From Algoriphagus limi (GTDB taxonomy: Bacteria; Bacteroidota; Bacteroidia; Cytophagales; Cyclobacteriaceae): a DNA stretch of 64,000 nt. Under the pieces are notes generated by a model. That model was not told the DNA's origin. It made no database searches and was given only the letters and a program-made list of their open reading frames with translations. The stretch covers positions 682,001 through 746,000 of the forward strand of contig NZ_JANWGH010000001.1 in assembly GCF_024919275.1 (NCBI RefSeq), written 5' to 3'. Made by a program: the position numbers and the translations under genes. Below are positions 1 through 64,000 of this stretch, in pieces (positions within the stretch are counted from its first letter, which is position 1; each line of letters starts with the position of its first letter).

Positions 1-500
1 TTTCCAACTAGTTCATGCCATTCGTCGACGACAATGCATTGTAGGTTTTTGAAAAGCTTTGGATGATCTTTTTGGGAAATTAAAATGTGTAGTGTTTCAG
101 GTGTTGTTATTAGGACTTCTGGCGGTTTTCTTTTTAAAGCAGCACGGGTTTTTGGATCTGTATCTCCATTTCGAACTGCAACTTGCCACGGAAGCTCCAT
201 TGCATCACAAACTTCCTGCATAGCTTTTTGAATGTCCTGAGCCAAAGCTCTAAGAGGGGTAATCCAGATTAGCTGCAATCCATTGTTTTTCTTTTCTTTC
301 CAATCATTAGGATTCTTTCGAATAAAATCCAAAATGACTCCAAACCAAAGTGCAAAGGTTTTTCCAGAACCCGTAGGAGCGTTAAGTAGCCCTGATTTAC
401 CTGAAAGGTAATCTTTCCAGGTTGATTTCTGAAAATCAAAGGCTTCCCAGTTTTTAGACCTAAAATAGGAAAGGGCAGGTTCTAGTTCCTTATCATCCAT
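1..500 (-). CDS. Ligase-associated DEXH-box DNA helicase (N-terminal part, runs off the left edge)
   Basis: Translating the minus strand from the ATG at 498-500 gives an open frame (MDDKELEPALSYFRSK...) that leaves the window after about 166 residues. It has a Q-motif-like start, Walker A APTGSGKT, a TPLRALA motif Ia and a DEWHEL motif II at the edge. DEWH is typical of Lhr-like helicases found beside ATP-dependent ligases in bacteria. The start overlaps the ligase stop by 8 nt, so the two genes are probably translationally coupled. The likely role is 3'-5' unwinding during DNA damage repair together with the ligase. The C-terminal half cannot be judged here. Confidence 0.9.
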   Translation of the reverse strand, partial: MDDKELEPALSYFRSKNWEAFDFQKSTWKDYLSGKSGLLNAPTGSGKTFALWFGVILDFIRKNPNDWKEKKNNGLQLIWITPLRALAQDIQKAMQEVCDAMELPWQVAVRNGDTDPKTRAALKRKPPEVLITTPETLHILISQKDHPKLFKNLQCIVVDEWHELVG

Positions 501-2082
501 AGAGTTCAAGTAGTGCTCGGAGTTCTTGAATGGTATTTGCTTCTTCTTTGGGTTTATCTTTTCTCCATCTTAAAATTCTGGGAAATCGGAGAGCAATCCC
601 ACTTTTGTGACGAGGACTGTCTTGGATTCCTTCGAAAGCTATTTCAAATACTAATTCCGGCTTGACCGTACGAACAGGACCAAAGCGTTCACAAGTATTC
701 TTCTTAACAAATTGATCCACTTCTCGCATTTCTGCATCCGTGAGTCCAGAATATGCTTTTGCGAAGGGAACCAATTGATCCCCATCCCAAACGGCAAAAG
801 TATAGTCGCTGTACAAATCTGCTCTTCTTCCATGCCCTTTCTGGGCATAAATCATCACACCATCTATGGTCAGTGGATCGATTTTCCATTTCCACCAATT
901 GCCTCTTTTTCTTCCAGTTTCATAGGGACTCTCCTTATGTTTGAGCATCAGGCCTTCGGCTAATTCACTTCTGGATTTTTCACGGATTTTGGCAAGGTCA
1001 TTCCAGGAATTAGCCTGAATTGGAGGAGATATTTCCAATCTTTCATGATTAATTTCTCCGTGGATCAATTCCAGCTTTGATCTCCGAATATGGAGAGGTT
1101 GGTTTCGAAAATCCAGTCCTTCCCATTCCAAAAGATCATAAGCTAAAAAACTGACAGGAGCGGTTTGTAGAATTTTTTTGGTGATATTCTTTCTGCCAAT
1201 TCGTGTTTGAAGTAAGGAAAATGGGAGTGGTTTTCCATCTTGATAGGCTAGAATTTCCCCGTCGAGAACCGTCCCGTCTGGAAGCTTTTGACCTAGATCC
1301 AACAACTCTGGAAATTTTTCATTCACCAATTCTTCTCCTCTGCTCCAAACAAATACTTCATTTTTTCGAGAAATAAGCTGTCCTCGAATTCCATCCCATT
1401 TCCATTCTGCTTGCCAATGTTCTAAGTTTCCCAAATCAAAAGGTTCTTTTTCTAAGGGATGTGCCAGGAAAAATGGATAAGGTTTCGATAAATCTTGTTC
1501 TGTTGAATTTGGATTAAAAAGCTCCTCAAATTGAATCTTATTTGGGTCCCAATTACCCATCAATGCATAGGCGATTTCTGATTTTTCAGAGTCGAGAAAT
1601 TGAGCCAATGCTTGTGTGATCAAATTTTGACTGACTCCAATTCTGAAGCCTCCAGTGATGATTTTGTTAAAGACGAATCGCTCTGTGCGATCTAATCGAG
1701 ACCAGGCATCTAATAAAAACTCCTTTTTATCATCTTCTTCTTTGTCCCTTAGGCTATTTAATTTTTCAATCCAGTCGCTCAGGTCATAAGAATGGCTATT
1801 GGTAGGTAGGGGAAGCAGTAAAGAGATGGTTTCTGCTAAATCTCCTACAGTGTGGTAGCATTCTTCAAATAGCCAATTGGGAATCCCCGAATACTCCATG
1901 CACCACTCTCGAAGTTGCTTAGTGGAAATTTGACGCTTAGGACGTCGATGGGTGAAGAGCGCGATTCCCCAAACTTTATCCCGATCAGAGGCTTCCTTGA
2001 AAAAGTGATGCAGGGCCGCCAACTTATCCTTTGTTTTATTGGATTGATCTAATTGGGAAATTAGGCGGGCAAAATGCTTCAT
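493..2082 (-). CDS. ATP-dependent DNA ligase
   Basis: A 529-residue ligase that seals nicks using ATP, distinct from the NAD-dependent LigA that does replication. Residues about 1-200 form the helical DNA-binding region. The adenylation domain carries the nucleotidyl lysine in KWDGIR (K228-R233), a motif III-like LDGEILAY and a late EGLMLKHKESPYETGRKRGNWWKWK stretch (cut here into its parts EGLMLK and WWKWK, motifs IV and V). The C-terminal OB-fold ends near RFPRILRWR. This is the ligase of the ligase-associated repair module that also includes a DEXH helicase, an exonuclease and a phosphoesterase. Only the helicase lies next to it here; upstream is an unrelated lipoprotein on the other strand. 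Confidence 0.93.
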   Translation of the reverse strand: MKHFARLISQLDQSNKTKDKLAALHHFFKEASDRDKVWGIALFTHRRPKRQISTKQLREWCMEYSGIPNWLFEECYHTVGDLAETISLLLPLPTNSHSYDLSDWIEKLNSLRDKEEDDKKEFLLDAWSRLDRTERFVFNKIITGGFRIGVSQNLITQALAQFLDSEKSEIAYALMGNWDPNKIQFEELFNPNSTEQDLSKPYPFFLAHPLEKEPFDLGNLEHWQAEWKWDGIRGQLISRKNEVFVWSRGEELVNEKFPELLDLGQKLPDGTVLDGEILAYQDGKPLPFSLLQTRIGRKNITKKILQTAPVSFLAYDLLEWEGLDFRNQPLHIRRSKLELIHGEINHERLEISPPIQANSWNDLAKIREKSRSELAEGLMLKHKESPYETGRKRGNWWKWKIDPLTIDGVMIYAQKGHGRRADLYSDYTFAVWDGDQLVPFAKAYSGLTDAEMREVDQFVKKNTCERFGPVRTVKPELVFEIAFEGIQDSPRHKSGIALRFPRILRWRKDKPKEEANTIQELRALLELYG

Positions 2083-2207
2083 TGGAAAGTATCAATTCAC
2101 AATAATGTGACAATTATCAACTGGCAATATCTGAAAATCGATATTTTTAGTAAAAATTGAACAGGTTTTGATTTGTTATCGTTCTGAGTATTGAAAACTT
2201 CACAACT

Positions 2208-2717
2208 ATGAAAAAGTTACTGATAGCCTTTATTGTTTTAGGATCTGTTTGGGCTTGTACCGATTCAGAACCAGATCAGTATACTGGCAAAATCTATGAA
2301 TATCAATTATATAAATCTTCTGACTTTGATTTTACAGGAAATCTAACCGTCAAAGAATTAGTGGGAGGGAACCTAGAATTGACCATTGATTTGGATGGGG
2401 TAAATAGTGATTCTGATGTTAGTTTCCCAGCACATTTGCATTTTGGAAATTATCAGTTGCAGGATGCACCAATCGCTTTTATTCTGAATCCAGTTAGTGC
2501 AAAAGATTTAAAAAGTGTAACTGTTTTGGGTCAATTATCAGATGGTTCAACATTGAGTTTTGAAGACTTCAAACTATTTGATGGACATGTTAAGGTTCAC
2601 TTAGCAAATGATGGCCCTGATTATGAAATTATTTTAGTGGCTGGGGATATTGGTTTAGAAGCTGAGCAATCAGTATTTGATCCTTCAAAAATGGCTGTCT
2701 GCGGAAAGGATTTCTAA
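2208..2717 (+). CDS. Secreted lipoprotein, possibly CHRD/SOD-like beta fold
   Basis: 169 residues with a short signal peptide and a lipobox ending WAC (Cys17), so it is expected to be lipidated and sit in the envelope. The mature part is beta-rich. It contains PAHLHFG and later HVKVHLAND, a spacing that recalls CHRD or Cu/Zn-SOD-like domains, but the match is weak and no complete metal site can be claimed. The gene stands alone, divergent from the ligase, and is followed by a clear terminator. Function unknown. Confidence 0.75.
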   Translation: MKKLLIAFIVLGSVWACTDSEPDQYTGKIYEYQLYKSSDFDFTGNLTVKELVGGNLELTIDLDGVNSDSDVSFPAHLHFGNYQLQDAPIAFILNPVSAKDLKSVTVLGQLSDGSTLSFEDFKLFDGHVKVHLANDGPDYEIILVAGDIGLEAEQSVFDPSKMAVCGKDF

Positions 2718-2743
2718 CAAATAAATCTTTAAAAAAACATTTG

Positions 2744-2777
2744 AAAGCTTACTCTTTATATTGGGTAAGCTTTTTTT
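2744..2777 (+). terminator. Rho-independent terminator of the lipoprotein gene
   Basis: A 9-bp perfect stem (AAAGCTTAC / GTAAGCTTT) around a 12-nt loop is followed directly by a T run, 27 nt after the lipoprotein stop codon. Confidence 0.8.
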
Positions 2778-2785
2778 ATTGGCTA

Positions 2786-2820
2786 ACAAAAAAATAAGCA
2801 CCCAACCGGGTGCTTATTTT
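2786..2820 (-). terminator. Rho-independent terminator of the Asp-box repeat gene
   Basis: A perfect 13-bp stem (AAAATAAGCACCC with its complement, 2791-2803 and 2808-2820) has a 4-nt loop and, on the minus strand, a T-rich tail. It lies 22 nt beyond the stop of the minus-strand gene ending at 2843. Confidence 0.85.
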
Positions 2821-2842
2821 GTAATCAGAATTATGATGAGAA

Positions 2843-5800
2843 TTAATCTTTTATGGTTTCAAAAAGATTCACTTGAGTTGTATTCACCTTTTCCTCAAAT
2901 GTCTTCCAATCTCCATTCATGAACTCATCCAATACAGCTAGCGCTTCATCAGCTGCTTCTTTTGCCTGCTGGTAAGTTCTTTCTTCTGTTGGTCCAGGAG
3001 CTGCATAGGAAGAACCTGCATATCTTCTTGGAACAAACTGAAGACTCATAGTAGTAGGATAGAGATTTCGAACAATTCCCTGTCCCTCACGAGTAGGTCC
3101 GTTGAATGCCTCTTTAACTTTATCCAACTTCTTACTGATTTCTTTTGCAGCATCCGCGAGAGATTTGGCCTCTTCAGAGTCAATATCTTTCACCATATCC
3201 TGCACCTTTTTGATGGTTTTTTCAGCCTCACTCATTTGATAGTTGGCCTTATTCATCACAGTTTGCAATGCTTCCAATTTCTTGAAGAAATCATCTCTTG
3301 CTTTCAAATCAGCTATTCTGACTTCAATTCTTGGATCAGCATGTACATTGATGGTTGTTTCGGATTTTTCATCTCCATATACGAATTCCACTCGATAAGT
3401 ACCTGGAACCACATCTGCACCACCTGGCTCAAAGAAGCCTCTTCTGTTTCTTCGGTTTGTTTCAAAGAATTCTGCAGTTGATTTTCGGTCAAGTCCCCAA
3501 TTGATACGGTTTACACCTTTTTGAGGAACTGTTTTTAAGGTTCGAATTTGCTCGCCGGATTCATCGTAAATATTGACTGTAACGGTATCCAGTTTTTCTT
3601 TATCATCATTTAGGATAAAGCTCAGTCTGCCTCCAGTTTCTCTGTTTTCCCCAGCATATTTTCCATCAGCAGGGAATCGCTCACCATGTGGTTGCTGAAT
3701 TTCAACTTGGTATGCATCAGGAGCCTGTACTGCCAATATTTTTCCTTCAGGCAATTTTCCATTATTTGCTGCGAAAATTCGAAGTGGTCTGATATCATCC
3801 AATACCCACATAGATCGTCCAAAAGTGCCAATTACCAAATCGGCTTCTCTTTCTTGAATAGCCATGTCATAGGTTGAAACAGCCTTAGGATAGCCATGTT
3901 CCCACTTATTCCATGTTTTGGCTTTATCAAATGAAACATACAAGCCATATTCTGTTCCAAGGAAAACCAAATTCGGTTCTACTGGATCTTGCTTGATAGA
4001 TAAGGTATAACCCCAAACTTTAGAATCATCTGCGATTCTGGTAAAGGTTTTTCCAAAGTCTGAGCTGTGATAAGCATAAGCGCTGAAATCATTGTTTCGG
4101 TAGTTGTTCGCAATCACCCAAACTTCACCAGCTGCATAATCTGATGCTTGGATTTGAGCAATCCAGCTATTCTTAGGCAATCCAGGAAGCTTAGAAGCTA
4201 GGTTTGTCCAATTTTGGCCTCCATCCTGCGTCAATTGCAAGTTGCCATCATCTGTACCAACCCATATAACATTGGAATCAACTGGACTAGGAGCAATAGC
4301 GATTATTGTAGTGTGATTTTCTGCACCAGTAATATCAAAGGTCAATCCACCAGTTTGTTGTTGACGCTGTTTAGTAGAATCATTGGTAGTCAAATCTGAA
4401 GAAATTATCTCCCAAGTTTCTCCACTATCTGTGGACTTATGTAAGAATTGAGAACCATAATAAACCCCGTTTTCATTGTGTGGATCAGCTGCGATAGCAG
4501 CATTCCAGTTGAATCTCAAGAATACATCTTTGTCTGGGTGAGTAGGACGAATTACCCGGTTGTGACCAGTCAACTTGTCAAATCGAGATACATTACCTCC
4601 CTGAGACATGGTGTATCCATATCTTGAATTTGCTGGGTAAGGAACCACATCAAATCCATCACCGAAGGAAACTTCCTGCCAGTAGGTATTTCGGATACCA
4701 TCTCTTCTCCATACATAAGCCGGACCAGTCCAAGAACCATTATCCTGCATACCACCATAGATATTATAGGGTAGTTCATTGTCTACATTGACATGGTAAA
4801 ACTGACCAACTGGTATTTTTTCGGCGAAATACCAGGTCTTTCCTCCATCTCTAGTAATATTCAAGCCTCCATCATTTCCATCAATCATAAGTTTTGGATC
4901 ATTTGGATTGATGTACCATGCGTGATGGTCAGGATGGACCCCAGCATATTGAAGAATTTGTGTGAAGGACTTTCCGCCATCTTCACTCATTCCAACTCTG
5001 GAATAAAGCGTATAAATGCGGTTTTCATTCTTAGGATCTGCATGAATTTCAAAATAGTAGAAAGGACGGTCACCAATCTCTGGTTTGTCATTTACCATGC
5101 TGAAATTTTCACCACCGTCTTCAGAAACATAAAGGGCGTTTTTCTTTGACTCAACTAGGGCGTAAACCTTATTGCTGTTTGCAGCGGAAATGGCCAGTCC
5201 CATGCGGCCATAGTCGCTTTTTGGAAGACCATTTTTATCGTCAAGCTTTTTCCAATTTTCGCCTCCATCATGAGTTACATAAAGACCAGAGGAAGGTCCT
5301 CCAGACTCAAAAAACCAAGGATAGCGACGGTGTTGCCACATATTGACGAAAATCTTATTGGGATTATTTGGGTCCATGATCATTTCACCGACACCGGTTT
5401 TTTCATCGATATAAAGGATCTTTTCCCAAGTTTTTCCTCCATCAGTTGTCTTGTAAAGACCACGATCTTCCTGCTCACCCCAAGGTGAACCGATTGCTCC
5501 CACATAAACAGTGTTTGGATCGTCAGGGTGAACAATGATTCGGTGGATAGCACGGGTTTTCTCCAACCCCATCAACTCCCAAGTTTTACCTGCATCTAAT
5601 GATCGATACACGCCATAACCTAGGTTAAGTGAGTTTCTAGGGTTTCCTTCCCCAGTTCCCACCCAAATAATGGAAGGGTTTTTTTGATAAATGGAGATAG
5701 CACCAATAGAGTGTACTACCTGATCGTCAAAGATGGGCTCCCAATGGATACCTCCTGAGGTAGATTTCCACAAGCCACCTGAAGCAGAACCTGCATAAAT

Positions 5801-5968
5801 GATGGAAGGATTGTCGTCAACAGCATCGATGGCTGTGATTCTTCCACTCATTCCAGCTGGTCCTACATTTCGAGTTTTCATGGATTTGAACCAATCCATG
5901 TCCACTTCCTGAGCTAGAACGGTTGATCCAATTAGGATCATTAGCCAGAGAGTAATGAGTTTTTTCAT
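2843..5968 (-). CDS. Secreted Asp-box (BNR/VPS10-like) beta-propeller protein
   Basis: About 1041 residues from the chosen ATG at 5968. An upstream in-frame ATG at 6022 would put 18 residues before an otherwise ideal signal peptide (MKKLITLWLMILIGSTVLAQ), so it is rejected. Roughly eleven Asp-box repeats (S/T-x-D-x-G-x-T/S-W/F, for example TTDGGKTWEK, THDGGENWKK, TQDGGQNWTN) fill residues 30-720, which implies one or two sialidase/sortilin-like propellers. A C-terminal beta domain and a helical tail rich in Lys/Glu follow (from about 900). Bacteroidota carry many such proteins, often annotated as glycosyl hydrolase or VPS10 protein, but no catalytic residues can be assigned. It is probably periplasmic or at the cell surface. 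The M1 peptidase diverges from it. Confidence 0.88.
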   Translation of the reverse strand: MKKLITLWLMILIGSTVLAQEVDMDWFKSMKTRNVGPAGMSGRITAIDAVDDNPSIIYAGSASGGLWKSTSGGIHWEPIFDDQVVHSIGAISIYQKNPSIIWVGTGEGNPRNSLNLGYGVYRSLDAGKTWELMGLEKTRAIHRIIVHPDDPNTVYVGAIGSPWGEQEDRGLYKTTDGGKTWEKILYIDEKTGVGEMIMDPNNPNKIFVNMWQHRRYPWFFESGGPSSGLYVTHDGGENWKKLDDKNGLPKSDYGRMGLAISAANSNKVYALVESKKNALYVSEDGGENFSMVNDKPEIGDRPFYYFEIHADPKNENRIYTLYSRVGMSEDGGKSFTQILQYAGVHPDHHAWYINPNDPKLMIDGNDGGLNITRDGGKTWYFAEKIPVGQFYHVNVDNELPYNIYGGMQDNGSWTGPAYVWRRDGIRNTYWQEVSFGDGFDVVPYPANSRYGYTMSQGGNVSRFDKLTGHNRVIRPTHPDKDVFLRFNWNAAIAADPHNENGVYYGSQFLHKSTDSGETWEIISSDLTTNDSTKQRQQQTGGLTFDITGAENHTTIIAIAPSPVDSNVIWVGTDDGNLQLTQDGGQNWTNLASKLPGLPKNSWIAQIQASDYAAGEVWVIANNYRNNDFSAYAYHSSDFGKTFTRIADDSKVWGYTLSIKQDPVEPNLVFLGTEYGLYVSFDKAKTWNKWEHGYPKAVSTYDMAIQEREADLVIGTFGRSMWVLDDIRPLRIFAANNGKLPEGKILAVQAPDAYQVEIQQPHGERFPADGKYAGENRETGGRLSFILNDDKEKLDTVTVNIYDESGEQIRTLKTVPQKGVNRINWGLDRKSTAEFFETNRRNRRGFFEPGGADVVPGTYRVEFVYGDEKSETTINVHADPRIEVRIADLKARDDFFKKLEALQTVMNKANYQMSEAEKTIKKVQDMVKDIDSEEAKSLADAAKEISKKLDKVKEAFNGPTREGQGIVRNLYPTTMSLQFVPRRYAGSSYAAPGPTEERTYQQAKEAADEALAVLDEFMNGDWKTFEEKVNTTQVNLFETIKD

Positions 5969-6136
5969 GTAGTTGATGATTTTTTCTTTTAAATAAAGCA
6001 AAACAACCGAACTAGCTTTCAACTTTTATTTCAATGGAAACAAAATCGGTTGAAGCTAATTCTACCACTAAAATATGATTATCGGTTTGGTGAGGCTGAG
6101 CAATTTTCCTTTTCTTTAGAAAAAAATTTAAAATCT

Positions 6137-7978
6137 ATGTTGAATCGTTTTAAGAAGCCTTTTTTAGGGCTTTTTCTATGTCTTTTGGGAGGAGTTGGCT
6201 TTGCCCAATCCGGGAGATTTCAGCAGTCCGTGAACTATGAAATGGAAGTATTCATGGATGTGGAAACAAACCAATATGAGGGAAAACAAAAATTGGTTTA
6301 TTCCAACAATTCGCCTGACACGCTTTATCGTGTGTTTTATCACCTTTATTACAATGCTTTTCAGCCTGGAAGTATGATGGATGTGCGGTCAAGAACGATT
6401 GCAGATCCAGATCGAAGAGTGGGTGATCGCATTGCTAATCTTTCTCCTGAGGAAATCGGATACTTGCATGTTTCCAATTTGACCCTAAACGGAAAGCCTG
6501 CACATGCTATCGAGGTAGGGACTGTGTTAGAAGTTCACCTTCCTGAACCGATTCTTCCAAATTCTCAGGCAGTTCTGGAATTGGATTTTAATGGTCAAGT
6601 TCCAATCCAAATTCGAAGATCAGGAAGAGATTCTGCTGAAGGTGTTCGGTATTCCATGTCTCAATGGTACCCTAAAATGGCTAATTACGATGAACAAGGC
6701 TGGCATGCAAATCCTTACATAGGTCGCGAATTTTACGGTATCTGGGGTGATTTTGATGTCAAGATTACTATTGATAAAAGCTACACGATTGGTGGAACCG
6801 GTTATTTGCAAAATCCTAATCAAATCGGTCATGGCTATGAAGACGAAGGGGTAACTGTTCCTGAGCCTCAGGGAAATACCTTGACTTGGCACTTTAAAGC
6901 TCCTATGGTTCACGACTTTATGTGGGGAGCTGATCCAAAATACAAACATGACAAAGTGGTAATGGATAATGGAATTACAGTTCATCACTTTTTTATTCCA
7001 GGAGAGAAAACTTCTGAAAACTGGGAAAAGCTGAAAGAATACACGCCTAAGGCCATTGCTTATATGTCTGAGCATTTTGGTCAATATCCATACAAGCAGT
7101 TCTCAGTTGTTCAAGGCGGAGATGGAGGTATGGAGTACGCGATGTCGACTTTAGTAACAGGCGAGAGAAGCCTTCCTTCCTTAGTGGGAGTGATGGTGCA
7201 TGAATTAGCCCATAGCTGGTATCATGGAGTTTTAGCTACTAATGAATCACTTTACCCTTGGATGGATGAAGGTTTTACCTCTTATGCTACCAACTTAACC
7301 ATGGGGGCGATTTTCCCTAGAAGAGAAGGAAATGTTCATCAAGGAAGTTACCGAGGGTATATTTCTTTGGCCCTTTCCGGTTTAGAGGAACCGATGAGTA
7401 CGCATTCCGACCATTATCATACTAATCGTGCTTATGGCTCAGCAGCATATTCTAAAGGTGCTGTTTTCATGGAGCAGTTGGGCTATGTGATTGGCGCTGA
7501 TGTGCGAGATCGTGGATTGCTTCGCTATTTCAATACCTGGAAATTCAAGCATCCAAATGTCAATGACTTGATCAGAATCATGGAAAAGGAGAGTGGTATC
7601 GAATTAGATTGGTACAAAGAGTATTTTGTATACACTACCAAAACCATTGATTACGCTATCAAAGAAGTTAAAGCAAATGGAGATAAAACTGAGTTGACTC
7701 TTCAGCGAATCGGCTTAATGCCAATGCCATTGGATGTGGTAATTACCTACAAAGATGGATCACAGGAGATGATTTATCTGCCTTTGGTGATCATGAGAGG
7801 TGAAAAAGCTGAGGAAGCTGGTGCTCCTAAAAGAATTCACACCGAAGATTGGCCTTGGGTAAATCTTGAAAAAACTTTGGTAATCGATCGAAATTTAGAA
7901 ACTATCCAATTCATTGAAATCGATCCGAGCAAACGAATGGCTGATGTACAGCCTGAAAATAATAAAGTGGAGTTTTAA
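6137..7978 (+). CDS. Secreted M1-family zinc metallopeptidase
   Basis: 613 residues starting at the ATG at 6137, which begins a signal peptide (MLNRFKKPFLGLFLCLLGGVGFAQ); the longer frame from 6050 lacks support. The gluzincin signature HELAH is at 355-359, with the third zinc ligand Glu378 18 residues on (HExxH-x18-E). GGMEYA upstream is the exopeptidase substrate-binding motif (GAMEN equivalent). The enzyme should remove N-terminal residues from peptides in the periplasm. It lacks the long C-terminal HEAT domain of PepN, as is usual for Bacteroidota members of this size. Confidence 0.92.
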   Translation: MLNRFKKPFLGLFLCLLGGVGFAQSGRFQQSVNYEMEVFMDVETNQYEGKQKLVYSNNSPDTLYRVFYHLYYNAFQPGSMMDVRSRTIADPDRRVGDRIANLSPEEIGYLHVSNLTLNGKPAHAIEVGTVLEVHLPEPILPNSQAVLELDFNGQVPIQIRRSGRDSAEGVRYSMSQWYPKMANYDEQGWHANPYIGREFYGIWGDFDVKITIDKSYTIGGTGYLQNPNQIGHGYEDEGVTVPEPQGNTLTWHFKAPMVHDFMWGADPKYKHDKVVMDNGITVHHFFIPGEKTSENWEKLKEYTPKAIAYMSEHFGQYPYKQFSVVQGGDGGMEYAMSTLVTGERSLPSLVGVMVHELAHSWYHGVLATNESLYPWMDEGFTSYATNLTMGAIFPRREGNVHQGSYRGYISLALSGLEEPMSTHSDHYHTNRAYGSAAYSKGAVFMEQLGYVIGADVRDRGLLRYFNTWKFKHPNVNDLIRIMEKESGIELDWYKEYFVYTTKTIDYAIKEVKANGDKTELTLQRIGLMPMPLDVVITYKDGSQEMIYLPLVIMRGEKAEEAGAPKRIHTEDWPWVNLEKTLVIDRNLETIQFIEIDPSKRMADVQPENNKVEF

Positions 7979-8000
7979 GGCTCCACTTTAAAAACTTTCA

Positions 8001-8034
8001 AAAAAGAAAGGTGGCTTATGCCACCTTTCTTTTT
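8001..8034. terminator. Bidirectional terminator between the M1 peptidase and histone-like genes
   Basis: A 15-bp stem (A5GAAAGGTGGC and its complement) with a TTAT loop is flanked by A and T runs. It therefore works for both the plus-strand peptidase and the minus-strand small gene, whose stop codon is 4 nt away. Confidence 0.85.
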
Positions 8035-8037
8035 TGA

Positions 8038-8214
8038 TTAACCAGCATTTTTCATGTCTTGTACTTCCTTACGGATATCCTGCGCCATGTTTTTCAACTC
8101 CTGCATTCCTTTTCTTACTCTGGTGCCGGCTGCTTGGTTACCTTTTTCGTAGAACTTTTCGAAATCAGCCTCCAAGCTCATTACAAGATCTTTAACTTCA
8201 CTAAATCTGCTCAT
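8038..8214 (-). CDS. Histone H1-like DNA-associated small protein
   Basis: A 58-residue frame read directly from the minus strand (MSRFSEVKDLVMSLEADFEK...), ATG at 8214, TAA at 8038-8040. The pattern of a helical start followed by EKFYEKGNQAAGTRVRKG and a Lys/Glu-rich amphipathic helix matches the short Hc1/histone H1-like proteins that are widespread in Cytophagales. Those are thought to bind DNA and contribute to nucleoid structure. It is more acidic and shorter than the Lys/Ala-rich chlamydial Hc1, so DNA binding is an inference. It ends beside the shared terminator and has its own upstream region. Confidence 0.8.
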   Translation of the reverse strand: MSRFSEVKDLVMSLEADFEKFYEKGNQAAGTRVRKGMQELKNMAQDIRKEVQDMKNAG

Positions 8215-8315
8215 AGTAAAAGTGTTTAATTTTAGGTTGATGATAAGTTTATGGTTTCAATATAGCCCAAATACTTACTATTTCAATCCTATTGGCCTTT
8301 TTTTTGGAAAAATTT

Positions 8316-9566
8316 TTATTCTCCAAAAGCTTCAGCCAACTCTGAATTGCGGTACTGACCGCTAGTCAATTTGTCTTTTACAGCAGCGAAGGCAGTCACT
8401 GTTTCTTTCACATCGTCCATGGTGTGAACAGCCGTAGGAATTAACCTCAAGATAATCATGCCTTTAGGTACAACTGGATAAATTACTACTGAACAGAAGA
8501 TGTTGTAATTCTCTCGAAGGTCATGTGAAAGTGCCGCAGCTTCGCCTACGGTTCCATTCAATACGACTGGAGTTACAGGAGAATTTGATTTTCCTGTGCT
8601 GAACCCATTTTCATGCAATCCGCTTCGAAGCGCATTGACAATTTTCCAAAGGTTATCCTTTAATTCAGGGCGTGTACGAAGCAATTCCAAGCGCTTCAAT
8701 CCACCTTCCACAAAAATCATAGGAAGAGATTTAGCGAAGATTTGAGATCGCATGTTGAATCGTAGGTAATGAACCACCTTTTCTTCACCTGCAATAAATG
8801 CTCCGATGGAAGCCATGGACTTCGCAAAAGTAGAGAAGTAAAGATCTACTTCGTTGATTACACCTTGCTCTTCATGAGTTCCGGCACCGGTTTTACCCAT
8901 TGATCCAAAACCATGCGCATCATCAACCAAAAGACGGAATTCGAATTTTTTCTTAAGATCACAGATCTCTTTCAATTTTCCTTGGTCTCCAGTCATTCCG
9001 AAGACACCTTCAGTGATCACCAAGATACCTCCACCGGTTTCAGCAGCGAGTTTGGTTGCTCTTTCAAGTTGCTTCTCGCAGTTTTCGATGTCATTGTGTG
9101 GGAAAACGTATCGCTTACCCATGTGCATACGCAAAGCATCAATGATACAAGCGTGGCATTCTGAATCGTATACTACTACATCCTTTCTATCCAACAAGGC
9201 ATCGATTACGGACATGATTCCTTGGTATCCGTAGTTCAGCAAATAAGCCTTTTCTTTACCTACAAATTCCGCTAGCTCGTTTTCAAGCTTTTCATGCAAG
9301 GAAGTTTGTCCTGACATCATACGTGCACCCATAGGATAGGCAGCACCCCATTTTGCAGCAGCATCAGCATCAGCTTTTCGAACTTCAGGATGGTTTGCAA
9401 GTCCTAGGTAGTTGTTCAAGGACCAAGTCAAGACTTCTCTTCCCTGAAACTTCATGCGAGGAGCAATTTCTCCTTCAAGCTTTGGAAACATGTAATACCC
9501 ATCTGAGAATTGTGAATGCTTCCCTAATGGGCCTAGGTTTGTTTGTAGTTTAGCAAATAAATCCAA
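8316..9566 (-). CDS. Alpha-oxoamine synthase family PLP enzyme (serine palmitoyltransferase / cysteate acyltransferase / KBL type)
   Basis: 416 residues. The fold-type I PLP enzyme condenses an amino acid with an acyl thioester. Visible sites: PLP-stacking His138 in SECHA, Asp216-Ala-His218 in VDDAHGFG, and the Schiff-base Lys249 in STFAKSMASIG, a motif closer to serine palmitoyltransferases than to BioF. The initiation codon is TTG at 9566. No in-frame ATG exists between an upstream stop and Met26, which would cut away conserved sequence, and the promoter 40 nt upstream fits the TTG. In Bacteroidota this subgroup makes sphingoid bases or the sulfonolipid base capnine; the substrate cannot be read from sequence alone. 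Glycine C-acetyltransferase is the main alternative. Confidence 0.88.
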   Translation of the reverse strand: MDLFAKLQTNLGPLGKHSQFSDGYYMFPKLEGEIAPRMKFQGREVLTWSLNNYLGLANHPEVRKADADAAAKWGAAYPMGARMMSGQTSLHEKLENELAEFVGKEKAYLLNYGYQGIMSVIDALLDRKDVVVYDSECHACIIDALRMHMGKRYVFPHNDIENCEKQLERATKLAAETGGGILVITEGVFGMTGDQGKLKEICDLKKKFEFRLLVDDAHGFGSMGKTGAGTHEEQGVINEVDLYFSTFAKSMASIGAFIAGEEKVVHYLRFNMRSQIFAKSLPMIFVEGGLKRLELLRTRPELKDNLWKIVNALRSGLHENGFSTGKSNSPVTPVVLNGTVGEAAALSHDLRENYNIFCSVVIYPVVPKGMIILRLIPTAVHTMDDVKETVTAFAAVKDKLTSGQYRNSELAEAFGE

Positions 9567-9613
9567 GGTGATCTTATTTTATGTGATGATATAATTTCTC
9601 TTTTAAAAGTCGC

Positions 9614-9646
9614 CAAAAATACAACTTATATACCTACCACGCAAAA
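9614..9646 (-). promoter_or_regulatory. Bacteroidota-type promoter of the alpha-oxoamine synthase gene
   Basis: On the minus strand TTTTG (9646-9642) is followed after 20 nt by TATTTTTG (9621-9614), a perfect match to the TTTG / TAnnTTTG consensus. Transcription would begin near 9607, leaving a leader of about 40 nt before the TTG start codon. Confidence 0.7.
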
Positions 9647-9741
9647 TTTGAATCTTATTGCTGCTTTAGCCTACCTTTACTCCGATAATTTTCCGTTATT
9701 CGTTGTTTTCTGAATTTGAGACCCAATTATACTTTAGAAAT

Positions 9742-11253
9742 ATGTCGAAAATCCAAAAGCTTTTGGTTGCCAACCGAGGTGAAATAGCACTTCGAATTAT
9801 GCGTTCTGCAAGAGAACTTGGAATCCAAACAGTTGCGGTGTACAGTGAAGCAGACCGATTGTCACCCCATGTTAAATATGCCGACGAGGCAGTTTGCCTT
9901 GGTCCTCCACCTTCCAATCTTTCTTATTTGCTATCGGACAAAATCATTGAAGTTTGCAAGGAACTTGGAGTCGATGCAATTCATCCCGGTTATGGGTTTT
10001 TATCAGAAAATGCCGACTTCGCAAAAAAAGTAACAGATGCCGGATTGATTTTCGTAGGTCCTTCTCCTGAATCCATTGAGGTGATGGGAAGTAAATTGGC
10101 GGCGAAACAGGCAGTTTCAAAATATGATATTCCTCTTGTGCCTGGTACGGAAGAGGCTATTTCTGATATAGCTGAAGCAAAACAAAGAGCAGCAGAAATT
10201 GGCTATCCTATTCTTATTAAAGCATCTGCCGGAGGAGGAGGAAAGGGAATGCGGATTGTTGAATCTGAGGATGATTTTGAAGAGCAAATGCAGCGAGCTG
10301 TCAGTGAAGCACAATCTGCTTTTGGAGATGGGGCTGTATTTATTGAGAAATTTATCACCTCTCCACGCCATATTGAGATTCAGGTTTTGGGTGATCAACA
10401 TGGTAACACAGTTTATCTTTTTGAGCGAGAGTGCTCCATTCAGCGTCGCCACCAAAAAGTAATTGAAGAAGCTCCTTCTGCAGTTGTAAGTCCAGAGATG
10501 CGAAAAGCTATGGGTGAAGCTGCTGTAGGTGTGGCTAAAGCTTGTAATTATTATGGTGCTGGAACAGTCGAGTTTATTGTAGACGAAAATCTGAATTTTT
10601 ACTTCTTGGAAATGAATACCCGACTCCAAGTGGAGCATCCTGTGACGGAGATGATTACGGGTAAAGACCTAGTAAAGGAACAGATTTGGATTGCAGAAGG
10701 AAAACCCTTGAGTTTTTCTCAGGAGGACCTTCAAATCAATGGGCATTCTTTGGAAATTCGAGTTTATGCTGAAGATCCAAAGAATAACTTTCTTCCGGAT
10801 ATTGGAAATCTCCAAACTTACAGACGTCCTCAAGGACCAGGTATTCGGGTAGATGATGGTTTTGAAGAAGGAATGGACATTCCTATTTATTATGATCCAA
10901 TGATCGCCAAACTAATTACCCATGGCCAAAATCGTGAAGAAGCAATATCACGGATGATACGTGCCATCGATGATTATCAAATTACTGGAATTCAAACCAC
11001 CTTGGATTTTTGTCGTTTTGCTTTGAAGCATGAAGCTTTCACAAGTGGGAATTTTGATACAAAATTTGTGGAGAAGTATTTTCATCCTGATTTATTGGAT
11101 CAGCCCCTTACTGAAAAAGAAGAAGAGCTTATAGCAGCCTTGGCAGTTGAATTTTTTCTTCAAGAAAAAGGACAAGAAATGATGAAGGGAGCGAAGCAGG
11201 AGGTAACATCCGGTACTTCTGCTTGGAGAAAAAGGTTGAAGATAGATGGCTGA
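9742..11253 (+). CDS. accC: Biotin carboxylase subunit of an acyl-CoA carboxylase
   Basis: 503 residues from the ATG at 9742 (MSKIQKLLVANRGEIALRIM); the frame extends upstream without a good start. Order: N-terminal biotin carboxylase domain, ATP-grasp domain with the glycine-rich loop GGGGKGMRIV, the FYFLEMNTRLQVEHPVTE active-site strand, and a C-terminal domain with the EIRVYAED motif. It carboxylates biotin on a separate carrier protein, the first step toward malonyl- or propionyl-type CoA esters. It is slightly longer than E. coli AccC (about 450) and has no biotinyl domain of its own. Carrier and transferase genes are not adjacent; DUF1015 overlaps its end by 8 nt. Confidence 0.93.
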   Translation: MSKIQKLLVANRGEIALRIMRSARELGIQTVAVYSEADRLSPHVKYADEAVCLGPPPSNLSYLLSDKIIEVCKELGVDAIHPGYGFLSENADFAKKVTDAGLIFVGPSPESIEVMGSKLAAKQAVSKYDIPLVPGTEEAISDIAEAKQRAAEIGYPILIKASAGGGGKGMRIVESEDDFEEQMQRAVSEAQSAFGDGAVFIEKFITSPRHIEIQVLGDQHGNTVYLFERECSIQRRHQKVIEEAPSAVVSPEMRKAMGEAAVGVAKACNYYGAGTVEFIVDENLNFYFLEMNTRLQVEHPVTEMITGKDLVKEQIWIAEGKPLSFSQEDLQINGHSLEIRVYAEDPKNNFLPDIGNLQTYRRPQGPGIRVDDGFEEGMDIPIYYDPMIAKLITHGQNREEAISRMIRAIDDYQITGIQTTLDFCRFALKHEAFTSGNFDTKFVEKYFHPDLLDQPLTEKEEELIAALAVEFFLQEKGQEMMKGAKQEVTSGTSAWRKRLKIDG

Positions 11254-12556
11254 GATTTTACCGCTTCGTGCTTGGCGTTATGCTGATCATTTGAGTGAAA
11301 AAATGGAGGAGATGACAGCTCCTCTTTTTGATGTCGTTTCTTCTAAGCAGCGGGAGTTATTGTATGAAAATGCCTATAATAGCATTCACTTGTCTGTTCC
11401 AAAGGGGGAAGATCCCGCACAAACTGCACATGAAACACTAGTCCGCTGGAAGAAAGAGGGAATTATTCAACAGGATGCCTTACCTGGGATATATGTGTAC
11501 TACCAATATTTTCGACTTCCGGGAGAGCATATTGAGCGATGTAGAAAAGGCTTTATCGCTCAGATTAAAGCGTATGATTGGGAAGAAAAGCAAATCCTTC
11601 GCCATGAAAATACCATTGTTTCTGCTGTAAATGATCGAGTTGAATTACTGAAGCGATCCAAAATCCAAGCTTCTCCAACCCATGGTTTGTATGATGATCC
11701 TGATTTCCACTTGGAAAAGTACATGGATGAAGCCATGAAATCTCCACTTTATGAAATTGAAGATTATCAGGGAGTAAGAGAGGTATTAGCTGTCATTCAT
11801 GATGCTGATATCATTGCCGAATTCGTAGAATATATAGCTCAAAAGCAAATCATTTTGGCGGATGGTCACCATCGAATTGAAGGGAGTATTTCCTTAAAAA
11901 ACGAATGGAAAGATGCTTTTCCAGAAGAAAAATGGAAAGCACATGATTATCATCTGATGTATTTAACCAATGCATCATCAGATGACCTTAAAATACTGCC
12001 TACACATCGCCTGTTTTACAATTTGACCTTGAGTCAAGAAGAGTTTTTGGAAAGATTGAAAGAATGGTTTACCGTTAAAAAATTCCCTGATGCTGAGGAA
12101 ATAGGGATGTATGCCTTTCACAAATCCTGGACCTATGGTATGTTGATTGGTGAAGAAAGTTATTTTTTGGAATTGAAACCTGAAAAATTTTCATCTATTC
12201 AATCTGAATTGCCAGAGGTGGTTCGCAAACTTGATTTATCAGTCCTTCATGAAGTGGTGTTTCACTCGGTTTTGGGCTTAAGTAGGGAAGAGCAGCGCCA
12301 ATCTTCCCAAATCAGCTATGAACGGAATTTTTCTCGCTGTCTACGGGAAGTACGTTCAGGAGCTGCAAGTTTTGCAATTATTACCCGAGAATTAGAAATG
12401 TCTCAAGTATTGGAAGTTTGTCGTTCTGGAGAGTTGATGCCCCAAAAATCTACGTACTTTTATCCAAAGACCTTGAGCGGGTTGCTATTTGCGAGTATTG
12501 ATCAAAAAGAATTTGAATTCCCTTATGACGCGTTTTTTAGAAAACATCAAGGATAA
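11246..12556 (+). CDS. DUF1015 family protein
   Basis: 436 residues, ATG overlapping the accC stop by 8 nt. Recognisable family features are the N-terminal LPLRAWRY and APLFDVVSS segment (APPYDV equivalent) and the highly conserved ILADGHHRIEGSI loop near residue 207, which looks like an active or metal site. DUF1015 proteins are common in bacteria and have no settled biochemical role, so none is assigned. Coupling with accC upstream and maf downstream (32-nt overlap) suggests one transcript. Confidence 0.88.
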   Translation: MAEILPLRAWRYADHLSEKMEEMTAPLFDVVSSKQRELLYENAYNSIHLSVPKGEDPAQTAHETLVRWKKEGIIQQDALPGIYVYYQYFRLPGEHIERCRKGFIAQIKAYDWEEKQILRHENTIVSAVNDRVELLKRSKIQASPTHGLYDDPDFHLEKYMDEAMKSPLYEIEDYQGVREVLAVIHDADIIAEFVEYIAQKQIILADGHHRIEGSISLKNEWKDAFPEEKWKAHDYHLMYLTNASSDDLKILPTHRLFYNLTLSQEEFLERLKEWFTVKKFPDAEEIGMYAFHKSWTYGMLIGEESYFLELKPEKFSSIQSELPEVVRKLDLSVLHEVVFHSVLGLSREEQRQSSQISYERNFSRCLREVRSGAASFAIITRELEMSQVLEVCRSGELMPQKSTYFYPKTLSGLLFASIDQKEFEFPYDAFFRKHQG

Positions 12557-13112
12557 AAAAATCATTTTAGCTTCTAATTCTCCTAGGAGACAGGAATTGC
12601 TGCGGGGTTTGGAAATTGATTTTGAGATCAGGACCAATCCTGTAGATGAAACAATCCCGTCTGATATTCCTGCTGAATATGTGGCAGCATATCTATCCAA
12701 ATTGAAAGCGGAATCTTTTCCGGATGAACTATTGGAAAATGAGATTTTGATTACTTCGGATACGGTGGTTATTGAAAATGGACATGTTTTGGGAAAACCA
12801 AATTCAGAAAAGGAAGCCTTTGATATGCTAAAAAGCCTTTCCGGATCAACCCACACTGTGATGACTGCTGTGACAATTACGGACCGCTTGAAGCGAATAA
12901 CTTTGGAGGATGAAACCAAAGTGACTTTTAAATTCTTGGAAGAGGAAGAAATCTGGCATTATATCAAGGAATACCAACCTTTTGATAAGGCCGGTGCTTA
13001 TGGCATTCAAGAATGGGTAGGTTTTATTGGTGTTAGCAAATTAGAGGGATCCTATTTCAATGTGATGGGATTTCCGCTTCACTTGGTTTATGAGCAGTTG
13101 AAAAAATGGTAA
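12525..13112 (+). CDS. maf: Maf-family nucleoside triphosphate pyrophosphatase
   Basis: 195 residues from ATG 12525, inside the end of the DUF1015 gene. The N-terminal ILASNSPRRQELL is the Maf signature, followed by the conserved DETIP, SDTVV and GKP segments and KAGAYGIQ near the C-terminus. Maf proteins hydrolyse dTTP, UTP or modified pyrimidine nucleotides to monophosphates, a house-cleaning role, and have also been tied to septum inhibition. The sequence fits the YhdE-type dTTP/UTP subgroup, but the exact substrate is inferred. Confidence 0.92.
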   Translation: MTRFLENIKDKKIILASNSPRRQELLRGLEIDFEIRTNPVDETIPSDIPAEYVAAYLSKLKAESFPDELLENEILITSDTVVIENGHVLGKPNSEKEAFDMLKSLSGSTHTVMTAVTITDRLKRITLEDETKVTFKFLEEEEIWHYIKEYQPFDKAGAYGIQEWVGFIGVSKLEGSYFNVMGFPLHLVYEQLKKW

Positions 13113-13130
13113 GGTGTTTTTAGTAAAATA

Positions 13131-14150
13131 TTACCGGAGAACTTGCTCCAAACTTACCCGTAAAATCTGCCCCATATTGGTGCAGGTCATGAATTTCTGG
13201 TTTTTGTAATGTCTTGCCAACTCTTTCCTTAGATTAAAAACATTTTCCGAAGGAGCTATCTCATCCTGTTCCATAGCTTTTAGAATTCCCTCAATTTCAT
13301 GTTGTGAGGATTTGAGGCGAAATGCAATTAAGGCACGTTCTTCTTTTTGATATTGTCGCATTGATTCAGGGGTGATGTATTTCATCCCCAGTTCGATCAG
13401 TGCATTGTTTTCTTTGAAATATTGAGGAAGGTATATGGATTTTTTTCCCTCGTAAGATTGCTGATCAAAATCTATCGCTCGAATTCGATAATGCGTTTCC
13501 TCGAAATCAGGCGTTACATCAATCACGAAATTGGCCGAATGCATATCACCCAAAAGCCGAACAAAACACCGCTCATTGAATTTGACAAACTCTTTGGCTA
13601 ATCGAATGGGGTTGAGGTTTTGGTCATTGATATAGAGCTGCATGAACTTGTCCCCAGGAATTCCAGCAATATGTTCTTCAATTAAGGTGTTTTTGTGGAC
13701 CAAATAGCTAATTCTATTAGGAGAGAGGAGATGCTCCAATTCCAAACCATAAACCCGAGAAGCGTCTGCATTCTTAATGTAGAAATAATCGAAGTTGTCA
13801 TTAATTCGATTTACAATTCGGATTCGAAAAGGTTGTGTATTTCCATAAATGCAGAGATCGATTCGGTCTACATAGAGGTGTTCCATAACAGAAGAATCCC
13901 CTCCAGCCTTTAAAATAGCATAGATACGCTTGACGCTTTGATGGATTTCTTCCCGGTCATTTTGCTCATAAAAAACAGTTTCCCAGAGCGTGTCATGATC
14001 CTTGGAGTCATAAAGCGCGATGGAGTCTTTGTAGCGAAGGAGTTCTTCGTAATGGATAGGAATATTGACTTCCCGCCCATATTTTTCAAGATGAGCCCTT
14101 AATCCATCACTGATGGGATAAACCTGCTTCTTTTTACTAATCAGAGCCAT
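13131..14150 (-). CDS. Conserved protein with a kinase-like catalytic loop
   Basis: 339 residues, no signal peptide. I do not recognise a named family. The segment RLLGDMHSANFVID (201-211) followed 15 residues later by AIDFDQQ (225-231) has the H/G-D-x-H-x-x-N...IDFD spacing of aminoglycoside phosphotransferase and HipA-like kinases (catalytic Asp202 or equivalent, Asn207 for Mg, Asp227 as DFG equivalent). An N-lobe glycine loop is not obvious. It overlaps the DUF3817 gene by 14 nt, last in a three-gene operon. Phosphotransfer is an inference from the motif only. Confidence 0.75.
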   Translation of the reverse strand: MALISKKKQVYPISDGLRAHLEKYGREVNIPIHYEELLRYKDSIALYDSKDHDTLWETVFYEQNDREEIHQSVKRIYAILKAGGDSSVMEHLYVDRIDLCIYGNTQPFRIRIVNRINDNFDYFYIKNADASRVYGLELEHLLSPNRISYLVHKNTLIEEHIAGIPGDKFMQLYINDQNLNPIRLAKEFVKFNERCFVRLLGDMHSANFVIDVTPDFEETHYRIRAIDFDQQSYEGKKSIYLPQYFKENNALIELGMKYITPESMRQYQKEERALIAFRLKSSQHEIEGILKAMEQDEIAPSENVFNLRKELARHYKNQKFMTCTNMGQILRVSLEQVLR

Positions 14151-14466
14151 GTTCTATAAAATCTACATGTTGACTCTTTTTGAGATTTCTATCAAAAATA
14201 AATGGGCCAAAAGGTAGTACCGATGCTATAAGTGCGAACAGTGTTCTTCCAAATTCCCATTTCAATTTGGAAGCTGTTGGGAAAACGGAATAAATGTAAA
14301 TGATAAACAGGATTCCATGAGCCCAACCTACAACAGTGACCGCCTGAGGGATATCGTAGATATATTTTAGTGGCATGGCGATGAAAAGTAAAACCAAAAA
14401 GGAAACTCCTTCTATTAGGCTAATCCATTTAAATCTTCTTGCCCAGCGAATTTGTTCTGAATTCAT
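14137..14466 (-). CDS. DUF3817 small integral membrane protein
   Basis: 109 residues with three hydrophobic segments (about 15-33, 42-62 and 75-92) and the family features RFKWISLIEGVSFLVLL and GWAHGILFIIY. DUF3817 (YdzA-like) proteins are small inner-membrane proteins of unknown role. It starts 2 nt after the upstream gene's stop and overlaps the kinase-like gene, so all three are probably cotranscribed. Confidence 0.85.
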   Translation of the reverse strand: MNSEQIRWARRFKWISLIEGVSFLVLLFIAMPLKYIYDIPQAVTVVGWAHGILFIIYIYSVFPTASKLKWEFGRTLFALIASVLPFGPFIFDRNLKKSQHVDFIEHGSD

Positions 14467-14468
14467 GT

Positions 14469-15053
14469 TTATGAAATATTAAATAGGGTTTTAAGCGTTT
14501 CCCAAAGTTTCTTTTTCAAGGCTCTATCCATGCTGATTTGAGTCAATGAATCAGCAAAAAGATATTCTGTTTCTTCTTCGGTTTTGATTTGGTAATTATG
14601 GATAGGCAAGGCATTAATAGGGTGTGAGATTCTACCAAATTTAATCACTTTGTGAGCATTGATAGCTTGAAAATCTTCTAGAGTCTTTCCTTCCATTTCC
14701 TTGCTACTCAATAAGCCTATGTCATTCATGGACTGATTTACCGCGGTGATTATCTTAGAAAGCATGTCCATAATTTCATCACTGAGTACTTCTTCTTCAT
14801 GGAGAATCAGAATACCTTTTTCAAATCCACCTCTAATGACGGGGGGTGAAGGTTCTGCGACTTCCTGTGTAATGCTTTCCTCTGCTTCAATTTCATCTTT
14901 TGAATCCTCGAATTGGTCTGGATTCTCCTGTATGATTTCAGCTGAAATTTTCTGACTTTTAGGCTTCTCCAAAATCAGATCAACTTCTTCACCTAGAAGA
15001 TAAAGTTCCTCATGAAGAAATAATTTTAAGGAATTAAGAGAGTCTTTTTCCAT
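14469..15053 (-). CDS. Hypothetical protein, possible DNA polymerase III psi (HolD)-like
   Basis: 194 residues from ATG 15053. A longer frame from 15122 is rejected because it would begin inside the terminator of the upstream thioesterase gene. The N-terminal third is acidic linker (EIEAEESITQEVAEPSPP). The C-terminal part reads GILILHEEEVLS...LLSKIITAVNQ...VIKFG...LFADSLTQIS..ALKKKLWETL. This order of a hydrophobic strand, a helix, a cysteine-free FG strand and a final K-x-x-LW helix resembles the uracil-glycosylase-like fold of HolD and related small Bacteroidota proteins. The assignment is tentative; otherwise it is a hypothetical cytoplasmic protein. Confidence 0.6.
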   Translation of the reverse strand: MEKDSLNSLKLFLHEELYLLGEEVDLILEKPKSQKISAEIIQENPDQFEDSKDEIEAEESITQEVAEPSPPVIRGGFEKGILILHEEEVLSDEIMDMLSKIITAVNQSMNDIGLLSSKEMEGKTLEDFQAINAHKVIKFGRISHPINALPIHNYQIKTEEETEYLFADSLTQISMDRALKKKLWETLKTLFNIS

Positions 15054-15084
15054 ACTGGAAAATTGCCGAAAAATTGCTCTTTGG

Positions 15085-15115
15085 CCAAAAAAAGAGGAGA
15101 CTTTGTGAGTCTCCT
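15085..15115 (-). terminator. Terminator of the acyl-CoA thioesterase gene
   Basis: An 8-bp stem AGGAGACT / AGTCTCCT with a 5-nt loop is followed on the minus strand by CTTTTTTT, beginning 9 nt after the thioesterase stop. It decides the start of the next gene downstream, which must lie beyond it. Confidence 0.82.
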
Positions 15116-15123
15116 TTAACAAT

Positions 15124-15651
15124 TTATTGAGGCATGTCCATATTGAAAATGGACTTGAGTTCTACTGCTTCTTCTGGCTTCATTCGTTTTGCCAAAACCA
15201 ATCGAAGTTGTCTTCTTCTAAGAGCTCCTTCAAATAATTCGATTTCCTCTTTGGTTTCGGGTACTACTTCTGGTACCTCTATTGGTTTTCCATTTTGGTC
15301 TACCGCCACAAAAGTGAAAAATGCTCGGTGTGTAGTTGTTTTTTTACTTGCGGGGATATCTTCGGCTGTGACTTCAATAAAAACCTCCATGGAGGAGTTG
15401 AAAGCTCGGGTAACTTTCGCTTCCAGAGTCACTACATTTCCTAGAGCAATTGGCTGTTTGAAAGATATACTATCGGCAGATGCTGTTACCACAATCCGAT
15501 TGGAATGCTTTTGGGCAGCAATAGCAGCCACGACATCCATCCAATGCATCAATCGTCCTCCCATGAGGTTGTTTAAGGTATTGGTGTCATTGGGTAGCAC
15601 CATTTCAGTCATGGTGGTTGCCGACTCTTTTGCAAATTTCTTTTTAGCCAT
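15124..15651 (-). CDS. Acyl-CoA thioesterase, hotdog fold (YciA/BACH type)
   Basis: 175 residues with the hotdog core: NTLNNLMGGRLMHWMDVVAAIAA (start of the central helix, with Asn/Asp of the catalytic network), SADSISFKQPIALGNVV and a strand ending TTHRAFFTFVAVD. Such enzymes cleave acyl-CoA to free fatty acid and CoA in the cytoplasm. The C-terminal tail beyond about residue 140 is charged and helical, as in many Bacteroidota homologs. It is monocistronic, with its own terminator. Confidence 0.9.
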   Translation of the reverse strand: MAKKKFAKESATTMTEMVLPNDTNTLNNLMGGRLMHWMDVVAAIAAQKHSNRIVVTASADSISFKQPIALGNVVTLEAKVTRAFNSSMEVFIEVTAEDIPASKKTTTHRAFFTFVAVDQNGKPIEVPEVVPETKEEIELFEGALRRRQLRLVLAKRMKPEEAVELKSIFNMDMPQ

Positions 15652-15760
15652 ATTTTTACTGATTTAACGCAAAAATAAAAATATTATTTCAATTTAGATT
15701 AAAACTGTCAACTGAATCAGAATTTTATTCTAAACCATCTTTTATGGATTTAAAGCTTTT

Positions 15761-16426
15761 CTATCTCCAACCTTCTTTTCCTAAAAGTGGTACGAAAGCA
15801 AAATTGTCAAATTCTTCTGTACTATACGAACAATTGGCCTTTTTGGTGATTTTCAGCATTTTTTGGGTTGTACGATCGCCTACTGGGATGACTAAAATCC
15901 CGCCTGTTTTAAGTTGTTTGATTAAAGATTCAGGAACAACGGGAGCACCTGCAGTAACCAAAATCCGATCATAGGGTCCATATTTAGGAAGACCTTGGGA
16001 TCCATCTCCATAAAAGAGGTGAAGGTCATGGATTCCCATTCTAGCCAAGAATTTTTTGGTTCCTTCAAATAGTTTTTGCTGGTACTCTATGGTATAAACC
16101 TCGCCACCCAATAAGTGTAAAATCGTCGCCTGATATCCTGAACCTGTGCCGATTTCAAGGATTTTATTCCCTGGTTTTACATCCAATAATTCGCTTTGAA
16201 AAGCGACGGTATAGGGCTGTGAAATGGTTTGTCCTTCACCAATAGGGAAGGCTTTATCTTCATAGGCATGGGAGACTAAAGCTGAATCGAAGAAAAAATG
16301 TCTAGGCAGAGTATTGATGGCATGCAGGACTTTTTCATCCTTGATTCCTTTTTGTCTTAATTCAGCTACAAGGGCTCTTCGCTTTCCTTTATGTAAATAG
16401 GTGTCTTCTAGCTTTAGAAGTGGCAT
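15761..16426 (-). CDS. pcm: Protein-L-isoaspartate O-methyltransferase
   Basis: 221 residues from ATG 16426; the in-frame extension to 16498 would run into the divergent ribE region and is unlike the family. RHFFFDSALVSHAYEDKAFPIGEGQTISQPY is the PCMT signature area (two parts: F-x-D...AY-D and GQTISQP), then the SAM-binding ILEIGTGSGYQA motif. It methylates isoaspartyl residues so that damaged proteins can be repaired. Divergent from riboflavin synthase. Confidence 0.94.
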   Translation of the reverse strand: MPLLKLEDTYLHKGKRRALVAELRQKGIKDEKVLHAINTLPRHFFFDSALVSHAYEDKAFPIGEGQTISQPYTVAFQSELLDVKPGNKILEIGTGSGYQATILHLLGGEVYTIEYQQKLFEGTKKFLARMGIHDLHLFYGDGSQGLPKYGPYDRILVTAGAPVVPESLIKQLKTGGILVIPVGDRTTQKMLKITKKANCSYSTEEFDNFAFVPLLGKEGWR

Positions 16427-16534
16427 GTTTTGTATTAATTTCGACCGAAGATAAGTGATTATTTTGCTTATTTGGAAACCCTTCATTGGGAAAATCACTT
16501 ACTAATTGAGCCTCAATTCATAATAAGAAAGTCC

Positions 16535-17128
16535 ATGTTTACAGGAATAATCGAGCGTTTTGGAATTGTAACAGAAATCATTCGAGAAGGAAGTAATGTT
16601 CATTTTATTTTGGAGTCAAACCTAGCTCTAGAATTAAAGGTTGATCAATCGCTTGCCCATGACGGAGTTTGTCTCACTGTGGTGAAAACAGATGCAGACA
16701 GCTATCAGGTGACAGCTGTAGATGAGACTTTAAAAAAGACCAATTTATCAACATGGGTGCCGGGTAAGAAAGTTAACCTAGAACGCTGCATGCCCGCCAA
16801 TGGTCGATTTGATGGGCATATTGTACAAGGCCATGTTGATCAAGTAGCTACTGTTAAGGCTATTTCAGATCAGAATGGATCTTGGGTTTTTGATTTTGAA
16901 TATGATGCTGATCAGGGAAATGTAACCGTTGAAAAAGGATCGATTACGGTTAACGGAACAAGCCTCACTTGTTTCAATTCAAGACCGGGTGGTTTTTCAG
17001 TGGCTATTATTCCCTACACCTATGAGCATACCAATTTTCATCAGCTTCAGGTAGGGGATAAGGTGAATTTGGAGTTTGATATTATTGGTAAATATATCAA
17101 ACGCATCCTCCAAGGGTATGGTGATTAA
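16535..17128 (+). CDS. ribE: Riboflavin synthase alpha subunit
   Basis: 197 residues from ATG 16535 (MFTGIIERFGIV, the usual start of the family); earlier in-frame codons are rejected. Two tandem lumazine-binding beta-barrels are seen: first half with AHDGVCLTVV and VQGHVDQ, second half with ITVNGTSLTC and YTYEHTNF. It converts two molecules of 6,7-dimethyl-8-ribityllumazine to riboflavin plus the pyrimidine product. It stands alone, converging on the FGE-like gene across a short AT-rich inverted repeat. Confidence 0.95.
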   Translation: MFTGIIERFGIVTEIIREGSNVHFILESNLALELKVDQSLAHDGVCLTVVKTDADSYQVTAVDETLKKTNLSTWVPGKKVNLERCMPANGRFDGHIVQGHVDQVATVKAISDQNGSWVFDFEYDADQGNVTVEKGSITVNGTSLTCFNSRPGGFSVAIIPYTYEHTNFHQLQVGDKVNLEFDIIGKYIKRILQGYGD

Positions 17129-17129
17129 T

Positions 17130-17165
17130 TTATTCTTAAGATTCTGATAATATGTATTTAAGAAT
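17130..17165. terminator. AT-rich inverted repeat between convergent ribE and FGE-like genes
   Basis: A 9-bp perfect inverted repeat TATTCTTAA / TTAAGAATA is separated by 18 nt, directly after ribE and before the stop of the minus-strand gene. It may be a weak terminator; the stem holds few G-C pairs and no T run follows. Confidence 0.35.
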
Positions 17166-17168
17166 AGA

Positions 17169-18266
17169 TTACTTCATGCTTAGATTCTGTTCTTTCGAAT
17201 CTTTTACTAGTCTAAATCCAACATTAGAAGTTCCTGAGTCATAGGCATGACCTTGTCTTGCCGAAGGTCTATAATTTACACAGTAGTTTTCTGCGCACAA
17301 GAAGGACCCGCCTTTAATTACCCGCTCCATAGCATAAGGGTTATCAGGATTATAGCAAGGGTTCATTCCAGCATCCAACTTCGGCGCTTGGCCTGCTATT
17401 CTTGCAAACTTCAAGGCATCATACCAATCGCTGGTGAGTTCCCAAACATTTCCGATCATGTCATACAGCCCAAAGCTATTTGGGGCAAAGGTTTTCACTG
17501 GGGATGTACCTATAAATCCATCTTTCCCAGTATTTTCATTGGGGAAGGTTCCTTGGAAAGTATTCGCTAAAAATTGACCATTTGGTGTCAATTCATCACC
17601 CCAGGCAAATCTTTTTCCGTTCATTCCTCCACGTGCTGCAAATTCCCATTCAATTTCAGTAGGCAATCGCTTTCCAGCCCATTTGGCATATGCCTCTGCA
17701 TCTTCATAAGCAATATGTACAACGGGATGATTTTCTCTTCCTTTCAAATCACTATTCGGTCCTTCTGGATGTTTCCAACTTGCACCATCAACCCATTTCC
17801 ACCATAGGGAAATATCCTGAAGAGGTACAGCATACGGAGGAGGTGAAAATACCATAGATCCTGGAACTAGGATAGAATCATCTGGTTTAGGAGTGCCTGG
17901 AGGTAATTGCTTCTTTAATTCTTCCCAATCTGGTTTTCTTTCAGCAACGGTAACATAGCCAGTTGCCTCTACAAACTCAGCGAATTCACGATTAGTAACT
18001 TCATGTATATCCATCCAAAACCCATCTACGCTAAGGTTGACAGCAGGTCTTTCTGCAGCGTAAGCATTTACCTCATCAGTACCCATGATAAATTCCCCTC
18101 CGGGAATCCATACCATGTCTTTAGGAGCTTCTTCTTTGGGTTTATTTTGGTTCGAAATCGTGAATTCCTCGGGTTGTTTTTCAGAAGTAGGAGTTTTCTC
18201 CGAACAGGCGAATCCCGTAAAAATCAATAACGGCGTTAAGTATTGTAGTAATCTTGGTTTATTCAT
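17169..18266 (-). CDS. Formylglycine-generating-enzyme-like (SUMF1 domain) lipoprotein
   Basis: 365 residues with a lipobox FTGFAC (Cys21) and a low-complexity linker, then a full FGE-sulfatase domain (about 48-355). Landmarks are VWIPGGEFIMGT, the PVVHIAYEDAEAYAKWAGKRLPTE core, DMIGNVWE and the C-terminal KGGSFLCAENYCVNYRPSAR. Cys324 and Cys329 match the C-x4-C copper/redox pair of true FGEs (human Cys336 and Cys341), so this member may oxidise a cysteine of sulfatases to formylglycine in the periplasm rather than being a structural SUMF1 homolog. No sulfatase gene lies in the window. Many Bacteroidota SUMF1 lipoproteins (GldJ-like) lack the pair. Confidence 0.9.
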   Translation of the reverse strand: MNKPRLLQYLTPLLIFTGFACSEKTPTSEKQPEEFTISNQNKPKEEAPKDMVWIPGGEFIMGTDEVNAYAAERPAVNLSVDGFWMDIHEVTNREFAEFVEATGYVTVAERKPDWEELKKQLPPGTPKPDDSILVPGSMVFSPPPYAVPLQDISLWWKWVDGASWKHPEGPNSDLKGRENHPVVHIAYEDAEAYAKWAGKRLPTEIEWEFAARGGMNGKRFAWGDELTPNGQFLANTFQGTFPNENTGKDGFIGTSPVKTFAPNSFGLYDMIGNVWELTSDWYDALKFARIAGQAPKLDAGMNPCYNPDNPYAMERVIKGGSFLCAENYCVNYRPSARQGHAYDSGTSNVGFRLVKDSKEQNLSMK

Positions 18267-18383
18267 TTTTTCTCTAAAAAGACTTTATGGCAATGTACTG
18301 AATCTGAAAGAAAAATGCAGATTGTATTAATAGTGCTTTTGTATAAAGTGGTAGAAACTTGATCAAATTCAATCACTTTTCAC

Positions 18384-18412
18384 AAAACAAAAAAGCGGCA
18401 TTAAGCCGCTTT
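18384..18412 (-). terminator. Terminator of the ferritin gene
   Basis: An 8-bp GC-rich stem AAAGCGGC / GCCGCTTT with a 5-nt loop is followed on the minus strand by TTTTGTTTTG, about 20 nt after the ferritin stop. Confidence 0.82.
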
Positions 18413-18433
18413 GATTAACTAAAGATAGGATTT

Positions 18434-18991
18434 TTATTCTCCTTGACCTCCTGCGTCAGCATGCGCTGCTGCATTTAGCTTGCCAAGTTCTTGGTCTATA
18501 GTCCAAAGTCCAATTCCTTCTTCACCAATAATATCAAATAGCTCAAGCGCTCTTCGAGACATGGTCTCTTCCTCTCGCTGCTCGGTAACATACCATTGCA
18601 TAAAGCTGAAGGTCGCGAAGTCTTTCACAGAAAATGCGTGGTCTACAATATGATTAATGGATTTGGTCACCTGAATCTCATGCTCCAAAATCAATTCAAA
18701 TACCTCTCTAAGGGAATTGAAATTATGTCGGATACCTGTGATCTCTGGTTGAATCGCATGTCCTCCTGCTTCATTTACATAATGAAACAACTTCATCATG
18801 TGCATGCGCTCTTCATCTGCATGGGTGTATAGGTAATTTGCTGCATTCTCATAGCCCATCTTGTGACACCATGAGGCCATGGAAAGATAATAAGCAGAGC
18901 TTTTACCCTCCATTTCGATTTGCTTGTTCAACAACTGTTCTGTATCAGTCAATAATGACCGTTGTAAGGTGACTATTTCTCTTTCTTTCAT
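18434..18991 (-). CDS. ftnA: Ferritin
   Basis: 185 residues, four-helix ferritin. Ferroxidase residues can be lined up: Glu in IEMEGKSSAYY (helix A), the DEERMH pair of Glu and His (helix B), Glu in LEHEIQ (helix C) and QREEET (Gln/Glu, helix D). It stores iron as a ferric mineral inside a 24-mer shell in the cytoplasm and protects against iron-driven oxidation. The length exceeds E. coli FtnA by about 20 residues because of an Ala/Gly-rich C-terminal tail. Single gene with its own terminator. Confidence 0.93.
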   Translation of the reverse strand: MKEREIVTLQRSLLTDTEQLLNKQIEMEGKSSAYYLSMASWCHKMGYENAANYLYTHADEERMHMMKLFHYVNEAGGHAIQPEITGIRHNFNSLREVFELILEHEIQVTKSINHIVDHAFSVKDFATFSFMQWYVTEQREEETMSRRALELFDIIGEEGIGLWTIDQELGKLNAAAHADAGGQGE

Positions 18992-19086
18992 AACTATCTT
19001 ATTTATACACCAAATAAACCAATTCTAGTGAAACAAGTTTCATAGAGCTCCTTTCACGACTAAATTTAGAATTGATTTAATTAAGT

Positions 19087-20430
19087 CTATCTAGTTAGTG
19101 GAGATGGGAAAACAGCCAGGCTTTCTCCTCCCAATTCAGATACGGATTGTACTGCAAAGAAGTAATTGTCTTTAGAGTAAGGAAGAGAAATCTCTGTTTC
19201 GGTGGTGAAAAATTTCTTTTCCCACATTGGAGAACTTGTCTCTCGCATCAATACATAGTAGCCTTTCACTTTTCCCGTTTTTGGAGCTTGCCAAACTAAT
19301 TTTGAGAAATTGCTCAATCCTCTTACATCGATCCGAACTTCTTCAGGTATTCCTGCAGAAAGCGCCAAATTAGCTAGAGAGGAGAGGTTTACTGCAGAGA
19401 TTTTGCGCAGGTATTCAAAATCCATGAATTCTGGGAGATCTCCATATTGAATTCCATCTTCTACCCGAACATTTTCGTGCTGATAGTAGAAGTTTTCATT
19501 CATTTCTGACATTCGAACAGCGGTAAACCCATTTCTAGCGAAAGCAGTTTGGTCTCCACCTCTCAAAAACCGATCAGGTCTGTAAATCAATTTTACCTCC
19601 ATCTGATCAACATATCGCTCCCCAGTTTCCTTAATGTATCGCGCCAATTGTCTGGAAGGACTATCATTATCCGAACCGCTATATCTCCGGATTGCCGCCA
19701 TTCTTTCGGTTTCTGCTACTGGAATGGTTTCAGAGAAAATGCGCATTTTCAAATTGTCCTTGATCAATGTACCTGAAGATTCGCTGTTTCCTACAATGTC
19801 GTTGTTAAGAACCGCAATCAGGTTTTTTCCTTCTTCCTTGATTTTGTCAGATAAATAAGTTGCGCCTTTAAGTCCTTGCTCTTCGCCTGTAAAGGCTACA
19901 AAAATGATGGTTGCCGGAAATTCACGAGAAGCCATTACTCGGGCTAATTCAATAACCAAGGCAGTTCCACTTCCGTCGTCATTGGCACCCGGAGCTGGGT
20001 TATCTGCATCCATAACGTCTTTATTTCGGGAATCCATATGACCAGAAACGATAAAAATCCGGTCATCATTAGGATCGGTTCCTTTTAAAGTTGCCATGAC
20101 ATTGGCAGCTGGAGAATCCTCCTGAATCCGTCTTCCATCAGCTGGGATGGTAAATTCATCAATGATTGCTGTCATACGACCTCCCGATTGAGTGGCGAAT
20201 GACTCAAATTTTCCTAGAACCCATGCCTGTGCTGCTAGCATCCCATTTTCTGCATCACGATTCAGCGTGTGTCTTGAATTGAATGAGGCGAGTTTTCGAA
20301 CGTAGGCTTCAAGCGAATCAGCTGATACCTCTTGAACCATTCCGCTAATAAATGGATCCCGGTTAACAAGTGTTTGGGCACCAACTTGAAGTGTACTGAA
20401 AATAAAAAAGGTGAATAAAATTTTTCTCAT
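19087..20430 (-). CDS. Secreted M28-family zinc peptidase with C-terminal beta domain
   Basis: 447 residues with a signal peptide (MRKILFTFFIFSTLQVGAQ). The co-catalytic zinc site of M28 is intact: VSGHMDSRN (His, Asp), PGANDDGSGT (bridging Asp), FTGEEQG (general-base Glu and ligand Glu) and NNDIVG (Asp). After about residue 365 an Fn3-like strand domain (LVWQAPKTGKVKGYYV) follows. It probably acts as an aminopeptidase on exported peptides. A second M28 peptidase, with a PA insert, is at 37.8-39.3 kb and is not a close copy. Confidence 0.9.
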   Translation of the reverse strand: MRKILFTFFIFSTLQVGAQTLVNRDPFISGMVQEVSADSLEAYVRKLASFNSRHTLNRDAENGMLAAQAWVLGKFESFATQSGGRMTAIIDEFTIPADGRRIQEDSPAANVMATLKGTDPNDDRIFIVSGHMDSRNKDVMDADNPAPGANDDGSGTALVIELARVMASREFPATIIFVAFTGEEQGLKGATYLSDKIKEEGKNLIAVLNNDIVGNSESSGTLIKDNLKMRIFSETIPVAETERMAAIRRYSGSDNDSPSRQLARYIKETGERYVDQMEVKLIYRPDRFLRGGDQTAFARNGFTAVRMSEMNENFYYQHENVRVEDGIQYGDLPEFMDFEYLRKISAVNLSSLANLALSAGIPEEVRIDVRGLSNFSKLVWQAPKTGKVKGYYVLMRETSSPMWEKKFFTTETEISLPYSKDNYFFAVQSVSELGGESLAVFPSPLTR

Positions 20431-20437
20431 TGTAAGG

Positions 20438-20464
20438 TTGGTTTTATACTAAACCCTAAATTTA
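20438..20464 (+). promoter_or_regulatory. Possible promoter of the DinB-PhzF-channel operon
   Basis: TTG (20438-20440) is separated by 16 nt from TAAATTTA (20457-20464), one base off the TAnnTTTG consensus, and the ATG lies 32 nt further on. The spacing is a little short, so support is moderate. Confidence 0.4.
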
Positions 20465-20496
20465 TCTACTGAGACAGAAAGTTTAGCTCTTTTTAC

Positions 20497-21012
20497 ATGG
20501 ATAACTTCAATTTGCCTAAGAAAGGCGATTACCCTGCTTATTATGACCATTATCTGAGCCTATTGGATGAGTCAGATTATTGTCAGCTGATTCAGAATCA
20601 AATTGCTGATTTGGAAAAATTGTTTTCTTCAAAACCGGATCAATGGTTTAATACTCCTTACGAAGTAGGGAAGTGGACCCCAAAGGAGGTTCTGGGACAT
20701 GTGATCGATACTGAGCGGATTATGACTTTCAGAGGTCTTTGTTTTGCAAGAGGGGAACGATCTTCTTTACCGGGATTTGACCAAGACCCATATGTGCTTC
20801 ATGCTCGTTTTGGACAAGTTCCTGAAAAATTGCTCTTTGAGGATTTTGTTGCGCAGCGAAAAGCTTTAGTCACCTTGATACACACGCTTTCTGAAGACAT
20901 GTTGGATTTTGTAGGTGAAGCTAATGGAAGTCCTATAACACCCAGAGCATTGTTTTGGATAATACCCGGTCATTTTATTCACCATCTGAATATTCTTAAA
21001 AATCGATATTGA
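20497..21012 (+). CDS. DinB-family putative metal-dependent enzyme
   Basis: 171 residues, DinB_2/YfiT-like four-helix bundle. The three expected metal His are visible: His in VLGHVIDTERI (helix 2) and the pair in GHFIHHLNIL (last helix). Family members act as thiol-dependent transferases with bacillithiol or similar cofactors, or have unknown roles after DNA damage. No substrate can be named. It is separated by a single base from the PhzF gene. Confidence 0.87.
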   Translation: MDNFNLPKKGDYPAYYDHYLSLLDESDYCQLIQNQIADLEKLFSSKPDQWFNTPYEVGKWTPKEVLGHVIDTERIMTFRGLCFARGERSSLPGFDQDPYVLHARFGQVPEKLLFEDFVAQRKALVTLIHTLSEDMLDFVGEANGSPITPRALFWIIPGHFIHHLNILKNRY

Positions 21013-21013
21013 C

Positions 21014-21811
21014 ATGAAATTGACACTTGGAGTTGTAGATGCTTTTACTTCTAAGCCTTTTTCAGGGAATCCGGCGGCTGTTTGTCTTTTGGAAAAAGAA
21101 ATCTCTCCTGAATTAATGCAGCAAATTGCGATGGAGATGAACCTGAGCGAAACGGCATTTGTTCAGAAAACAAATCAAGTAGGACATTATAACTTAAGAT
21201 GGTTTACTCCAACCTTGGAAATCGACCTTTGTGGCCATGCAACTTTGGCTTCCAGTCGCTGGATGTTATACAAAGGTTGGGCTACTGAATCAGATTCCAT
21301 TCATTTTCATACTAGAAGCGGAGAGTTGATTGTTCGATCAACTGATTCAAAGCTTGAAATGAATTTCCCGCTTATTCCAACTTATGAGGATCAGCATCCT
21401 TTCTATCCCAATTCGCTATTTGGTAAAAAGATTGTAAAGGCCGCCAGGTTGAATAAAAACTGGATTTTTCAATTAGAAAATGAAGATGCTGTCCGAAGCC
21501 TTGTTCCTGATTTTATGGAAATTGCCAAGCATAGCGAAGAAGGTTTTATAATTACGGCGGAAGGAGAGAAATACGATATTGTTTCCAGGTTTTTTGGGCC
21601 AAATGTCGGAGTTCCAGAGGATCCTGTGACTGGATTTGCTCATTGTGCCTTGATGGATTTTTGGTATCAGGAGCTGGGGAAAATGAAATTACATGCATTT
21701 CAGGCTAGCCGAAGAGGGGGTGAATTATGGTTGGAAAAGCATGATGATCGTGTTCTCCTTCAAGGCGAAGCTATTGTAGTTTATCAAGCAGAAATGAAAT
21801 TAGAATTATGA
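21014..21811 (+). CDS. PhzF-family isomerase/epimerase-like protein
   Basis: 265 residues with the family start VDAFTSKPFSGNPAAVCLL, the catalytic-Glu segment MNLSETAFV, the DLCGHATLAS loop and GVPEDPVTGFAHC near the C-terminus. PhzF folds like diaminopimelate epimerase. Outside phenazine clusters these proteins are of unknown substrate, and no phenazine genes are present. The ATG of the channel gene overlaps its stop by 4 nt. Confidence 0.9.
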   Translation: MKLTLGVVDAFTSKPFSGNPAAVCLLEKEISPELMQQIAMEMNLSETAFVQKTNQVGHYNLRWFTPTLEIDLCGHATLASSRWMLYKGWATESDSIHFHTRSGELIVRSTDSKLEMNFPLIPTYEDQHPFYPNSLFGKKIVKAARLNKNWIFQLENEDAVRSLVPDFMEIAKHSEEGFIITAEGEKYDIVSRFFGPNVGVPEDPVTGFAHCALMDFWYQELGKMKLHAFQASRRGGELWLEKHDDRVLLQGEAIVVYQAEMKLEL

Positions 21812-22515
21812 GCGATGAAGTAGTCAAAAGGCGTCCGGTTTCCATGTCGAGGTATTTTAGGCATTTCACGAACTATTGGTTGACAGATGCCAGTTTCGGT
21901 ATTTTGCTTCTGATTTTACTTTTTACCGTTTTCGTACTTCCTATTTTGATTGAATATGGGCATGTCCATATGCTTTTTGTCAATACCGTTTTCCTATTTC
22001 TGTTTTTTACTGGGATTTGGTCATCTAAAAATCAAGTATTTGTTTTCATTACAAGCGGATTATTCTTTACGCAGCTAGGCTTAAGAATTTTACGATTCAG
22101 TGATATTCCCATCGAATTCTACCTTTTGGAGCGGATTGTGGGTATCATGAATATGATGGTTTTTATTTTGCTCAATTTCCGACTCTTATTTCGGGATCGG
22201 GAAATTAACTTTTACCGGGTTGTTGGCGCAATTAATGTCTATTTAAGTGTGGCGATTTTAGGTGCTTTTGTCTTTGAAATTATACACCTGACCATAGGAA
22301 ACAGTATTCAAGGAATCGATAGGGAACTGGTGGGATTGGATGAAGACTTCGCCGAATATATTTATTTCAGCATGGTTTCCTTGACTACAGTTGGCTTTGG
22401 GGATTTATACCCAATTAATATTCTATCTAAAATGCTTTCTGTGTTTTTATCCACGATTGGAATCTTGTATCCGGCTGTTGTCATTGCCAAATTGGTTGGT
22501 GAATCCCGTCGCTAA
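21808..22515 (+). CDS. Two-pore-helix type potassium channel protein
   Basis: 235 residues, several hydrophobic segments (about 30-48, 57-70, 76-92, 108-125, 138-160, 205-228). The selectivity filter TVGFGD (194-199) lies after a pore helix and before a final membrane helix, the ion-channel-2 pattern. There is no C-terminal RCK domain, so gating is unknown. It sits in the inner membrane. Translational coupling to phzF (ATGA overlap). Confidence 0.88.
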   Translation: MSDEVVKRRPVSMSRYFRHFTNYWLTDASFGILLLILLFTVFVLPILIEYGHVHMLFVNTVFLFLFFTGIWSSKNQVFVFITSGLFFTQLGLRILRFSDIPIEFYLLERIVGIMNMMVFILLNFRLLFRDREINFYRVVGAINVYLSVAILGAFVFEIIHLTIGNSIQGIDRELVGLDEDFAEYIYFSMVSLTTVGFGDLYPINILSKMLSVFLSTIGILYPAVVIAKLVGESRR

Positions 22516-22585
22516 TTCCACTGGTGTAAATTCAACTGATATTGAGCTTTGCTTCGATTATTTTCCCAAAAAAATCAAAATCACT

Positions 22586-24067
22586 ATGAGAAAAACTAAG
22601 CTGATTCTTTTCCTGACATTCCTTATTCAAATAGGATGGGCTCAGGAAACAAGAAAACTTCCTGTTGAAACAAAAGTCGAAAAAACAGCGGAAGTAACGA
22701 TCAAAGGTAAGCGAGTGCCTTATCGTTCTGTAGCTGGTACTCAGCCCGTATGGGATGAAAATGGCGACCCGATTGCTTCGCTTTTTTATACCTACTATGA
22801 GCGAACTGACATCAGTGATAAATCCAAAAGACCTTTGGTTATTTCCTTTAATGGTGGCCCAGGTTCTGCTTCTATTTGGATGCATTTGGCTTACACTGGC
22901 CCAGTTCTATTGAAAATTGACGATGAAGGCTATCCTGTACAACCTTATGGTACGAAAAGCAACCCGCATTCTATTTTGGATGTGGCTGATATCGTTTATG
23001 TTGACCCTGTCAACACAGGCTATTCTCGAATCATCAATGAGGAAACTCCTCGTTCTAAATTCTTTGGTATCAATTCAGATATCGCCTATTTGGCGGATTG
23101 GGTAAATACTTTTGTTACCCGTCAAAATCGGTGGGCCTCTCCAAAATATCTAATAGGAGAAAGCTATGGTACTACCCGAGTAGCTGGTTTGGTTTCTCGT
23201 CTTCAAAATTCACATTGGATGTATTTCAACGGTGTGATTTTGGTTTCTCCAACAGATATGGGAATAGACAGAGGTGGTCCTGTAAAAATGGCAAACTATT
23301 TCCCGTATTACGCAGCTACAGCTTGGTATCATGGCCAACTTCCGGCTGATCTCCAAAGTAAGGATTTGGATGACATCATTCCTGAAGTTGAAAAGTTTGC
23401 AGTGGAGGAAGCTTTGCCGGCAATGGTAAAAGGTGGAAGTCTTTCTGCTGCTGAAAAGGATGCCATGGCAACAAAAATGGCTCGTTACTCTGGATTGGAT
23501 AAAGAAGTGTTCCTTCAAAATAACCTTATGGTAGGAACCAGTCTTTTCTGGAAAGAGCTCTTAAGAGATGAAGGAATGACGGTTGGTCGATTGGATAGCC
23601 GATATAAAGGTTTTGATCGGGCTGAAGGAGGGGAGCGCTATGATTTTGACCCTGCCTTAACTAGTTGGAATCATGCCTTTGCCCCAGCATTTAATCTTTA
23701 TGCGAAAAATGTGTTGGGCTTTGAAACTGACCTAACCTACAATCTTTTTGGCCCGGTACATCCTTGGGATCGTTCTAATGAAACCACAGGATATGATTTA
23801 GGTCAAGCCATGCGTCAAAATCCATATTTGCATCTGATGGTTCAGTCAGGATACTTCGATGGGGGAACGGATTTCTTCAATGCGAAGTATAGCATGTGGC
23901 ATATCGATCCCAATGGGAAATTGGCAGATCGAATGAGTTTTAAAGGCTATCGATCTGGTCACATGATGTATTTGAGAACGGAGGATTTGGAAACAGCCAA
24001 TGAAGATATCCGTCAGTTTATTCAAAAATCCATGGTTGGAGAAGGTGTTCCAGCCAAGTATGAATAA
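22586..24067 (+). CDS. Secreted S10-family serine carboxypeptidase-like protein
   Basis: 493 residues from ATG 22586, which begins a signal peptide (MRKTKLILFLTFLIQIGWAQ); the frame opens further upstream inside the channel gene but has no other good start. Conserved landmarks: SFNGGPGSASIWMHL (oxyanion-hole region), GESYG with nucleophile Ser193, Asp425 in YFDGGTD and His459 in SGHMMY, a complete catalytic triad. It should remove C-terminal residues from peptides in the periplasm. A terminator follows. Confidence 0.9.
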   Translation: MRKTKLILFLTFLIQIGWAQETRKLPVETKVEKTAEVTIKGKRVPYRSVAGTQPVWDENGDPIASLFYTYYERTDISDKSKRPLVISFNGGPGSASIWMHLAYTGPVLLKIDDEGYPVQPYGTKSNPHSILDVADIVYVDPVNTGYSRIINEETPRSKFFGINSDIAYLADWVNTFVTRQNRWASPKYLIGESYGTTRVAGLVSRLQNSHWMYFNGVILVSPTDMGIDRGGPVKMANYFPYYAATAWYHGQLPADLQSKDLDDIIPEVEKFAVEEALPAMVKGGSLSAAEKDAMATKMARYSGLDKEVFLQNNLMVGTSLFWKELLRDEGMTVGRLDSRYKGFDRAEGGERYDFDPALTSWNHAFAPAFNLYAKNVLGFETDLTYNLFGPVHPWDRSNETTGYDLGQAMRQNPYLHLMVQSGYFDGGTDFFNAKYSMWHIDPNGKLADRMSFKGYRSGHMMYLRTEDLETANEDIRQFIQKSMVGEGVPAKYE

Positions 24068-24075
24068 AGTATTTT

Positions 24076-24106
24076 AAGCCCGGGTTGATTAACTCGGGCT
24101 TTTTTC
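24076..24106 (+). terminator. Terminator of the S10 peptidase gene
   Basis: An 11-bp stem (AAGCCCGGGTT against AACTCGGGCTT, one G-U pair) with a 4-nt loop runs into TTTTTT, 9 nt after the stop. Confidence 0.88.
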
Positions 24107-24112
24107 TTGAGT

Positions 24113-24991
24113 CTATAATTGGGTCATTTTTTTGAAATCCTCGAAATTTTCAATCGGTTCGCGACTTCCCAAGGATTCCCCAATAAGTCGAAATATATCC
24201 GATAAATTCTTTCCACTTTGTCTCAAATATTGAATAGAAGAGGCACCTTCAGATTTGGATAATTTTTTACCCTTTGGACCTTTTAGTAAAGGGTGATGTA
24301 AAAATGATGTATTTTTAAAAGTTTGATAATCAAGTGAATTAGATAAAAAATCTTGAGCTATACTTGAACTATATAAATCCTTGCCTCTCACAATCAGATC
24401 TACTCCAAAATACATATCATCAACCAAAGAAGTTAATTGATAGGCAGGCATTTCGTCTTTTTTCCGAACCACAAAAAAAGCTACATCCTGAGGAATTACT
24501 TCCTCTGTCTTCTTTCCAGCTATATCTAAAATACTTACTAGATCCTCTTGCAAAGTATTGATTCTCCAAGCAGTTTCTTTGCGGGTCTTTGGAATATTTC
24601 GATCCAAACAATGACCTAAATAATAGCCTGAAGAATCCATTTGAGTGATCTTTTTTCGAGAACAGGTACAAGCAAAAAGCATCCTTTTTTCCCAAAGCTT
24701 ATCCAATACTTCCCTGTACAAATCCAATCGGTTGAGCTGTGTCCAATTAACCAAAAAATCCTCAGGACTTTTGGGTCCTATATCGTAAGGTATTTCTAAA
24801 AATTCCAAGGTTTCGAAAATGTCGATCAAATACTCCATTCTGAATCGTTCTCTATCCAAATCATCGATTCGAAGTAGAATTTTTGCCCCAGATTTTTCTG
24901 CCAATGTTTTCGTCAAAAGGAATGAATAGGCATTTCCAAGATGAAGAAAACCACTAGGCGTTGGGGCGATTCGAGTTAACTTGAAATTCAT
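24113..24991 (-). CDS. gluQ: Glutamyl-tRNA synthetase-like protein (GluQ-RS type)
   Basis: 292 residues, only the catalytic domain of class I GluRS. The HIGH-like motif is PTPSGFLHLGNA (11-22), the KMSKS-like motif KKLSKSEGA is near residue 242, and LLRIDDLD binds the substrate. A zinc-binding pattern CTCSRKK...YYLGHC sits between them as in GluQ-RS. The anticodon-binding domain is missing, which fits an enzyme that glutamylates queuosine at position 34 of tRNA-Asp. The first Cys-x-Cys and Tyr-x3-Cys are kept, so zinc binding is likely. Substrate assignment is by family; paralogous roles are possible. Confidence 0.82.
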   Translation of the reverse strand: MNFKLTRIAPTPSGFLHLGNAYSFLLTKTLAEKSGAKILLRIDDLDRERFRMEYLIDIFETLEFLEIPYDIGPKSPEDFLVNWTQLNRLDLYREVLDKLWEKRMLFACTCSRKKITQMDSSGYYLGHCLDRNIPKTRKETAWRINTLQEDLVSILDIAGKKTEEVIPQDVAFFVVRKKDEMPAYQLTSLVDDMYFGVDLIVRGKDLYSSSIAQDFLSNSLDYQTFKNTSFLHHPLLKGPKGKKLSKSEGASSIQYLRQSGKNLSDIFRLIGESLGSREPIENFEDFKKMTQL

Positions 24992-25021
24992 AAGACGAAA
25001 TTAATTACATTGAAAGGAAAA

Positions 25022-25687
25022 ATGCGCTATTTATTTCTCCTTTCCTTCTTTGTGTTTTTTGCATGTCAGTCTTCGGAAAAGAATTCAGGACCTGGCTTAG
25101 AATTAATTCAGCGCTCAATTGCTTTTCATGATCCCGAAGGAAATTGGAAAAACTTTAAGGGGACGCTGGAAATTCATGACAGTTTGCCTCCAGGAAGGAA
25201 TTCTAGGAGCTATCAGGTAAGCTTTGATAATACTCAGTCAAAAATGGAATACCTGAAAAATGATCTTCATTTTCAGGTTTGGAATGATTCCGTTACTGTT
25301 TTGAATGGTGAGGTAGAGCAGGATAGGGCATTGATGCTTAGAAATTATTATACCTATTTGTGGGGTTTACCAATGAAATTGCTTGATAAAGGAACAGATT
25401 TTAGTTCCGAACCTAGAAAGGGATTTTTAAACGGAGCCGAATATTGGGTAGTGGAGGTTCCATATGAAAAGGATACCTGGTATTTTTATTTAGATCCAAC
25501 TACTTATGAATTAAAGGCTTATAAGTTTTATCAGGATCTAGAAGCTAAAAAAGGAGAGATAATCTATCTCGATGGTTTAGTGGAAGTATCAGGTATGAAA
25601 ATTCCTCAAAATCGAAGTTGGTATAGAACAGAAGTGGATGAGTTTTTAGGGACTGATCGTTTGGTTGATGCTTATCCCAATGATTAA
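25022..25687 (+). CDS. DUF6503-like lipoprotein
   Basis: 221 residues from ATG 25022 (an earlier TTG at 25010 is less likely). Signal peptide with lipobox FFAC (Cys15). The mature part begins LIQRSIAFHDPEGNWKNFKGTLEI, the hallmark start of a Bacteroidota family (DUF6503) of outer-membrane-associated beta proteins that resemble LolA/LppX-type folds. Later YLDPTTYELKAYKFYQD fits the same fold. Function unknown; lipid handling would be a guess. Confidence 0.75.
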   Translation: MRYLFLLSFFVFFACQSSEKNSGPGLELIQRSIAFHDPEGNWKNFKGTLEIHDSLPPGRNSRSYQVSFDNTQSKMEYLKNDLHFQVWNDSVTVLNGEVEQDRALMLRNYYTYLWGLPMKLLDKGTDFSSEPRKGFLNGAEYWVVEVPYEKDTWYFYLDPTTYELKAYKFYQDLEAKKGEIIYLDGLVEVSGMKIPQNRSWYRTEVDEFLGTDRLVDAYPND

Positions 25688-25741
25688 GTTCTTTTAACTG
25701 CAAATATTTCTTGTATGAGTTTGTGAAAGGTACTTTTGAAT

Positions 25742-26479
25742 GTGAGTAAGTGCCTTTTCATATTCATTTTTGTCATCCTTACAATTCCTTCCTTTGGACA
25801 GGCGATTTATTCAGGAAATGTCCTGGATAGTCAGGATAAAGGCTTTTTGGAAGGGGTGATTGTTTCATCAATCCAAAATCAAACTCAGGTTGAAACGAAT
25901 ATCCGTGGCTATTTTTCTATTCAGTCATTTCCGGGAGATACTTTATTGATTTCCTTTCCTGGTTTTATCAGTCAGAAAGTTGTTTTGGGTGCTGATCGGT
26001 TTTTGATGATTGAACTTCAGGATGAGGCAAGATTTCTACCAGAGTTCGAGGTTCAAGGAAATGCTTATTCCTACCGATTAAAAGATGGGAGGTTAGTGCT
26101 TAAAGATGAAAATGAACTTATTCCCCCATCTAGGAAAGGAGAAGTGATAGCAGGTACGCTTTCAAATGATGATGGTACGGGAGGTGTTGCGGTAAGTGGA
26201 GTGATTTCTTACTTCACAAAAAAAGCCAGATTAGCTAGGGAATATGAAAAGAAGAAGGAATGGCATGCACGCAGAGCTGGATATTATCAAGTTATTGAAT
26301 CTGATTCAATTCGAGCCGAACTGATGCAAAAGCATGCGTTGTCTTTGCAGCAATGGGATGAATTAGTCATTCGATTTAATCAATTTCATCTTGCACATGA
26401 ATTTCTAGATTGGCCTGAAGCCAAGGTTCAAAAAAGTTTGGAAGAGTTCATTGAAATTGAAACGCAGTTTTTGAATTAG
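25742..26479 (+). CDS. Secreted protein with CarboxypepD_reg-like domain
   Basis: 245 residues if the GTG at 25742 is used (VSKCLFIFIFVILTIPSFGQ signal peptide); TTG at 25736 is the only other start after an upstream stop, and no ATG exists. Residues 20-100 form a carboxypeptidase-regulatory-like (TonB-plug-associated) beta domain: SGNVLDSQDKGFLEGVIV and IRGYFSIQSFPGDTLLIS. The remaining helical half is not recognised. The stop codon overlaps that of the convergent DUF4442 gene by 4 nt. Confidence 0.78.
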   Translation: MSKCLFIFIFVILTIPSFGQAIYSGNVLDSQDKGFLEGVIVSSIQNQTQVETNIRGYFSIQSFPGDTLLISFPGFISQKVVLGADRFLMIELQDEARFLPEFEVQGNAYSYRLKDGRLVLKDENELIPPSRKGEVIAGTLSNDDGTGGVAVSGVISYFTKKARLAREYEKKKEWHARRAGYYQVIESDSIRAELMQKHALSLQQWDELVIRFNQFHLAHEFLDWPEAKVQKSLEEFIEIETQFLN

Positions 26480-26982
26480 GCTTTTCGCTTGAAAGACCAA
26501 GTGACATAGAACCGAGCCACCATTTCTCCATTTTGATTCATTCCCGTAGAAATCATGGTCAATTGAGCGGTATCATTAACTTCTAGAGAATCAATCAGAG
26601 AAAATAATTCACTTCCCTGTTCGCAAGTAAAAGAGATTTTTTGGTCAGCTTTTTTGTGATATTCTGCTCGGAAATCCACGACAAGCATGCTGAATTTTCC
26701 TTTTCCTGCTAGCGCTAATTGGCACAAAGCTCCTGTGCTCAACTCAGCTGCTCCTGCTAAGGCTGCAAAATAGATTGACCGAAAAGGATTTTGGGATCTC
26801 CAGAAATAAGGAATCGTCACTTGGCATTTTTCGGCATTCAATTGCTTGACTCTTAATCTCCAAAAAACAGCAGAAGGGAGTTTTGCCAGCATCGCAAACC
26901 AAAAAATAAATGGATTGGACATTTTTCGCTGATAATCCAATGCTTGTGCATTAAGTTGAATTTCATTCTTGGTGATATTCAT
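26476..26982 (-). CDS. DUF4442 hotdog-fold protein
   Basis: 168 residues. After a hydrophobic N-terminal helix (FWFAMLAKLPSAVFW), the hotdog core has the motif NPFRSIYFAALAGAAELSTGAL, typical of the DUF4442 branch of PaaI-like thioesterases, and strand LVVDFRAEYHKKAD. Acyl-CoA thioester hydrolysis is plausible but unproven. Converges on the preceding gene with overlapping stop codons. Confidence 0.84.
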   Translation of the reverse strand: MNITKNEIQLNAQALDYQRKMSNPFIFWFAMLAKLPSAVFWRLRVKQLNAEKCQVTIPYFWRSQNPFRSIYFAALAGAAELSTGALCQLALAGKGKFSMLVVDFRAEYHKKADQKISFTCEQGSELFSLIDSLEVNDTAQLTMISTGMNQNGEMVARFYVTWSFKRKA

Positions 26983-27075
26983 ATGCTAAAATTTTTCTGA
27001 ATTTAATAAAATTTGAAAGCCAAGATGAATCTTGGTACCTTTCTTGAATTCCAGTTTTCAAAATTTAAAAGAGTA

Positions 27076-27882
27076 ATGAAAAAGGTTTTTTCACTATTAC
27101 TGATCGGTTTACTATGCTATGCCTGTGCTACTGTTCCCTTGACGGGAAGGAAACAATTGGCAATGGTTTCTAGCGAAGAGATTCAGCCTTTGGTTAACGA
27201 GCAATATGAAAAGGTAAAGAAGGAATCCAAGCTATTGACCAATACTACAGATGGGCAAAAAGTTGTTCAAGTTGGAAAGCGAATTTCTCAAGCTGTGGAA
27301 GCTTATCTCATTGAATCTGGATACTCGGATTTAGTTGAGAGTTTTGATTGGGAGTTTAACCTGATCGAATCAGATCAGGTAAATGCTTGGTGTATGCCTG
27401 GTGGTAAAGTTGCCTTTTACACCGGTATCATGCCAATTTGCCAAGATGAGAATGGAATTGCTGTGGTAATGGGGCATGAAGTTGCACACGCTGTAGCATC
27501 GCATTCTAGAGAGCGTATGTCAAAGGCTTTGGTACAACAATTTGGTATGTCAGTGATTTCTACTGCTATTGGTCAAAATCCTACACTTACACAGCAAATT
27601 TTTTATCAATCTGTTGGAATAGGAAGCGAAATTGGAATGCTGGCTTTTTCAAGGCAGCATGAATTGGAAGCTGATGAATTAGGATTGATTTTTATGGCCC
27701 TGGCGGGCTATGACCCGCGAGTTGCGCCAGAGTTTTGGGAGCGTATGTCACAAGGAGGCGGAGAAGCTCCACCTGAATTTCTTTCTACTCACCCGGGACC
27801 TGACAGACGAATTGAACGCCTGAATGAAAATATGCCTAAAGCGATGGAGTATTATCAGGCAAGTCAAACAGGGAATAATTAA
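27076..27882 (+). CDS. M48-family zinc metallopeptidase lipoprotein (Oma1/LoiP/BepA-like)
   Basis: 268 residues from ATG 27076 (MKKVFSLLLIGLL...); the longer frame from 27013 is not needed. The signal peptide ends in a lipobox-like YAC (Cys17). Catalytic motif HEVAH at 134-138, third ligand in the HELEADELG segment, and the VNAWCMPGGKVAFYTG loop typical of M48 subfamily C. It should degrade or help quality control of envelope proteins from the periplasmic face. A strong terminator follows. Confidence 0.9.
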   Translation: MKKVFSLLLIGLLCYACATVPLTGRKQLAMVSSEEIQPLVNEQYEKVKKESKLLTNTTDGQKVVQVGKRISQAVEAYLIESGYSDLVESFDWEFNLIESDQVNAWCMPGGKVAFYTGIMPICQDENGIAVVMGHEVAHAVASHSRERMSKALVQQFGMSVISTAIGQNPTLTQQIFYQSVGIGSEIGMLAFSRQHELEADELGLIFMALAGYDPRVAPEFWERMSQGGGEAPPEFLSTHPGPDRRIERLNENMPKAMEYYQASQTGNN

Positions 27883-27890
27883 AAAACTAA

Positions 27891-27922
27891 AACCGAATCA
27901 GGTCAATGATTCGGTTTTTTTA
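27891..27922. terminator. Bidirectional terminator after the M48 peptidase
   Basis: A 10-bp stem AACCGAATCA / TGATTCGGTT with a 6-nt loop, T run on the plus side and A run on the other, lies between convergent genes. Confidence 0.87.
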
Positions 27923-27939
27923 TTCTTCTAATTTAAATT

Positions 27940-28746
27940 TTATCTGTTGGCGAACCCTCGAAGCTTGATTTGGGTAAGCTTTCGCTTGGTGTCCAAAGGA
28001 AAGTCTCCCCGCATCATCCAATCATAGTATCCGGGCTCTTCCTTCAATACCTGTTCGATGGTTTTTCCTTTATGCTTTCCAAAATTGAAAACTTCGATTC
28101 CTGCAGAATTGAAGACAAATCGGCCTGCTAAATCCACCATTTTCTCATTTACCAGATCATGGAGCTTTTTCATGTCATTTTCAAAAATCCCCAGTTTATT
28201 ACCTTGAAGGTCTTCTACTTCTTCTCCTTGATAGCGCTTGACCTGCGCCTCAAAAACTTCCACTGTGGCTAAAGTATCTGCTTCTGCGCTATGGGCATTT
28301 TCTAATTTTTTGCCGCAGTAAAATTTATAAGCGGCAGAGAGATTTCTCTTTTCCATCAAATGAAAAATCTTCTGTGCGTCCAAGAGATTTCGCTTATCTA
28401 AATCAAAGTCAATCCCGCTTCGAAGAAATTCCTCGACGAGTAGGGGAATGTCGTATTTCAGGACATTGAATCCAGCCAAATCAGAGCTCCCAATGAATTG
28501 GTGAACATCCTTGGCGATGTCTTTGAAATAGGGCTTATCCTTCACATCCTTATCATAAATTCCATGGATAAGCGAAGATTCCAGAGGGATTGGAATGGTG
28601 GGATGGACCATTTGCGTGTAAACTTTCCGTGATCCATCTGGGAAAAGTTTTACTAGGGAAATTTCGACAATTCGATCTGTTCCGATGTTCGTTCCGGTAG
28701 CTTCTAGGTCAAAAAATACAATTGGGTTTTTTAGCTCTAAGGTCAT
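27940..28746 (-). CDS. DEDDh 3'-5' exonuclease (DnaQ-like)
   Basis: 268 residues from ATG 28746, one base after the mpl stop; the extension to 28791 would lie inside mpl. Exonuclease motifs: FFDLEATG (ExoI, Asp and Glu), FNVLKYDIPLL (ExoII) and AHSAEADT (ExoIII, His and Asp). After about residue 190 a separate C-terminal domain carries FNFGKHKGKTIEQV, the small domain seen in many Bacteroidota DnaQ-like proteins. Probable role is single-strand DNA or RNA trimming, not the replicative epsilon subunit. Confidence 0.87.
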   Translation of the reverse strand: MTLELKNPIVFFDLEATGTNIGTDRIVEISLVKLFPDGSRKVYTQMVHPTIPIPLESSLIHGIYDKDVKDKPYFKDIAKDVHQFIGSSDLAGFNVLKYDIPLLVEEFLRSGIDFDLDKRNLLDAQKIFHLMEKRNLSAAYKFYCGKKLENAHSAEADTLATVEVFEAQVKRYQGEEVEDLQGNKLGIFENDMKKLHDLVNEKMVDLAGRFVFNSAGIEVFNFGKHKGKTIEQVLKEEPGYYDWMMRGDFPLDTKRKLTQIKLRGFANR

Positions 28747-28747
28747 T

Positions 28748-30127
28748 TTATTTGAATTTTTCCTGAATGGTTTGGAGATCCATGTTGTCATAGTTTCCAG
28801 AACTCATCAACAGGAGGTTGCAATTTGAATAATCTTTTTCCATTAAATATTGATGTAGCTTTTTACTGTCTGTAAACAGCTTTAAATCTGATCGATTAAA
28901 CCCCTTTCTGAGAGTTTCTTCGTCCATCAATTCCAATTTTTTCAATGCCGCAGCATGAGGGTTCATGTAAATAATGGCCTCATCGGCAGCATTCATGGTA
29001 TTTGCATAATTAGGCAGAAAATCTTTATTCAGCGAAGAATAGGTGTGTAATTCTTGCACTGCGATCAATTTTCTTTCTGGAAACTGTTTTTTAACAGCCT
29101 CTGTCGTAGCTTGTAATTTAGAAGGAGCATGGGCAAAATCACGGTAAAGATCCCCATCATTTTTTGAGGCCAACTTTTCTAAACGTTTGGCTGCTCCTTT
29201 GAAAGACTGAATTGATTGATAGAATTGAATCTCGGTCAAACCTAGCTGAACACAAACTTTTAAAGCTCCGCTTAAGTTCTGAAGATTGTGATCCCCAAAT
29301 AGTTGTATGGGAATTTCGCCTTTCTCTGTTTCTAGGAAAGTTTGCCCATTAGCGATCCTTGCTGGTAATTTATGATAGGGAATTTTCTTCCCGGAAATTG
29401 ATACTTTTTCTGCGATTTCTTTGACTAAGGCATCTTCTTCACAATAAATGAGGGAACCATTAGCAGGAGTCATTTCCATTAGATCTTTGAAGAGGCTTTT
29501 GTAGACTTCAAAATCAGGAAACACATTGAAATGATCCCAAGCGATGCCAGAAACCAACGCAATGTCGTGATGGTAATGAATAAACTTTGGTCTTCTATCC
29601 AACGGTGAGGTGAGATATTCATCTCCCTCAATGACAATGATCGGTGCATCGGAAAGCCCCACCATTAAATCAAAACCCTCAATTTGAGCACCCACGAGGT
29701 AATCAAAGTCAATTCTTTGATCCTTGAGTACATGTAAAATCATGGAAGTGATAGAGGTTTTCCCATGCGAACCTGCGATCACTACCCGCTTTTTGTCTTT
29801 GCTTTGATTGTAAATGAACTCTGGGAAAGAATAAATCGGAATACCGAGTTCTTTGGCTTTTTGGAGTTCGGGATTATCAATCCGAGCATGCATCCCTAAA
29901 ATGATTCCGTCCAAGCCAGAATGGATTTTTTCAGGAAACCATCCATATTTTTCAGGAAGTATTCCTGCTTTTTCCAGTCTGCTTCGTGATGGTTCATAGA
30001 TTTCATCATCCGAACCTGTAACCCGATAGCCTTTTTTGACAAGTGCCAGCGCCAAATTGTGCATGATAGCACCACCGATCGCAATAAAGTGGAAGCTTTT
30101 CATAAAGGGTGTTTTAGTTTTCGACAT
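28748..30127 (-). CDS. mpl: UDP-N-acetylmuramate:L-alanyl-gamma-D-glutamyl-meso-diaminopimelate ligase
   Basis: 459 residues, Mur-ligase family. FHFIAIGGAIMHNLALAL replaces the GIGGxGM start of MurC, which is typical of Mpl. The ATP loop is GSHGKTS (119-125). The conserved DFAHAPSKL and EGDEYLTS segments follow. The enzyme reattaches recycled murein tripeptide to UDP-MurNAc in the cytoplasm, so the cell wall contains meso-DAP, in line with dapD at 57 kb. Cotranscribed with the exonuclease. Confidence 0.92.
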   Translation of the reverse strand: MSKTKTPFMKSFHFIAIGGAIMHNLALALVKKGYRVTGSDDEIYEPSRSRLEKAGILPEKYGWFPEKIHSGLDGIILGMHARIDNPELQKAKELGIPIYSFPEFIYNQSKDKKRVVIAGSHGKTSITSMILHVLKDQRIDFDYLVGAQIEGFDLMVGLSDAPIIVIEGDEYLTSPLDRRPKFIHYHHDIALVSGIAWDHFNVFPDFEVYKSLFKDLMEMTPANGSLIYCEEDALVKEIAEKVSISGKKIPYHKLPARIANGQTFLETEKGEIPIQLFGDHNLQNLSGALKVCVQLGLTEIQFYQSIQSFKGAAKRLEKLASKNDGDLYRDFAHAPSKLQATTEAVKKQFPERKLIAVQELHTYSSLNKDFLPNYANTMNAADEAIIYMNPHAAALKKLELMDEETLRKGFNRSDLKLFTDSKKLHQYLMEKDYSNCNLLLMSSGNYDNMDLQTIQEKFK

Positions 30128-30201
30128 AAAATTAAATCTTTGCCAAAGCTTATGGTAACTGCATAAGGATTATTTTCAACGTTTTTAAAAGCCCTTTATT
30201 T

Positions 30202-30903
30202 ATGGAAGACCGATATGCCTATTTGATGCTTTCCTTGCTTTATATGGTGGCATGGGGCATAGTTTATTGGAAAAGCCCTTGGAAAAGAGGAATGGTCAAA
30301 GTTGGCGCTGTGGGTGGAATCATGGGGGTGATTGCCGAAGTTTGGTATTTTAGAGATTATTGGAGGCCGCCTACCTTGTTTGGAGAAGCTGTAGCTGGAA
30401 TTGAGGATTACATCATAGGCTTTGCGTTGTTCGGGGTAGGAGGCTATATACATTCAGCATTTACCAAATTGGAGATAGACTATGATAAACAAACACCCGC
30501 TAAAAACAGAGATTTCTTTTTTCTGTTTTTAATCGGTTGTACGAGCCTCACTGTCTTTAGTGTATTGCTGAGCATTCACTCCGGATATGTTACGTTTTTG
30601 ACTTTCTTTTTCTTATCCGTTTATATTTGGTTTCAACGCCCGGATTTGATTCACATATCCATTAAGTCTGCCTTTGCTACCTTGGCAATTTCCTTTTTGA
30701 TTTACTATATCAATTTCAATCTTCTTTTCCCGCATTTCTGGGATCAATACGGAATGTTGGAAAAACCTATTCTAGGTTATAGAATTGCCAATATTCCCCT
30801 TTCCGAAATGCTTTGGCATTTTACCTGGGCAATGCTTTGCAGCATGTTTAGGGGATATAGAAATGGGGTTTATTATAAGTCTCCAAAACTATCACAGGCC
30901 TAA
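30202..30903 (+). CDS. Multi-pass membrane protein, distantly lycopene-cyclase-like (CrtYcd/CarR)
   Basis: 233 residues with seven or so hydrophobic segments. Two internal stretches, GIEDYIIGFALFGVGGYIH (67-85) and ANIPLSEMLWHFTWAML (about 194-210), resemble the duplicated P-x-E-E/D-x-x-F-F repeats of heterodimeric lycopene cyclases. The first keeps Glu68-Asp69; the second has only one acid. The residues in between are hydrophobic. I would call it a conserved membrane protein, with carotenoid cyclisation as a hypothesis only. No other carotenoid gene is nearby. Confidence 0.7.
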   Translation: MEDRYAYLMLSLLYMVAWGIVYWKSPWKRGMVKVGAVGGIMGVIAEVWYFRDYWRPPTLFGEAVAGIEDYIIGFALFGVGGYIHSAFTKLEIDYDKQTPAKNRDFFFLFLIGCTSLTVFSVLLSIHSGYVTFLTFFFLSVYIWFQRPDLIHISIKSAFATLAISFLIYYINFNLLFPHFWDQYGMLEKPILGYRIANIPLSEMLWHFTWAMLCSMFRGYRNGVYYKSPKLSQA

Positions 30904-30969
30904 TTTTTGTGGACAAGTTTGGGATAACTTGTTTAAAACTACTAGACGAAAGAAGGTACATTTGTTCCT

Positions 30970-32547
30970 ATGAGTGAAAGACCCGCCAACCAAAGAAATA
31001 GCCGTAAAAAGCCAATACACGAGAATCCAAATACCTTAGGGAAAATACCCCCACAAGCAGTTGAGTTAGAAGAGGCCGTTTTAGGTGCCTTGATGCTTGA
31101 AAAAGATGCTTTGACTCAAGTGATTGATATCCTTAAAGTTGAAAGCTTTTATAAGGATGCTCATCAAGTAATTTTTCAAGCCATCTTGGATTTGTTCCAA
31201 GATTCTCAGCCAATTGACTTGTTGACTGTCACATCTCAACTTCGGAAAAACGGAACATTGGAAGTTGCTGGTGGTGCTTTTTACATCACCGAACTGACTT
31301 CAAAAGTATCTTCCGCTGCAAATATTGAATATCACGCTCGAATTATCACAGAGCAGGCCATCAAGCGGGAATTGATCCGTATTTCTTCTGACATCCAGAA
31401 AAATGCCTACGAAGAGACTACGGATGTTTTTGAGCTTTTGGACGAAATGGAGCAGTCTCTTTTTGAGATTTCTGAGAAGAATATTCGAAAGAATTACTCA
31501 GACATGCGCTCCATCATGCGAGAAGCTATCGCTGAGATGGAATCCAAAAAGGACCAAAAGGATGGTTTGACAGGTGTTCCTTCCGGTTTTACAGCTTTAG
31601 ATCGAGTTACTTCGGGTTGGCAAAAGTCTGATTTGGTAATTATTGCGGCACGACCTGCGATGGGTAAGACGGCATTTGTGCTTTCCGTACTTCGAAATGC
31701 TGCAGTTGATCATAGTCGTCCTGTAGCGATATTTTCCCTGGAAATGTCTTCCGTTCAGTTAGTCAACCGATTAATTTCCTCTGAAGCGGAACTGGATTCC
31801 GAAAAAATTAAAAAAGGAAGTCTTCAGGAGCATGAATGGGCACAGTTGGTTCATAAGACAGCCAAACTTTCCAAAGCACCATTGTTTGTAGATGATACTC
31901 CTGCTCTTTCGATCTTGGAGCTCAGAGCTAAAGCTAGAAAACTGAAAGCCCAGCATGACATTCAGATGATTGTAATCGATTATCTGCAGTTGATGTCTGG
32001 AGATAGTAAAGGTGGTGGCGGAGGAAACCGTGAACAGGAAATCGCCAGCATCTCCCGTGCTTTGAAGAAAATCGCCAAAGAACTGGAAATTCCGGTTATT
32101 GCACTTTCTCAGTTATCCCGTGCGGTAGAAACCCGGGGAGGTGATAAGCGCCCTCAACTTTCTGACCTTCGGGAATCTGGAGCCATCGAACAGGATGCTG
32201 ACATGGTAATGTTCTTGTATCGCCCAGAATATTATGGAATTCTGCACGATGAAAATGATGCAAGTACACAAGGTGTAGGTGAGGTAATCATTGCGAAGCA
32301 TAGAAATGGTTCATTGGATACCGTTAAACTTCGATTTATTGGTAAATACACCAAGTTTACTGATTTGGATACTTTCGGGAATTTCCCACCGAATCAGGCA
32401 GTGGAGCCACTCTATGGAAATAAGTTTACATCTCAATCTTCTGGAGCATCAAGTTTTGATCAATCAAATACTGTGAAGTTTACAAGTAAGGCGAATGATG
32501 ATCATGAAGACTTTTTAGGTACGCCGGGAGAAAAGCCACCATTCTAA
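30970..32547 (+). CDS. dnaB: Replicative DNA helicase
   Basis: 525 residues. N-terminal DnaB domain begins PPQAVELEEAVLGALMLEK. The RecA-like motor has Walker A ARPAMGKTA, then IFSLEMSS, the Walker B MIVIDYLQLM and SQLSRAVETR...DLRESGAIEQDAD. It unwinds DNA at the replication fork as a hexamer, 5'-3'. The C-terminal tail of about 50 residues is Ser/Asn-rich and poorly conserved. It stands between the membrane protein and an MDR dehydrogenase (2-nt gap downstream). Confidence 0.96.
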   Translation: MSERPANQRNSRKKPIHENPNTLGKIPPQAVELEEAVLGALMLEKDALTQVIDILKVESFYKDAHQVIFQAILDLFQDSQPIDLLTVTSQLRKNGTLEVAGGAFYITELTSKVSSAANIEYHARIITEQAIKRELIRISSDIQKNAYEETTDVFELLDEMEQSLFEISEKNIRKNYSDMRSIMREAIAEMESKKDQKDGLTGVPSGFTALDRVTSGWQKSDLVIIAARPAMGKTAFVLSVLRNAAVDHSRPVAIFSLEMSSVQLVNRLISSEAELDSEKIKKGSLQEHEWAQLVHKTAKLSKAPLFVDDTPALSILELRAKARKLKAQHDIQMIVIDYLQLMSGDSKGGGGGNREQEIASISRALKKIAKELEIPVIALSQLSRAVETRGGDKRPQLSDLRESGAIEQDADMVMFLYRPEYYGILHDENDASTQGVGEVIIAKHRNGSLDTVKLRFIGKYTKFTDLDTFGNFPPNQAVEPLYGNKFTSQSSGASSFDQSNTVKFTSKANDDHEDFLGTPGEKPPF

Positions 32548-32549
32548 TC

Positions 32550-33548
32550 ATGAAAGGAATTGTATTAGATCGAAGCCTTCCCTCTAAAATTGAATTTAGA
32601 GAGGTAGAAGAAAGTCCAATTCAACCCAATCAAGTACGGGTAAGCATCAAAGCTGCCGCTTTAAATCACCGGGATGAATGGTGCCGACAAGGGCTTTATC
32701 CTAATATTTCAGATGGAATAATTCTTGGATCGGATGGGGCAGGAGTGATTTCTGAGCTTGGAAGTGAGGTAACTCAATGGAAAGTTGGTGATGAGGTAAT
32801 TATCAATCCGGCTCTTTTTTGGGGAAATGATCAAAAAGCCCAATCCAAGGAATTTCAAATTATTGGAATGCCAACTCATGGTACATTGGCGGATTCCATC
32901 CTTGTTTCATCAGATAGAATTCATCCAAAACCAAAGAATCTCAATTGGGAAGAAGCGGCCGCTTTACCCTTAGCCGGCTTGACTGCATTTCGTGCTTTGG
33001 TTTATCAGGGGAATGTTCAAAAATCGGATAAGGTTCTTATCACAGGTTTTGGAGGAGGTGTGGCTCAATTCGCAGCTCAATTTGCTATTCAATATGGTGC
33101 GGAAGTTTATGTGAGCAGTAGCAGTGAGCAAAAAATTATGAAGGCTATAGAATTAGGCGCAAAAGCGGGATTTAATTATAAAGAAAGAAATTGGATAGAA
33201 GAGGCTTTATCGGTTTGTGGTGGATTTGATTTAATCATTGATGGAGCAGCAGGTGATGGGTTGAATGATCTTATAAAAGTAAGCCGACCTGGGGGAAGAA
33301 TAGTCATATATGGTGCCACTATGGGTAACCCAGGTAAGTTGGAGGCTCGTAGGATTTTTTGGAATCAGTTAAAAATTATGGGTACCACAATGGGGTCTGA
33401 CGAGGATTTTCAGGCTATGCTTGATTTTGTGAATGAAAAGAAAATTCATCCGGTTGTTGATCAGGTTTTTCGATTTGAGGAAGCAGAGCGGGCCCTTGAC
33501 CGTATGAAAGCAGGTAACCAAATGGGGAAAATCATTTTGGTGCCTTGA
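32550..33548 (+). CDS. Medium-chain dehydrogenase/reductase, quinone oxidoreductase-like
   Basis: 332 residues. GroES-like N-terminal half with ALNHRDEWCRQG and GSDGAGVISELG, then the Rossmann half with VLITGFGGGVAQFAAQFA binding NADPH. The structural zinc cysteines of true alcohol dehydrogenases are absent, which favours a zinc-free quinone oxidoreductase or enoyl reductase type. Substrate unknown. Start follows the dnaB stop by 2 nt, so it is likely cotranscribed. Confidence 0.87.
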   Translation: MKGIVLDRSLPSKIEFREVEESPIQPNQVRVSIKAAALNHRDEWCRQGLYPNISDGIILGSDGAGVISELGSEVTQWKVGDEVIINPALFWGNDQKAQSKEFQIIGMPTHGTLADSILVSSDRIHPKPKNLNWEEAAALPLAGLTAFRALVYQGNVQKSDKVLITGFGGGVAQFAAQFAIQYGAEVYVSSSSEQKIMKAIELGAKAGFNYKERNWIEEALSVCGGFDLIIDGAAGDGLNDLIKVSRPGGRIVIYGATMGNPGKLEARRIFWNQLKIMGTTMGSDEDFQAMLDFVNEKKIHPVVDQVFRFEEAERALDRMKAGNQMGKIILVP

Positions 33549-33616
33549 CAATAAGGTCTATTCCTAGAAAAAATACCTAACTTTCTAAAATTGAATTCGT
33601 TGCATTAATGCATGAT

Positions 33617-33952
33617 TTAGAAATCTAAATCATTTTCAAATAGAAAGTTTTGGAAAGCGTTTTGGAGTTCTCGAAGTGTTTTAAGTTCAGATTGATCTTT
33701 TGCCAAGCTAATGCCTTTTTCAAAGGCCTTTTTAGCTTCCTCTAATTTATCTAAGGCTGCTAAAAAATGAGCAGCAGGGTAGTAGGTCGGTAAATATTCG
33801 GGAAATTCAGCTAGAAGTTTTTGGAAATATTCGAGGGCTTTTTGAGGTTGACTTTCCTGAGTTTCAAGAGCCAGAGCGTACCAATTAAAAGGGTCTTTTG
33901 GCTCATCGGCAGCAAATTGTTCTAAAAGCTTTAAGCGGTCCAAATTGCTCAT
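33617..33952 (-). CDS. Small TPR-repeat protein
   Basis: 111 residues, almost all helical, with two to three TPR-like units (DPFNWYALALETQESQPQKALEYFQKLLAEFPEYL and the following repeat up to AKKAFEKGISLAK). No signal peptide, so cytoplasmic. A protein-binding adaptor role is expected for the fold, partner unknown. Divergent from etfB. Confidence 0.82.
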   Translation of the reverse strand: MSNLDRLKLLEQFAADEPKDPFNWYALALETQESQPQKALEYFQKLLAEFPEYLPTYYPAAHFLAALDKLEEAKKAFEKGISLAKDQSELKTLRELQNAFQNFLFENDLDF

Positions 33953-34026
33953 GAATTGTTTTTTTAATTAAGGTCTTACTATTAATTTCACGCGAAATAA
34001 ATCTAAAATAATCTAATCCTAAACCA

Positions 34027-34764
34027 ATGAATATTCTTGTTTGTATCACCCACGTTCCTGATACGACTTCTAAGATTCAATTTACTGATAATAACACGAA
34101 GTTTGATTCTACAGGAGTTCAGTTTATAATCGGTCCATACGATGACTATGCATTAGCTCGGGCTGTGGAGTTACGGGATCAAACAGGTGGAAAACTGACG
34201 GTTTTGAACGTAGGTCTAGCTGAAAGTGATCCAACTTTGCGGAAAGCTTTGGCTATTGGTGCTGATGAAGCGATTCGGGTTAATTCAGAACCGAAAGATT
34301 CATTTTTTGTAGCTAAGCAAATTGCACACTATGCTAAAGAAGGTGGCTATGATTTGATTTTAATGGGACGAGAATCCATTGATTTCAATGGTGGTATGGT
34401 TCACGGTATGGTTGGTGAGCTTTTGGGAATGCCTTCCTTTTCTCCTGTTATGAAATTGGATGTTGAAGGAACCACTGTGAAAATGGCAAGAGAAATTGAA
34501 GGTGGAAAAGAGATGTTAGAAGCAAGCCTTCCTTTGATTGCTGGTTGCCAAGAGCCAATTGCAGAATGGAAGATTCCTAACATGCGTGGAATTATGTCTG
34601 CTAGAACCAAACCTTTGAATGTGGTTAATCCGGTGACTGATGAAACACAGGCGGTAGCTACTCAGTACCAACTTCCTCCTGCAAAAGGAGCTGTAAAATT
34701 AGTTGATAAGGACCATGTGGAAGAATTGGTGAAGTTGCTAAAAAACGAAGCTAAGGTTCTTTAA
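34027..34764 (+). CDS. etfB: Electron transfer flavoprotein beta subunit
   Basis: 245 residues. Conserved ETF-beta features: VCITHVPDTTSKI at the start, GPYDDYALARAVELRD, VLNVG and DLILMGRESIDFNGGMVHGMVGELLGMPSFSP (two adjacent stretches) and the C-terminal MSARTKPL recognition loop. With EtfA it carries electrons from acyl-CoA dehydrogenases to the quinone pool. etfA follows 35 nt on. Confidence 0.95.
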   Translation: MNILVCITHVPDTTSKIQFTDNNTKFDSTGVQFIIGPYDDYALARAVELRDQTGGKLTVLNVGLAESDPTLRKALAIGADEAIRVNSEPKDSFFVAKQIAHYAKEGGYDLILMGRESIDFNGGMVHGMVGELLGMPSFSPVMKLDVEGTTVKMAREIEGGKEMLEASLPLIAGCQEPIAEWKIPNMRGIMSARTKPLNVVNPVTDETQAVATQYQLPPAKGAVKLVDKDHVEELVKLLKNEAKVL

Positions 34765-34799
34765 TTCAAATTATTTAACTATTTTAAATTCAGATATTT

Positions 34800-35768
34800 A
34801 TGTCAATTTTAGTATATATAGAGCACGCAGAAGGAAAAGTAAAAAAGACCAGCTTAGAAGCTGTTTCTTTCGCTAATGCACTTTCTGCGAAGACAGGAGA
34901 AGGAGATGTTGTAGCACTTGCACTTGGTACAATTGGTCAAGACGAATTAGCAGCTGTTGGAAAAGCGGGTGCGTCAAAAGTTTTGCATGCTTCTGATGAT
35001 AGACTTACTGCTGGAGTAATTCAAGCTCATGCAAGTGCAGTTGCTCAAGCCTTTGAAAAAGTAGGAGCAAAGACAGTGGTATTGGCAAAATCCTCTTTAG
35101 GTGATGCAGTAGCTGCAAGATTGGCGATCAAAATCAATGCAGCCTTGGTATCTAATGTGGTTGAGTTGCCAGATACAAGTGCTGGATACAAAGTGAAGCG
35201 AAGTATTTTCACAGGAAAAGCCTTTGCAGAGACCGAGGTTACAACTGAAAATAAAATTCTTGCGATCAAGAAAAATGCTGTAGACCTTAAAGCTGATGGA
35301 AGTGATGCTGCAGTTGAATCTTTTGAGGTATCTCTGGCAGATTCTGATTTTGCATCCAAAATTACAGCAACTGAACGTGCTACTGGAGAAGTATTACTTC
35401 CGGAAGCAGATATCGTAGTATCAGGAGGTCGAGGATTGAAAGGTCCTGAGAATTGGGGAATGATTGAGGATTTGGCAAAAACCTTAGGTGCTGCTACTGG
35501 CTGTTCCAAGCCTGTATCTGACATTGGTTGGAGACCTCATCACGAACACGTAGGACAAACAGGGGTAAAAGTTGCTCCAAGTTTATATATCGCAATAGGA
35601 ATTTCAGGTGCTATTCAGCATCTTGCAGGGGTAAACTCTTCAAAATGCATTGTTGTGATTAATAAAGATCCAGAGGCTCCTTTCTTTAAGGCAGCTGATT
35701 ATGGAATTGTTGGAGATGCATTTGAGGTAGTCCCTAAGTTGAATGAAGCATTAAAAGCTGAACTTTAA
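34800..35768 (+). CDS. etfA: Electron transfer flavoprotein alpha subunit
   Basis: 322 residues. N-terminal domain pairs with EtfB; the C-terminal FAD domain has VSGGRGLKGPENW, GAATGCSKPVSDIGW, the HEHVGQTGVKVAPSLYIAIGISGAIQH region and VVINKDPEAPFF. It binds the FAD of the heterodimer used in fatty-acid beta-oxidation. Translated from an ATG 35 nt after etfB in the usual Bacteroidota order. Confidence 0.96.
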   Translation: MSILVYIEHAEGKVKKTSLEAVSFANALSAKTGEGDVVALALGTIGQDELAAVGKAGASKVLHASDDRLTAGVIQAHASAVAQAFEKVGAKTVVLAKSSLGDAVAARLAIKINAALVSNVVELPDTSAGYKVKRSIFTGKAFAETEVTTENKILAIKKNAVDLKADGSDAAVESFEVSLADSDFASKITATERATGEVLLPEADIVVSGGRGLKGPENWGMIEDLAKTLGAATGCSKPVSDIGWRPHHEHVGQTGVKVAPSLYIAIGISGAIQHLAGVNSSKCIVVINKDPEAPFFKAADYGIVGDAFEVVPKLNEALKAEL

Positions 35769-35773
35769 TTTTT

Positions 35774-36370
35774 GTGGAAAAGGAAATCGAACTGGAAATT
35801 TTAGGTCTTTCGTCAAACCACTCCCAGTCAGGATCATTCACACTGGTTTTAGGGGAAGTTGGTGGGATTAGAAGGTTGCCCATCGTCATCGGCATGTTTG
35901 AAGCACAAGCCATTGCTTTGGAAATTGAAAAGATTGTACCTAATCGCCCTATGACGCATGATTTGTTTAAATCATTTGCGCATGGGTTCAATTTTGAAAT
36001 CGATAGGATTGTGATCACTGATATGAAAGAGGGGGTGTATTATGCCAAAATTGTATGCAAAAGTGAGTTAGCTGATGTGGACATTGATGCCAGACCATCT
36101 GATGCTATTGCGATTGCGATTCGATTTGGCTGCCCGATTTTCTGCAGTGAAAAAGTCATGTCTGAAGGTGGTGTAGAGCACTTCGATGTAGAAAGTACCG
36201 AGCCCCAGACTTCGAAACCTTCCGCGAAACCCGGTTTCTCCGCTAAAAAAGAACCATCCTTAAAAGATTATAGCTTAGACAAGCTAAATCAATTGCTAGA
36301 AAAGGCAATTAACAATGAGGATTATGAAAAAGCGGCCCGAATTCGGGATGAAATTAACAAGCGAAATTAA
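35774..36370 (+). CDS. Bifunctional nuclease (DUF151) with C-terminal UVR motif
   Basis: 198 residues, GTG start at 35774, 5 nt after etfA. The DUF151/BFN domain (1-140) has RLPIVIGMFEAQAIA and ARPSDAIAIAIR, the family signatures. A Pro/Lys-rich linker leads to a UvrB/UvrC-like motif at the end (LNQLLEKAINNEDYEKAARI). BFN proteins have DNase and RNase activity in plants and occur widely in bacteria. The UVR tail, common in Bacteroidota members, suggests contact with a repair or Clp-type partner. A terminator follows. Confidence 0.9.
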   Translation: MEKEIELEILGLSSNHSQSGSFTLVLGEVGGIRRLPIVIGMFEAQAIALEIEKIVPNRPMTHDLFKSFAHGFNFEIDRIVITDMKEGVYYAKIVCKSELADVDIDARPSDAIAIAIRFGCPIFCSEKVMSEGGVEHFDVESTEPQTSKPSAKPGFSAKKEPSLKDYSLDKLNQLLEKAINNEDYEKAARIRDEINKRN

Positions 36371-36379
36371 ATTTTAATG

Positions 36380-36404
36380 AAAGCCTGAGCAATCAGGCTT
36401 TTTT
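36380..36404 (+). terminator. Terminator of the etfB-etfA-nuclease operon
   Basis: An 8- to 9-bp stem AAGCCTGA / TCAGGCTT with a GCAA loop is followed by TTTT, 10 nt after the nuclease stop. Confidence 0.87.
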
Positions 36405-36455
36405 CTTGTGGTTCGCTTCTCTATTTTTAGGCCCGATTGAATCATACAAACATTT

Positions 36456-37739
36456 ATGGATTATATAAGAGGAGCATTTGGACTATTTGTCATTGTAGTT
36501 ATTGCCTATATTTTTTCAGCTAATAGAAAAAAAGTCGACTGGAGACTGGTATTTATTGGAATTGGTTTACAACTGGTTTTTGGTTTGTTGATTACAAAAG
36601 TTCCTCTTGTTGCAAGTGGCTTTTCCGCTCTATCCAGTGCATTTGTGAAATTTTTGAGTTTTAGCGAAGAAGGGGCTCGATTTATATTCGGTGATCTTGC
36701 AGGCGATAGTTTCGGATTTATTTTCGCTTTCAAGGTATTGCCTACCATTATTTTCTTTTCCACTGTTTCGGCAGGCTTATATTATCTGGGCATATTACAA
36801 AAAGTGGTTTTTGGGATAGCCTGGGTTATGGCTCGAACTATGCGATTATCTGGTCCGGAAAGTCTTTCTGCCGCTGGAAATATTTTCTTGGGACAAACTG
36901 AGGCACCTCTACTCGTTCGTCCTTTCATTCCAAACATGACCAAATCCGAATTGATGTGTTTGATGACAGGTGGAATGGCCACCATCGCCGGTGGGGTTTT
37001 GGCTGGTTATGTTGCTTTTTTGGGTGGAGATAGTTTGGAGGAGCAAAGTAAGTTTGCAGCCTATTTATTGGGCGCAAGTATTATGAACGCTCCAGCAGCT
37101 ATTGTTCTTTCTAAAATTTTTATTCCTGAAGTGGAAAAGGATAGAGTGCAGGAAAAATTGGAAGTAAATAAAGAAAGCATGGGAGTCAATTTAATTGACG
37201 CCATGTCCATTGGGGCTTCTGAAGGATTGAAGTTGGCATTGAACGTTGGAGCGATGCTTTTGGCGTTTATCGCTGTCATTGGGGCTGTTAATTACTTCCT
37301 GGAAGATATCGTCGGTGGGGTCACAGGAATCAACGGCTTTGTTTTGGATTCTACTGGGGGACAATTCTCAGGTTTTTCTTTGGAATATATCTTTGGTCAG
37401 ATTTTCCGGGTATTTGCTTGGGTGATCGGGGTAGAATGGGCTGATACCTTGCAAGTGGGAAGTTTGCTGGGGCAGAAGACAGTAATCAATGAATTTGTGG
37501 CTTATTTAAGCCTTTCTGAGATGAAAGCTGCAGGTACACTATCTGATAAGTCCATTGTCATTGCAACCTATGCCTTGTGTGGTTTTTCCAATTTTAGCTC
37601 CATTGCAATTCAATTGGGAGGTATTGGAATCATTGCTCCTAATAAGCAGGGAACGCTAAGTAAACTTGGTTTAATTTCACTTTTCGCAGCTTCTTTGGCC
37701 TGTTTAATGACAGCTACCATAGCAGGAATGCTTTTCTAA
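36456..37739 (+). CDS. nupC: Concentrative nucleoside transporter (NupC/CNT family)
   Basis: 427 residues, about ten hydrophobic segments. Diagnostic segments: GQTEAPLLVRPFIP, TGGMATIAGGVLAGY, APAAIVLSKI and NEFVAYLSLSEM plus ALCGFSNFSSIAIQLGGIG near the end, which line the nucleoside and sodium sites. It imports nucleosides across the inner membrane with Na+ or H+. Single gene between terminators. Confidence 0.94.
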   Translation: MDYIRGAFGLFVIVVIAYIFSANRKKVDWRLVFIGIGLQLVFGLLITKVPLVASGFSALSSAFVKFLSFSEEGARFIFGDLAGDSFGFIFAFKVLPTIIFFSTVSAGLYYLGILQKVVFGIAWVMARTMRLSGPESLSAAGNIFLGQTEAPLLVRPFIPNMTKSELMCLMTGGMATIAGGVLAGYVAFLGGDSLEEQSKFAAYLLGASIMNAPAAIVLSKIFIPEVEKDRVQEKLEVNKESMGVNLIDAMSIGASEGLKLALNVGAMLLAFIAVIGAVNYFLEDIVGGVTGINGFVLDSTGGQFSGFSLEYIFGQIFRVFAWVIGVEWADTLQVGSLLGQKTVINEFVAYLSLSEMKAAGTLSDKSIVIATYALCGFSNFSSIAIQLGGIGIIAPNKQGTLSKLGLISLFAASLACLMTATIAGMLF

Positions 37740-37760
37740 AATGGATGATGAAGAAATAAA

Positions 37761-37788
37761 AAAGGTCGGTTTGAAGCCGACCTTTTTT
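37761..37788. terminator. Bidirectional terminator between nupC and the M28 peptidase
   Basis: An 11-bp stem (AAAGGTCGGTT against AGCCGACCTTT, one G-U pair) with a 3-nt loop, flanked by A and T runs, lies between convergent genes. Confidence 0.87.
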
Positions 37789-37804
37789 GTTAAGATGAAT
37801 TTGG

Positions 37805-39280
37805 TTATTTCAATCCATAAAGCTCTTTGGAAACGTCTTCATATTTATCGCCAGCATTCCAAAGTGGTTTATTTGGATCATTAGCGATTAATTCTGCTGC
37901 AAGGATGTAAGACTTCCAGTACTTGACAGCATAATCCAAATCAAAATTGTCTACTTGGTCACCCGGCTTATGATAGTATTTGTTGATTTCATCATCAAAT
38001 GCCCGGAATCCTAGAGAGAAGGTTGGAGATGGAATTCCCTTTCTAGCAAAATTTACATTATCAGAACGGTCATATAGGCCCTGTTCAGGAGCTGGGTCAG
38101 CGATAGCTTCTAATCCAAATTCACTTACAGCTTCGCTTATCAATGGATCGCTTGAAGTTCGCCCTAAACCAATGACTGTGATGACTTCCGTGTCATTGTA
38201 GCCTCCATTATCGATATTTAAGTTGAAGATAATCTTATCCAAAGGAACCAAAGGGTTATTGGCAAAATAAGCCGATCCAAGAAGTCCTTTTTCTTCAGCT
38301 GTCCAAAGTGCAAAAATCACCGATCTCTTGGGTGGGTTTTTAGCAAAGTATTTGGCAGCATTCAAAACAGCCACTGTTCCAACTGCATTATCTCGTGCAC
38401 CATTGTATATAGAATCTCCTGCTGCGTCTGGAGTGCCTACTCCCACATGGTCGTAATGAGCTGAAAGTAGGACGTATTCGTCCTTTAGATTATCATCTGT
38501 TCCTTCAATCCAGCCAATTACATTTTTTCCATCAATTGCTCGATTTTCTTTTCCTTTAATATCCAATTGAGCGGATTTGACTGCTCCATCACTGATTTTT
38601 TTGGCTAGAGAATTTTCTAAATCTTTTACCCATAAATATGGCAAACTGGAGCTTTCACCTTGGTCTAGTCCTAAAGTAGGACGATTCAAAAAATTTGAAA
38701 TCAATTGCCAAGGAACTGATGGGATATTGAATTTCTCGATAAGGGCAACCGCTCCCGCTTCCTGAGCTCGTGCAGCTTTTTCCCGACCAGCCGAAAAAAG
38801 CTGGGCGGGACTCATCCGATCCGGTGCTCCTACGTTGGTTACAATTACCTTTCCTTTTAGATCTTTTCCAGCAAAATCTTCAGGATTTCCAAACCCTAAA
38901 TCCACTACTTCAAAGGTTCCCGAAATAGCATCTCCATTTAAGACAAGCATTTCCTGACCTTGAGAAAATTTAGAATCTCCCAGAGTCAAGTTTCCTTCTT
39001 TTGGTGGAGTGGAGAGTCTAAAAGGGATATTTTGAAAATAGCCGTCCGCACCTGGTAAAGGTTGGGTTCCATATTTTTTTAGTTGGTCAGCAATGTAATT
39101 ATATGCCATTGCTATCTCAGGCCTGATGGGGTCACGTCCCATCAATTCATCTGAGGCTAAATAAGAGAAGTGGCCGATGGCTTCTTTTTCTTTAAATCTT
39201 TTTTCAATATCCTTCTTTTGGGCCCAAGAAGGAGCTGAAAGGACCAAAACAAGCCCTAGGGTTAAGCAAACATTTTTCAT
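37805..39280 (-). CDS. Secreted M28-family aminopeptidase with PA insert
   Basis: 491 residues with a signal peptide (MKNVCLTLGLVLVLSAPSWAQ). A protease-associated domain (about 110-240, GKVIVTNVGAP...SAGREKAARAQEAGAVALIEK split across it) is inserted before the catalytic core. Zinc residues: LLSAHYDHVG, NGARDNAVGT, WTAEEKGLLGS, NLNIDNGG, and a late His in YYHKPGDQVDN. Acts on exported peptides. Different architecture from the M28 protein at 19-20 kb. Confidence 0.92.
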   Translation of the reverse strand: MKNVCLTLGLVLVLSAPSWAQKKDIEKRFKEKEAIGHFSYLASDELMGRDPIRPEIAMAYNYIADQLKKYGTQPLPGADGYFQNIPFRLSTPPKEGNLTLGDSKFSQGQEMLVLNGDAISGTFEVVDLGFGNPEDFAGKDLKGKVIVTNVGAPDRMSPAQLFSAGREKAARAQEAGAVALIEKFNIPSVPWQLISNFLNRPTLGLDQGESSSLPYLWVKDLENSLAKKISDGAVKSAQLDIKGKENRAIDGKNVIGWIEGTDDNLKDEYVLLSAHYDHVGVGTPDAAGDSIYNGARDNAVGTVAVLNAAKYFAKNPPKRSVIFALWTAEEKGLLGSAYFANNPLVPLDKIIFNLNIDNGGYNDTEVITVIGLGRTSSDPLISEAVSEFGLEAIADPAPEQGLYDRSDNVNFARKGIPSPTFSLGFRAFDDEINKYYHKPGDQVDNFDLDYAVKYWKSYILAAELIANDPNKPLWNAGDKYEDVSKELYGLK

Positions 39281-39337
39281 TTTCGTGATTTATTTGGCTG
39301 AAAATAAAATAAAAGCAACAAAGGCTAATAGCCATTC

Positions 39338-40042
39338 CTAAACTTCTTCAACAGGAAATCCCAATTCCTTTAAAATCGTCCGAAAGTGTACAGGAATTTC
39401 AGAATGAATGGACACACTTTGTTGACTTACTGGATCTTGAAAACTTAATTCAGAGGCATGCAATAGAAGGTTTTGGAGATTGAATTGCTGCTCAAAAAAT
39501 TTATTCTGTTTATTGTCCCCGTGCTTTTTATCTCCAAGGATGTAATGCCGTGCTTGGGCTAAATGTCTTCTAATTTGGTGAGTTCTACCTGTAAATGGCT
39601 GAAGAGATAAGAGTGAATAACGGCTCGTAGGATAGCGGCCTGTGGTATCAAATGGAATTTCAACCGAATTTACGACTTGATAATCAGTTTTAGCTTCTTG
39701 AAGTTTCCCACTTCTTTCGTTGGTTAATGCACGATCAAAGCTTCCTTGTTCCAATGATGGGATTCCTCGAACGAGAGCCAGGTAGTTTTTTCTAACCCTT
39801 CTTTCAGCAAATTCAGCTTTGAACAGGGGTAGAAGTTCTTTTTTCTTTGAAAAAAGTAACACCCCTGAGGTTGGTCTATCCAAACGATGAACTGGATAGA
39901 CTGCCTGCCCAATTTGATCCCGTAAAAGCTGAAGTGCAAAATACTCTTTTTCTTCAGCAGCTATTTTGGTGCGATGAACCAAAAGACCGGCCGCCTTATT
40001 GATGGCAATCCAATCTTCAGTTTCTTTTAGAATTTCAATCAC
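39338..40042 (-). CDS. truC: tRNA pseudouridine(65)-type synthase, RluA family
   Basis: 234 residues with a GTG start at 40042 (VIEILKETEDWIAINK), 23 nt after the mnmA stop. A longer frame from another GTG inside mnmA is less likely, and no ATG is available. The catalytic motif VHRLDRPTSGVLLF (Asp55) is the TruC version of the RluA motif, followed by GRTHQIRRHL. There is no S4 domain, as expected for TruC. Probable target is U65 of tRNA-Ile or tRNA-Asp; other RNA targets cannot be excluded. Same operon as mnmA. Confidence 0.88.
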   Translation of the reverse strand: MIEILKETEDWIAINKAAGLLVHRTKIAAEEKEYFALQLLRDQIGQAVYPVHRLDRPTSGVLLFSKKKELLPLFKAEFAERRVRKNYLALVRGIPSLEQGSFDRALTNERSGKLQEAKTDYQVVNSVEIPFDTTGRYPTSRYSLLSLQPFTGRTHQIRRHLAQARHYILGDKKHGDNKQNKFFEQQFNLQNLLLHASELSFQDPVSQQSVSIHSEIPVHFRTILKELGFPVEEV

Positions 40043-40065
40043 AGTTATGTTTGATTGGAAATTTC

Positions 40066-41277
40066 TTAAAAGATGGTACCTGAACCAATACACTCATCTC
40101 CATCATACCAAGCTACAAATTGACCGGAAGCGATTCCACGTTGTGGCTGATCAAAAAGAACATATAATCCATTTTCTTTTTGAATTAAGGTAGCTTTTGT
40201 GAGTGGTTGACGGTAACGTATTCTAGCACTGTATTCGGTACTTTGTCCTGGCAGAAGACGCAAATCTTCTCGTATCCAATGAACCTGGTCTTTTTTTACA
40301 AAAAGAGCATGACGGAGCAAGCCTGGATGGTCTTCTCCTAATCCGGTATAGATTACGTTTTCAATCGTATCTGTTGCAATTACAAAAAGCGGCTTCCCAG
40401 TACCACCGACTTGAAGACCTTTTCTTTGTCCTATGGTAAAATAATGCGCACCATTATGTTCACCGACTATTTTTCCCTGACCTTTTTTGTACCGAATAGG
40501 TAAGGCTAAATTATCCAAGGTTTCCTGATCTAACTCGGAATAGTCCATTCCTGCTGGAACTTGATACTTAGCAAACTCAGGAAGATTTTCTGGAATTTGA
40601 ATGATAGGCCCCTTTTTGGGCTTGAGTTGCTGCTGTAAAAATTCAGGAAGCCGAACCTTTCCAATAAAACACAAACCCTGAGAGTCTTTTTTCTCTGCTG
40701 TGATTAGATCTAGGTTTTTGGCTATTTGGCGAACTTCTGATTTTTGAAGGTGTCCGATAGGGAAAAGTGCCTTTGACAATTGCTCTTGGGTCAATTGGCA
40801 TAGGAAATAACTTTGATCCTTGTTTGAGTCCGCACCAGCTTTCAATTGGTAAACAGGCTTTCCATCCACCAAAATTTCTCCTTTTTGGCAATAATGACCT
40901 GTTGCTACAAAATCCGCTTTAAGCTTCTGAGCAGCTTTGAGAAAAATATCAAATTTGATTTCCCGATTACAGAGAATATCTGGATTTGGCGTACGGCCCG
41001 CCTCATATTCGGCAAACATGTAATCTACAATTCGTTCCCGATACTCCTCGCTGAGATCAATGGCTTGGAAGGGTATTCCCAATTTTTCAGCCACAAGCAT
41101 GGCATCGGTAGAATCCTCCATCCACGGACATTCATTGGAAATCGTGACTGATTCATCGTGCCAGTTTTTCATAAACATGCCGATGACCTCATATCCTTGC
41201 TCAATAAGAAGGGCTGCTGCTACAGAACTGTCGACGCCTCCTGATAGGCCGACAACTACTCTTGGTTTTCTATTCAT
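40066..41277 (-). CDS. mnmA: tRNA-specific 2-thiouridylase
   Basis: 403 residues, PP-loop ATP pyrophosphatase GLSGGVDSS (10-18). Catalytic cysteines are Cys103 in ILCNREIKF and Cys203 in GLCFIGKV, spaced as in E. coli MnmA, so the persulfide relay is intact. It thiolates U34 of Glu, Gln and Lys tRNAs. A segment near TGHYCQKG holds an extra Cys130. Length is about 30 residues above E. coli MnmA. mnmE, whose product modifies the same base, is at 49-50 kb. Confidence 0.95.
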
Positions 41278-41486
41278 TATAATTCACGTTATGGATTCAA
41301 GGTCCATAGGTGGACGAGTTTTTTGGAAACTTCTTAAACTCAAGTAGAGTTCAAATTCTTTTCAAATATCCTGAAATAAAAGGAGGAGACAAGGAGAATT
41401 TGAATTCGATTTATTTCAAGGTAAAAGGCTAAGGCTCTGAAAAAAAGAGTACTTTTGGCGCTTCTATCAATTTTTTACTTCACTTT

Positions 41487-42866
41487 ATGAATTTCCAACT
41501 GATAAAGGATGCCTTAGCAGGAAAGGAGCAAGACTTTACCAAGCTTTCTCTTAAGACGGCCATTTTCGTTTTGGCGCTTCCTATGATTTTGGAAATGATG
41601 ATGGAATCCCTCTTTGCGGTAGTGGATATTTTCTTTGTTGCAAAGCTTGGAGAAGATGCTATTGCGACGGTGGGCCTTACCGAATCGGTTATTGTACTGG
41701 TTTATGCTGTGGGTTTTGGAATTAGCATGGCTGCCACAGCATTGATTTCAAGAAGATTTGGGGAAAAAGAATATAAGGAAGCTGGAGCTTCAGCCTTTCA
41801 GCTTTTATTAGTAGGAGGAAGCATCTCTCTTATTTTTAGCATTCTAGGGGTTTTATTCGCTCCGGATATTCTCTATTTGATGGGTGCTGAGCAGGATGTT
41901 GTTCAAAATGGAGCTAGTTTCACACGGATAATTTTTGGGGGAAATGCAGCCATTCTTTTACTTTTCTTGATTAATGGTGCTTTTCGAGGTGCTGGGCAGG
42001 CACATCATGCCATGCGCTCCCTTTGGATTGCCAATGGGTTTAATATCATTTTAGATCCTATATTGATTTTTGGTGTTGGAAGTTTTGATGGCTTTGGTTT
42101 GGAAGGAGCGGCTTGGGCAACTACTACCGGCAGAGGCTTAGGCGTAATTTTTCAGCTTTACCATTTATTGAATGGAAAGCACAAGCTTTGGATATCGCGT
42201 GAAAGCCTTCAAGTAAAATGGAATACTATTAAGAAGATTATTGATATCGCAGTGGGAGGAATGGGGCAGTTTCTGATTGATTCTATTTCTTGGGTTGCTT
42301 TGACTCGAATGAATGCTGAATTTGGTTCAGCTGCCTTAGCTGGGTACACTATTGCCATGCGGGTTTTGATTTTTACAATTTTACCAGCATGGGGAATCTC
42401 TGGTGCTGCTGCAACATTGGTTGGTCAGAATTTGGGAGCAAAGCAACCTATTCGGGCTGAAGAAGCCGTCTGGTTGACGACTCGCTATTGTGTTATTTTC
42501 ATGGCTGCCGTGACTGGAATTTATATTTTCTTCTCAGATCAATTAGCAGGTTTGTTTACTGATATAACTGAAGTTCAGGGTATCGCCTCTCAAGGACTTT
42601 GGGTAATTGCTATGGGCTATGTGTTTTTTGCGGTTGGAATGGTTCTTACACAGGCCTTCAATGGGGCTGGAGATACTAGAACTCCTGCTTGGATTAATAT
42701 TGGCGTTCTGTGGTTTTTGGAAATTCCTTTGGCCTACAGTTTGGCTTTTGTCTTTGACTTGAAATATTTGGGGATTTTTATTGCCATAGCAGTGGCGCAT
42801 TCCTTGCACGCTGTGGTCGCTTGGTATCTGTTCCGAAAAGGGAGATGGAAGCGAATTGCGGTATAA
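41487..42866 (+). CDS. MATE-family multidrug/metabolite exporter
   Basis: 459 residues with twelve predicted membrane segments in two related halves; motifs LPMILEMMMESLF, VDIFFVAKLGEDAIATVGL and GAFRGAGQAHHAM in the first half, LVGQNLGAKQP and QAFNGAGDTRTPAW in the second. It should export cationic compounds or flavin-like metabolites with Na+ or H+. Substrate unknown. A TACTTTTG box lies 30 nt before the ATG, without a clear partner element. Confidence 0.92.
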   Translation: MNFQLIKDALAGKEQDFTKLSLKTAIFVLALPMILEMMMESLFAVVDIFFVAKLGEDAIATVGLTESVIVLVYAVGFGISMAATALISRRFGEKEYKEAGASAFQLLLVGGSISLIFSILGVLFAPDILYLMGAEQDVVQNGASFTRIIFGGNAAILLLFLINGAFRGAGQAHHAMRSLWIANGFNIILDPILIFGVGSFDGFGLEGAAWATTTGRGLGVIFQLYHLLNGKHKLWISRESLQVKWNTIKKIIDIAVGGMGQFLIDSISWVALTRMNAEFGSAALAGYTIAMRVLIFTILPAWGISGAAATLVGQNLGAKQPIRAEEAVWLTTRYCVIFMAAVTGIYIFFSDQLAGLFTDITEVQGIASQGLWVIAMGYVFFAVGMVLTQAFNGAGDTRTPAWINIGVLWFLEIPLAYSLAFVFDLKYLGIFIAIAVAHSLHAVVAWYLFRKGRWKRIAV

Positions 42867-42894
42867 AAAAAGCCGATTTGAATCCAAACCGGCT
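42863..42894 (-). terminator. Terminator of the 251-residue lipoprotein gene
   Basis: On the minus strand AGCCGGTTT pairs with AAATCGGCT (one mismatch) and is followed by seven T. It lies 22 nt beyond that gene's stop and overlaps the stop of the convergent MATE gene. Confidence 0.75.
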
Positions 42895-42915
42895 CTGTGT
42901 TAAGTTTTATTGACC

Positions 42916-43671
42916 TTAATTCAAAGAGACAAACTTGCTGTCTACAGTTTCATTGATGAAGTAAATCTTCTTTCCGCCGACAGTTCTGCTTTCAGTATTG
43001 TAAGCTGCTACCTGTACGATTCCCTGACTGGTTGATCTCAAACCGCTAAGTTCAGATGAAGAGAAGGTCACGCTTGTACTTCTTGCTTCTTTGGTGACAA
43101 CTTCATTACCATCAGAAATTACCCAAAGCAAGTTGTCCACATTGGAAGGGATACTTTCTATGCTTAAAGAAACATCCCCGGAGATTGAAATATCATCTGG
43201 AATACTGGCAGTGAATCTCACCACACCTGGCATTACTTTTCCAGTAGTATGAGTAAACCCGTCAAAACCATTTGCTCCTGCTACGACCCAATCATTATTC
43301 TGGCCCGAATTGATGCCCAAAGTCACGTCCGTGAAGTCGTTTACGTAGGTATTGTTTAGATTTTGAAGTGGAAAATCATTGAGGCTTACATCCCCGACAT
43401 TTACCAAACTGCTATTTCCTCCGGACGAGGAATAGAAATTTGCATTCGCCACGTCTAGCAAAATATCCGAAATACCCGGAACATTAGGAGTTCCGGATGG
43501 TAGGTTAGACTTAGCTTTGATGGCAGCTAAAATCCCATCTGCATCTCCGGGAGTTGGGATCGGGTTTGCCTGCGTTTGCTGCTGAGGTTCATCGTCATCA
43601 TTGTTGCAAGATGTACCAACCCATAGAATTGCGGTAGCGAGAAAAAGAATTTTAAAAAACTTGAGTTTCAT
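42916..43671 (-). CDS. Exported lipoprotein of unknown function
   Basis: 251 residues with lipobox VGTSC (Cys22) and an Asn/Asp/Gln-rich linker (NNDDDEPQQQTQ) that often tethers surface lipoproteins in Bacteroidota. The mature part is beta-rich, Ser/Asn/Gly-heavy, with no motif I can name. The acidic residues right after the Cys would fit a lipoprotein export signal for surface display, an inference. Monocistronic. Confidence 0.8.
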   Translation of the reverse strand: MKLKFFKILFLATAILWVGTSCNNDDDEPQQQTQANPIPTPGDADGILAAIKAKSNLPSGTPNVPGISDILLDVANANFYSSSGGNSSLVNVGDVSLNDFPLQNLNNTYVNDFTDVTLGINSGQNNDWVVAGANGFDGFTHTTGKVMPGVVRFTASIPDDISISGDVSLSIESIPSNVDNLLWVISDGNEVVTKEARSTSVTFSSSELSGLRSTSQGIVQVAAYNTESRTVGGKKIYFINETVDSKFVSLN

Positions 43672-43749
43672 GTTTTAGAAAGTTTAGTGTAACGATTCAA
43701 AACTCGCTTTTAAGACTACACAAAACCATACGTCATTTGTCATATTCTT

Positions 43750-44412
43750 TTAATCGCTGAAACATTGAACATTCATAAAATAAGGCATATTGAAAAAATT
43801 TTTCTCTCCATAAACCTGAGAGCCACAACCCAATCTTTTGAAAGAGGGGTTGAGGATATTTGCTCTATGACCAGGGGATTCCATCCAAAGTCTTACAACC
43901 TCTTTTGCATAGGAGATATAAGTATGGGAAGGAATTGCCTCTTTTTTGTTTGCATAAGTAAATTCTCCTGGAGTTTGAGGAGGACTAACTTGTCTACCAT
44001 ATTCATAATCCAATCCAGCTGTACTGCTGATATTTTCAGCGATTAGGTTTGGATTTAATCCTTGAATTTGAAATCTGTCCCGAAGCTTTCGTTTGTTTCG
44101 AATTTTGCTTTGATGGCTGAAAAAATTGTATCTCGCCATGTCCCGAGCATGATCAGCAGCAAGAAGCTCAATTTTTAAGGAATAGGCCAATTGTGGCAAA
44201 CCATGAATTTCCCGTTGCTCATTGGTTATATAAAATATTGCAGCATGAAGTAGGGGATAGTCAATTTCTTTAGGATCCAATTCTTGGTATATAGCTTCCA
44301 GACGAAGAAAACCTCTCCAATCCATTTTTTCGTAGTCTTCTGCTGTCCAGGATTGGGCATGAGAAATAGTGCTTTGAAAAAGAAAAATGACTAATACAAA
44401 AAGCTTCTTCAT
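43750..44412 (-). CDS. Secreted CAP-domain (SCP/PR1-like) protein
   Basis: 220 residues with a signal peptide (MKKLFVLVIFLFQSTISHAQ). The CAP domain is seen from EQREIHGLPQLAYSLKIELLAADHA through FFSHQSK and AENIS to VVRLWMESPGHRANILNPSFKRLGCG (each in the family order). His residues of the CAP cavity are kept. Roles for bacterial CAP proteins are unclear (calcium or lipid binding, proteolysis). Single gene. Confidence 0.88.
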   Translation of the reverse strand: MKKLFVLVIFLFQSTISHAQSWTAEDYEKMDWRGFLRLEAIYQELDPKEIDYPLLHAAIFYITNEQREIHGLPQLAYSLKIELLAADHARDMARYNFFSHQSKIRNKRKLRDRFQIQGLNPNLIAENISSTAGLDYEYGRQVSPPQTPGEFTYANKKEAIPSHTYISYAKEVVRLWMESPGHRANILNPSFKRLGCGSQVYGEKNFFNMPYFMNVQCFSD

Positions 44413-44480
44413 GAATGATTAAGAGTGTTTTTCTCTGTAATCACGCTCAAGAAGCTTATTTATTGTTTTCTGGCTCCCTG

Positions 44481-44729
44481 TTAATTATTCTGAGGAATTT
44501 CCAGAAGTAGGGAGATTAATTCCTTTGGCGTCGATACTTCTCGTAGCTTTTCATCTTGGAGATAAAGTTGAAGTTGATACTCCAATTCAAAAATCAGCCC
44601 GTTCACAAAAATCGGATCCATATTTAGTTTTTGGATAAAATGGTCATTCTTGCGGTGTCCAGTCAGGGTAATTCCATAAGTATGAAATACCTCAATTGCC
44701 TTTTTTAGTTTCGAATATTGTTGGTTCAT
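44481..44729 (-). CDS. Small protein resembling an acyl carrier protein without the carrier serine
   Basis: 82 residues. The second half (MDPIFVNGLIFELEYQLQLY, then QDEKLREVSTPKELISLL) follows the ACP pattern D-S-L-x3-E-L-x3-L-E-x3-x-I ... T-V-x-x-L-x-x-x-I over helices II to IV. The Asp-Ser-Leu position reads Asp38-Pro39-Ile40, so no phosphopantetheine can be attached. It could be a degenerate ACP that binds a partner enzyme without carrying acyl chains. No fatty-acid gene is adjacent. Assignment is from pattern only. Confidence 0.65.
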   Translation of the reverse strand: MNQQYSKLKKAIEVFHTYGITLTGHRKNDHFIQKLNMDPIFVNGLIFELEYQLQLYLQDEKLREVSTPKELISLLLEIPQNN

Positions 44730-44926
44730 TTTTTCAGGATTCTACTAATAAACGATAAAGCCTCATTAATCAATTCTCAGATATAAACGGAGAAATAAGG
44801 ATTTGTTTAGGTAAATGATTCCCGGAGCTAGATTTTTTGAAGAATGTCAAAAAAATCAATGAATAAGATAAAAGTCACAAATGAATCAAATAGAAATTCA
44901 TTCAAAGAAGGGAAGTCACCAAATTA

Positions 44927-44958
44927 TTTTTTGAAATAGCTGTCTATTCGTAGCTTTG
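44927..44958 (+). promoter_or_regulatory. Bacteroidota-type promoter of rmlA
   Basis: TTTTTTG (44927-44933) and an exact TAGCTTTG (44951-44958) are 17 nt apart; the ATG at 44998 is 40 nt on. This rules out the in-frame start at 44956, which lies inside the promoter. Confidence 0.7.
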
Positions 44959-44997
44959 TCCGAATATTTTCGTGCAATTGATAATTGTTTTAAGACT

Positions 44998-45867
44998 ATG
45001 AAAGGAATTATTTTAGCTGGAGGCTCAGGAACTAGATTATATCCATTGACTATCGCTGTAAGCAAGCAGTTGATGCCGGTATACGACAAGCCGATGATTT
45101 ACTATCCGCTTTCTGTTTTGATGATGGCAGGCATTCGGGATATTTTAATTATCACCACTCCAGAAGATTCAGGGTCCTTTCAAAAGCTGTTAGGAGATGG
45201 GAGCCAAGTTGGGTGTAATTTTCAATATGCAGTTCAGCCGGCACCTGAAGGACTTGCCCAAGCATTCATTATCGGTGAAGAATTCATTGGAAATGATAAA
45301 GTAGCGCTAATTCTTGGCGATAATATTTTTTATGGTTCTGGATTGCATAAGACCTTAAAGGAAAATACAAATCCCGAAGGGGGAGTGGTTTTTGCTTATC
45401 ATGTGACCGATCCTGAAAGATATGGTGTAGTTGAATTTGACGAGAACCAAAAAGCCATTAGCATTGAGGAAAAGCCCACCAATCCCAAGTCTAATTATGC
45501 TGTTCCTGGGCTTTATTTTTATGATAATCGAGTTGTAGAAATAGCAAAGAATATCAAGCCCAGCCCAAGAGGAGAGTTAGAAATCACTGACGTAAATAAT
45601 GCCTATTTGAAGATGGATGCTTTGCAGGTGGCTATTTTGAATCGAGGTACTGCTTGGTTGGATACTGGAACGCATCAATCATTGCTTCAGGCGGCCCAAT
45701 TTGTAGAGGTCATTGAGGAGCGACAAGGATTGAAAATAGGCTGTATAGAAGAAATTGCCTATAGATCGGGATTTATTGGTAAAGAGGAACTCTTGAAAGC
45801 TGCTGACCGATTAGGAAAAAGCGGCTATGGCGACTATTTGAAGCGGTTGGTTACCCTAAAACATTAA
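44998..45867 (+). CDS. rmlA: Glucose-1-phosphate thymidylyltransferase
   Basis: 289 residues from ATG 44998 ([18 protein letters not shown]). The nucleotide-binding [27 protein letters not shown] (two parts), GDNIFYG and [10 protein letters not shown] segments identify RmlA/RfbA. It makes dTDP-glucose from dTTP and glucose-1-phosphate for rhamnose and other deoxysugars of surface polysaccharide. The usual rmlB, C and D genes are not alongside, so the pathway genes are scattered here. Confidence 0.93.
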
Positions 45868-45894
45868 AGACTTTTGGTTAAATCCAAAAGTCTT
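45867..45894. terminator. Hairpin between convergent rmlA and the ROK kinase gene
   Basis: An 11-bp perfect stem AAGACTTTTGG / CCAAAAGTCTT with a 6-nt loop overlaps both gene ends. The T-rich tails are short, so termination strength is uncertain. Confidence 0.55.
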
Positions 45895-46552
45895 CTTCCC
45901 ACATTTTGAAACCTCCTTTGAAGGCATTTTGATTGGTTCCCAATCTACATCCACCTGGAAGATTTTGCAATAATTTCGAATTTCCTCCCCCTAAGACGAT
46001 ATCGTCTGGTTGAAGCGCATCAGAGAATATTTCTACCACTTTTCTGACATGCTTTTCCCAGCGTTTTTGCCCGTTTTTCTGCAAATAAGCTTTACCGAGG
46101 TAGTTTTCAAAAGTTGATTTTTTGTAAGGGAGATGTCCTCCCTCGATCGGGATAATGGTATGATTCAACACCATTGCGGTGCCTAAACCAGTTCCCAAGC
46201 CTAAAAACAAAAGTTTTTTCCCTTCATAACTTCCCAAGGCCTGCATAGCAGCATCATTTAGAATTTTAATGGGCATTCCAAATGCTGCTTCGAAATCAAA
46301 TTTAGACCAACCAGAACCCATGTTAACCGGGTCATTTATAATTTTATTGTGCTTGACTACCCCAGGGTATCCAATTGTAATCATATCATATTCCCAGTTG
46401 GAGGCATTTTCTTTCACCAAAGGAACCATCTTTTCAGGTGTGAAATCAGGGCCTGAAGGGATCTTAATTCGTTCTTTTGCGCCTGATGCAAGGATTTTTA
46501 CATTTGAACCACCAATGTCGATTACAAGGATTTTTTTTGAGGTTTTTTCCAT
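45878..46552 (-). CDS. ROK-family sugar kinase, polyphosphate-glucokinase-like
   Basis: 224 residues from ATG 46552; the frame from 46603 adds 17 residues not typical of the family. ATP/phosphate motif VIDIGGSNVKI, the TIGYPGVV segment, catalytic LNDAAMQALG (Asp), and GLGTGLGTA. It is short and lacks the ROK zinc-binding CGCxGCxE motif, which places it with the polyphosphate or ATP glucokinases. It probably phosphorylates glucose in the cytoplasm. Confidence 0.83.
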   Translation of the reverse strand: MEKTSKKILVIDIGGSNVKILASGAKERIKIPSGPDFTPEKMVPLVKENASNWEYDMITIGYPGVVKHNKIINDPVNMGSGWSKFDFEAAFGMPIKILNDAAMQALGSYEGKKLLFLGLGTGLGTAMVLNHTIIPIEGGHLPYKKSTFENYLGKAYLQKNGQKRWEKHVRKVVEIFSDALQPDDIVLGGGNSKLLQNLPGGCRLGTNQNAFKGGFKMWEEDFWI

Positions 46553-46672
46553 TCGAGTGATAAGGGCTTTAGGATATAAAGCTGTTTGGTATTCGTTTAA
46601 CACCCGAAACTAAAAAAATTAATAGAAAAAGCAGGTTTTGAAGGGCGATTAAATCCCAGTAAAATTCAAAAA

Positions 46673-47290
46673 TTAAACAGCAATCAATTTAAAGTGATAA
46701 TGGTCATTATTTTCTCTGTTTCTTTTTATTTCCTGGCTGAGATGGTAGAATGCTTCCAAGAGTATAGCATTTTCCAGCATTCCTGCATAAATAGCTTTAT
46801 AACCGATCAATTCGATTAATCGCTTGACCTGTTTTTTATGGTCTAGCGAGTTTCCACAGAAATAAGTTTCTTTTACAAAGCCTAATATATCTGCCTCAGG
46901 ATAATCTAGTCCAAGGTTATTAAAGGCTTTGAATAGAATAGCTTTTGGAATGGCTTCCTGAATTTGTAAAGTATTGGACTTGTACAAGTCATTACTATCT
47001 AGCCTATTGGTGCAATCAATGATGATTTTTTCATCCAAATCCACACCTTTTAAGCTTTCACAAATAGCAGGCAGGTATTGATCATCACAACAGATCAAAA
47101 CAAAATCTGATTGGATAATGGCAGACTCATAGGGGCAGAGTCGATTATAAAATCTATTGAGAATTTTCCATTCTGGAAGTTCTGTATCAAAATCACTTCT
47201 TACACCGAAAACTACATCAACTCCGGCCTCAAGAAATTTTTTGCCTAGGGTTTTACCTAGGTTGGTTCCGCCTAATATTCCGACTTTCAT
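46673..47290 (-). CDS. Rossmann-fold oxidoreductase, F420:NADP reductase-like
   Basis: 205 residues. N-terminal GILGGTNLGKTLGKKF is the dinucleotide-binding loop, followed by FGVRSD, ICCDDQ, IIDCTNR and a LFKAFNNLG motif as in NADPH-dependent F420 reductase-like proteins. Bacteroidota do not make F420, so a different cofactor or substrate is expected. Preceded by a good promoter. Confidence 0.8.
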   Translation of the reverse strand: MKVGILGGTNLGKTLGKKFLEAGVDVVFGVRSDFDTELPEWKILNRFYNRLCPYESAIIQSDFVLICCDDQYLPAICESLKGVDLDEKIIIDCTNRLDSNDLYKSNTLQIQEAIPKAILFKAFNNLGLDYPEADILGFVKETYFCGNSLDHKKQVKRLIELIGYKAIYAGMLENAILLEAFYHLSQEIKRNRENNDHYHFKLIAV

Positions 47291-47625
47291 AAGTTTTAAT
47301 TTAAGGGTAGAAAAAATCGAAAACTACTTGATAATCAGACGAAAGCTATTGTATAATTTAATTATTACAAAATTTAATTTTGGATTTTACTTATAAATAA
47401 TGCACAAACCAAAATAATCTATTCCAACGTCAATTTTTGTAAGTTGAATTAAAAGCTAAAAATCAAGTAATGCTTGTTAGATGCTTGAAAATCAGTAAAA
47501 AGTGGAAGGTGATTCATGAGAAGAACCACTAAAAAAAGAGAAAACTTGTAATGCTTTTGGTTGGCAAAGTAAACATTGGATAATGTTCAATAGAATGAAA
47601 TTGAAATGAAAAACGAGAGTTTCCT
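47291..47625. other. Long AT-rich intergenic stretch between the Rossmann oxidoreductase and the arsenic cluster
   Basis: 335 nt without a credible gene. Its left part holds the promoter described separately; the rest shows only very short frames (an 11-codon frame at about 47517) and no hairpin of note. The transcript of the arsC gene presumably ends in the right part, but I see no clear terminator. Confidence 0.6.
47341..47372 (-). promoter_or_regulatory. Promoter of the F420:NADP reductase-like gene
   Basis: On the minus strand TTTTG (47372-47368) is 19 nt from TAGCTTTC (47348-47341), seven of eight matches to the Bacteroidota -7 element. The gene's ATG is about 50 nt downstream. Confidence 0.6.
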
Positions 47626-48258
47626 TTATGCTGGCATTTTCACATTCGAGAATACATAAAACATCTCACTTGCTATTTGCAACGATCGCTCATCATACTT
47701 TGCCGATTCCTCGGAGGTATTATCAAACTCCTTGGGGTCTTCATACCTGACAGGGATTCTTTTTTCTGTTCCAGGAATAAAAGGACAGTTTTCATCTGCA
47801 TGAGAACAGGTAATCACGGCCGCAAATTGTGAGCCCTTATTGATGGGGTCATTAAAGAGTTTGGAAAACGCAGTGATGGCTTCCTTGTCATCCGAATGAA
47901 AAACATAATAAACAGGATTAGCATCACCTTTAGCTGATACCTTAAAACCACTTCTTTTGATTGATGCAACGGCTCTCTCATTGAATGCGGTAATTTCAAC
48001 ACCTCCGGAGTAGCAATTAGCAGGAATTCCAAAATAGTCGGCTGCTGTTTGTGCCCAAATCTGGGAGAACTGACTTCTTCTGGAATTGTGGGTACAAATA
48101 AAGTTGAGGTTGATTTCCTGTCCCTGATCGATTTTTGATTGAATATATTCGATAAGAGGATTAAGCACTCGAATTCGATCTTCCGGTATAATCAGTTGCC
48201 TTGCCTTTTCAATCGATGTTAAAAGCTCAGGATATACTCCAAGTTTTTTTGTTGGCAT
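47626..48258 (-). CDS. arsC: Thioredoxin-coupled-type arsenate reductase, LMW-PTPase family
   Basis: 210 residues. The phosphatase loop CTHNSRRSQ holds Cys55 and Arg61 (C-x5-R). ITCSHADENCPFIPG has Cys153 and Cys160 seven apart, matching the Cys82/Cys89 relay of S. aureus ArsC, so all three redox cysteines are present. It should reduce arsenate to arsenite, with thioredoxin as reductant. The N-terminal 50 residues are longer than in the S. aureus enzyme. It is third in the arsR-DUF6428-arsC cluster, 21 nt after the DUF6428 stop. Protein-tyrosine phosphatase activity is the alternative. Confidence 0.88.
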   Translation of the reverse strand: MPTKKLGVYPELLTSIEKARQLIIPEDRIRVLNPLIEYIQSKIDQGQEINLNFICTHNSRRSQFSQIWAQTAADYFGIPANCYSGGVEITAFNERAVASIKRSGFKVSAKGDANPVYYVFHSDDKEAITAFSKLFNDPINKGSQFAAVITCSHADENCPFIPGTEKRIPVRYEDPKEFDNTSEESAKYDERSLQIASEMFYVFSNVKMPA

Positions 48259-48279
48259 GCTTAAGAGGCTTTAATATTA

Positions 48280-48750
48280 TTAACAACAACCAGAGCCAGG
48301 GATGCAAGCATCTTTCTGAATTTGTTTGGTAGAAAGCCTGATTTTTGGTTTTTCTTGAGGTATCCCGCATTTATCTTTCGCAAGGCAATCAGTCTGAGTG
48401 CTTGTTAGAAGAAATTTACCGTCCTGAAATTTCAATCCATACTTACCGATTGTATCTCCCTGATATTCTACTTCAATTTCAAGATTTTCCAGTCCAAGTT
48501 TTTCCTCTGATAGTTCAATAATAGAGCGAAGTTTATGAGCGCTTAATCGGTGGTCATAATCGGTAGATGTAAATAGCTGAAAGTTGATAACTGATTCTTT
48601 GCGGATCGTTCCTCCACAATCGATGAAGTGTTTTTGAATGCTTCCTACTTCAGTTACATGGAAATAGGGAGGAATTTGTTTGCCACTTGGAAGAATAAAT
48701 ACTACTTCGTTTAACTCTGACAATGCTGATTTGATTTCTGATAAGTTCAT
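48280..48750 (-). CDS. DUF6428 family protein (arsenic-cluster associated)
   Basis: 156 residues, family recurrently found between arsR and arsC in Bacteroidota. Visible features: GKQIPPYFHVTEVG, CGGTIRKE and LSAHKLRSIIELSEE. The C-terminus is cysteine-rich: CLAKDKCG and a last CIPGSGCC, which could bind arsenite or another soft metal. No catalytic motif known. Preceded by an exact copy of the arsR operator. Confidence 0.82.
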   Translation of the reverse strand: MNLSEIKSALSELNEVVFILPSGKQIPPYFHVTEVGSIQKHFIDCGGTIRKESVINFQLFTSTDYDHRLSAHKLRSIIELSEEKLGLENLEIEVEYQGDTIGKYGLKFQDGKFLLTSTQTDCLAKDKCGIPQEKPKIRLSTKQIQKDACIPGSGCC

Positions 48751-48753
48751 TTA

Positions 48754-48769
48754 ATTGCAATATTACGAT
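48754..48769. promoter_or_regulatory. Second copy of the ArsR-cluster operator
   Basis: ATTGCAATATTACGAT, identical over 16 bases to the copy upstream of arsR (49139-49154), and lying 4 nt before the DUF6428 start. It is an imperfect palindrome centred on AATATT (minus-strand reading ATCGTAATATTGCAAT). The short spacing to the ATG suggests it acts as an operator or internal block. Confidence 0.65.
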
Positions 48770-48787
48770 AAAGAGGAATAAATTTTT

Positions 48788-49123
48788 TTAGCAACAATCT
48801 CCTGAAGATGGAGACGCAAATTGATTGAATATTTCATTAAACTGATTTTTAATTTCAGCCCATCGCTCAGGATTGATGCAATAGCTAATTCGTGAGCCTT
48901 CAATAGTTCCCTGAATAATGCCAATGTCTTTTAATTCCCGGAGGTGCTGACTGATGGTTGCTTGGGCCAGGCCTAACTCCTGAACCAAATCCCCATTAAT
49001 ACAAACATTGCTTTTTAGTAGATATTGAATAATTGCGACCCGGGCTGGATGAGCAAATGCCTTTGCGGCAATTGCAATATGATTTTGCACGTCTGTGAAA
49101 AGTTCTGTTTTAGTTACTCCCAT
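48788..49123 (-). CDS. arsR: ArsR/SmtB-family metalloregulator
   Basis: 111 residues, winged helix: AKAFAHPARVAIIQYLLKSN, then recognition helix AQATISQHLRELKDIGII and wing SRISYCINP. Cys residues are at NVCING, SYCINP and the last two positions (GDCC), so an arsenite site is possible but does not follow the classic ELCVCDL pattern. It should repress its own cluster until metal binds. Operator copies lie before its gene and before DUF6428. Confidence 0.88.
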   Translation of the reverse strand: MGVTKTELFTDVQNHIAIAAKAFAHPARVAIIQYLLKSNVCINGDLVQELGLAQATISQHLRELKDIGIIQGTIEGSRISYCINPERWAEIKNQFNEIFNQFASPSSGDCC

Positions 49124-49138
49124 TTCATTTATTATTAT

Positions 49139-49171
49139 ATTGCAATATTACGATTAATATTGAAAACAAAA
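49139..49171 (-). promoter_or_regulatory. arsR promoter with overlapping 16-bp operator
   Basis: On the minus strand TTTTG (49171-49167) is 16 nt from TAATATTG (49150-49143), one base off TAnnTTTG. The 16-bp imperfect palindrome (49139-49154) covers this -7 element fully, the classical position for repression. arsR starts 16 nt downstream. Confidence 0.65.
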
Positions 49172-49207
49172 TAATTTGTTATTCGAATTTCATGAGAAGG
49201 GGAGGAA

Positions 49208-50590
49208 TTACTTCCCGATACAGAACTTTGAAAAGATGTTTGCTAATAGGTCATCTGTTGTGATCTCTCCCGTAATCTCTCCAAGAAAATAGAGTGACCT
49301 TCTGATATCCATTGCCAAAAAATCATTGGTGACTTGATTATCCAATCCTCCTAATACTTCCAATAAAGATTCCCGAGTTTTAGTAAGGCTATCGTAATGT
49401 CTAATATTTGTGACAACAGTATTTCCAGTCTTGAATTTATCAAGATTTACCAACTCCAGAATTTTGGCTTTCAATCCGTCAAGATTTTCCTTTTTATCAG
49501 CAGAAATAAAAATGGTATCAGGGTGTTTTTCCTTTAATTCTTTGACTAATTCTGGATTCGCTTTGTCAATCTTATTTGCGACCTTCAAATAGGGGACTCC
49601 CAAATTTTCGAGCTTGTTGATGTCCCGATTGATTTCTACCAAATCTGTATCACTCAAATCAAAAAGGTACAAAATCAAGGAAGCGGTTTTCATTTTTTCC
49701 TGAGTACGGCTTACCCCAATAGCTTCAATGGTATCGGTTGTTTCTCGTAAACCAGCAGTATCGATAAATCGAAAAATAACCCCGCCGATGTTGATTTCAT
49801 CCTCAATAAAATCGCGAGTTGTTCCGGCAATATCAGAAACGATCGCTTTTTCCTCATTGAGGAGGGCGTTTAAAAGAGTAGATTTCCCAGCATTCGGTTT
49901 CCCTGCGATGACAGTAGGAACGCCATTTTTGATGACATTTCCTAAGTCAAAGCTCAAAATCAATTCTTCAACAGCTCGTAGTAGCTTTTCAACCAAAACC
50001 CGAAGATCATCCCGGCTGGCAAACTCTACATCCTCTTCCGTAAAGTCCAATTCCAGTTCAATAAGGGATGCAAAATGAATTAATTGAGCTCGCAACTCTT
50101 GAATTTCTGAAGAAAAGCCTCCGCGCATTTGATTGAGAGCAGCTGCATGTGAAGCCTCTGAGTCAGCATTTATCAAATCGGCTACAGCCTCAGCTTGCGC
50201 TAGGTCAAATTGTCCATTTAAAAAGGCTCGCTGAGTAAACTCACCGGGTTTTGCAGGACGAACTCCTTTTTTGACCAAAAGTCGAATGACCTGATTGATA
50301 ATGTAAGAAGAGCCGTGGGTAGAAATTTCCACCACGTTTTCTTTTGTGAAAGATTTTGGCGCAATAAAAACTGATACAAGAACTTCGTCTATAATTCGTT
50401 TACCATCTCTAATAGTCCCAAAATGAATCGTATGGCTGGCTTGTTTTTCTAGATCTTTTCCAAAAAAAACCTGATTGGTTAATCGGATAGCGTCTTTTCC
50501 GGAAAGACGAATAACCGCGATGGCACCTACTCCCTGAGGAGTTGCTAAAGCGACGATGGTGTCTTGCTGTTCAGCTAAAGAAAAGCTCAT
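49208..50590 (-). CDS. mnmE: tRNA modification GTPase
   Basis: 460 residues. N-terminal tetrahydrofolate-binding domain begins [22 protein letters not shown]; the G domain has GKPNAGKST (G1), DIAGTTRD (switch I) and DTAGLRET (G3), NKID (G4), inserted in a helical domain that ends with the family's CIGK. With MnmG it installs the carboxymethylaminomethyl group at U34. It overlaps the thioredoxin-like gene by 4 nt and so is the last gene of the metal-transport operon. Confidence 0.96.
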
Positions 50591-51042
50591 GGTTTAGGTC
50601 GGAAGGCCTTTTCAATCAATTCATTGAGACCTGCAAGAAAAGCATCAGGTTCTCTATAGCCAGGAAGTTGAGCTATATTTTGAAGCTTTGGTTCTATTAC
50701 CACAAAATTAGGATAGGATCGCACGCGCATGGCTGCAGCCATTTGGGCTTCGCTGAATTTCTTTCCCATGAAATCAAAAGTGCGTTGAGTGTCCTCAGCA
50801 TTTAGCTTGACAGCATAAAAATTAGCATTGATATATTCAATTACTTCTGGATCAGTGAACGTCTCAGCATCCATTTTTTTGCACCATCCACACCAATCGG
50901 TGTAAACGTCCACCAAAAGCATTTTTGGATTGGATTGATTGGCTGCAACAGCTTCTTCAAATTTTAGCCAAGTGATTTTTTCTTGAGAATATGCAGTTGC
51001 TGCGAGAAATAGAAATCCGAAAAGGAAGATTAATTTTTTCAT
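50587..51042 (-). CDS. Secreted thioredoxin-like protein (DUF255/thioredoxin_7 type)
   Basis: 151 residues from ATG 51042 (signal peptide [20 protein letters not shown]); the frame from 51069 adds nine residues before it. Active site CGWC (Cys51, Cys54) in [15 protein letters not shown] and the cis-Pro in YPNFVV. A periplasmic disulfide reductase or isomerase role is likely. The start is 1 nt after the second permease stop, and the stop overlaps mnmE. Confidence 0.9.
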
Positions 51043-51043
51043 A

Positions 51044-51943
51044 CTACGAACTAAACGCCTTTGCTTCATTTTGGGTTCCGAATTTTATTTTGGATCGGTA
51101 TCGAGTTAATCCTACTGACACAAAGAAAATAATTCCTGCGACAGTTACCATCATGCCCGCAATGGAAGAGTCCAATAAATAGGCCAAATAATAACCCAAC
51201 AAAGAAACTGCAATTCCAATAATCAAAGTTAATTGGATTAATTGTCGAAGTTGACGAGTCCAAAGAAATGCTGTGGCTGGTGGGACAACCAAGAGAGCAA
51301 CAACCAAAATGGCACCTACAGCTTCAAAACTGCTGACGGTTGTGTAGGATACCATACTCATTAAGCCTAAGTTGATAGCAGAAGCCGGAATACCAATCAC
51401 CACTCCAAATTTTTCATCAAAACTGGTCAGTTTTAATTCTTTATAGAATAAGGTGATAAAGCTCAGAACCAAAATTAGATTCAGAATTGCTAACCACATG
51501 ATTCGGGGTCCTAGGCTTTTTCCCGCATCAGTTATCCATAAATCAATCGGTAAATAAGCTATTTCACCATAAAGGACACATTCTTGGTCTAAGTCAACTC
51601 GATAAGCAAAGGCACTGATTAAAATAATTCCTATAGCGAATAGGAGGGTAAAGGTAATTCCAATAGAAGCATCCAATTGTACTCTTGCTTTTTTACGGAG
51701 CCAATCAATCATCAAAGTGGCAAGAATTCCCAAGATTCCTGCTCCTACAATTACTTCCAAGCCTCTTTGTGTTCCGGAAACCAAAAAGCCAATAACAATA
51801 CCAGGTAAAACAGCATGGGAGATAGCATCTCCAGTCATTGCCATTTTTCGGAGCATCATAAAAACTCCCAACAGTCCACAAGAAATTGCTATCAGGGAAG
51901 CGGTGAATATGATCAAAAAAGCGTTTTGGTCAAATGTCATCAT
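51044..51943 (-). CDS. Manganese/zinc/iron ABC transporter permease (ZnuB/TroD-like)
   Basis: 299 residues, eight to nine membrane segments, ABC-3 family. Motifs GDAISHAVLPGIVIGFLVSG and VALLVVPPATAFLWTRQL (the latter the ABC-contact region) are typical. It lacks any extra domain, in contrast to the upstream permease. Its ATG overlaps the 3' end of that gene by 14 nt. It forms the second half of the membrane channel. Confidence 0.9.
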   Translation of the reverse strand: MMTFDQNAFLIIFTASLIAISCGLLGVFMMLRKMAMTGDAISHAVLPGIVIGFLVSGTQRGLEVIVGAGILGILATLMIDWLRKKARVQLDASIGITFTLLFAIGIILISAFAYRVDLDQECVLYGEIAYLPIDLWITDAGKSLGPRIMWLAILNLILVLSFITLFYKELKLTSFDEKFGVVIGIPASAINLGLMSMVSYTTVSSFEAVGAILVVALLVVPPATAFLWTRQLRQLIQLTLIIGIAVSLLGYYLAYLLDSSIAGMMVTVAGIIFFVSVGLTRYRSKIKFGTQNEAKAFSS

Positions 51944-53222
51944 GGTCTCTTGGGATTGTTTCCTGATGGGGATCCAAGCGTGGAAAATTCAGCCTAGTTT
52001 CCAATAATGCTTCCAGTTCAGGGGTTAATAAATGCTCCAATTTTTCAGCAGATTCGTGGACATGATCTGGAGCGATATTCATGTATTCATTGAGATAAAG
52101 TTCCCAAAGTCGGTGGAGTCTCACAATTCGTTTAGCCTCCATCTTTCCGGGCTTTGTAAGTTTTATAAGGTTTTGATTTATAAATAATTGACCTTCTTTT
52201 TCTAATTCCTTGATTGAATTTTTAATTGCTTGCTTTTGGTGAGGATAAATATGAGTTAACTCCTCAAGACTCAAAGCGGGTTTTCCTAACTCTTCTGCTT
52301 TATAAATGCTCTTCAAGACGTGATCCCGCTGAGTTTTGTCGATATATTTTTTTCGATGATAGAAGCGAAATAGGATGCCTTTTTTAGGGGCAAATAGAAA
52401 GGAGAGTAGGGCAATGAATGATAAGATCACCACGACCCAAGGACCTGTTGGCATTTGCGGAAGAGTGTAAGAAATATAGGTTCCGAAAATGCCTGAAATG
52501 ATTGCAAAAACTGCTGCTAGTATTAAAAGTGTTTTTAATCGATCTGTCCAAAATCTTGCTGCTGCTCCAGGGGTAATCAATAAGGCAGCCATCAATACCA
52601 CTCCAATAGCTTGAATGCCGATAACCACAGCTAAAATGATTAGGATGTTAAAAACCAATCGTATGTGGTGCATTGGTAGCCCTAAAGCTTTTCCAAAATC
52701 AGGATTGAAAACAAGGATTTGGAATTCTTTGAGCATAAAGACCAAAACCCCAATTATTCCTATAGAAAGACCTCCATATATCCAAAGATCACGCTCTACG
52801 ATACCAATAGCATTTCCGAAAATGAATTGATTGAGACCTGCCATTTCAGGATTTCCACTCTTTTGAATAATGGTCAAAAAAACAATACCTATTCCAAAAA
52901 AAACCGATAAGACGACAGCAATGATGGAGTCCTCGCTTAATTTGGTATTATCTTTTAGCCAGGAAGTCAAGTATGTGGCAAGACCTCCAGATGCAATCGC
53001 TCCACCAACGATAAAAAATGGATTCTTTTCTCCTGCCAGCATAAAGCCCAAACAAATTCCCGGAAGAATAGCATGTGAAATTGCATCCCCAAGTAATGCT
53101 TTATTGTCTAGAAAGCTAAACGTGCCGACAAAGGCAGAACCGATACCTAGTAGCGTAATTCCTAAAACCACAAAAGCTATGGATGCATCCTGAAAAGAAA
53201 AGAAATAAAGAAAATCTTCCAT
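51930..53222 (-). CDS. Metal ABC transporter permease fused to a DtxR/MntR-like regulator domain
   Basis: 430 residues. Residues 1-275 are an ABC-3 permease with the usual motifs (GDAISHAILPGICLG, ALLITPGAAARFW). After a basic linker (285-297) comes a winged-helix domain (about 298-365) and a dimerisation/metal domain (366-425) that aligns clearly with the standalone MntR of the same operon: LHRLWELYLNEY against KHRLWEVFLVEK, and DHVHESAEKLEH against DEVHEVAEELEH. Metal ligands equivalent to MntR His77, Glu99, Glu102 and His103 are kept (His370, Glu393, Glu396, His397). The same architecture is known from chlamydial YtgCR. It overlaps the ATPase gene by 1 nt and the next permease by 14 nt. 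Confidence 0.93.
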   Translation of the reverse strand: MEDFLYFFSFQDASIAFVVLGITLLGIGSAFVGTFSFLDNKALLGDAISHAILPGICLGFMLAGEKNPFFIVGGAIASGGLATYLTSWLKDNTKLSEDSIIAVVLSVFFGIGIVFLTIIQKSGNPEMAGLNQFIFGNAIGIVERDLWIYGGLSIGIIGVLVFMLKEFQILVFNPDFGKALGLPMHHIRLVFNILIILAVVIGIQAIGVVLMAALLITPGAAARFWTDRLKTLLILAAVFAIISGIFGTYISYTLPQMPTGPWVVVILSFIALLSFLFAPKKGILFRFYHRKKYIDKTQRDHVLKSIYKAEELGKPALSLEELTHIYPHQKQAIKNSIKELEKEGQLFINQNLIKLTKPGKMEAKRIVRLHRLWELYLNEYMNIAPDHVHESAEKLEHLLTPELEALLETRLNFPRLDPHQETIPRDHDDI

Positions 53223-54010
53223 TAGTCTTTGAGAGGATTAAATTCTTTCTGTCGGATGAGTTCGGATACTTTAGAAAGTAAGTTCAACTTTCCACCATAG
53301 GTTTTTCTGAGCAATTCCTCAGTCACTACTTCGTTTTTGGGTCCTGAGGCTACTAAATGAAGATTCAGCATTATAAACCAATCGAAATAATTAACAGCTG
53401 AATAAATATCGTGATGTACCACGATTACGGTTTTTCCACTTTGGCTCATTTCCTGAAGCAAGTTGAAAATCGCCGTTTCTGTATTCATATCAACCCCGGC
53501 AAAAGGTTCGTCCATTAAATACAAATCAGCTTCTTGTGCCAAGGCTCTTGCTATGAACACGCGCTGTTGCTGACCACCCGACAGTTCAGAAATTTGTCGA
53601 TGAACATAAGCAGTCATTCCAACTTTTTCCAGGCAGGAAAGTGCTAATTCTCTCTCTTTTTTTCCAGGTCGCTTAAATAGTCCCAGTTTTCCATAGGTTC
53701 CCATTAAAACCACATCTAAAACCGAGGCAGGAAAATTCCAGTCAACCGATTCCCGTTGCGGCACGTAGCTGATTTTGTTCCGAACTTTATCTAAGTCCTG
53801 ATCAAAAATCTTCACATAACCACTGTTTGGTTCGATCAATCCCATAATTGCTTTGATCAAAGTGGATTTTCCAGCACCATTCGGGCCAAGTATTCCGATC
53901 AGTTTTCCAGCAGGTAAACTGAAGTCCACATTCCACAATACCGGACTTTGGTCGTAGCTAACCGTCAAATCGTGAATTTCTAGGATTGGTTGCGTTACTT
54001 GCTTGATCAT
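53222..54010 (-). CDS. Metal ABC transporter ATPase
   Basis: 262 residues. Walker A GPNGAGKST, Q-loop YVPQRESVDW, signature LSGGQQQR, Walker B LYLMDEPFAG and the switch His in VVHHD. The PQRESVDWNFP segment is characteristic of Mn/Zn/Fe (TroB, MntB, ZnuC) ATPases. Its start overlaps the binding-protein stop by 4 nt. It powers import through the two permeases. Confidence 0.94.
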   Translation of the reverse strand: MIKQVTQPILEIHDLTVSYDQSPVLWNVDFSLPAGKLIGILGPNGAGKSTLIKAIMGLIEPNSGYVKIFDQDLDKVRNKISYVPQRESVDWNFPASVLDVVLMGTYGKLGLFKRPGKKERELALSCLEKVGMTAYVHRQISELSGGQQQRVFIARALAQEADLYLMDEPFAGVDMNTETAIFNLLQEMSQSGKTVIVVHHDIYSAVNYFDWFIMLNLHLVASGPKNEVVTEELLRKTYGGKLNLLSKVSELIRQKEFNPLKD

Positions 54011-54921
54011 GGCAATAGGGCTTGATAGATGGTGTTAAGATTGGTTCGTACCATTCCAATGTAGGTCCCCGCTTCAGTGTCAGGAGCGTCTAAGCTATCG
54101 GTGAATAGAGGGCCAGCTAGTTGGATAGGGTGGTCGCGTTTTTCACATGCCTGTACCAAAGCATTCAATGCTCTGGGAGAAATGGTTTGCTCTGCAAAAA
54201 CAGCTTTGATGTTTTGGTCAATAATGAACTGAACTAGATTTCCTAAATCGCGAAGTCCAGGTTCACTCAAAGTAGAAAGTCCTTGTAAGCCTCTCACTTC
54301 GATTTGGTAGGCCTTTCCAAAATAAGCAAAAGCATCATGAGCTGTTACTATGGCCTGTCCAGATGAAACTAGTTCTCCGGTTATTTTTTCAGCATAAGCA
54401 TTCAGCCCTTGAAGTTCTTTCTGATAAGCCTTCCAATTTTCTCGGATTTGCGTTTCCCATTCAGGCTTCCATTGAATTAGTTTTTCTATGGTGTCCTCCA
54501 ATGCCATTTCCCAAAGCAGCACATCAAACCAAATGTGAGGATCTACACTGTGTGCCTCAGGCCCTGATCGTAGCAATTTACTTTCGGGTAGGTCTTCAGA
54601 TATATTGATGAGGTTTTGACTGTAGGCCAATTTTTCAAAAATCTCAGTCATTTTACCTTCAAGAAATAAACCATGGTAAACCACCAAATTTGCATTAGTC
54701 AGCAAATCCAAATCTCTGACTGATGCTTTGTAAAGATGAGGATCCACTCCGGCAGGCATAAGGGGTTGTACGTCGGCCAAATCACCCATTATTTCGGATA
54801 TTGCATCTGCCAAGATGCTGGTAGTAGCCACGATCAAAGGCTTCTCCCGATTTTCAGGAGAAGAGCTTTTGCAGGAAAAAATTCCGATAGTTAAAAGTAT
54901 AACAACAATAACCCTTTTCAT
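54007..54921 (-). CDS. Metal ABC transporter substrate-binding lipoprotein (TroA/MntA-like)
   Basis: 304 residues with lipobox IGIFSC (Cys17), cluster A-I binding protein. Predicted metal ligands are the His of VDPHLYKAS, the His of DPHIWFD, the Glu in FAEQTIS and the Asp of LFTDSLD. The set His-His-Glu-Asp is typical of manganese or iron binders rather than the three-His zinc proteins, and there is no His-rich loop. It sits on the periplasmic side and hands the metal to the permeases. Confidence 0.92.
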   Translation of the reverse strand: MKRVIVVILLTIGIFSCKSSSPENREKPLIVATTSILADAISEIMGDLADVQPLMPAGVDPHLYKASVRDLDLLTNANLVVYHGLFLEGKMTEIFEKLAYSQNLINISEDLPESKLLRSGPEAHSVDPHIWFDVLLWEMALEDTIEKLIQWKPEWETQIRENWKAYQKELQGLNAYAEKITGELVSSGQAIVTAHDAFAYFGKAYQIEVRGLQGLSTLSEPGLRDLGNLVQFIIDQNIKAVFAEQTISPRALNALVQACEKRDHPIQLAGPLFTDSLDAPDTEAGTYIGMVRTNLNTIYQALLP

Positions 54922-55580
54922 GACTGAATAGCGAGAATATTTGATGCTACATCTTTGGACATGAAAATGCTTTTCTTTTGATCTACTAGGATTTCGACAG
55001 AGCCATCGAATTCAACCTTGTCTAGGATTTTTACTCTTGCTCCGATATATGCGCCGACTTTATCCATGTAGCGAAGGAAGGCTGCCGAACTATCCTTGAC
55101 TGCAACGATTTGTCCTGATTGATCGATTTCCATTTCACTGATTGGAACTCTAGGTCGTGCTTTTACATCTCCAAATTCATCTGGAATCGGATCGCCATGT
55201 GGATCAAACTTTGGATAGTTTAAAAATGCATCGAGCCGCTGAATAAGTAGGGGAGATTGAATATGTTCTAATTCTTCTGCTACCTCATGAACTTCATCCC
55301 AAGCGAAGTTTAGTTTTTCAACCAAGAACACTTCCCATAGGCGATGCTTTCGAATTGTTTGAAGCGCAAATTTTTTGCCTTCAGGTGTAATGTTGACACC
55401 GTAATATTTCCGATAGTTAATCACACCTTTTTCGCCAAGCTTCCGAAGCATATCTGAAACGGAGGCAGGTTTTGTCTTCATCTCAGCTGCAATGTCATTC
55501 GTCGAAACTGACTTACTGGCTCCATCTGATAGGTGATAGATGGCCTTTAAATAATTCTCTTCTGCTGCAGTCAAATTCAT
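54918..55580 (-). CDS. mntR: DtxR/MntR-family metal-dependent repressor
   Basis: 220 residues from ATG 55580; a TTG two codons upstream is less likely. Winged-helix domain (1-72), dimerisation domain with His79 and Glu83 in KHRLWE, Glu102, Glu105 and His106 in AEELEH, and a C-terminal FeoA/SH3-like domain (about 145-215). It should repress the downstream transporter when manganese (or ferrous iron) is plentiful. ATGA overlap with the binding-protein gene, first of a seven-gene operon. Two palindromic sites lie upstream. Confidence 0.92.
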   Translation of the reverse strand: MNLTAAEENYLKAIYHLSDGASKSVSTNDIAAEMKTKPASVSDMLRKLGEKGVINYRKYYGVNITPEGKKFALQTIRKHRLWEVFLVEKLNFAWDEVHEVAEELEHIQSPLLIQRLDAFLNYPKFDPHGDPIPDEFGDVKARPRVPISEMEIDQSGQIVAVKDSSAAFLRYMDKVGAYIGARVKILDKVEFDGSVEILVDQKKSIFMSKDVASNILAIQS

Positions 55581-55598
55581 TTTCAATCAAATTTGAAA

Positions 55599-55630
55599 CA
55601 AATATAAAAATTAATTTAGATATAGCTAAA
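55599..55630 (-). promoter_or_regulatory. mntR promoter with a DtxR-type operator in the spacer
   Basis: On the minus strand TATATTTG (55606-55599) is an exact -7 element, 19 nt before the mntR ATG. The 16-bp palindrome TTTAGATATAGCTAAA (55615-55630) lies immediately upstream of it, in the spacer to the -33 region, so a bound regulator would block polymerase. Half sites are TTTAG and CTAAA. Confidence 0.62.
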
Positions 55631-55690
55631 ATAATATTTATTAATATCTAAATCAGCTGTGGAAAACCTATTTTCAAATGTGATTATGAA

Positions 55691-55706
55691 ATTAGCCTTA
55701 TCTAAA
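55691..55706. promoter_or_regulatory. Second TTAG-N6-CTAA palindrome upstream of mntR
   Basis: ATTAGCCTTATCTAAA has the same half-site sequence and spacing as the site at 55615-55630, differing in the outermost base and the central six. It lies 76 nt further upstream, centre to centre. Confidence 0.5.
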
Positions 55707-55894
55707 AATAATTTGAGGCAAAATAAAAAATATCTGTAAAGGTCTATGAATAAATAAGATGTGAATCTTTCAAATACGGTTTTGAATCAAAAAGCGATGA
55801 AATGAACTTTAGAATTTCAGTTTCCCAAAATCAAAAATTGGTTTCTAAAAAGGGAGGGGAGTGGATAAAGTGGATAGTTTTCCACCAATTTTTA

Positions 55895-57022
55895 TCAGGC
55901 TAAAAGATCTTCGATTAATTGGCGAAAGAGTTTGCCTTCTTTATTCCACTTAAAAAAATCTGATTCTAGACCATCGAAAAAATGAGAATTTAGTCCTGAA
56001 TGAAACTCATTAGCTGCTTTTCGGACTTGGTTATAATGTACTGAAATCCCAAGATTATATTCTGTGATTAATGAATCCCATTTTGGGTTGGAATTGATAA
56101 TTATGGGGCAACCTAGTCCACATGCCTCGAAAAGTTTGCTGGGAAGTTTATTGATTATCGCTGGATGAAGCTGGTATGGTAAGAGTAAGAAATCAGCTCT
56201 TTTGATGGCATCTAAAACAGCTTCATGAGGGATGGGTGAGGTAGACAATTCCAAATGAATTGCCCTGTTTGCTTTTCCTATTTTTTGAATCTCATTTTCA
56301 AATTCTTTAAGGGTTACATGCCCGATTATTCTCAATTGAGAGCCAGGAAAATCAGCCAGTATGTTTTCGAAAAATTGAATCCCTTCTAAGACTCCATAAG
56401 ATGGCGTTAGTGTTCCAGTGATTAAAAAATTAAATGACTTTTTGTTTTTATAAGATTTTGGTGAAGGAATTAAATCAGGTCCTAGATATTTATTTTCAAG
56501 AATTAGATTTGGTTTCTTTTCCGGCATTTCATCTGCGTAGCAGGCTTCAGCGAAAATGTGAAAATCAATCTTGTTTGGTTTTTCTGATTTTTGAATTATC
56601 CATTTAGCCAGGGTCCTTTTTATAACCGATAAGTTTGGATTGAGTTTGAGGTTTTGAACATAGTTTTCCTGAACATCATAAATCAACTTGTACTTAATCC
56701 AAGGCTTTAAAAACTTTGCTACAAGTAGTGTTTCCCAACTGCAGCAAATCAGGACTTTGGGTTTGATTTTCAATAGAAGAAAGCCCAATCTAAAAGGGAA
56801 AGTAAACCTTTGCCATCGAGAATGGTAATCATTGATAGAAACAAAAAATCGATCTTCAGCTGATTTTGGTAGTGATTTGCTGGAAAATCCTATGAAGTTT
56901 AATTGGTATTTATTTGTTTCACGCAGCGAAAAGCCCAGCCTCCCAAAAGATCTGGAATCCAGTATGGGTTTTAGGGAGGAAGCAAACAAAACCGAAATCA
57001 TGTGGGCTTTTTGATCACTCAT
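55895..57022 (-). CDS. Glycosyltransferase, GT4-like
   Basis: 375 residues, two Rossmann halves. The C-terminal half shows NFLITGTLTPSYGVLEGIQFFENI (the fold's donor-site start) and LPSKLFEACGLGCPIIIN, the E-x7-E-like donor-binding segment of GT-B enzymes. The acceptor half is not informative. It may add a sugar to a surface polysaccharide or glycolipid. It stands divergent from dapD across only 20 nt, with no other sugar genes near. Confidence 0.82.
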   Translation of the reverse strand: MSDQKAHMISVLFASSLKPILDSRSFGRLGFSLRETNKYQLNFIGFSSKSLPKSAEDRFFVSINDYHSRWQRFTFPFRLGFLLLKIKPKVLICCSWETLLVAKFLKPWIKYKLIYDVQENYVQNLKLNPNLSVIKRTLAKWIIQKSEKPNKIDFHIFAEACYADEMPEKKPNLILENKYLGPDLIPSPKSYKNKKSFNFLITGTLTPSYGVLEGIQFFENILADFPGSQLRIIGHVTLKEFENEIQKIGKANRAIHLELSTSPIPHEAVLDAIKRADFLLLPYQLHPAIINKLPSKLFEACGLGCPIIINSNPKWDSLITEYNLGISVHYNQVRKAANEFHSGLNSHFFDGLESDFFKWNKEGKLFRQLIEDLLA

Positions 57023-57042
57023 AAACGAAACTAATCAAATTC

Positions 57043-57858
57043 ATGGAACTCAGAACAATTATCGAAAGGGCCTGGGAAAACAGGGAATTGTTAAAAGAGA
57101 AAAACACCGAGATCGCGATCAAAACAGTGATTGCTGATTTGGATGCTGGTCAATTGAGAGTAGCTGAGCCTCTTCCAAATGGAGAGTGGCAGGTAAATGA
57201 CTGGATCAAAAAGGCAGTGATTCTTTATTTCCCAATTCAAAAAATGAAGACTATTGAGGTTGGTCCATTTGAGTTTCATGATAAGATGGCATTGAAGACC
57301 AACTATGCAAAGCAGGGTGTACGGGTAGTACCTCATGCTGTAGCTAGATATGGAGCACATTTGGCTAGTGGAGTTGTGATGATGCCAAGTTATGTTAATA
57401 TCGGAGCTTATGTGGATAGTGGCACGATGGTTGATACTTGGGCGACTGTCGGTTCTTGCGCACAGATCGGCAAAAATGTTCATTTAAGTGGTGGTGTAGG
57501 TATCGGTGGAGTTTTGGAGCCTATTCAGGCAGCTCCAGTGATCGTGGAAGACGGAGCTTTCATTGGTTCAAGAGCAATTATCGTCGAAGGTGTTCGAGTA
57601 GGAAAAGAAGCAGTTTTAGGAGCAGGAGTAACCCTAACAGCTAGCTCAAAGATCATCGATGTAACTGGTTCAGAACCTGTAGAGTATAAAGGATATGTTC
57701 CTCCACGTTCAGTAGTAATTCCTGGGACAATTTCTAAAGATTTCCCAGCTGGAACGTTCCAAGTTCCATGTGCTTTAATCATTGGAAAGCGCAAAGCTTC
57801 AACTGACCTCAAAACCTCTCTAAATGATGCATTAAGAGAAAATAACGTGGCAGTCTAA
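57043..57858 (+). CDS. dapD: 2,3,4,5-tetrahydropyridine-2,6-dicarboxylate N-succinyltransferase
   Basis: 271 residues, left-handed beta-helix acyltransferase. Family segments: VVPHAVARYGAHLASGVVMMPSYVNIGAYVDSGTMVDTWATVGSCAQIGKN (successive hexapeptide turns), GGVGIGGVLEPIQA and PCALIIGKR. It transfers succinyl from succinyl-CoA in the lysine/meso-DAP pathway. Matches E. coli DapD in length (274). Confidence 0.96.
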   Translation: MELRTIIERAWENRELLKEKNTEIAIKTVIADLDAGQLRVAEPLPNGEWQVNDWIKKAVILYFPIQKMKTIEVGPFEFHDKMALKTNYAKQGVRVVPHAVARYGAHLASGVVMMPSYVNIGAYVDSGTMVDTWATVGSCAQIGKNVHLSGGVGIGGVLEPIQAAPVIVEDGAFIGSRAIIVEGVRVGKEAVLGAGVTLTASSKIIDVTGSEPVEYKGYVPPRSVVIPGTISKDFPAGTFQVPCALIIGKRKASTDLKTSLNDALRENNVAV

Positions 57859-57868
57859 ACCAACTAGA

Positions 57869-58471
57869 ATGAAAATAATTTATCGTTTAGGAGTGGCCTT
57901 ACTTATCAGTGGGGCCACTTTTGCTTGTACCGGTAAATCCAGTAGTGAAGGAGACCGTGCTTTTAATCGAGGAGCCTATGAGGAGGCGGTAAATGAGTAC
58001 TCTCAGGATTTGAAATACAATCCCAATGATGTGATCTTGCTTTTCAATCGGGGAAGAGCTCATGAGGAGCAAGGGCAATTGGATTCCGCAATTGCGGATT
58101 TTGAAAAGGCTTTAGAAATTGAACCGAATAACTTTCAGGTTTTATTGGCAATCTCCAATTTGCATTATTCTCAAGACAATTATTCAAGGGCATTGATTTA
58201 TGCGTCCAAAGCTGAAGAAATTTCAGGTGCACCCGCTATGGCTTCTTTTATGAAGGCAAGAGCTTTACATCACATGGGGCATACAGCAGATGCCATGAAA
58301 GCTTATGGAAATGCCATTCAGTTAGATAAAAACTTCGCGCAAGCTTATTTCAATAGAGGAATGCTTAAAGTGGCACTTAAGCAAAAGCGAAGCGCTTGTG
58401 AGGATTTCCAATTGGCAAAAAGTCTGGAATATCCTGGAGCAGAGGATGCTCTCGCAAAATTTTGTAAGTAA
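57869..58471 (+). CDS. TPR-repeat lipoprotein
   Basis: 200 residues with a signal peptide and lipobox TFAC (Cys20). Four or five TPR units follow, for example AFNRGAYEEAVNEYSQDLKY and GQLDSAIADFEKALEIEPNN. It is envelope-anchored and probably a scaffold. It starts 10 nt after dapD, so the two are likely cotranscribed, though no functional tie is evident. Confidence 0.88.
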   Translation: MKIIYRLGVALLISGATFACTGKSSSEGDRAFNRGAYEEAVNEYSQDLKYNPNDVILLFNRGRAHEEQGQLDSAIADFEKALEIEPNNFQVLLAISNLHYSQDNYSRALIYASKAEEISGAPAMASFMKARALHHMGHTADAMKAYGNAIQLDKNFAQAYFNRGMLKVALKQKRSACEDFQLAKSLEYPGAEDALAKFCK

Positions 58472-58476
58472 AAAGA

Positions 58477-58505
58477 AAATCGGCTTAAGGGCCGATTTTT
58501 TTATT
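58477..58505. terminator. Bidirectional terminator between the TPR lipoprotein and the zinc-finger gene
   Basis: An 8-bp stem AAATCGGC / GCCGATTT with a 6-nt loop and seven T after it; the opposite strand also ends in A/T-rich sequence next to the convergent gene's stop. Confidence 0.83.
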
Positions 58506-59202
58506 TTTCGCTGGAGTGATCGTGTTCTTTATGATCACAAATAATTTCTCCCGACAAATAGCCTAAACCTCTGCAGGTTTTGCAATCACTCACTTCTTTT
58601 AGGCTACCGTTACAAGTGGGACAATCCAATCGACCTTTTCCTGAGCAGCGATCACATTCGAAGTATTCTACGATATTAAAAATGTTACGCTTGGTGATTA
58701 GACCTTTTCCGGCACATCGACTACATCCTACTACTCCAACACCTCGGCAATAGCTACAGTCCTGTTGAATTTGTTTTGAACCGGAGCAGGTTGGGCAAGT
58801 TTCCCATCTATAGCCCTTGTTGTCACACAATTGACAGGCTTTGATTTCAGCTATAGGAGCCTTGAGGTCTTCCTGTAGATTTTTTGCCAAATCATAATTC
58901 TCCCCATTAAAGCCATTTAAATCAAAATACTTGTTAAGGAAGTTTGAGCTGTTGTCATATTGGCCTAATTCATACAAGGTTAAAGCAAAATAGTAGGGCA
59001 TTTCATTAGGAAGAGGGAGTCCTGAATCAATTAGGTTTCTGAATATTTGATTGGCTGTTTGATAATCATTTCTCTCCATTGCAGCCAATGCCCCTTTCAT
59101 CCACTGGTCGGTTTGGCCTAGGTTAGGGATTCCCTGACTATGAACACGAAAGGAAAAAGCAAGCAAAAGTGCTATTGAAAATAGAAGTACTGTTTTTTTC
59201 AA
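58501..59202 (-). CDS. Secreted TPR plus DnaJ-type zinc-finger protein
   Basis: 233 residues, TTG start at 59202 followed at once by a signal peptide (KKTVLLFSIALLLAFSF); no in-frame ATG is nearby. A TPR-like region (30-115) precedes a cysteine-rich domain (120-220) with seven CxxC units of DnaJ central-domain type (CPTCSG, CSYCRGVG, CSRCAGKG, CDRCSGKG, CKTCRGLG and two others). There is no J domain, so it does not recruit DnaK. The C-terminus is His/Asp-rich (CDHKEHDHSSEK), possibly metal binding. A periplasmic chaperone or redox role is a guess. Confidence 0.85.
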   Translation of the reverse strand: MKKTVLLFSIALLLAFSFRVHSQGIPNLGQTDQWMKGALAAMERNDYQTANQIFRNLIDSGLPLPNEMPYYFALTLYELGQYDNSSNFLNKYFDLNGFNGENYDLAKNLQEDLKAPIAEIKACQLCDNKGYRWETCPTCSGSKQIQQDCSYCRGVGVVGCSRCAGKGLITKRNIFNIVEYFECDRCSGKGRLDCPTCNGSLKEVSDCKTCRGLGYLSGEIICDHKEHDHSSEK

Positions 59203-59321
59203 GATGATGAGATGCTTTAAGTATTTCCGGAAAATTAAGGACTAAAGCGGATTCACAAAGTTAATGTTTCCAAAAGAGGATTTTTTAAAAATTTGATGAA
59301 TGAGATTTAAGCATAAAAAAA

Positions 59322-59351
59322 TTGTCTTTATTTAATATCATCCTAAATTTA
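59322..59351 (+). promoter_or_regulatory. Promoter of the DUF4332 gene
   Basis: TTG (59322-59324) is followed after 19 nt by TAAATTTA (59344-59351), one base off TAnnTTTG. The ATG lies 43 nt downstream, with an AAAGGAAA stretch in between that could serve in ribosome binding. Confidence 0.6.
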
Positions 59352-59394
59352 TAAACCTTTAAAGGAAATTTAATCATTTTAAACTATTCAAATT

Positions 59395-59802
59395 ATGGGA
59401 AAAGCAATTGATGCTATCGAAGGAATTGGACCTGCTTACAAAGCAAAGCTTGCAGAAGCAGGAGTAAAAACTGTTGAAGGACTTTTGGAAAAGGGAGCCA
59501 CAAGAGCAGGAAGACAAAAGCTTGCTGAGGCTACAGGATTGGACGCAAGTCATATCTTGAAGTGGGTTAATATGGCTGATCTTTTCAGAATTAATGGAAT
59601 CGCAAGTCAGTTTGCAGAACTTCTAAAAGCAGCTGGTGTGGATACTGTAAAAGAACTTCGTAATCGAAATGCAGAAAATCTTCATGCTGCCTTGGTTAAA
59701 ACCCAAGAGGAGAAAGGCTTGACGCGGGTTGTTCCAAATGCTGAAAAGGTTGCTGATTTCATTGCTCAGGCAAAAGCACTTGAGCCTGTAGTCACTTATT
59801 AA
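59395..59802 (+). CDS. DUF4332 helix-hairpin-helix protein
   Basis: 135 residues with two tandem helix-hairpin-helix-type units: IEGIGPAYKAKLAEAGVKTVEGLLEKG and, in the second half, LFRINGIASQFAELLKAAGVDTVKELRN. The IEGIGPAYKAKL signature is the DUF4332 hallmark. HhH motifs often contact nucleic acids, and the family is abundant in Bacteroidota. Monocistronic with a promoter and terminator of its own, which suggests strong independent expression. Confidence 0.87.
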   Translation: MGKAIDAIEGIGPAYKAKLAEAGVKTVEGLLEKGATRAGRQKLAEATGLDASHILKWVNMADLFRINGIASQFAELLKAAGVDTVKELRNRNAENLHAALVKTQEEKGLTRVVPNAEKVADFIAQAKALEPVVTY

Positions 59803-59824
59803 TTATCCAAAATTCTCTCAAAAA

Positions 59825-59857
59825 AACCTTTTTGCCATCGGCATCAAGGTTTTTTTT
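59825..59857 (+). terminator. Terminator of the DUF4332 gene
   Basis: AACCTT / AAGGTT outer stem and TGCC / GGCA inner stem, with a 2x2 internal loop and an ATC loop, lead into eight T. Confidence 0.8.
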
Positions 59858-59886
59858 ATAGTTTCATTTTTAGAAATCAAAAATCC

Positions 59887-61419
59887 ATGAACCGTCGAGA
59901 TCAATTCATTCAAACTTTAAACGAAGGTCAAACCTATAAAAAGGACTTTATCATCTTAGGCACAGGCATCTTGGATGGAGAAGCGATTACAGAAGCCAAT
60001 GTAAAAGTTCCTCTAAAGACCATGAACCGTCATGGACTGATTGCCGGGGCCACAGGAACCGGGAAGACCAAGACACTCCAAGTGATTGCCGAGCAACTCT
60101 CTTTGAAGGGTATTCCCTCTGTTTTGATGGATTTGAAAGGAGATTTATCTGGTTTAGCTCAACCTGGAGAAGTAAAGGACTTTATCATAAGCCGTTCTGA
60201 AAAAATCGGAGTAGAATATGAGCCAATGGGTCTACCTGTTGAACTGATGTCGATTTCCGATGAAAAAGGTGTTCGGCTCAAAGCGACTGTATCAGAATTT
60301 GGGCCGGTACTCATCTCTCAAATTTTGGATTTGAATGATACCCAGCGTGGAGTCATTGCCTTAATTTTTCAATACTGTGATACACATCATCTTCCCTTAT
60401 TGGATTTAAAGGACCTTAAGCGAGTTCTTCAATTCATTAATAATGAGGGAAAAGAACAAATTAAAAATGAGTTTGGGCAAGTTTCTGCTGCCTCTGTTAA
60501 TACGATCATGCGCAAAATTATCGAATTGGAGCAGCAGGGAGCTGATAAGTTTTTTGGGGAGCGATCATTTGAGGTAGATGACTTTGTCAGAACAGAAGAT
60601 GGGAAAGGTGTTATTTCGGTAATCCGATTGACCGACATTCAAAGTAAACCCAAGCTATTTTCGACTTTCATGTTGAGTTTGCTTTCAGAGATTTATGAAA
60701 CCTTTCCGGAACTTGGAGATGCAGATAAGCCAAAGCTTTGTTTATTTATCGATGAGGCGCATTTGGTGTTTTCGAACGCCTCAAAGGATTTATTGGAAAA
60801 AATAGAGGCCATTATCAAATTGATTCGATCAAAAGGAGTTGGTGTGTATTTCTGTACCCAAACTCCAACTGATGTTCCAGACTCTGTCTTGGGACAGTTA
60901 GGACTTAAGGTTCAGCATGCGCTTCGTGCCTTTACGGCAAAAGATCGAAAAGCCATTACCAAAACGGCTGAAAACTATCCACTTTCTCCATTTTATGAAA
61001 CTTCCGAAGTTTTGACGTCAATGGGGATTGGAGAGGCTTTGATAACAGCCTTAAATGAAAAGGGAATTCCGACACCACTGGCGCACACATTGGTAAGAGC
61101 TCCAATCACCCGAATGGATATTCTCAGTCCTTCAGAGATTGATGAAGTGATTTCCAAGTCAAACTTGATTGCCAAATACAATGTGAATTTGGATCGTGAG
61201 TCAGCTTTTGAAATCCTCAACCAAAAAATGGAACAAGTAGAAAAAGAACAGGAAAAAGCTACACTACCTGGTCCTAAACCTCGCACTGCAACTCGAACGA
61301 CTAATGATGAATCTTTGCTTGAGGAATTGAGCAAGAATACCATGGTACGTCAAATTGGAAGAACGATTTTTAGAGAATTAACAAGAGGTATTTTAGGTTC
61401 CTTCAGCAGGAAACGCTGA
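59887..61419 (+). CDS. HerA-like ATPase, DUF853 family
   Basis: 510 residues. Walker A GATGTGKTKTL (54-64) and Walker B CLFIDEAHLVF (about 286-296), with an arginine-finger-like FCTQTPTDVP segment. The family matches E. coli YjgR, a hexameric motor related to HerA/FtsK, of unclear function (DNA translocation or repair). A charged linker (EQVEKEQEKATLPGPKPR) precedes a short C-terminal tail. The next gene begins 26 nt on. Confidence 0.88.
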   Translation: MNRRDQFIQTLNEGQTYKKDFIILGTGILDGEAITEANVKVPLKTMNRHGLIAGATGTGKTKTLQVIAEQLSLKGIPSVLMDLKGDLSGLAQPGEVKDFIISRSEKIGVEYEPMGLPVELMSISDEKGVRLKATVSEFGPVLISQILDLNDTQRGVIALIFQYCDTHHLPLLDLKDLKRVLQFINNEGKEQIKNEFGQVSAASVNTIMRKIIELEQQGADKFFGERSFEVDDFVRTEDGKGVISVIRLTDIQSKPKLFSTFMLSLLSEIYETFPELGDADKPKLCLFIDEAHLVFSNASKDLLEKIEAIIKLIRSKGVGVYFCTQTPTDVPDSVLGQLGLKVQHALRAFTAKDRKAITKTAENYPLSPFYETSEVLTSMGIGEALITALNEKGIPTPLAHTLVRAPITRMDILSPSEIDEVISKSNLIAKYNVNLDRESAFEILNQKMEQVEKEQEKATLPGPKPRTATRTTNDESLLEELSKNTMVRQIGRTIFRELTRGILGSFSRKR

Positions 61420-61445
61420 TATTTCCATGAAATAACTAAGAGAAA

Positions 61446-62651
61446 GTGAAAATTGGTGTAATAGGAGGAGGTGCTGCTGGCTTTTTTGCGGCTATTCATG
61501 CAGCAGGATCTGGCAGAGAAATCCACATTTTCGAAAAGTCATCTAAGCTACTTTCCAAAGTTCGTATTTCCGGAGGGGGTCGATGTAATGTTACCCATCG
61601 TCCCATAGAAATCAGCAAGCTTGTGAAATTCTATCCAAGAGGAGAAAAATTTTTAAAGCGTGTTTTTCGGCATTTTTCAATTCCTGATACCATAGATTGG
61701 TTTCAAAGCAGAGGTGTTGCTTTAAAAGAAGAAGCGGACGGAAGGGTATTTCCCCAATCTGATTCAAGCGAATCTATCATTCAAGCATTAACAAAGGAAG
61801 CTAATCGGCTTGGGATAAAAATTCATCTAAATTCTCCTATTCAATCCATAGAACCGGATCAGAATGGCATTAAGATTATTTCTAGGGAATCAGAGTTTAA
61901 GGTTGATCAATTGATTATAGCTGCTGGAGGAAGTCCTAAAATGGATGGCTATCACTTTTTATCCAATCTAAAACACACGATTTTTCCACCGATTCCTTCC
62001 TTATTTACTTTCAACACACCTCAGGAACCTATTCGAGAATTGATGGGTATCAGTGTGCCGGATGCTCATATAAGACTGGAAGGCACTAAGTTGTCTTATC
62101 AGGGGCCGCTATTGATTACTCATTGGGGTGTGAGTGGGCCGGCTGTTTTGAAACTATCAGCATTTGGCGCAAAATGGTTATTTGATCATGCTTATAAAGC
62201 CAATGCTGTCATTAATTGGAATGCAGATTTAAAAGAACAAGACTGGGATCAGAGTATCCGAAACTATAAATCACTGCATGGAGGAAGAAAGGTGAAAAAT
62301 TACCCACTTCATGATCTTCCAAGTAGGTTGTGGGAATTTTTGGTTCAAAATTCAGGCATCGATGCAGATGAAACCTATGGAAATCTTTCGAAAAAGCAGA
62401 TAAATAGACTGGTTCAGAATCTTTTTTGCTATATTTTGAAAGTTGAAGGAAAGACTACTTTCAAGGAAGAATTTGTTACAGCTGGAGGTGTAGATCTTCA
62501 GGAGGTTAACCCAGAGACAATGGAAAGTATTTTTCACCCAAAAATATTCTTTGCAGGAGAGGTTCTCAATGTAGATGGAATTACGGGAGGATTTAATTTT
62601 CAAGCGGCATGGTCAACGGGTTATTTAGCCGGAAAGTCTACCCATTTATAG
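61446..62651 (+). CDS. BaiN/HI0933-type FAD-dependent oxidoreductase
   Basis: 401 residues, GTG start at 61446. FAD-binding VIGGGAAGFFAAIHAA, KLLSKVRISGGGRCNVTH (family signature), GRVFPQS and the C-terminal AGEVLNVDGITGGFNFQAAWSTG. BaiN/HI0933 members act as flavin-dependent reductases or have unknown substrates; bile-acid reduction by BaiN is known only for gut clostridia. No substrate is assigned here. Cotranscribed with the HPt-like gene (7-nt gap). Confidence 0.9.
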   Translation: MKIGVIGGGAAGFFAAIHAAGSGREIHIFEKSSKLLSKVRISGGGRCNVTHRPIEISKLVKFYPRGEKFLKRVFRHFSIPDTIDWFQSRGVALKEEADGRVFPQSDSSESIIQALTKEANRLGIKIHLNSPIQSIEPDQNGIKIISRESEFKVDQLIIAAGGSPKMDGYHFLSNLKHTIFPPIPSLFTFNTPQEPIRELMGISVPDAHIRLEGTKLSYQGPLLITHWGVSGPAVLKLSAFGAKWLFDHAYKANAVINWNADLKEQDWDQSIRNYKSLHGGRKVKNYPLHDLPSRLWEFLVQNSGIDADETYGNLSKKQINRLVQNLFCYILKVEGKTTFKEEFVTAGGVDLQEVNPETMESIFHPKIFFAGEVLNVDGITGGFNFQAAWSTGYLAGKSTHL

Positions 62652-62658
62652 AAATTTT

Positions 62659-63012
62659 ATGAGCCTGATTTATCCTGAATTGAGCCAACGGATAGAAGAA
62701 ATGTCCGAAGGCGATGAGGAGTTTAAAAAGGAATTGACTCAAGCCATTTTTGCAGGCTTGAAGGAGTTAAAACAATTCTATTCCGATGGGATGGTCCAAA
62801 GAGATTTGGAAGTCATTCAGCAGATCCGTCATAAAGTAAAACCTACTTTGGGGATGTTTGAATTTGAAGACCTAGCCAATTCTTTGCAGAATGGAAAAGA
62901 AATTCTGGAATCAGTTGGTTTTGGTTCTGAATTTCAGACTCATTATGAAAGCTTTATTAAACAAGTAGATAGAGCAATCGATGAGGTGAAAAGACTTGCA
63001 GAGCAAGTTTAG
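62659..63012 (+). CDS. Stand-alone HPt-like phosphotransfer protein
   Basis: 117 residues, all helical. QQIRHKVKPTLGMFEFEDLA (55-74) follows the HPt consensus H-K-x-K-x-x-x-x-x-G-x-x-x-L, with His58 as candidate phosphorylation site. It has no kinase or receiver domain, so it would relay phosphate between separate proteins. No two-component gene lies within the window. A terminator follows. Confidence 0.72.
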   Translation: MSLIYPELSQRIEEMSEGDEEFKKELTQAIFAGLKELKQFYSDGMVQRDLEVIQQIRHKVKPTLGMFEFEDLANSLQNGKEILESVGFGSEFQTHYESFIKQVDRAIDEVKRLAEQV

Positions 63013-63031
63013 ATTATAATTTATAAAAAAA

Positions 63032-63062
63032 GGAGCTGACACCTGTCGCTCCAATTTTTTTT
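63032..63062 (+). terminator. Terminator of the HPt-like gene
   Basis: GGAGC / GCTCC outer stem plus GACA / TGTC inner stem with one bulged base, followed by eight T, 20 nt after the stop. Confidence 0.8.
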
Positions 63063-63112
63063 AATACCCTATGTTTTAAACTTGAATGCAAAGGTAGTTT
63101 GTGCTTGTGTTG

Positions 63113-63120
63113 TAAATTTG
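63113..63120 (+). promoter_or_regulatory. Likely -7 element of the YheT-like hydrolase gene
   Basis: TAAATTTG matches TAnnTTTG exactly, 37 nt before the ATG. A partner TTG at the right distance is not clear, so support is partial. Confidence 0.4.
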
Positions 63121-63125
63121 AAGCC

Positions 63126-63150
63126 AAAAAGATCATTTAATGATCTTTTT
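63126..63150. repeat. Perfect 11-bp inverted repeat in the hydrolase leader
   Basis: AAAAAGATCAT and ATGATCTTTTT around a TTA loop lie in the expected 5' untranslated region, ending 7 nt before the ATG. It could hide the ribosome-binding region, act as an operator, or be a second terminator of the preceding gene. Confidence 0.55.
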
Positions 63151-63157
63151 GAAAACT

Positions 63158-64000
63158 ATGCCTGAATTCACTTCCACATATCCTGGCCCTCCTTTTTATT
63201 TATTCAACGGTCATCTAGAAACTATCATTCCTAGTTTGTATCGAAAGATAGAAGGGGTGAACTATGTCCGAGAAAAGATTTCCACGCCTGATGGAGACTT
63301 TTTGAATTTGGATTGGTCGAAGGTTGGGAGTGATCGGCTTCTAATTGTTTCCCACGGGTTAGAAGGTGATTCTGAGAGACATTATGTCCGTGGCTTAGCA
63401 AAATTGTTTAACCAACATCATGTGGATGTTCTTGGCTGGAATAATCGAACCTGCGGTGGTGAGATGAACCTTCAACCGATACTGTATCATCATGGGTCTA
63501 GCCATGATTTAGATACGACAATAGAACATGTCCTTAGCTTAGGTCAGTATCAGGAGATTTTTCTTGCAGGAATTAGTATGGGTGGTGCGCAAACATTGAA
63601 TTACCTGGGAAAGAAGGGGAATAGTCTTCCCGTTGAAGTAAAAAAAGCGGCTGTGTATTCCACTCCTTGCAACTTACCATCTAGTGCTGCGACACTCAAA
63701 GAGAAAAGGAATCGATTTTATAAGAATCGTTTTTTGGGAAAATTGAAAAAGAAAATGCGGTTAAAAGCCGAGCAATTCCCTGATTTAATTGATTTAGAGC
63801 TGCTGGAAAGAGTAAATGACTTCGATACTTTTGACACCCATTTCACTGCCAAAATTCATGGTTTTAAGGATGCTAAAGATTTCTACCAAAGTGTAAGCCC
63901 GGATCAGTGGATGGAAAGCATTACCATTCCGACCTTGATTGTCAATGCATTAAATGATCCACTTTTGGGACCAGAATGCTATCCTGTGGATTTGGTTGGC
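63158..64000 (+). CDS. Alpha/beta hydrolase, YheT-like (C-terminus beyond the right edge)
   Basis: 281 residues read directly from ATG 63158 to the window edge without a stop. The start FNGHLETIIPSLYRK is the YheT/ABHD1-3 signature; the oxyanion HGLEGDSERHYVRG and nucleophile Ser140 in GISMGGAQTLNY follow, and NALNDPLLGPE carries the acidic residue. The catalytic His would lie outside. Likely a short-chain esterase or lipase in the cytoplasm. Confidence 0.9.
   Translation, partial: MPEFTSTYPGPPFYLFNGHLETIIPSLYRKIEGVNYVREKISTPDGDFLNLDWSKVGSDRLLIVSHGLEGDSERHYVRGLAKLFNQHHVDVLGWNNRTCGGEMNLQPILYHHGSSHDLDTTIEHVLSLGQYQEIFLAGISMGGAQTLNYLGKKGNSLPVEVKKAAVYSTPCNLPSSAATLKEKRNRFYKNRFLGKLKKKMRLKAEQFPDLIDLELLERVNDFDTFDTHFTAKIHGFKDAKDFYQSVSPDQWMESITIPTLIVNALNDPLLGPECYPVDLVG

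Follow-up and report, generated by a model that had tools for sequence, protein, structure and literature searches.

Cells must stop the import of manganese and iron fast once they are supplied, and ABC-3 importers are placed under transcriptional control; we know of no built-in feedback in them. Inhibition by zinc from outside, acting via the binding protein, is described for these importers in excerpts of PMC8487065. The locus analysed here raises the question of what a DtxR/MntR-type module does when it is fused to the permease of such an importer, in a cluster that also encodes a separate MntR.

Architecture and spread of the fusion

The locus lies in a stretch of 64,000 nucleotides from Algoriphagus limi, here called the window, in which the cluster runs in the order mntR-SBP-ATPase-fusion-permease D-thioredoxin (SBP, substrate-binding protein). 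Its features, with the evidence for each, are as follows.

50587..51069, minus strand: thioredoxin-like protein that closes the cluster, in the same position in many relatives (ORF list, Pfam)
51044..51943, minus strand: second ABC-3 permease (partner D), no extra domain, overlapping the fusion by 14 bases (ORF list, Pfam)
51930..53222, minus strand: ABC-3 metal permease fused to a DtxR-type module, 430 aa (ORF list, Pfam, AlphaFold2, fold comparison)
52392..53174, minus strand: permease part, residues 17-277 (PF00950), with the transport triad D46/H50/D98 (Pfam)
52290..52376, minus strand: helix 283-311, predicted to be at once the linker after the last transmembrane (TM) helix and the first helix of the DtxR module (AlphaFold2 model)
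52158..52331, minus strand: winged-helix (former DNA-binding) half, residues 298-355, with variable DNA-reading residues (alignments, dN/dS, Pfam)
51948..52157, minus strand: metal-binding/dimerisation domain PF02742, residues 356-425, with H370, E374, H389, E393, E396, H397, D417 and H419 (Pfam)
53222..54010, minus strand: ABC ATPase of the Mn/Fe type, 262 aa (ORF list, Pfam)
54007..54921, minus strand: SBP of the ZnuA/MntC superfamily (ORF list, Pfam)
54918..55586, minus strand: separate MntR, 222 aa, made up of DNA-binding, metal and FeoA domains; the true ATG is likely at 55580 (ORF list, Pfam)
55616..55629, no strand: proximal MntR operator-like site, TTAGATATAGCTAA (pattern conserved among relatives)
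55692..55705, no strand: distal MntR operator-like site, 76 bp from the proximal one, TTAGCCTTATCTAA (pattern conserved among relatives)

Elsewhere in the window, an ArsR-family regulator at 48788-49123 (PF01022, E 4.3e-11) is followed by two small genes, and this group (47626-49123, minus strand) is perhaps an arsenic-related cluster.

A preliminary description of this DNA had reported a permease carrying a DtxR/MntR-like regulator, and the coordinates, strand and length it gave are confirmed: 51930-53222 on the minus strand is a single intact open reading frame of 430 residues, a permease with a C-terminal DtxR-type module. The separate MntR, with its three domains, does lie 1.7 kb upstream, its end at 54918 being compared with 53222. 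The window holds no frameshift that would make the module a gene of its own, and relatives from many genera, from Algoriphagus to Flavobacteriales, likewise have it unbroken, which rules out a frameshift or an annotation artefact. In the window protein the ABC-3 profile covers residues 17-277 (E 1.6e-62) and Fe_dep_repr_C residues 356-425 (E 4.6e-21), while residues from about 298 to 425 resemble solved DtxR-family regulators both by sequence and by predicted fold. The regulatory module is on the permease; the 262-residue ATPase matches only the ABC ATPase domain and overlapping P-loop profiles in Pfam.

For comparison we collected 112 fusion ORFs, a wider search of relatives having given 77 loci. 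The 106 ORFs of at least 400 aa were used (101 distinct sequences), and six shorter ones, at contig ends or with broken frames in draft contigs, were left out; these were set beside 79 separate regulators (74 distinct), and both sets lean heavily on Algoriphagus. Pfam was run on 75 fusions sharing less than 85% identity and 45 separate regulators sharing less than 95%, and conservation was counted in a non-redundant set of 85 fusions (less than 90% identity) and 17 MntRs. Both the ABC-3 profile and the DtxR-type metal domain were found in 75 of 75 fusions, the window's own included. The triad residues D46, H50 and D98, whose counterparts have a role in transport in a homologue (PMC8487065 section 6), are each present in 74 of the 75; the exception is a gap at 46 and 50, likely in L062, and a Glu at 98. 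L062, cut short by the start chosen for it, is absent from the alignment behind the AlphaFold2 model (A1) and kept in A2. The fusion thus carries PF00950, the predicted PsaC fold and the D-H-D triad of an ABC-3 manganese permease.

Counted by frame length (422-516 aa), the architecture occurs in at least 32 of 392 Bacteroidota genomes and at least 11 families, a lower bound; the permease half was present in 30 of these 32 genomes, the 30 that were read. Frames of fusion size in at least 11 families of the phylum indicate that the architecture is more than chance. A set of 28 genomes, made up of the window's own and 27 relatives, was scanned for PF02742. In 19 the domain falls in a frame of 424-501 aa, and the eight of these that were read are permease fusions; in three it falls in shorter frames, of 255, 213 and 39 aa, and the remaining six have no match of fusion size. 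Plasmid records were searched for fusions in other phyla, and among the matches listed (40 of 1257) the one reaching furthest into the module, from Halomonas (H7, query 3-376), had no match to the DtxR part. The gene order MntR-SBP-ATPase-fusion-PermD-Trx recurs in 57 of the 101 distinct fusions, many of the others being cut by locus ends and some unlinked. Several fusions have no neighbouring ABC genes in the stretches read; ATPase and SBP matches lie elsewhere in the genome (12 of 12 genomes each). One fusion permease, in genome G019, adjoins a 596-residue open frame (L126:6055-7842, minus strand) that joins an SBP, a hydrophobic stretch and an ABC ATPase and that, should it be genuine, would encode SBP and ATPase as one membrane-tethered protein.

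Frames of 339-351 aa were considered as a second type of fusion and rejected: seven loci (L111, L113-L117 and L125, of which L111 and L125 hold an identical ORF) were read, and none matches a permease. Two of these proteins, L113:1187-2236 (minus strand) and L115:2479-3516 (plus strand), have a metal domain and a C-terminal FeoA domain, with PF01325 weak (E 0.0057) or absent; in L113-L117 such regulators adjoin an ordinary DtxR, and together with the like frames in L114, L116, L117 and L125 they are possibly another DtxR line that has departed from DNA binding.

Conservation of the two halves of the module

The module had been called a complete regulator, a description that holds for the metal domain and the predicted winged-helix fold and fails for the rest: the window protein has no PF01325 match at E <= 0.1 in the Pfam scan, and no FeoA domain (found in 3 of 75 fusions), and the DNA-reading residues are not conserved among the fusions. 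The longer fusions L118, L119 and L110/L121 (genomes G185, G091 and G064), in frames of 498-516 aa, retain a FeoA-like end (E 1.9e-8 to 0.0043); they are perhaps closer to the ancestral form, and each is the sole ABC-3 match in its genome.

The metal half is intact. As in DtxR and MntR, a PF02742 metal-binding/dimerisation domain is present together with its ligands, H370, E393, E396 and H397, which had been named beforehand, and the ancillary-site equivalents E374 and H389. Equivalences to DtxR-family regulators were taken from alignments, and the roles of these residues are presumably those of the DtxR, MntR and ScaR sites. Loss of ligands in relatives, which would speak against a working site, was not found: every one of the 106 fusion ORFs of 400 aa or more retains the six metal-site residues, with Glu or Asp accepted at 393. 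Among the 85 non-redundant fusions, H370, E374, H389, E396 and H397 occur in all, E393 in 82 (three have Asp), D417 in 83 and H419 in 84. Of 21 columns that are invariant in the 75 fusions, 11 fall between H370 and P418 (H370, R371, L372, W373, E374, H389, A392, E396, H397, P414 and P418), and by these counts the metal site is conserved at least as strongly as the transport core. The first helix of MntR and DtxR carries a metal ligand, and the equivalent position of the fusion, 301, is His, Asn or Asp in 106 of 106. The metal half also has a class signature of its own, R365, Y376, H387, T400, E402 and E404, each found in 97-105 of 106 fusions against 0-6 of 79 separate regulators, which indicates a module in use rather than one in decay.

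The DNA-reading half differs. The MntR DNA-reading motif is found in none of 106 fusions and in 75 of 79 separate regulators, and the DtxR DNA-binding profile PF01325 (E <= 0.01) in none of 75 against 45 of 45. At 64 loci that have both genes, mean identity in the fusion is 0.401 for the helix-turn-helix (HTH), 0.388 for the recognition helix and 0.759 for the metal half, against 0.811, 0.891 and 0.857 in the separate MntR; the gap between metal half and HTH is bigger in the fusion in 2013 of 2016 pairs, which are not independent of one another. Median dN/dS (regional dN over domain dS, Nei-Gojobori-style) over 79 close pairs of fusions is 0.185 for the HTH, 0.188 for the recognition helix, 0.028 for the metal half and 0.067 for residues 250-283; over 20 close pairs of MntR it is 0.015 for the HTH, 0.000 for the recognition helix and 0.013 for the metal half. 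The recognition-helix stretch of the fusions (327-340) is variable, with entropy up to 3.6 bits, though L340 is kept in 85 of 85; in the 17 MntRs, A41 and V43 occur in all and S42, D45 and M46 in 16. The fused winged-helix half is thus, on sequence evidence, kept as a fold and not as a DtxR-type DNA reader, which sets it apart from the soluble DNA-binding regulators DR2539, SloR, ScaR and IdeR/DtxR, since it has neither a PF01325 match nor a conserved recognition helix. The fold itself is predicted to persist (AlphaFold2, fold comparison), selection on it is mildly purifying (0.185), K304 and L340 are near-invariant within it, and other winged-helix profiles are matched weakly by a few fusions (1-4 of 75 per profile); given these features, DNA contact of a non-DtxR kind is conceivable for the fused half.

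These observations bear on the parallel with chlamydial YtgCR, which had been drawn beforehand and which is right as architecture. In the ytgABCD operon, ytgA encodes the SBP and ytgB the ATPase. As the chlamydial system is described in the excerpted sources, the two share a permease-regulator fusion in one intact frame, the order SBP-ATPase-fusion-permease D and the place of the fusion as third gene of a four-gene importer operon. According to excerpts of PMC5599777 and PMC7755916, YtgCR is an ABC permease with a C-terminal DtxR-type module; it releases a product of about 28 kDa, and YtgR is reported to be a cleaved-off repressor that binds the ytg promoter. The parallel stops there, because Algoriphagus has a separate full MntR with operator-like sites and its fused module has no DtxR DNA-binding profile, the chlamydial side being known to us by description only. 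A released second metal-dependent repressor in Algoriphagus would draw on the shared architecture, the persisting winged-helix fold and the few weak profile matches, but the absence of the DNA-binding profile from all 75 fusions, a recognition-helix identity of 39% against 89% in MntR of the same loci, and the fact that the most frequent heptapeptide at the recognition-helix place occurs just twice in 106 fusions make it highly improbable.

The separate MntR and genomes with a single sensor or permease

Transcriptional control appears to have another seat in the cluster. All 64 DtxR-type genes that were checked have the pattern TTAG-N6-CTAA upstream, 61 of these genes belonging to loci whose fusion is full-length, and the pattern turns up in 1 of 64 letter-shuffled upstream regions; two further DtxR-type fragments at contig ends were left out, and this set overlaps with the 64 paired loci but differs from them. 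In 44 of the 64 the spacing of the last two sites is exactly 76 bp, in two it is 77 and in three 98, and 15 have a single site; the fixed spacing of 76 bp suggests co-operative or looped binding. TTAG-N6-CTAA, the sole operator type searched, was absent from all 67 fusion genes examined, 200 bp of upstream sequence included. Genome-wide, TTAGNNNNNNCTAAA has 42 strand-wise matches against 206 for a reversed-pattern control; since the control outnumbers it, the pattern does not define a regulon, and since the pattern is not rare genome-wide, the operator argument rests on its conservation at the mntR promoter in related genomes. Two look-alike sites (L135, L136) adjoin genes with no metal role apparent on inspection. 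The best reading is that the separate MntR would exert transcriptional control and the fused module would act as a metal sensor in place. The window's own genome also encodes, at about 1.078 Mb of C1 (L134:3767-4432, plus strand), a further separate regulator of the DtxR type, which also has DNA-binding, metal and FeoA domains. Its gene is divergent from that of a TonB-dependent receptor, possibly an outer-membrane metal receptor under the regulator's control.

Some genomes offer natural experiments. In four that were chosen and not drawn at random (G025, G230, G246 and G342), PF02742 is matched by the fusion alone, and these fusions (L128, L096, L106 and L107) are among the 75 without PF01325. 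A sole PF02742 protein without the DNA-binding profile is no standard repressor and has no DtxR-type repressor to pair with, which speaks further against a released repressor. It also bears on a second alternative, in which the module pairs with soluble MntR in mixed dimers and keeps it at the membrane, the number or state of transporters thereby tuning the repressor. Both proteins, encoded in one cluster, keep the DtxR dimerisation domain, which speaks for such a co-sensor; the module is nevertheless kept in these four genomes, and the metal domains of the fused and separate classes differ at class-specific positions, so that we consider this unlikely. In five of 12 chosen genomes (G019, G064, G091, G185 and G297) no ABC-3 permease was found besides the fusion, and the other seven have a second one, as the window does; as sole ABC-3 match it should be a working channel there, presumably a homodimer with two modules. 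Only one of the two permeases in the window carries the module, and two sensor domains may therefore not meet within one transporter.

A predicted linking helix and a possible brake on import

In the AlphaFold2 model a single helix (283-311) follows the last TM helix (259-277) after a five-residue break (278-282). The PsaC chain 7kyp_F aligns with the model up to residue 298; PsaC and MntC permeases (S. pneumoniae PsaBC, 7kyp) have no regulatory domain, and the PsaC chain ends where the fused sensor starts. R286, R290 and K296 are the commonest residues at their places in the helix (52, 44 and 57 of 75 fusions). Model confidence is lowest where several ligands sit, at 69, 65 and 77 for the blocks of 381-410. 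In the homologue MntC, the last TM helix is modelled as running on into a charged cytoplasmic helix, and removal of this C-terminal helix abolished manganese import while membrane expression was retained (PMC8487065 section 6). Its counterpart in the fusion is helix 283-311. The predicted helix also spans residues 285-300, where cleavage of the fusion had been expected, and no Met is conserved internally at 284-302 (no position has it in more than 4 of 106 fusions, with 10 at 283 and 19 at 303; Met codons only); both points argue against release of the module.

Two options had been raised for the module, a metal gate on transport or a released repressor. The sequence evidence, in which the triad and the metal sites are retained but not the DNA-reading surface, points to the first and away from the second. 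We think it somewhat more probable than otherwise that this is an importer of Mn2+ (possibly Fe2+) whose permease C absorbed a DtxR/MntR-type sensor as an on-board allosteric brake. Rising cytosolic metal would fill the sensor site, formed by H370/E393/E396/H397 with residue 301 of helix 283-311, beside an ancillary site at E374/H389/D417/H419. Once bound, the metal would pin the helix to the metal domain, perhaps together with dimerisation; the pinned helix would halt the movement needed for transport and so stall the importer. Control would then have two layers, a slow one through transcription by MntR and a fast one through the on-board sensor.

The invariant metal site and an extra conserved His (H387, 99 of 106) would equally suit a cytosolic exit site or buffer that takes metal from the channel and passes it on without regulating transport. 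However, an allosteric device would better explain why the winged-helix frame has been retained and why a helix links module and permease, and the residues kept are those of both regulator sites and not those of one transfer site, so that this alternative seems to us improbable.

The proposed brake would have relatives in function. The regulatory domains of MetNI and ModBC are unrelated to the DtxR fold. In excerpts of PMC10710835, both are ABC importers that are inhibited when their substrate binds a cytosolic domain fused to them, and such a domain sensing the imported substrate is what we propose for the fusion; there, however, as those excerpts place it, the domain is sited on the ATPase and here on the permease, which counts against the brake. 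With its sensor domain on another subunit, the fusion would work like MetNI and ModBC without being one of them. A literature search gave, among the matches listed, no report of a permease-DtxR fusion outside Chlamydia, which is weak evidence of absence as subscription journals fall mostly outside its scope; the sources drawn upon, in excerpt, were PMC8487065, PMC7755916, PMC5599777, PMC6504234 and PMC10710835.

In a tree, the fused modules all fall on one side of a branch from the separate regulators (39 against 17 rows, support 97/99). This signal for a single origin of the fusion in Bacteroidota is only suggestive, because the branches are long and the loss of DNA reading could itself pull the fusions together. 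Taken as a whole, the history in which a DtxR-type regulator was fused, perhaps once, to the permease of a Bacteroidota Mn/Fe importer, dropped DNA reading and kept metal sensing while its first helix replaced the essential C-terminal helix is one on which we are evenly divided.

If true, this would be, to our knowledge, the first case of an ABC-3 metal importer braked directly by metal, with the brake placed on the permease. With a module kept within a permease for its metal site and not for DNA binding, a handful of point mutants would suffice to test direct feedback, and the module raises the question of whether the chlamydial YtgCR module acts on transport too, before its release. Should the brake be real, it would represent a clear case of a repressor fold, that of a transcription factor, domesticated as part of a transporter.
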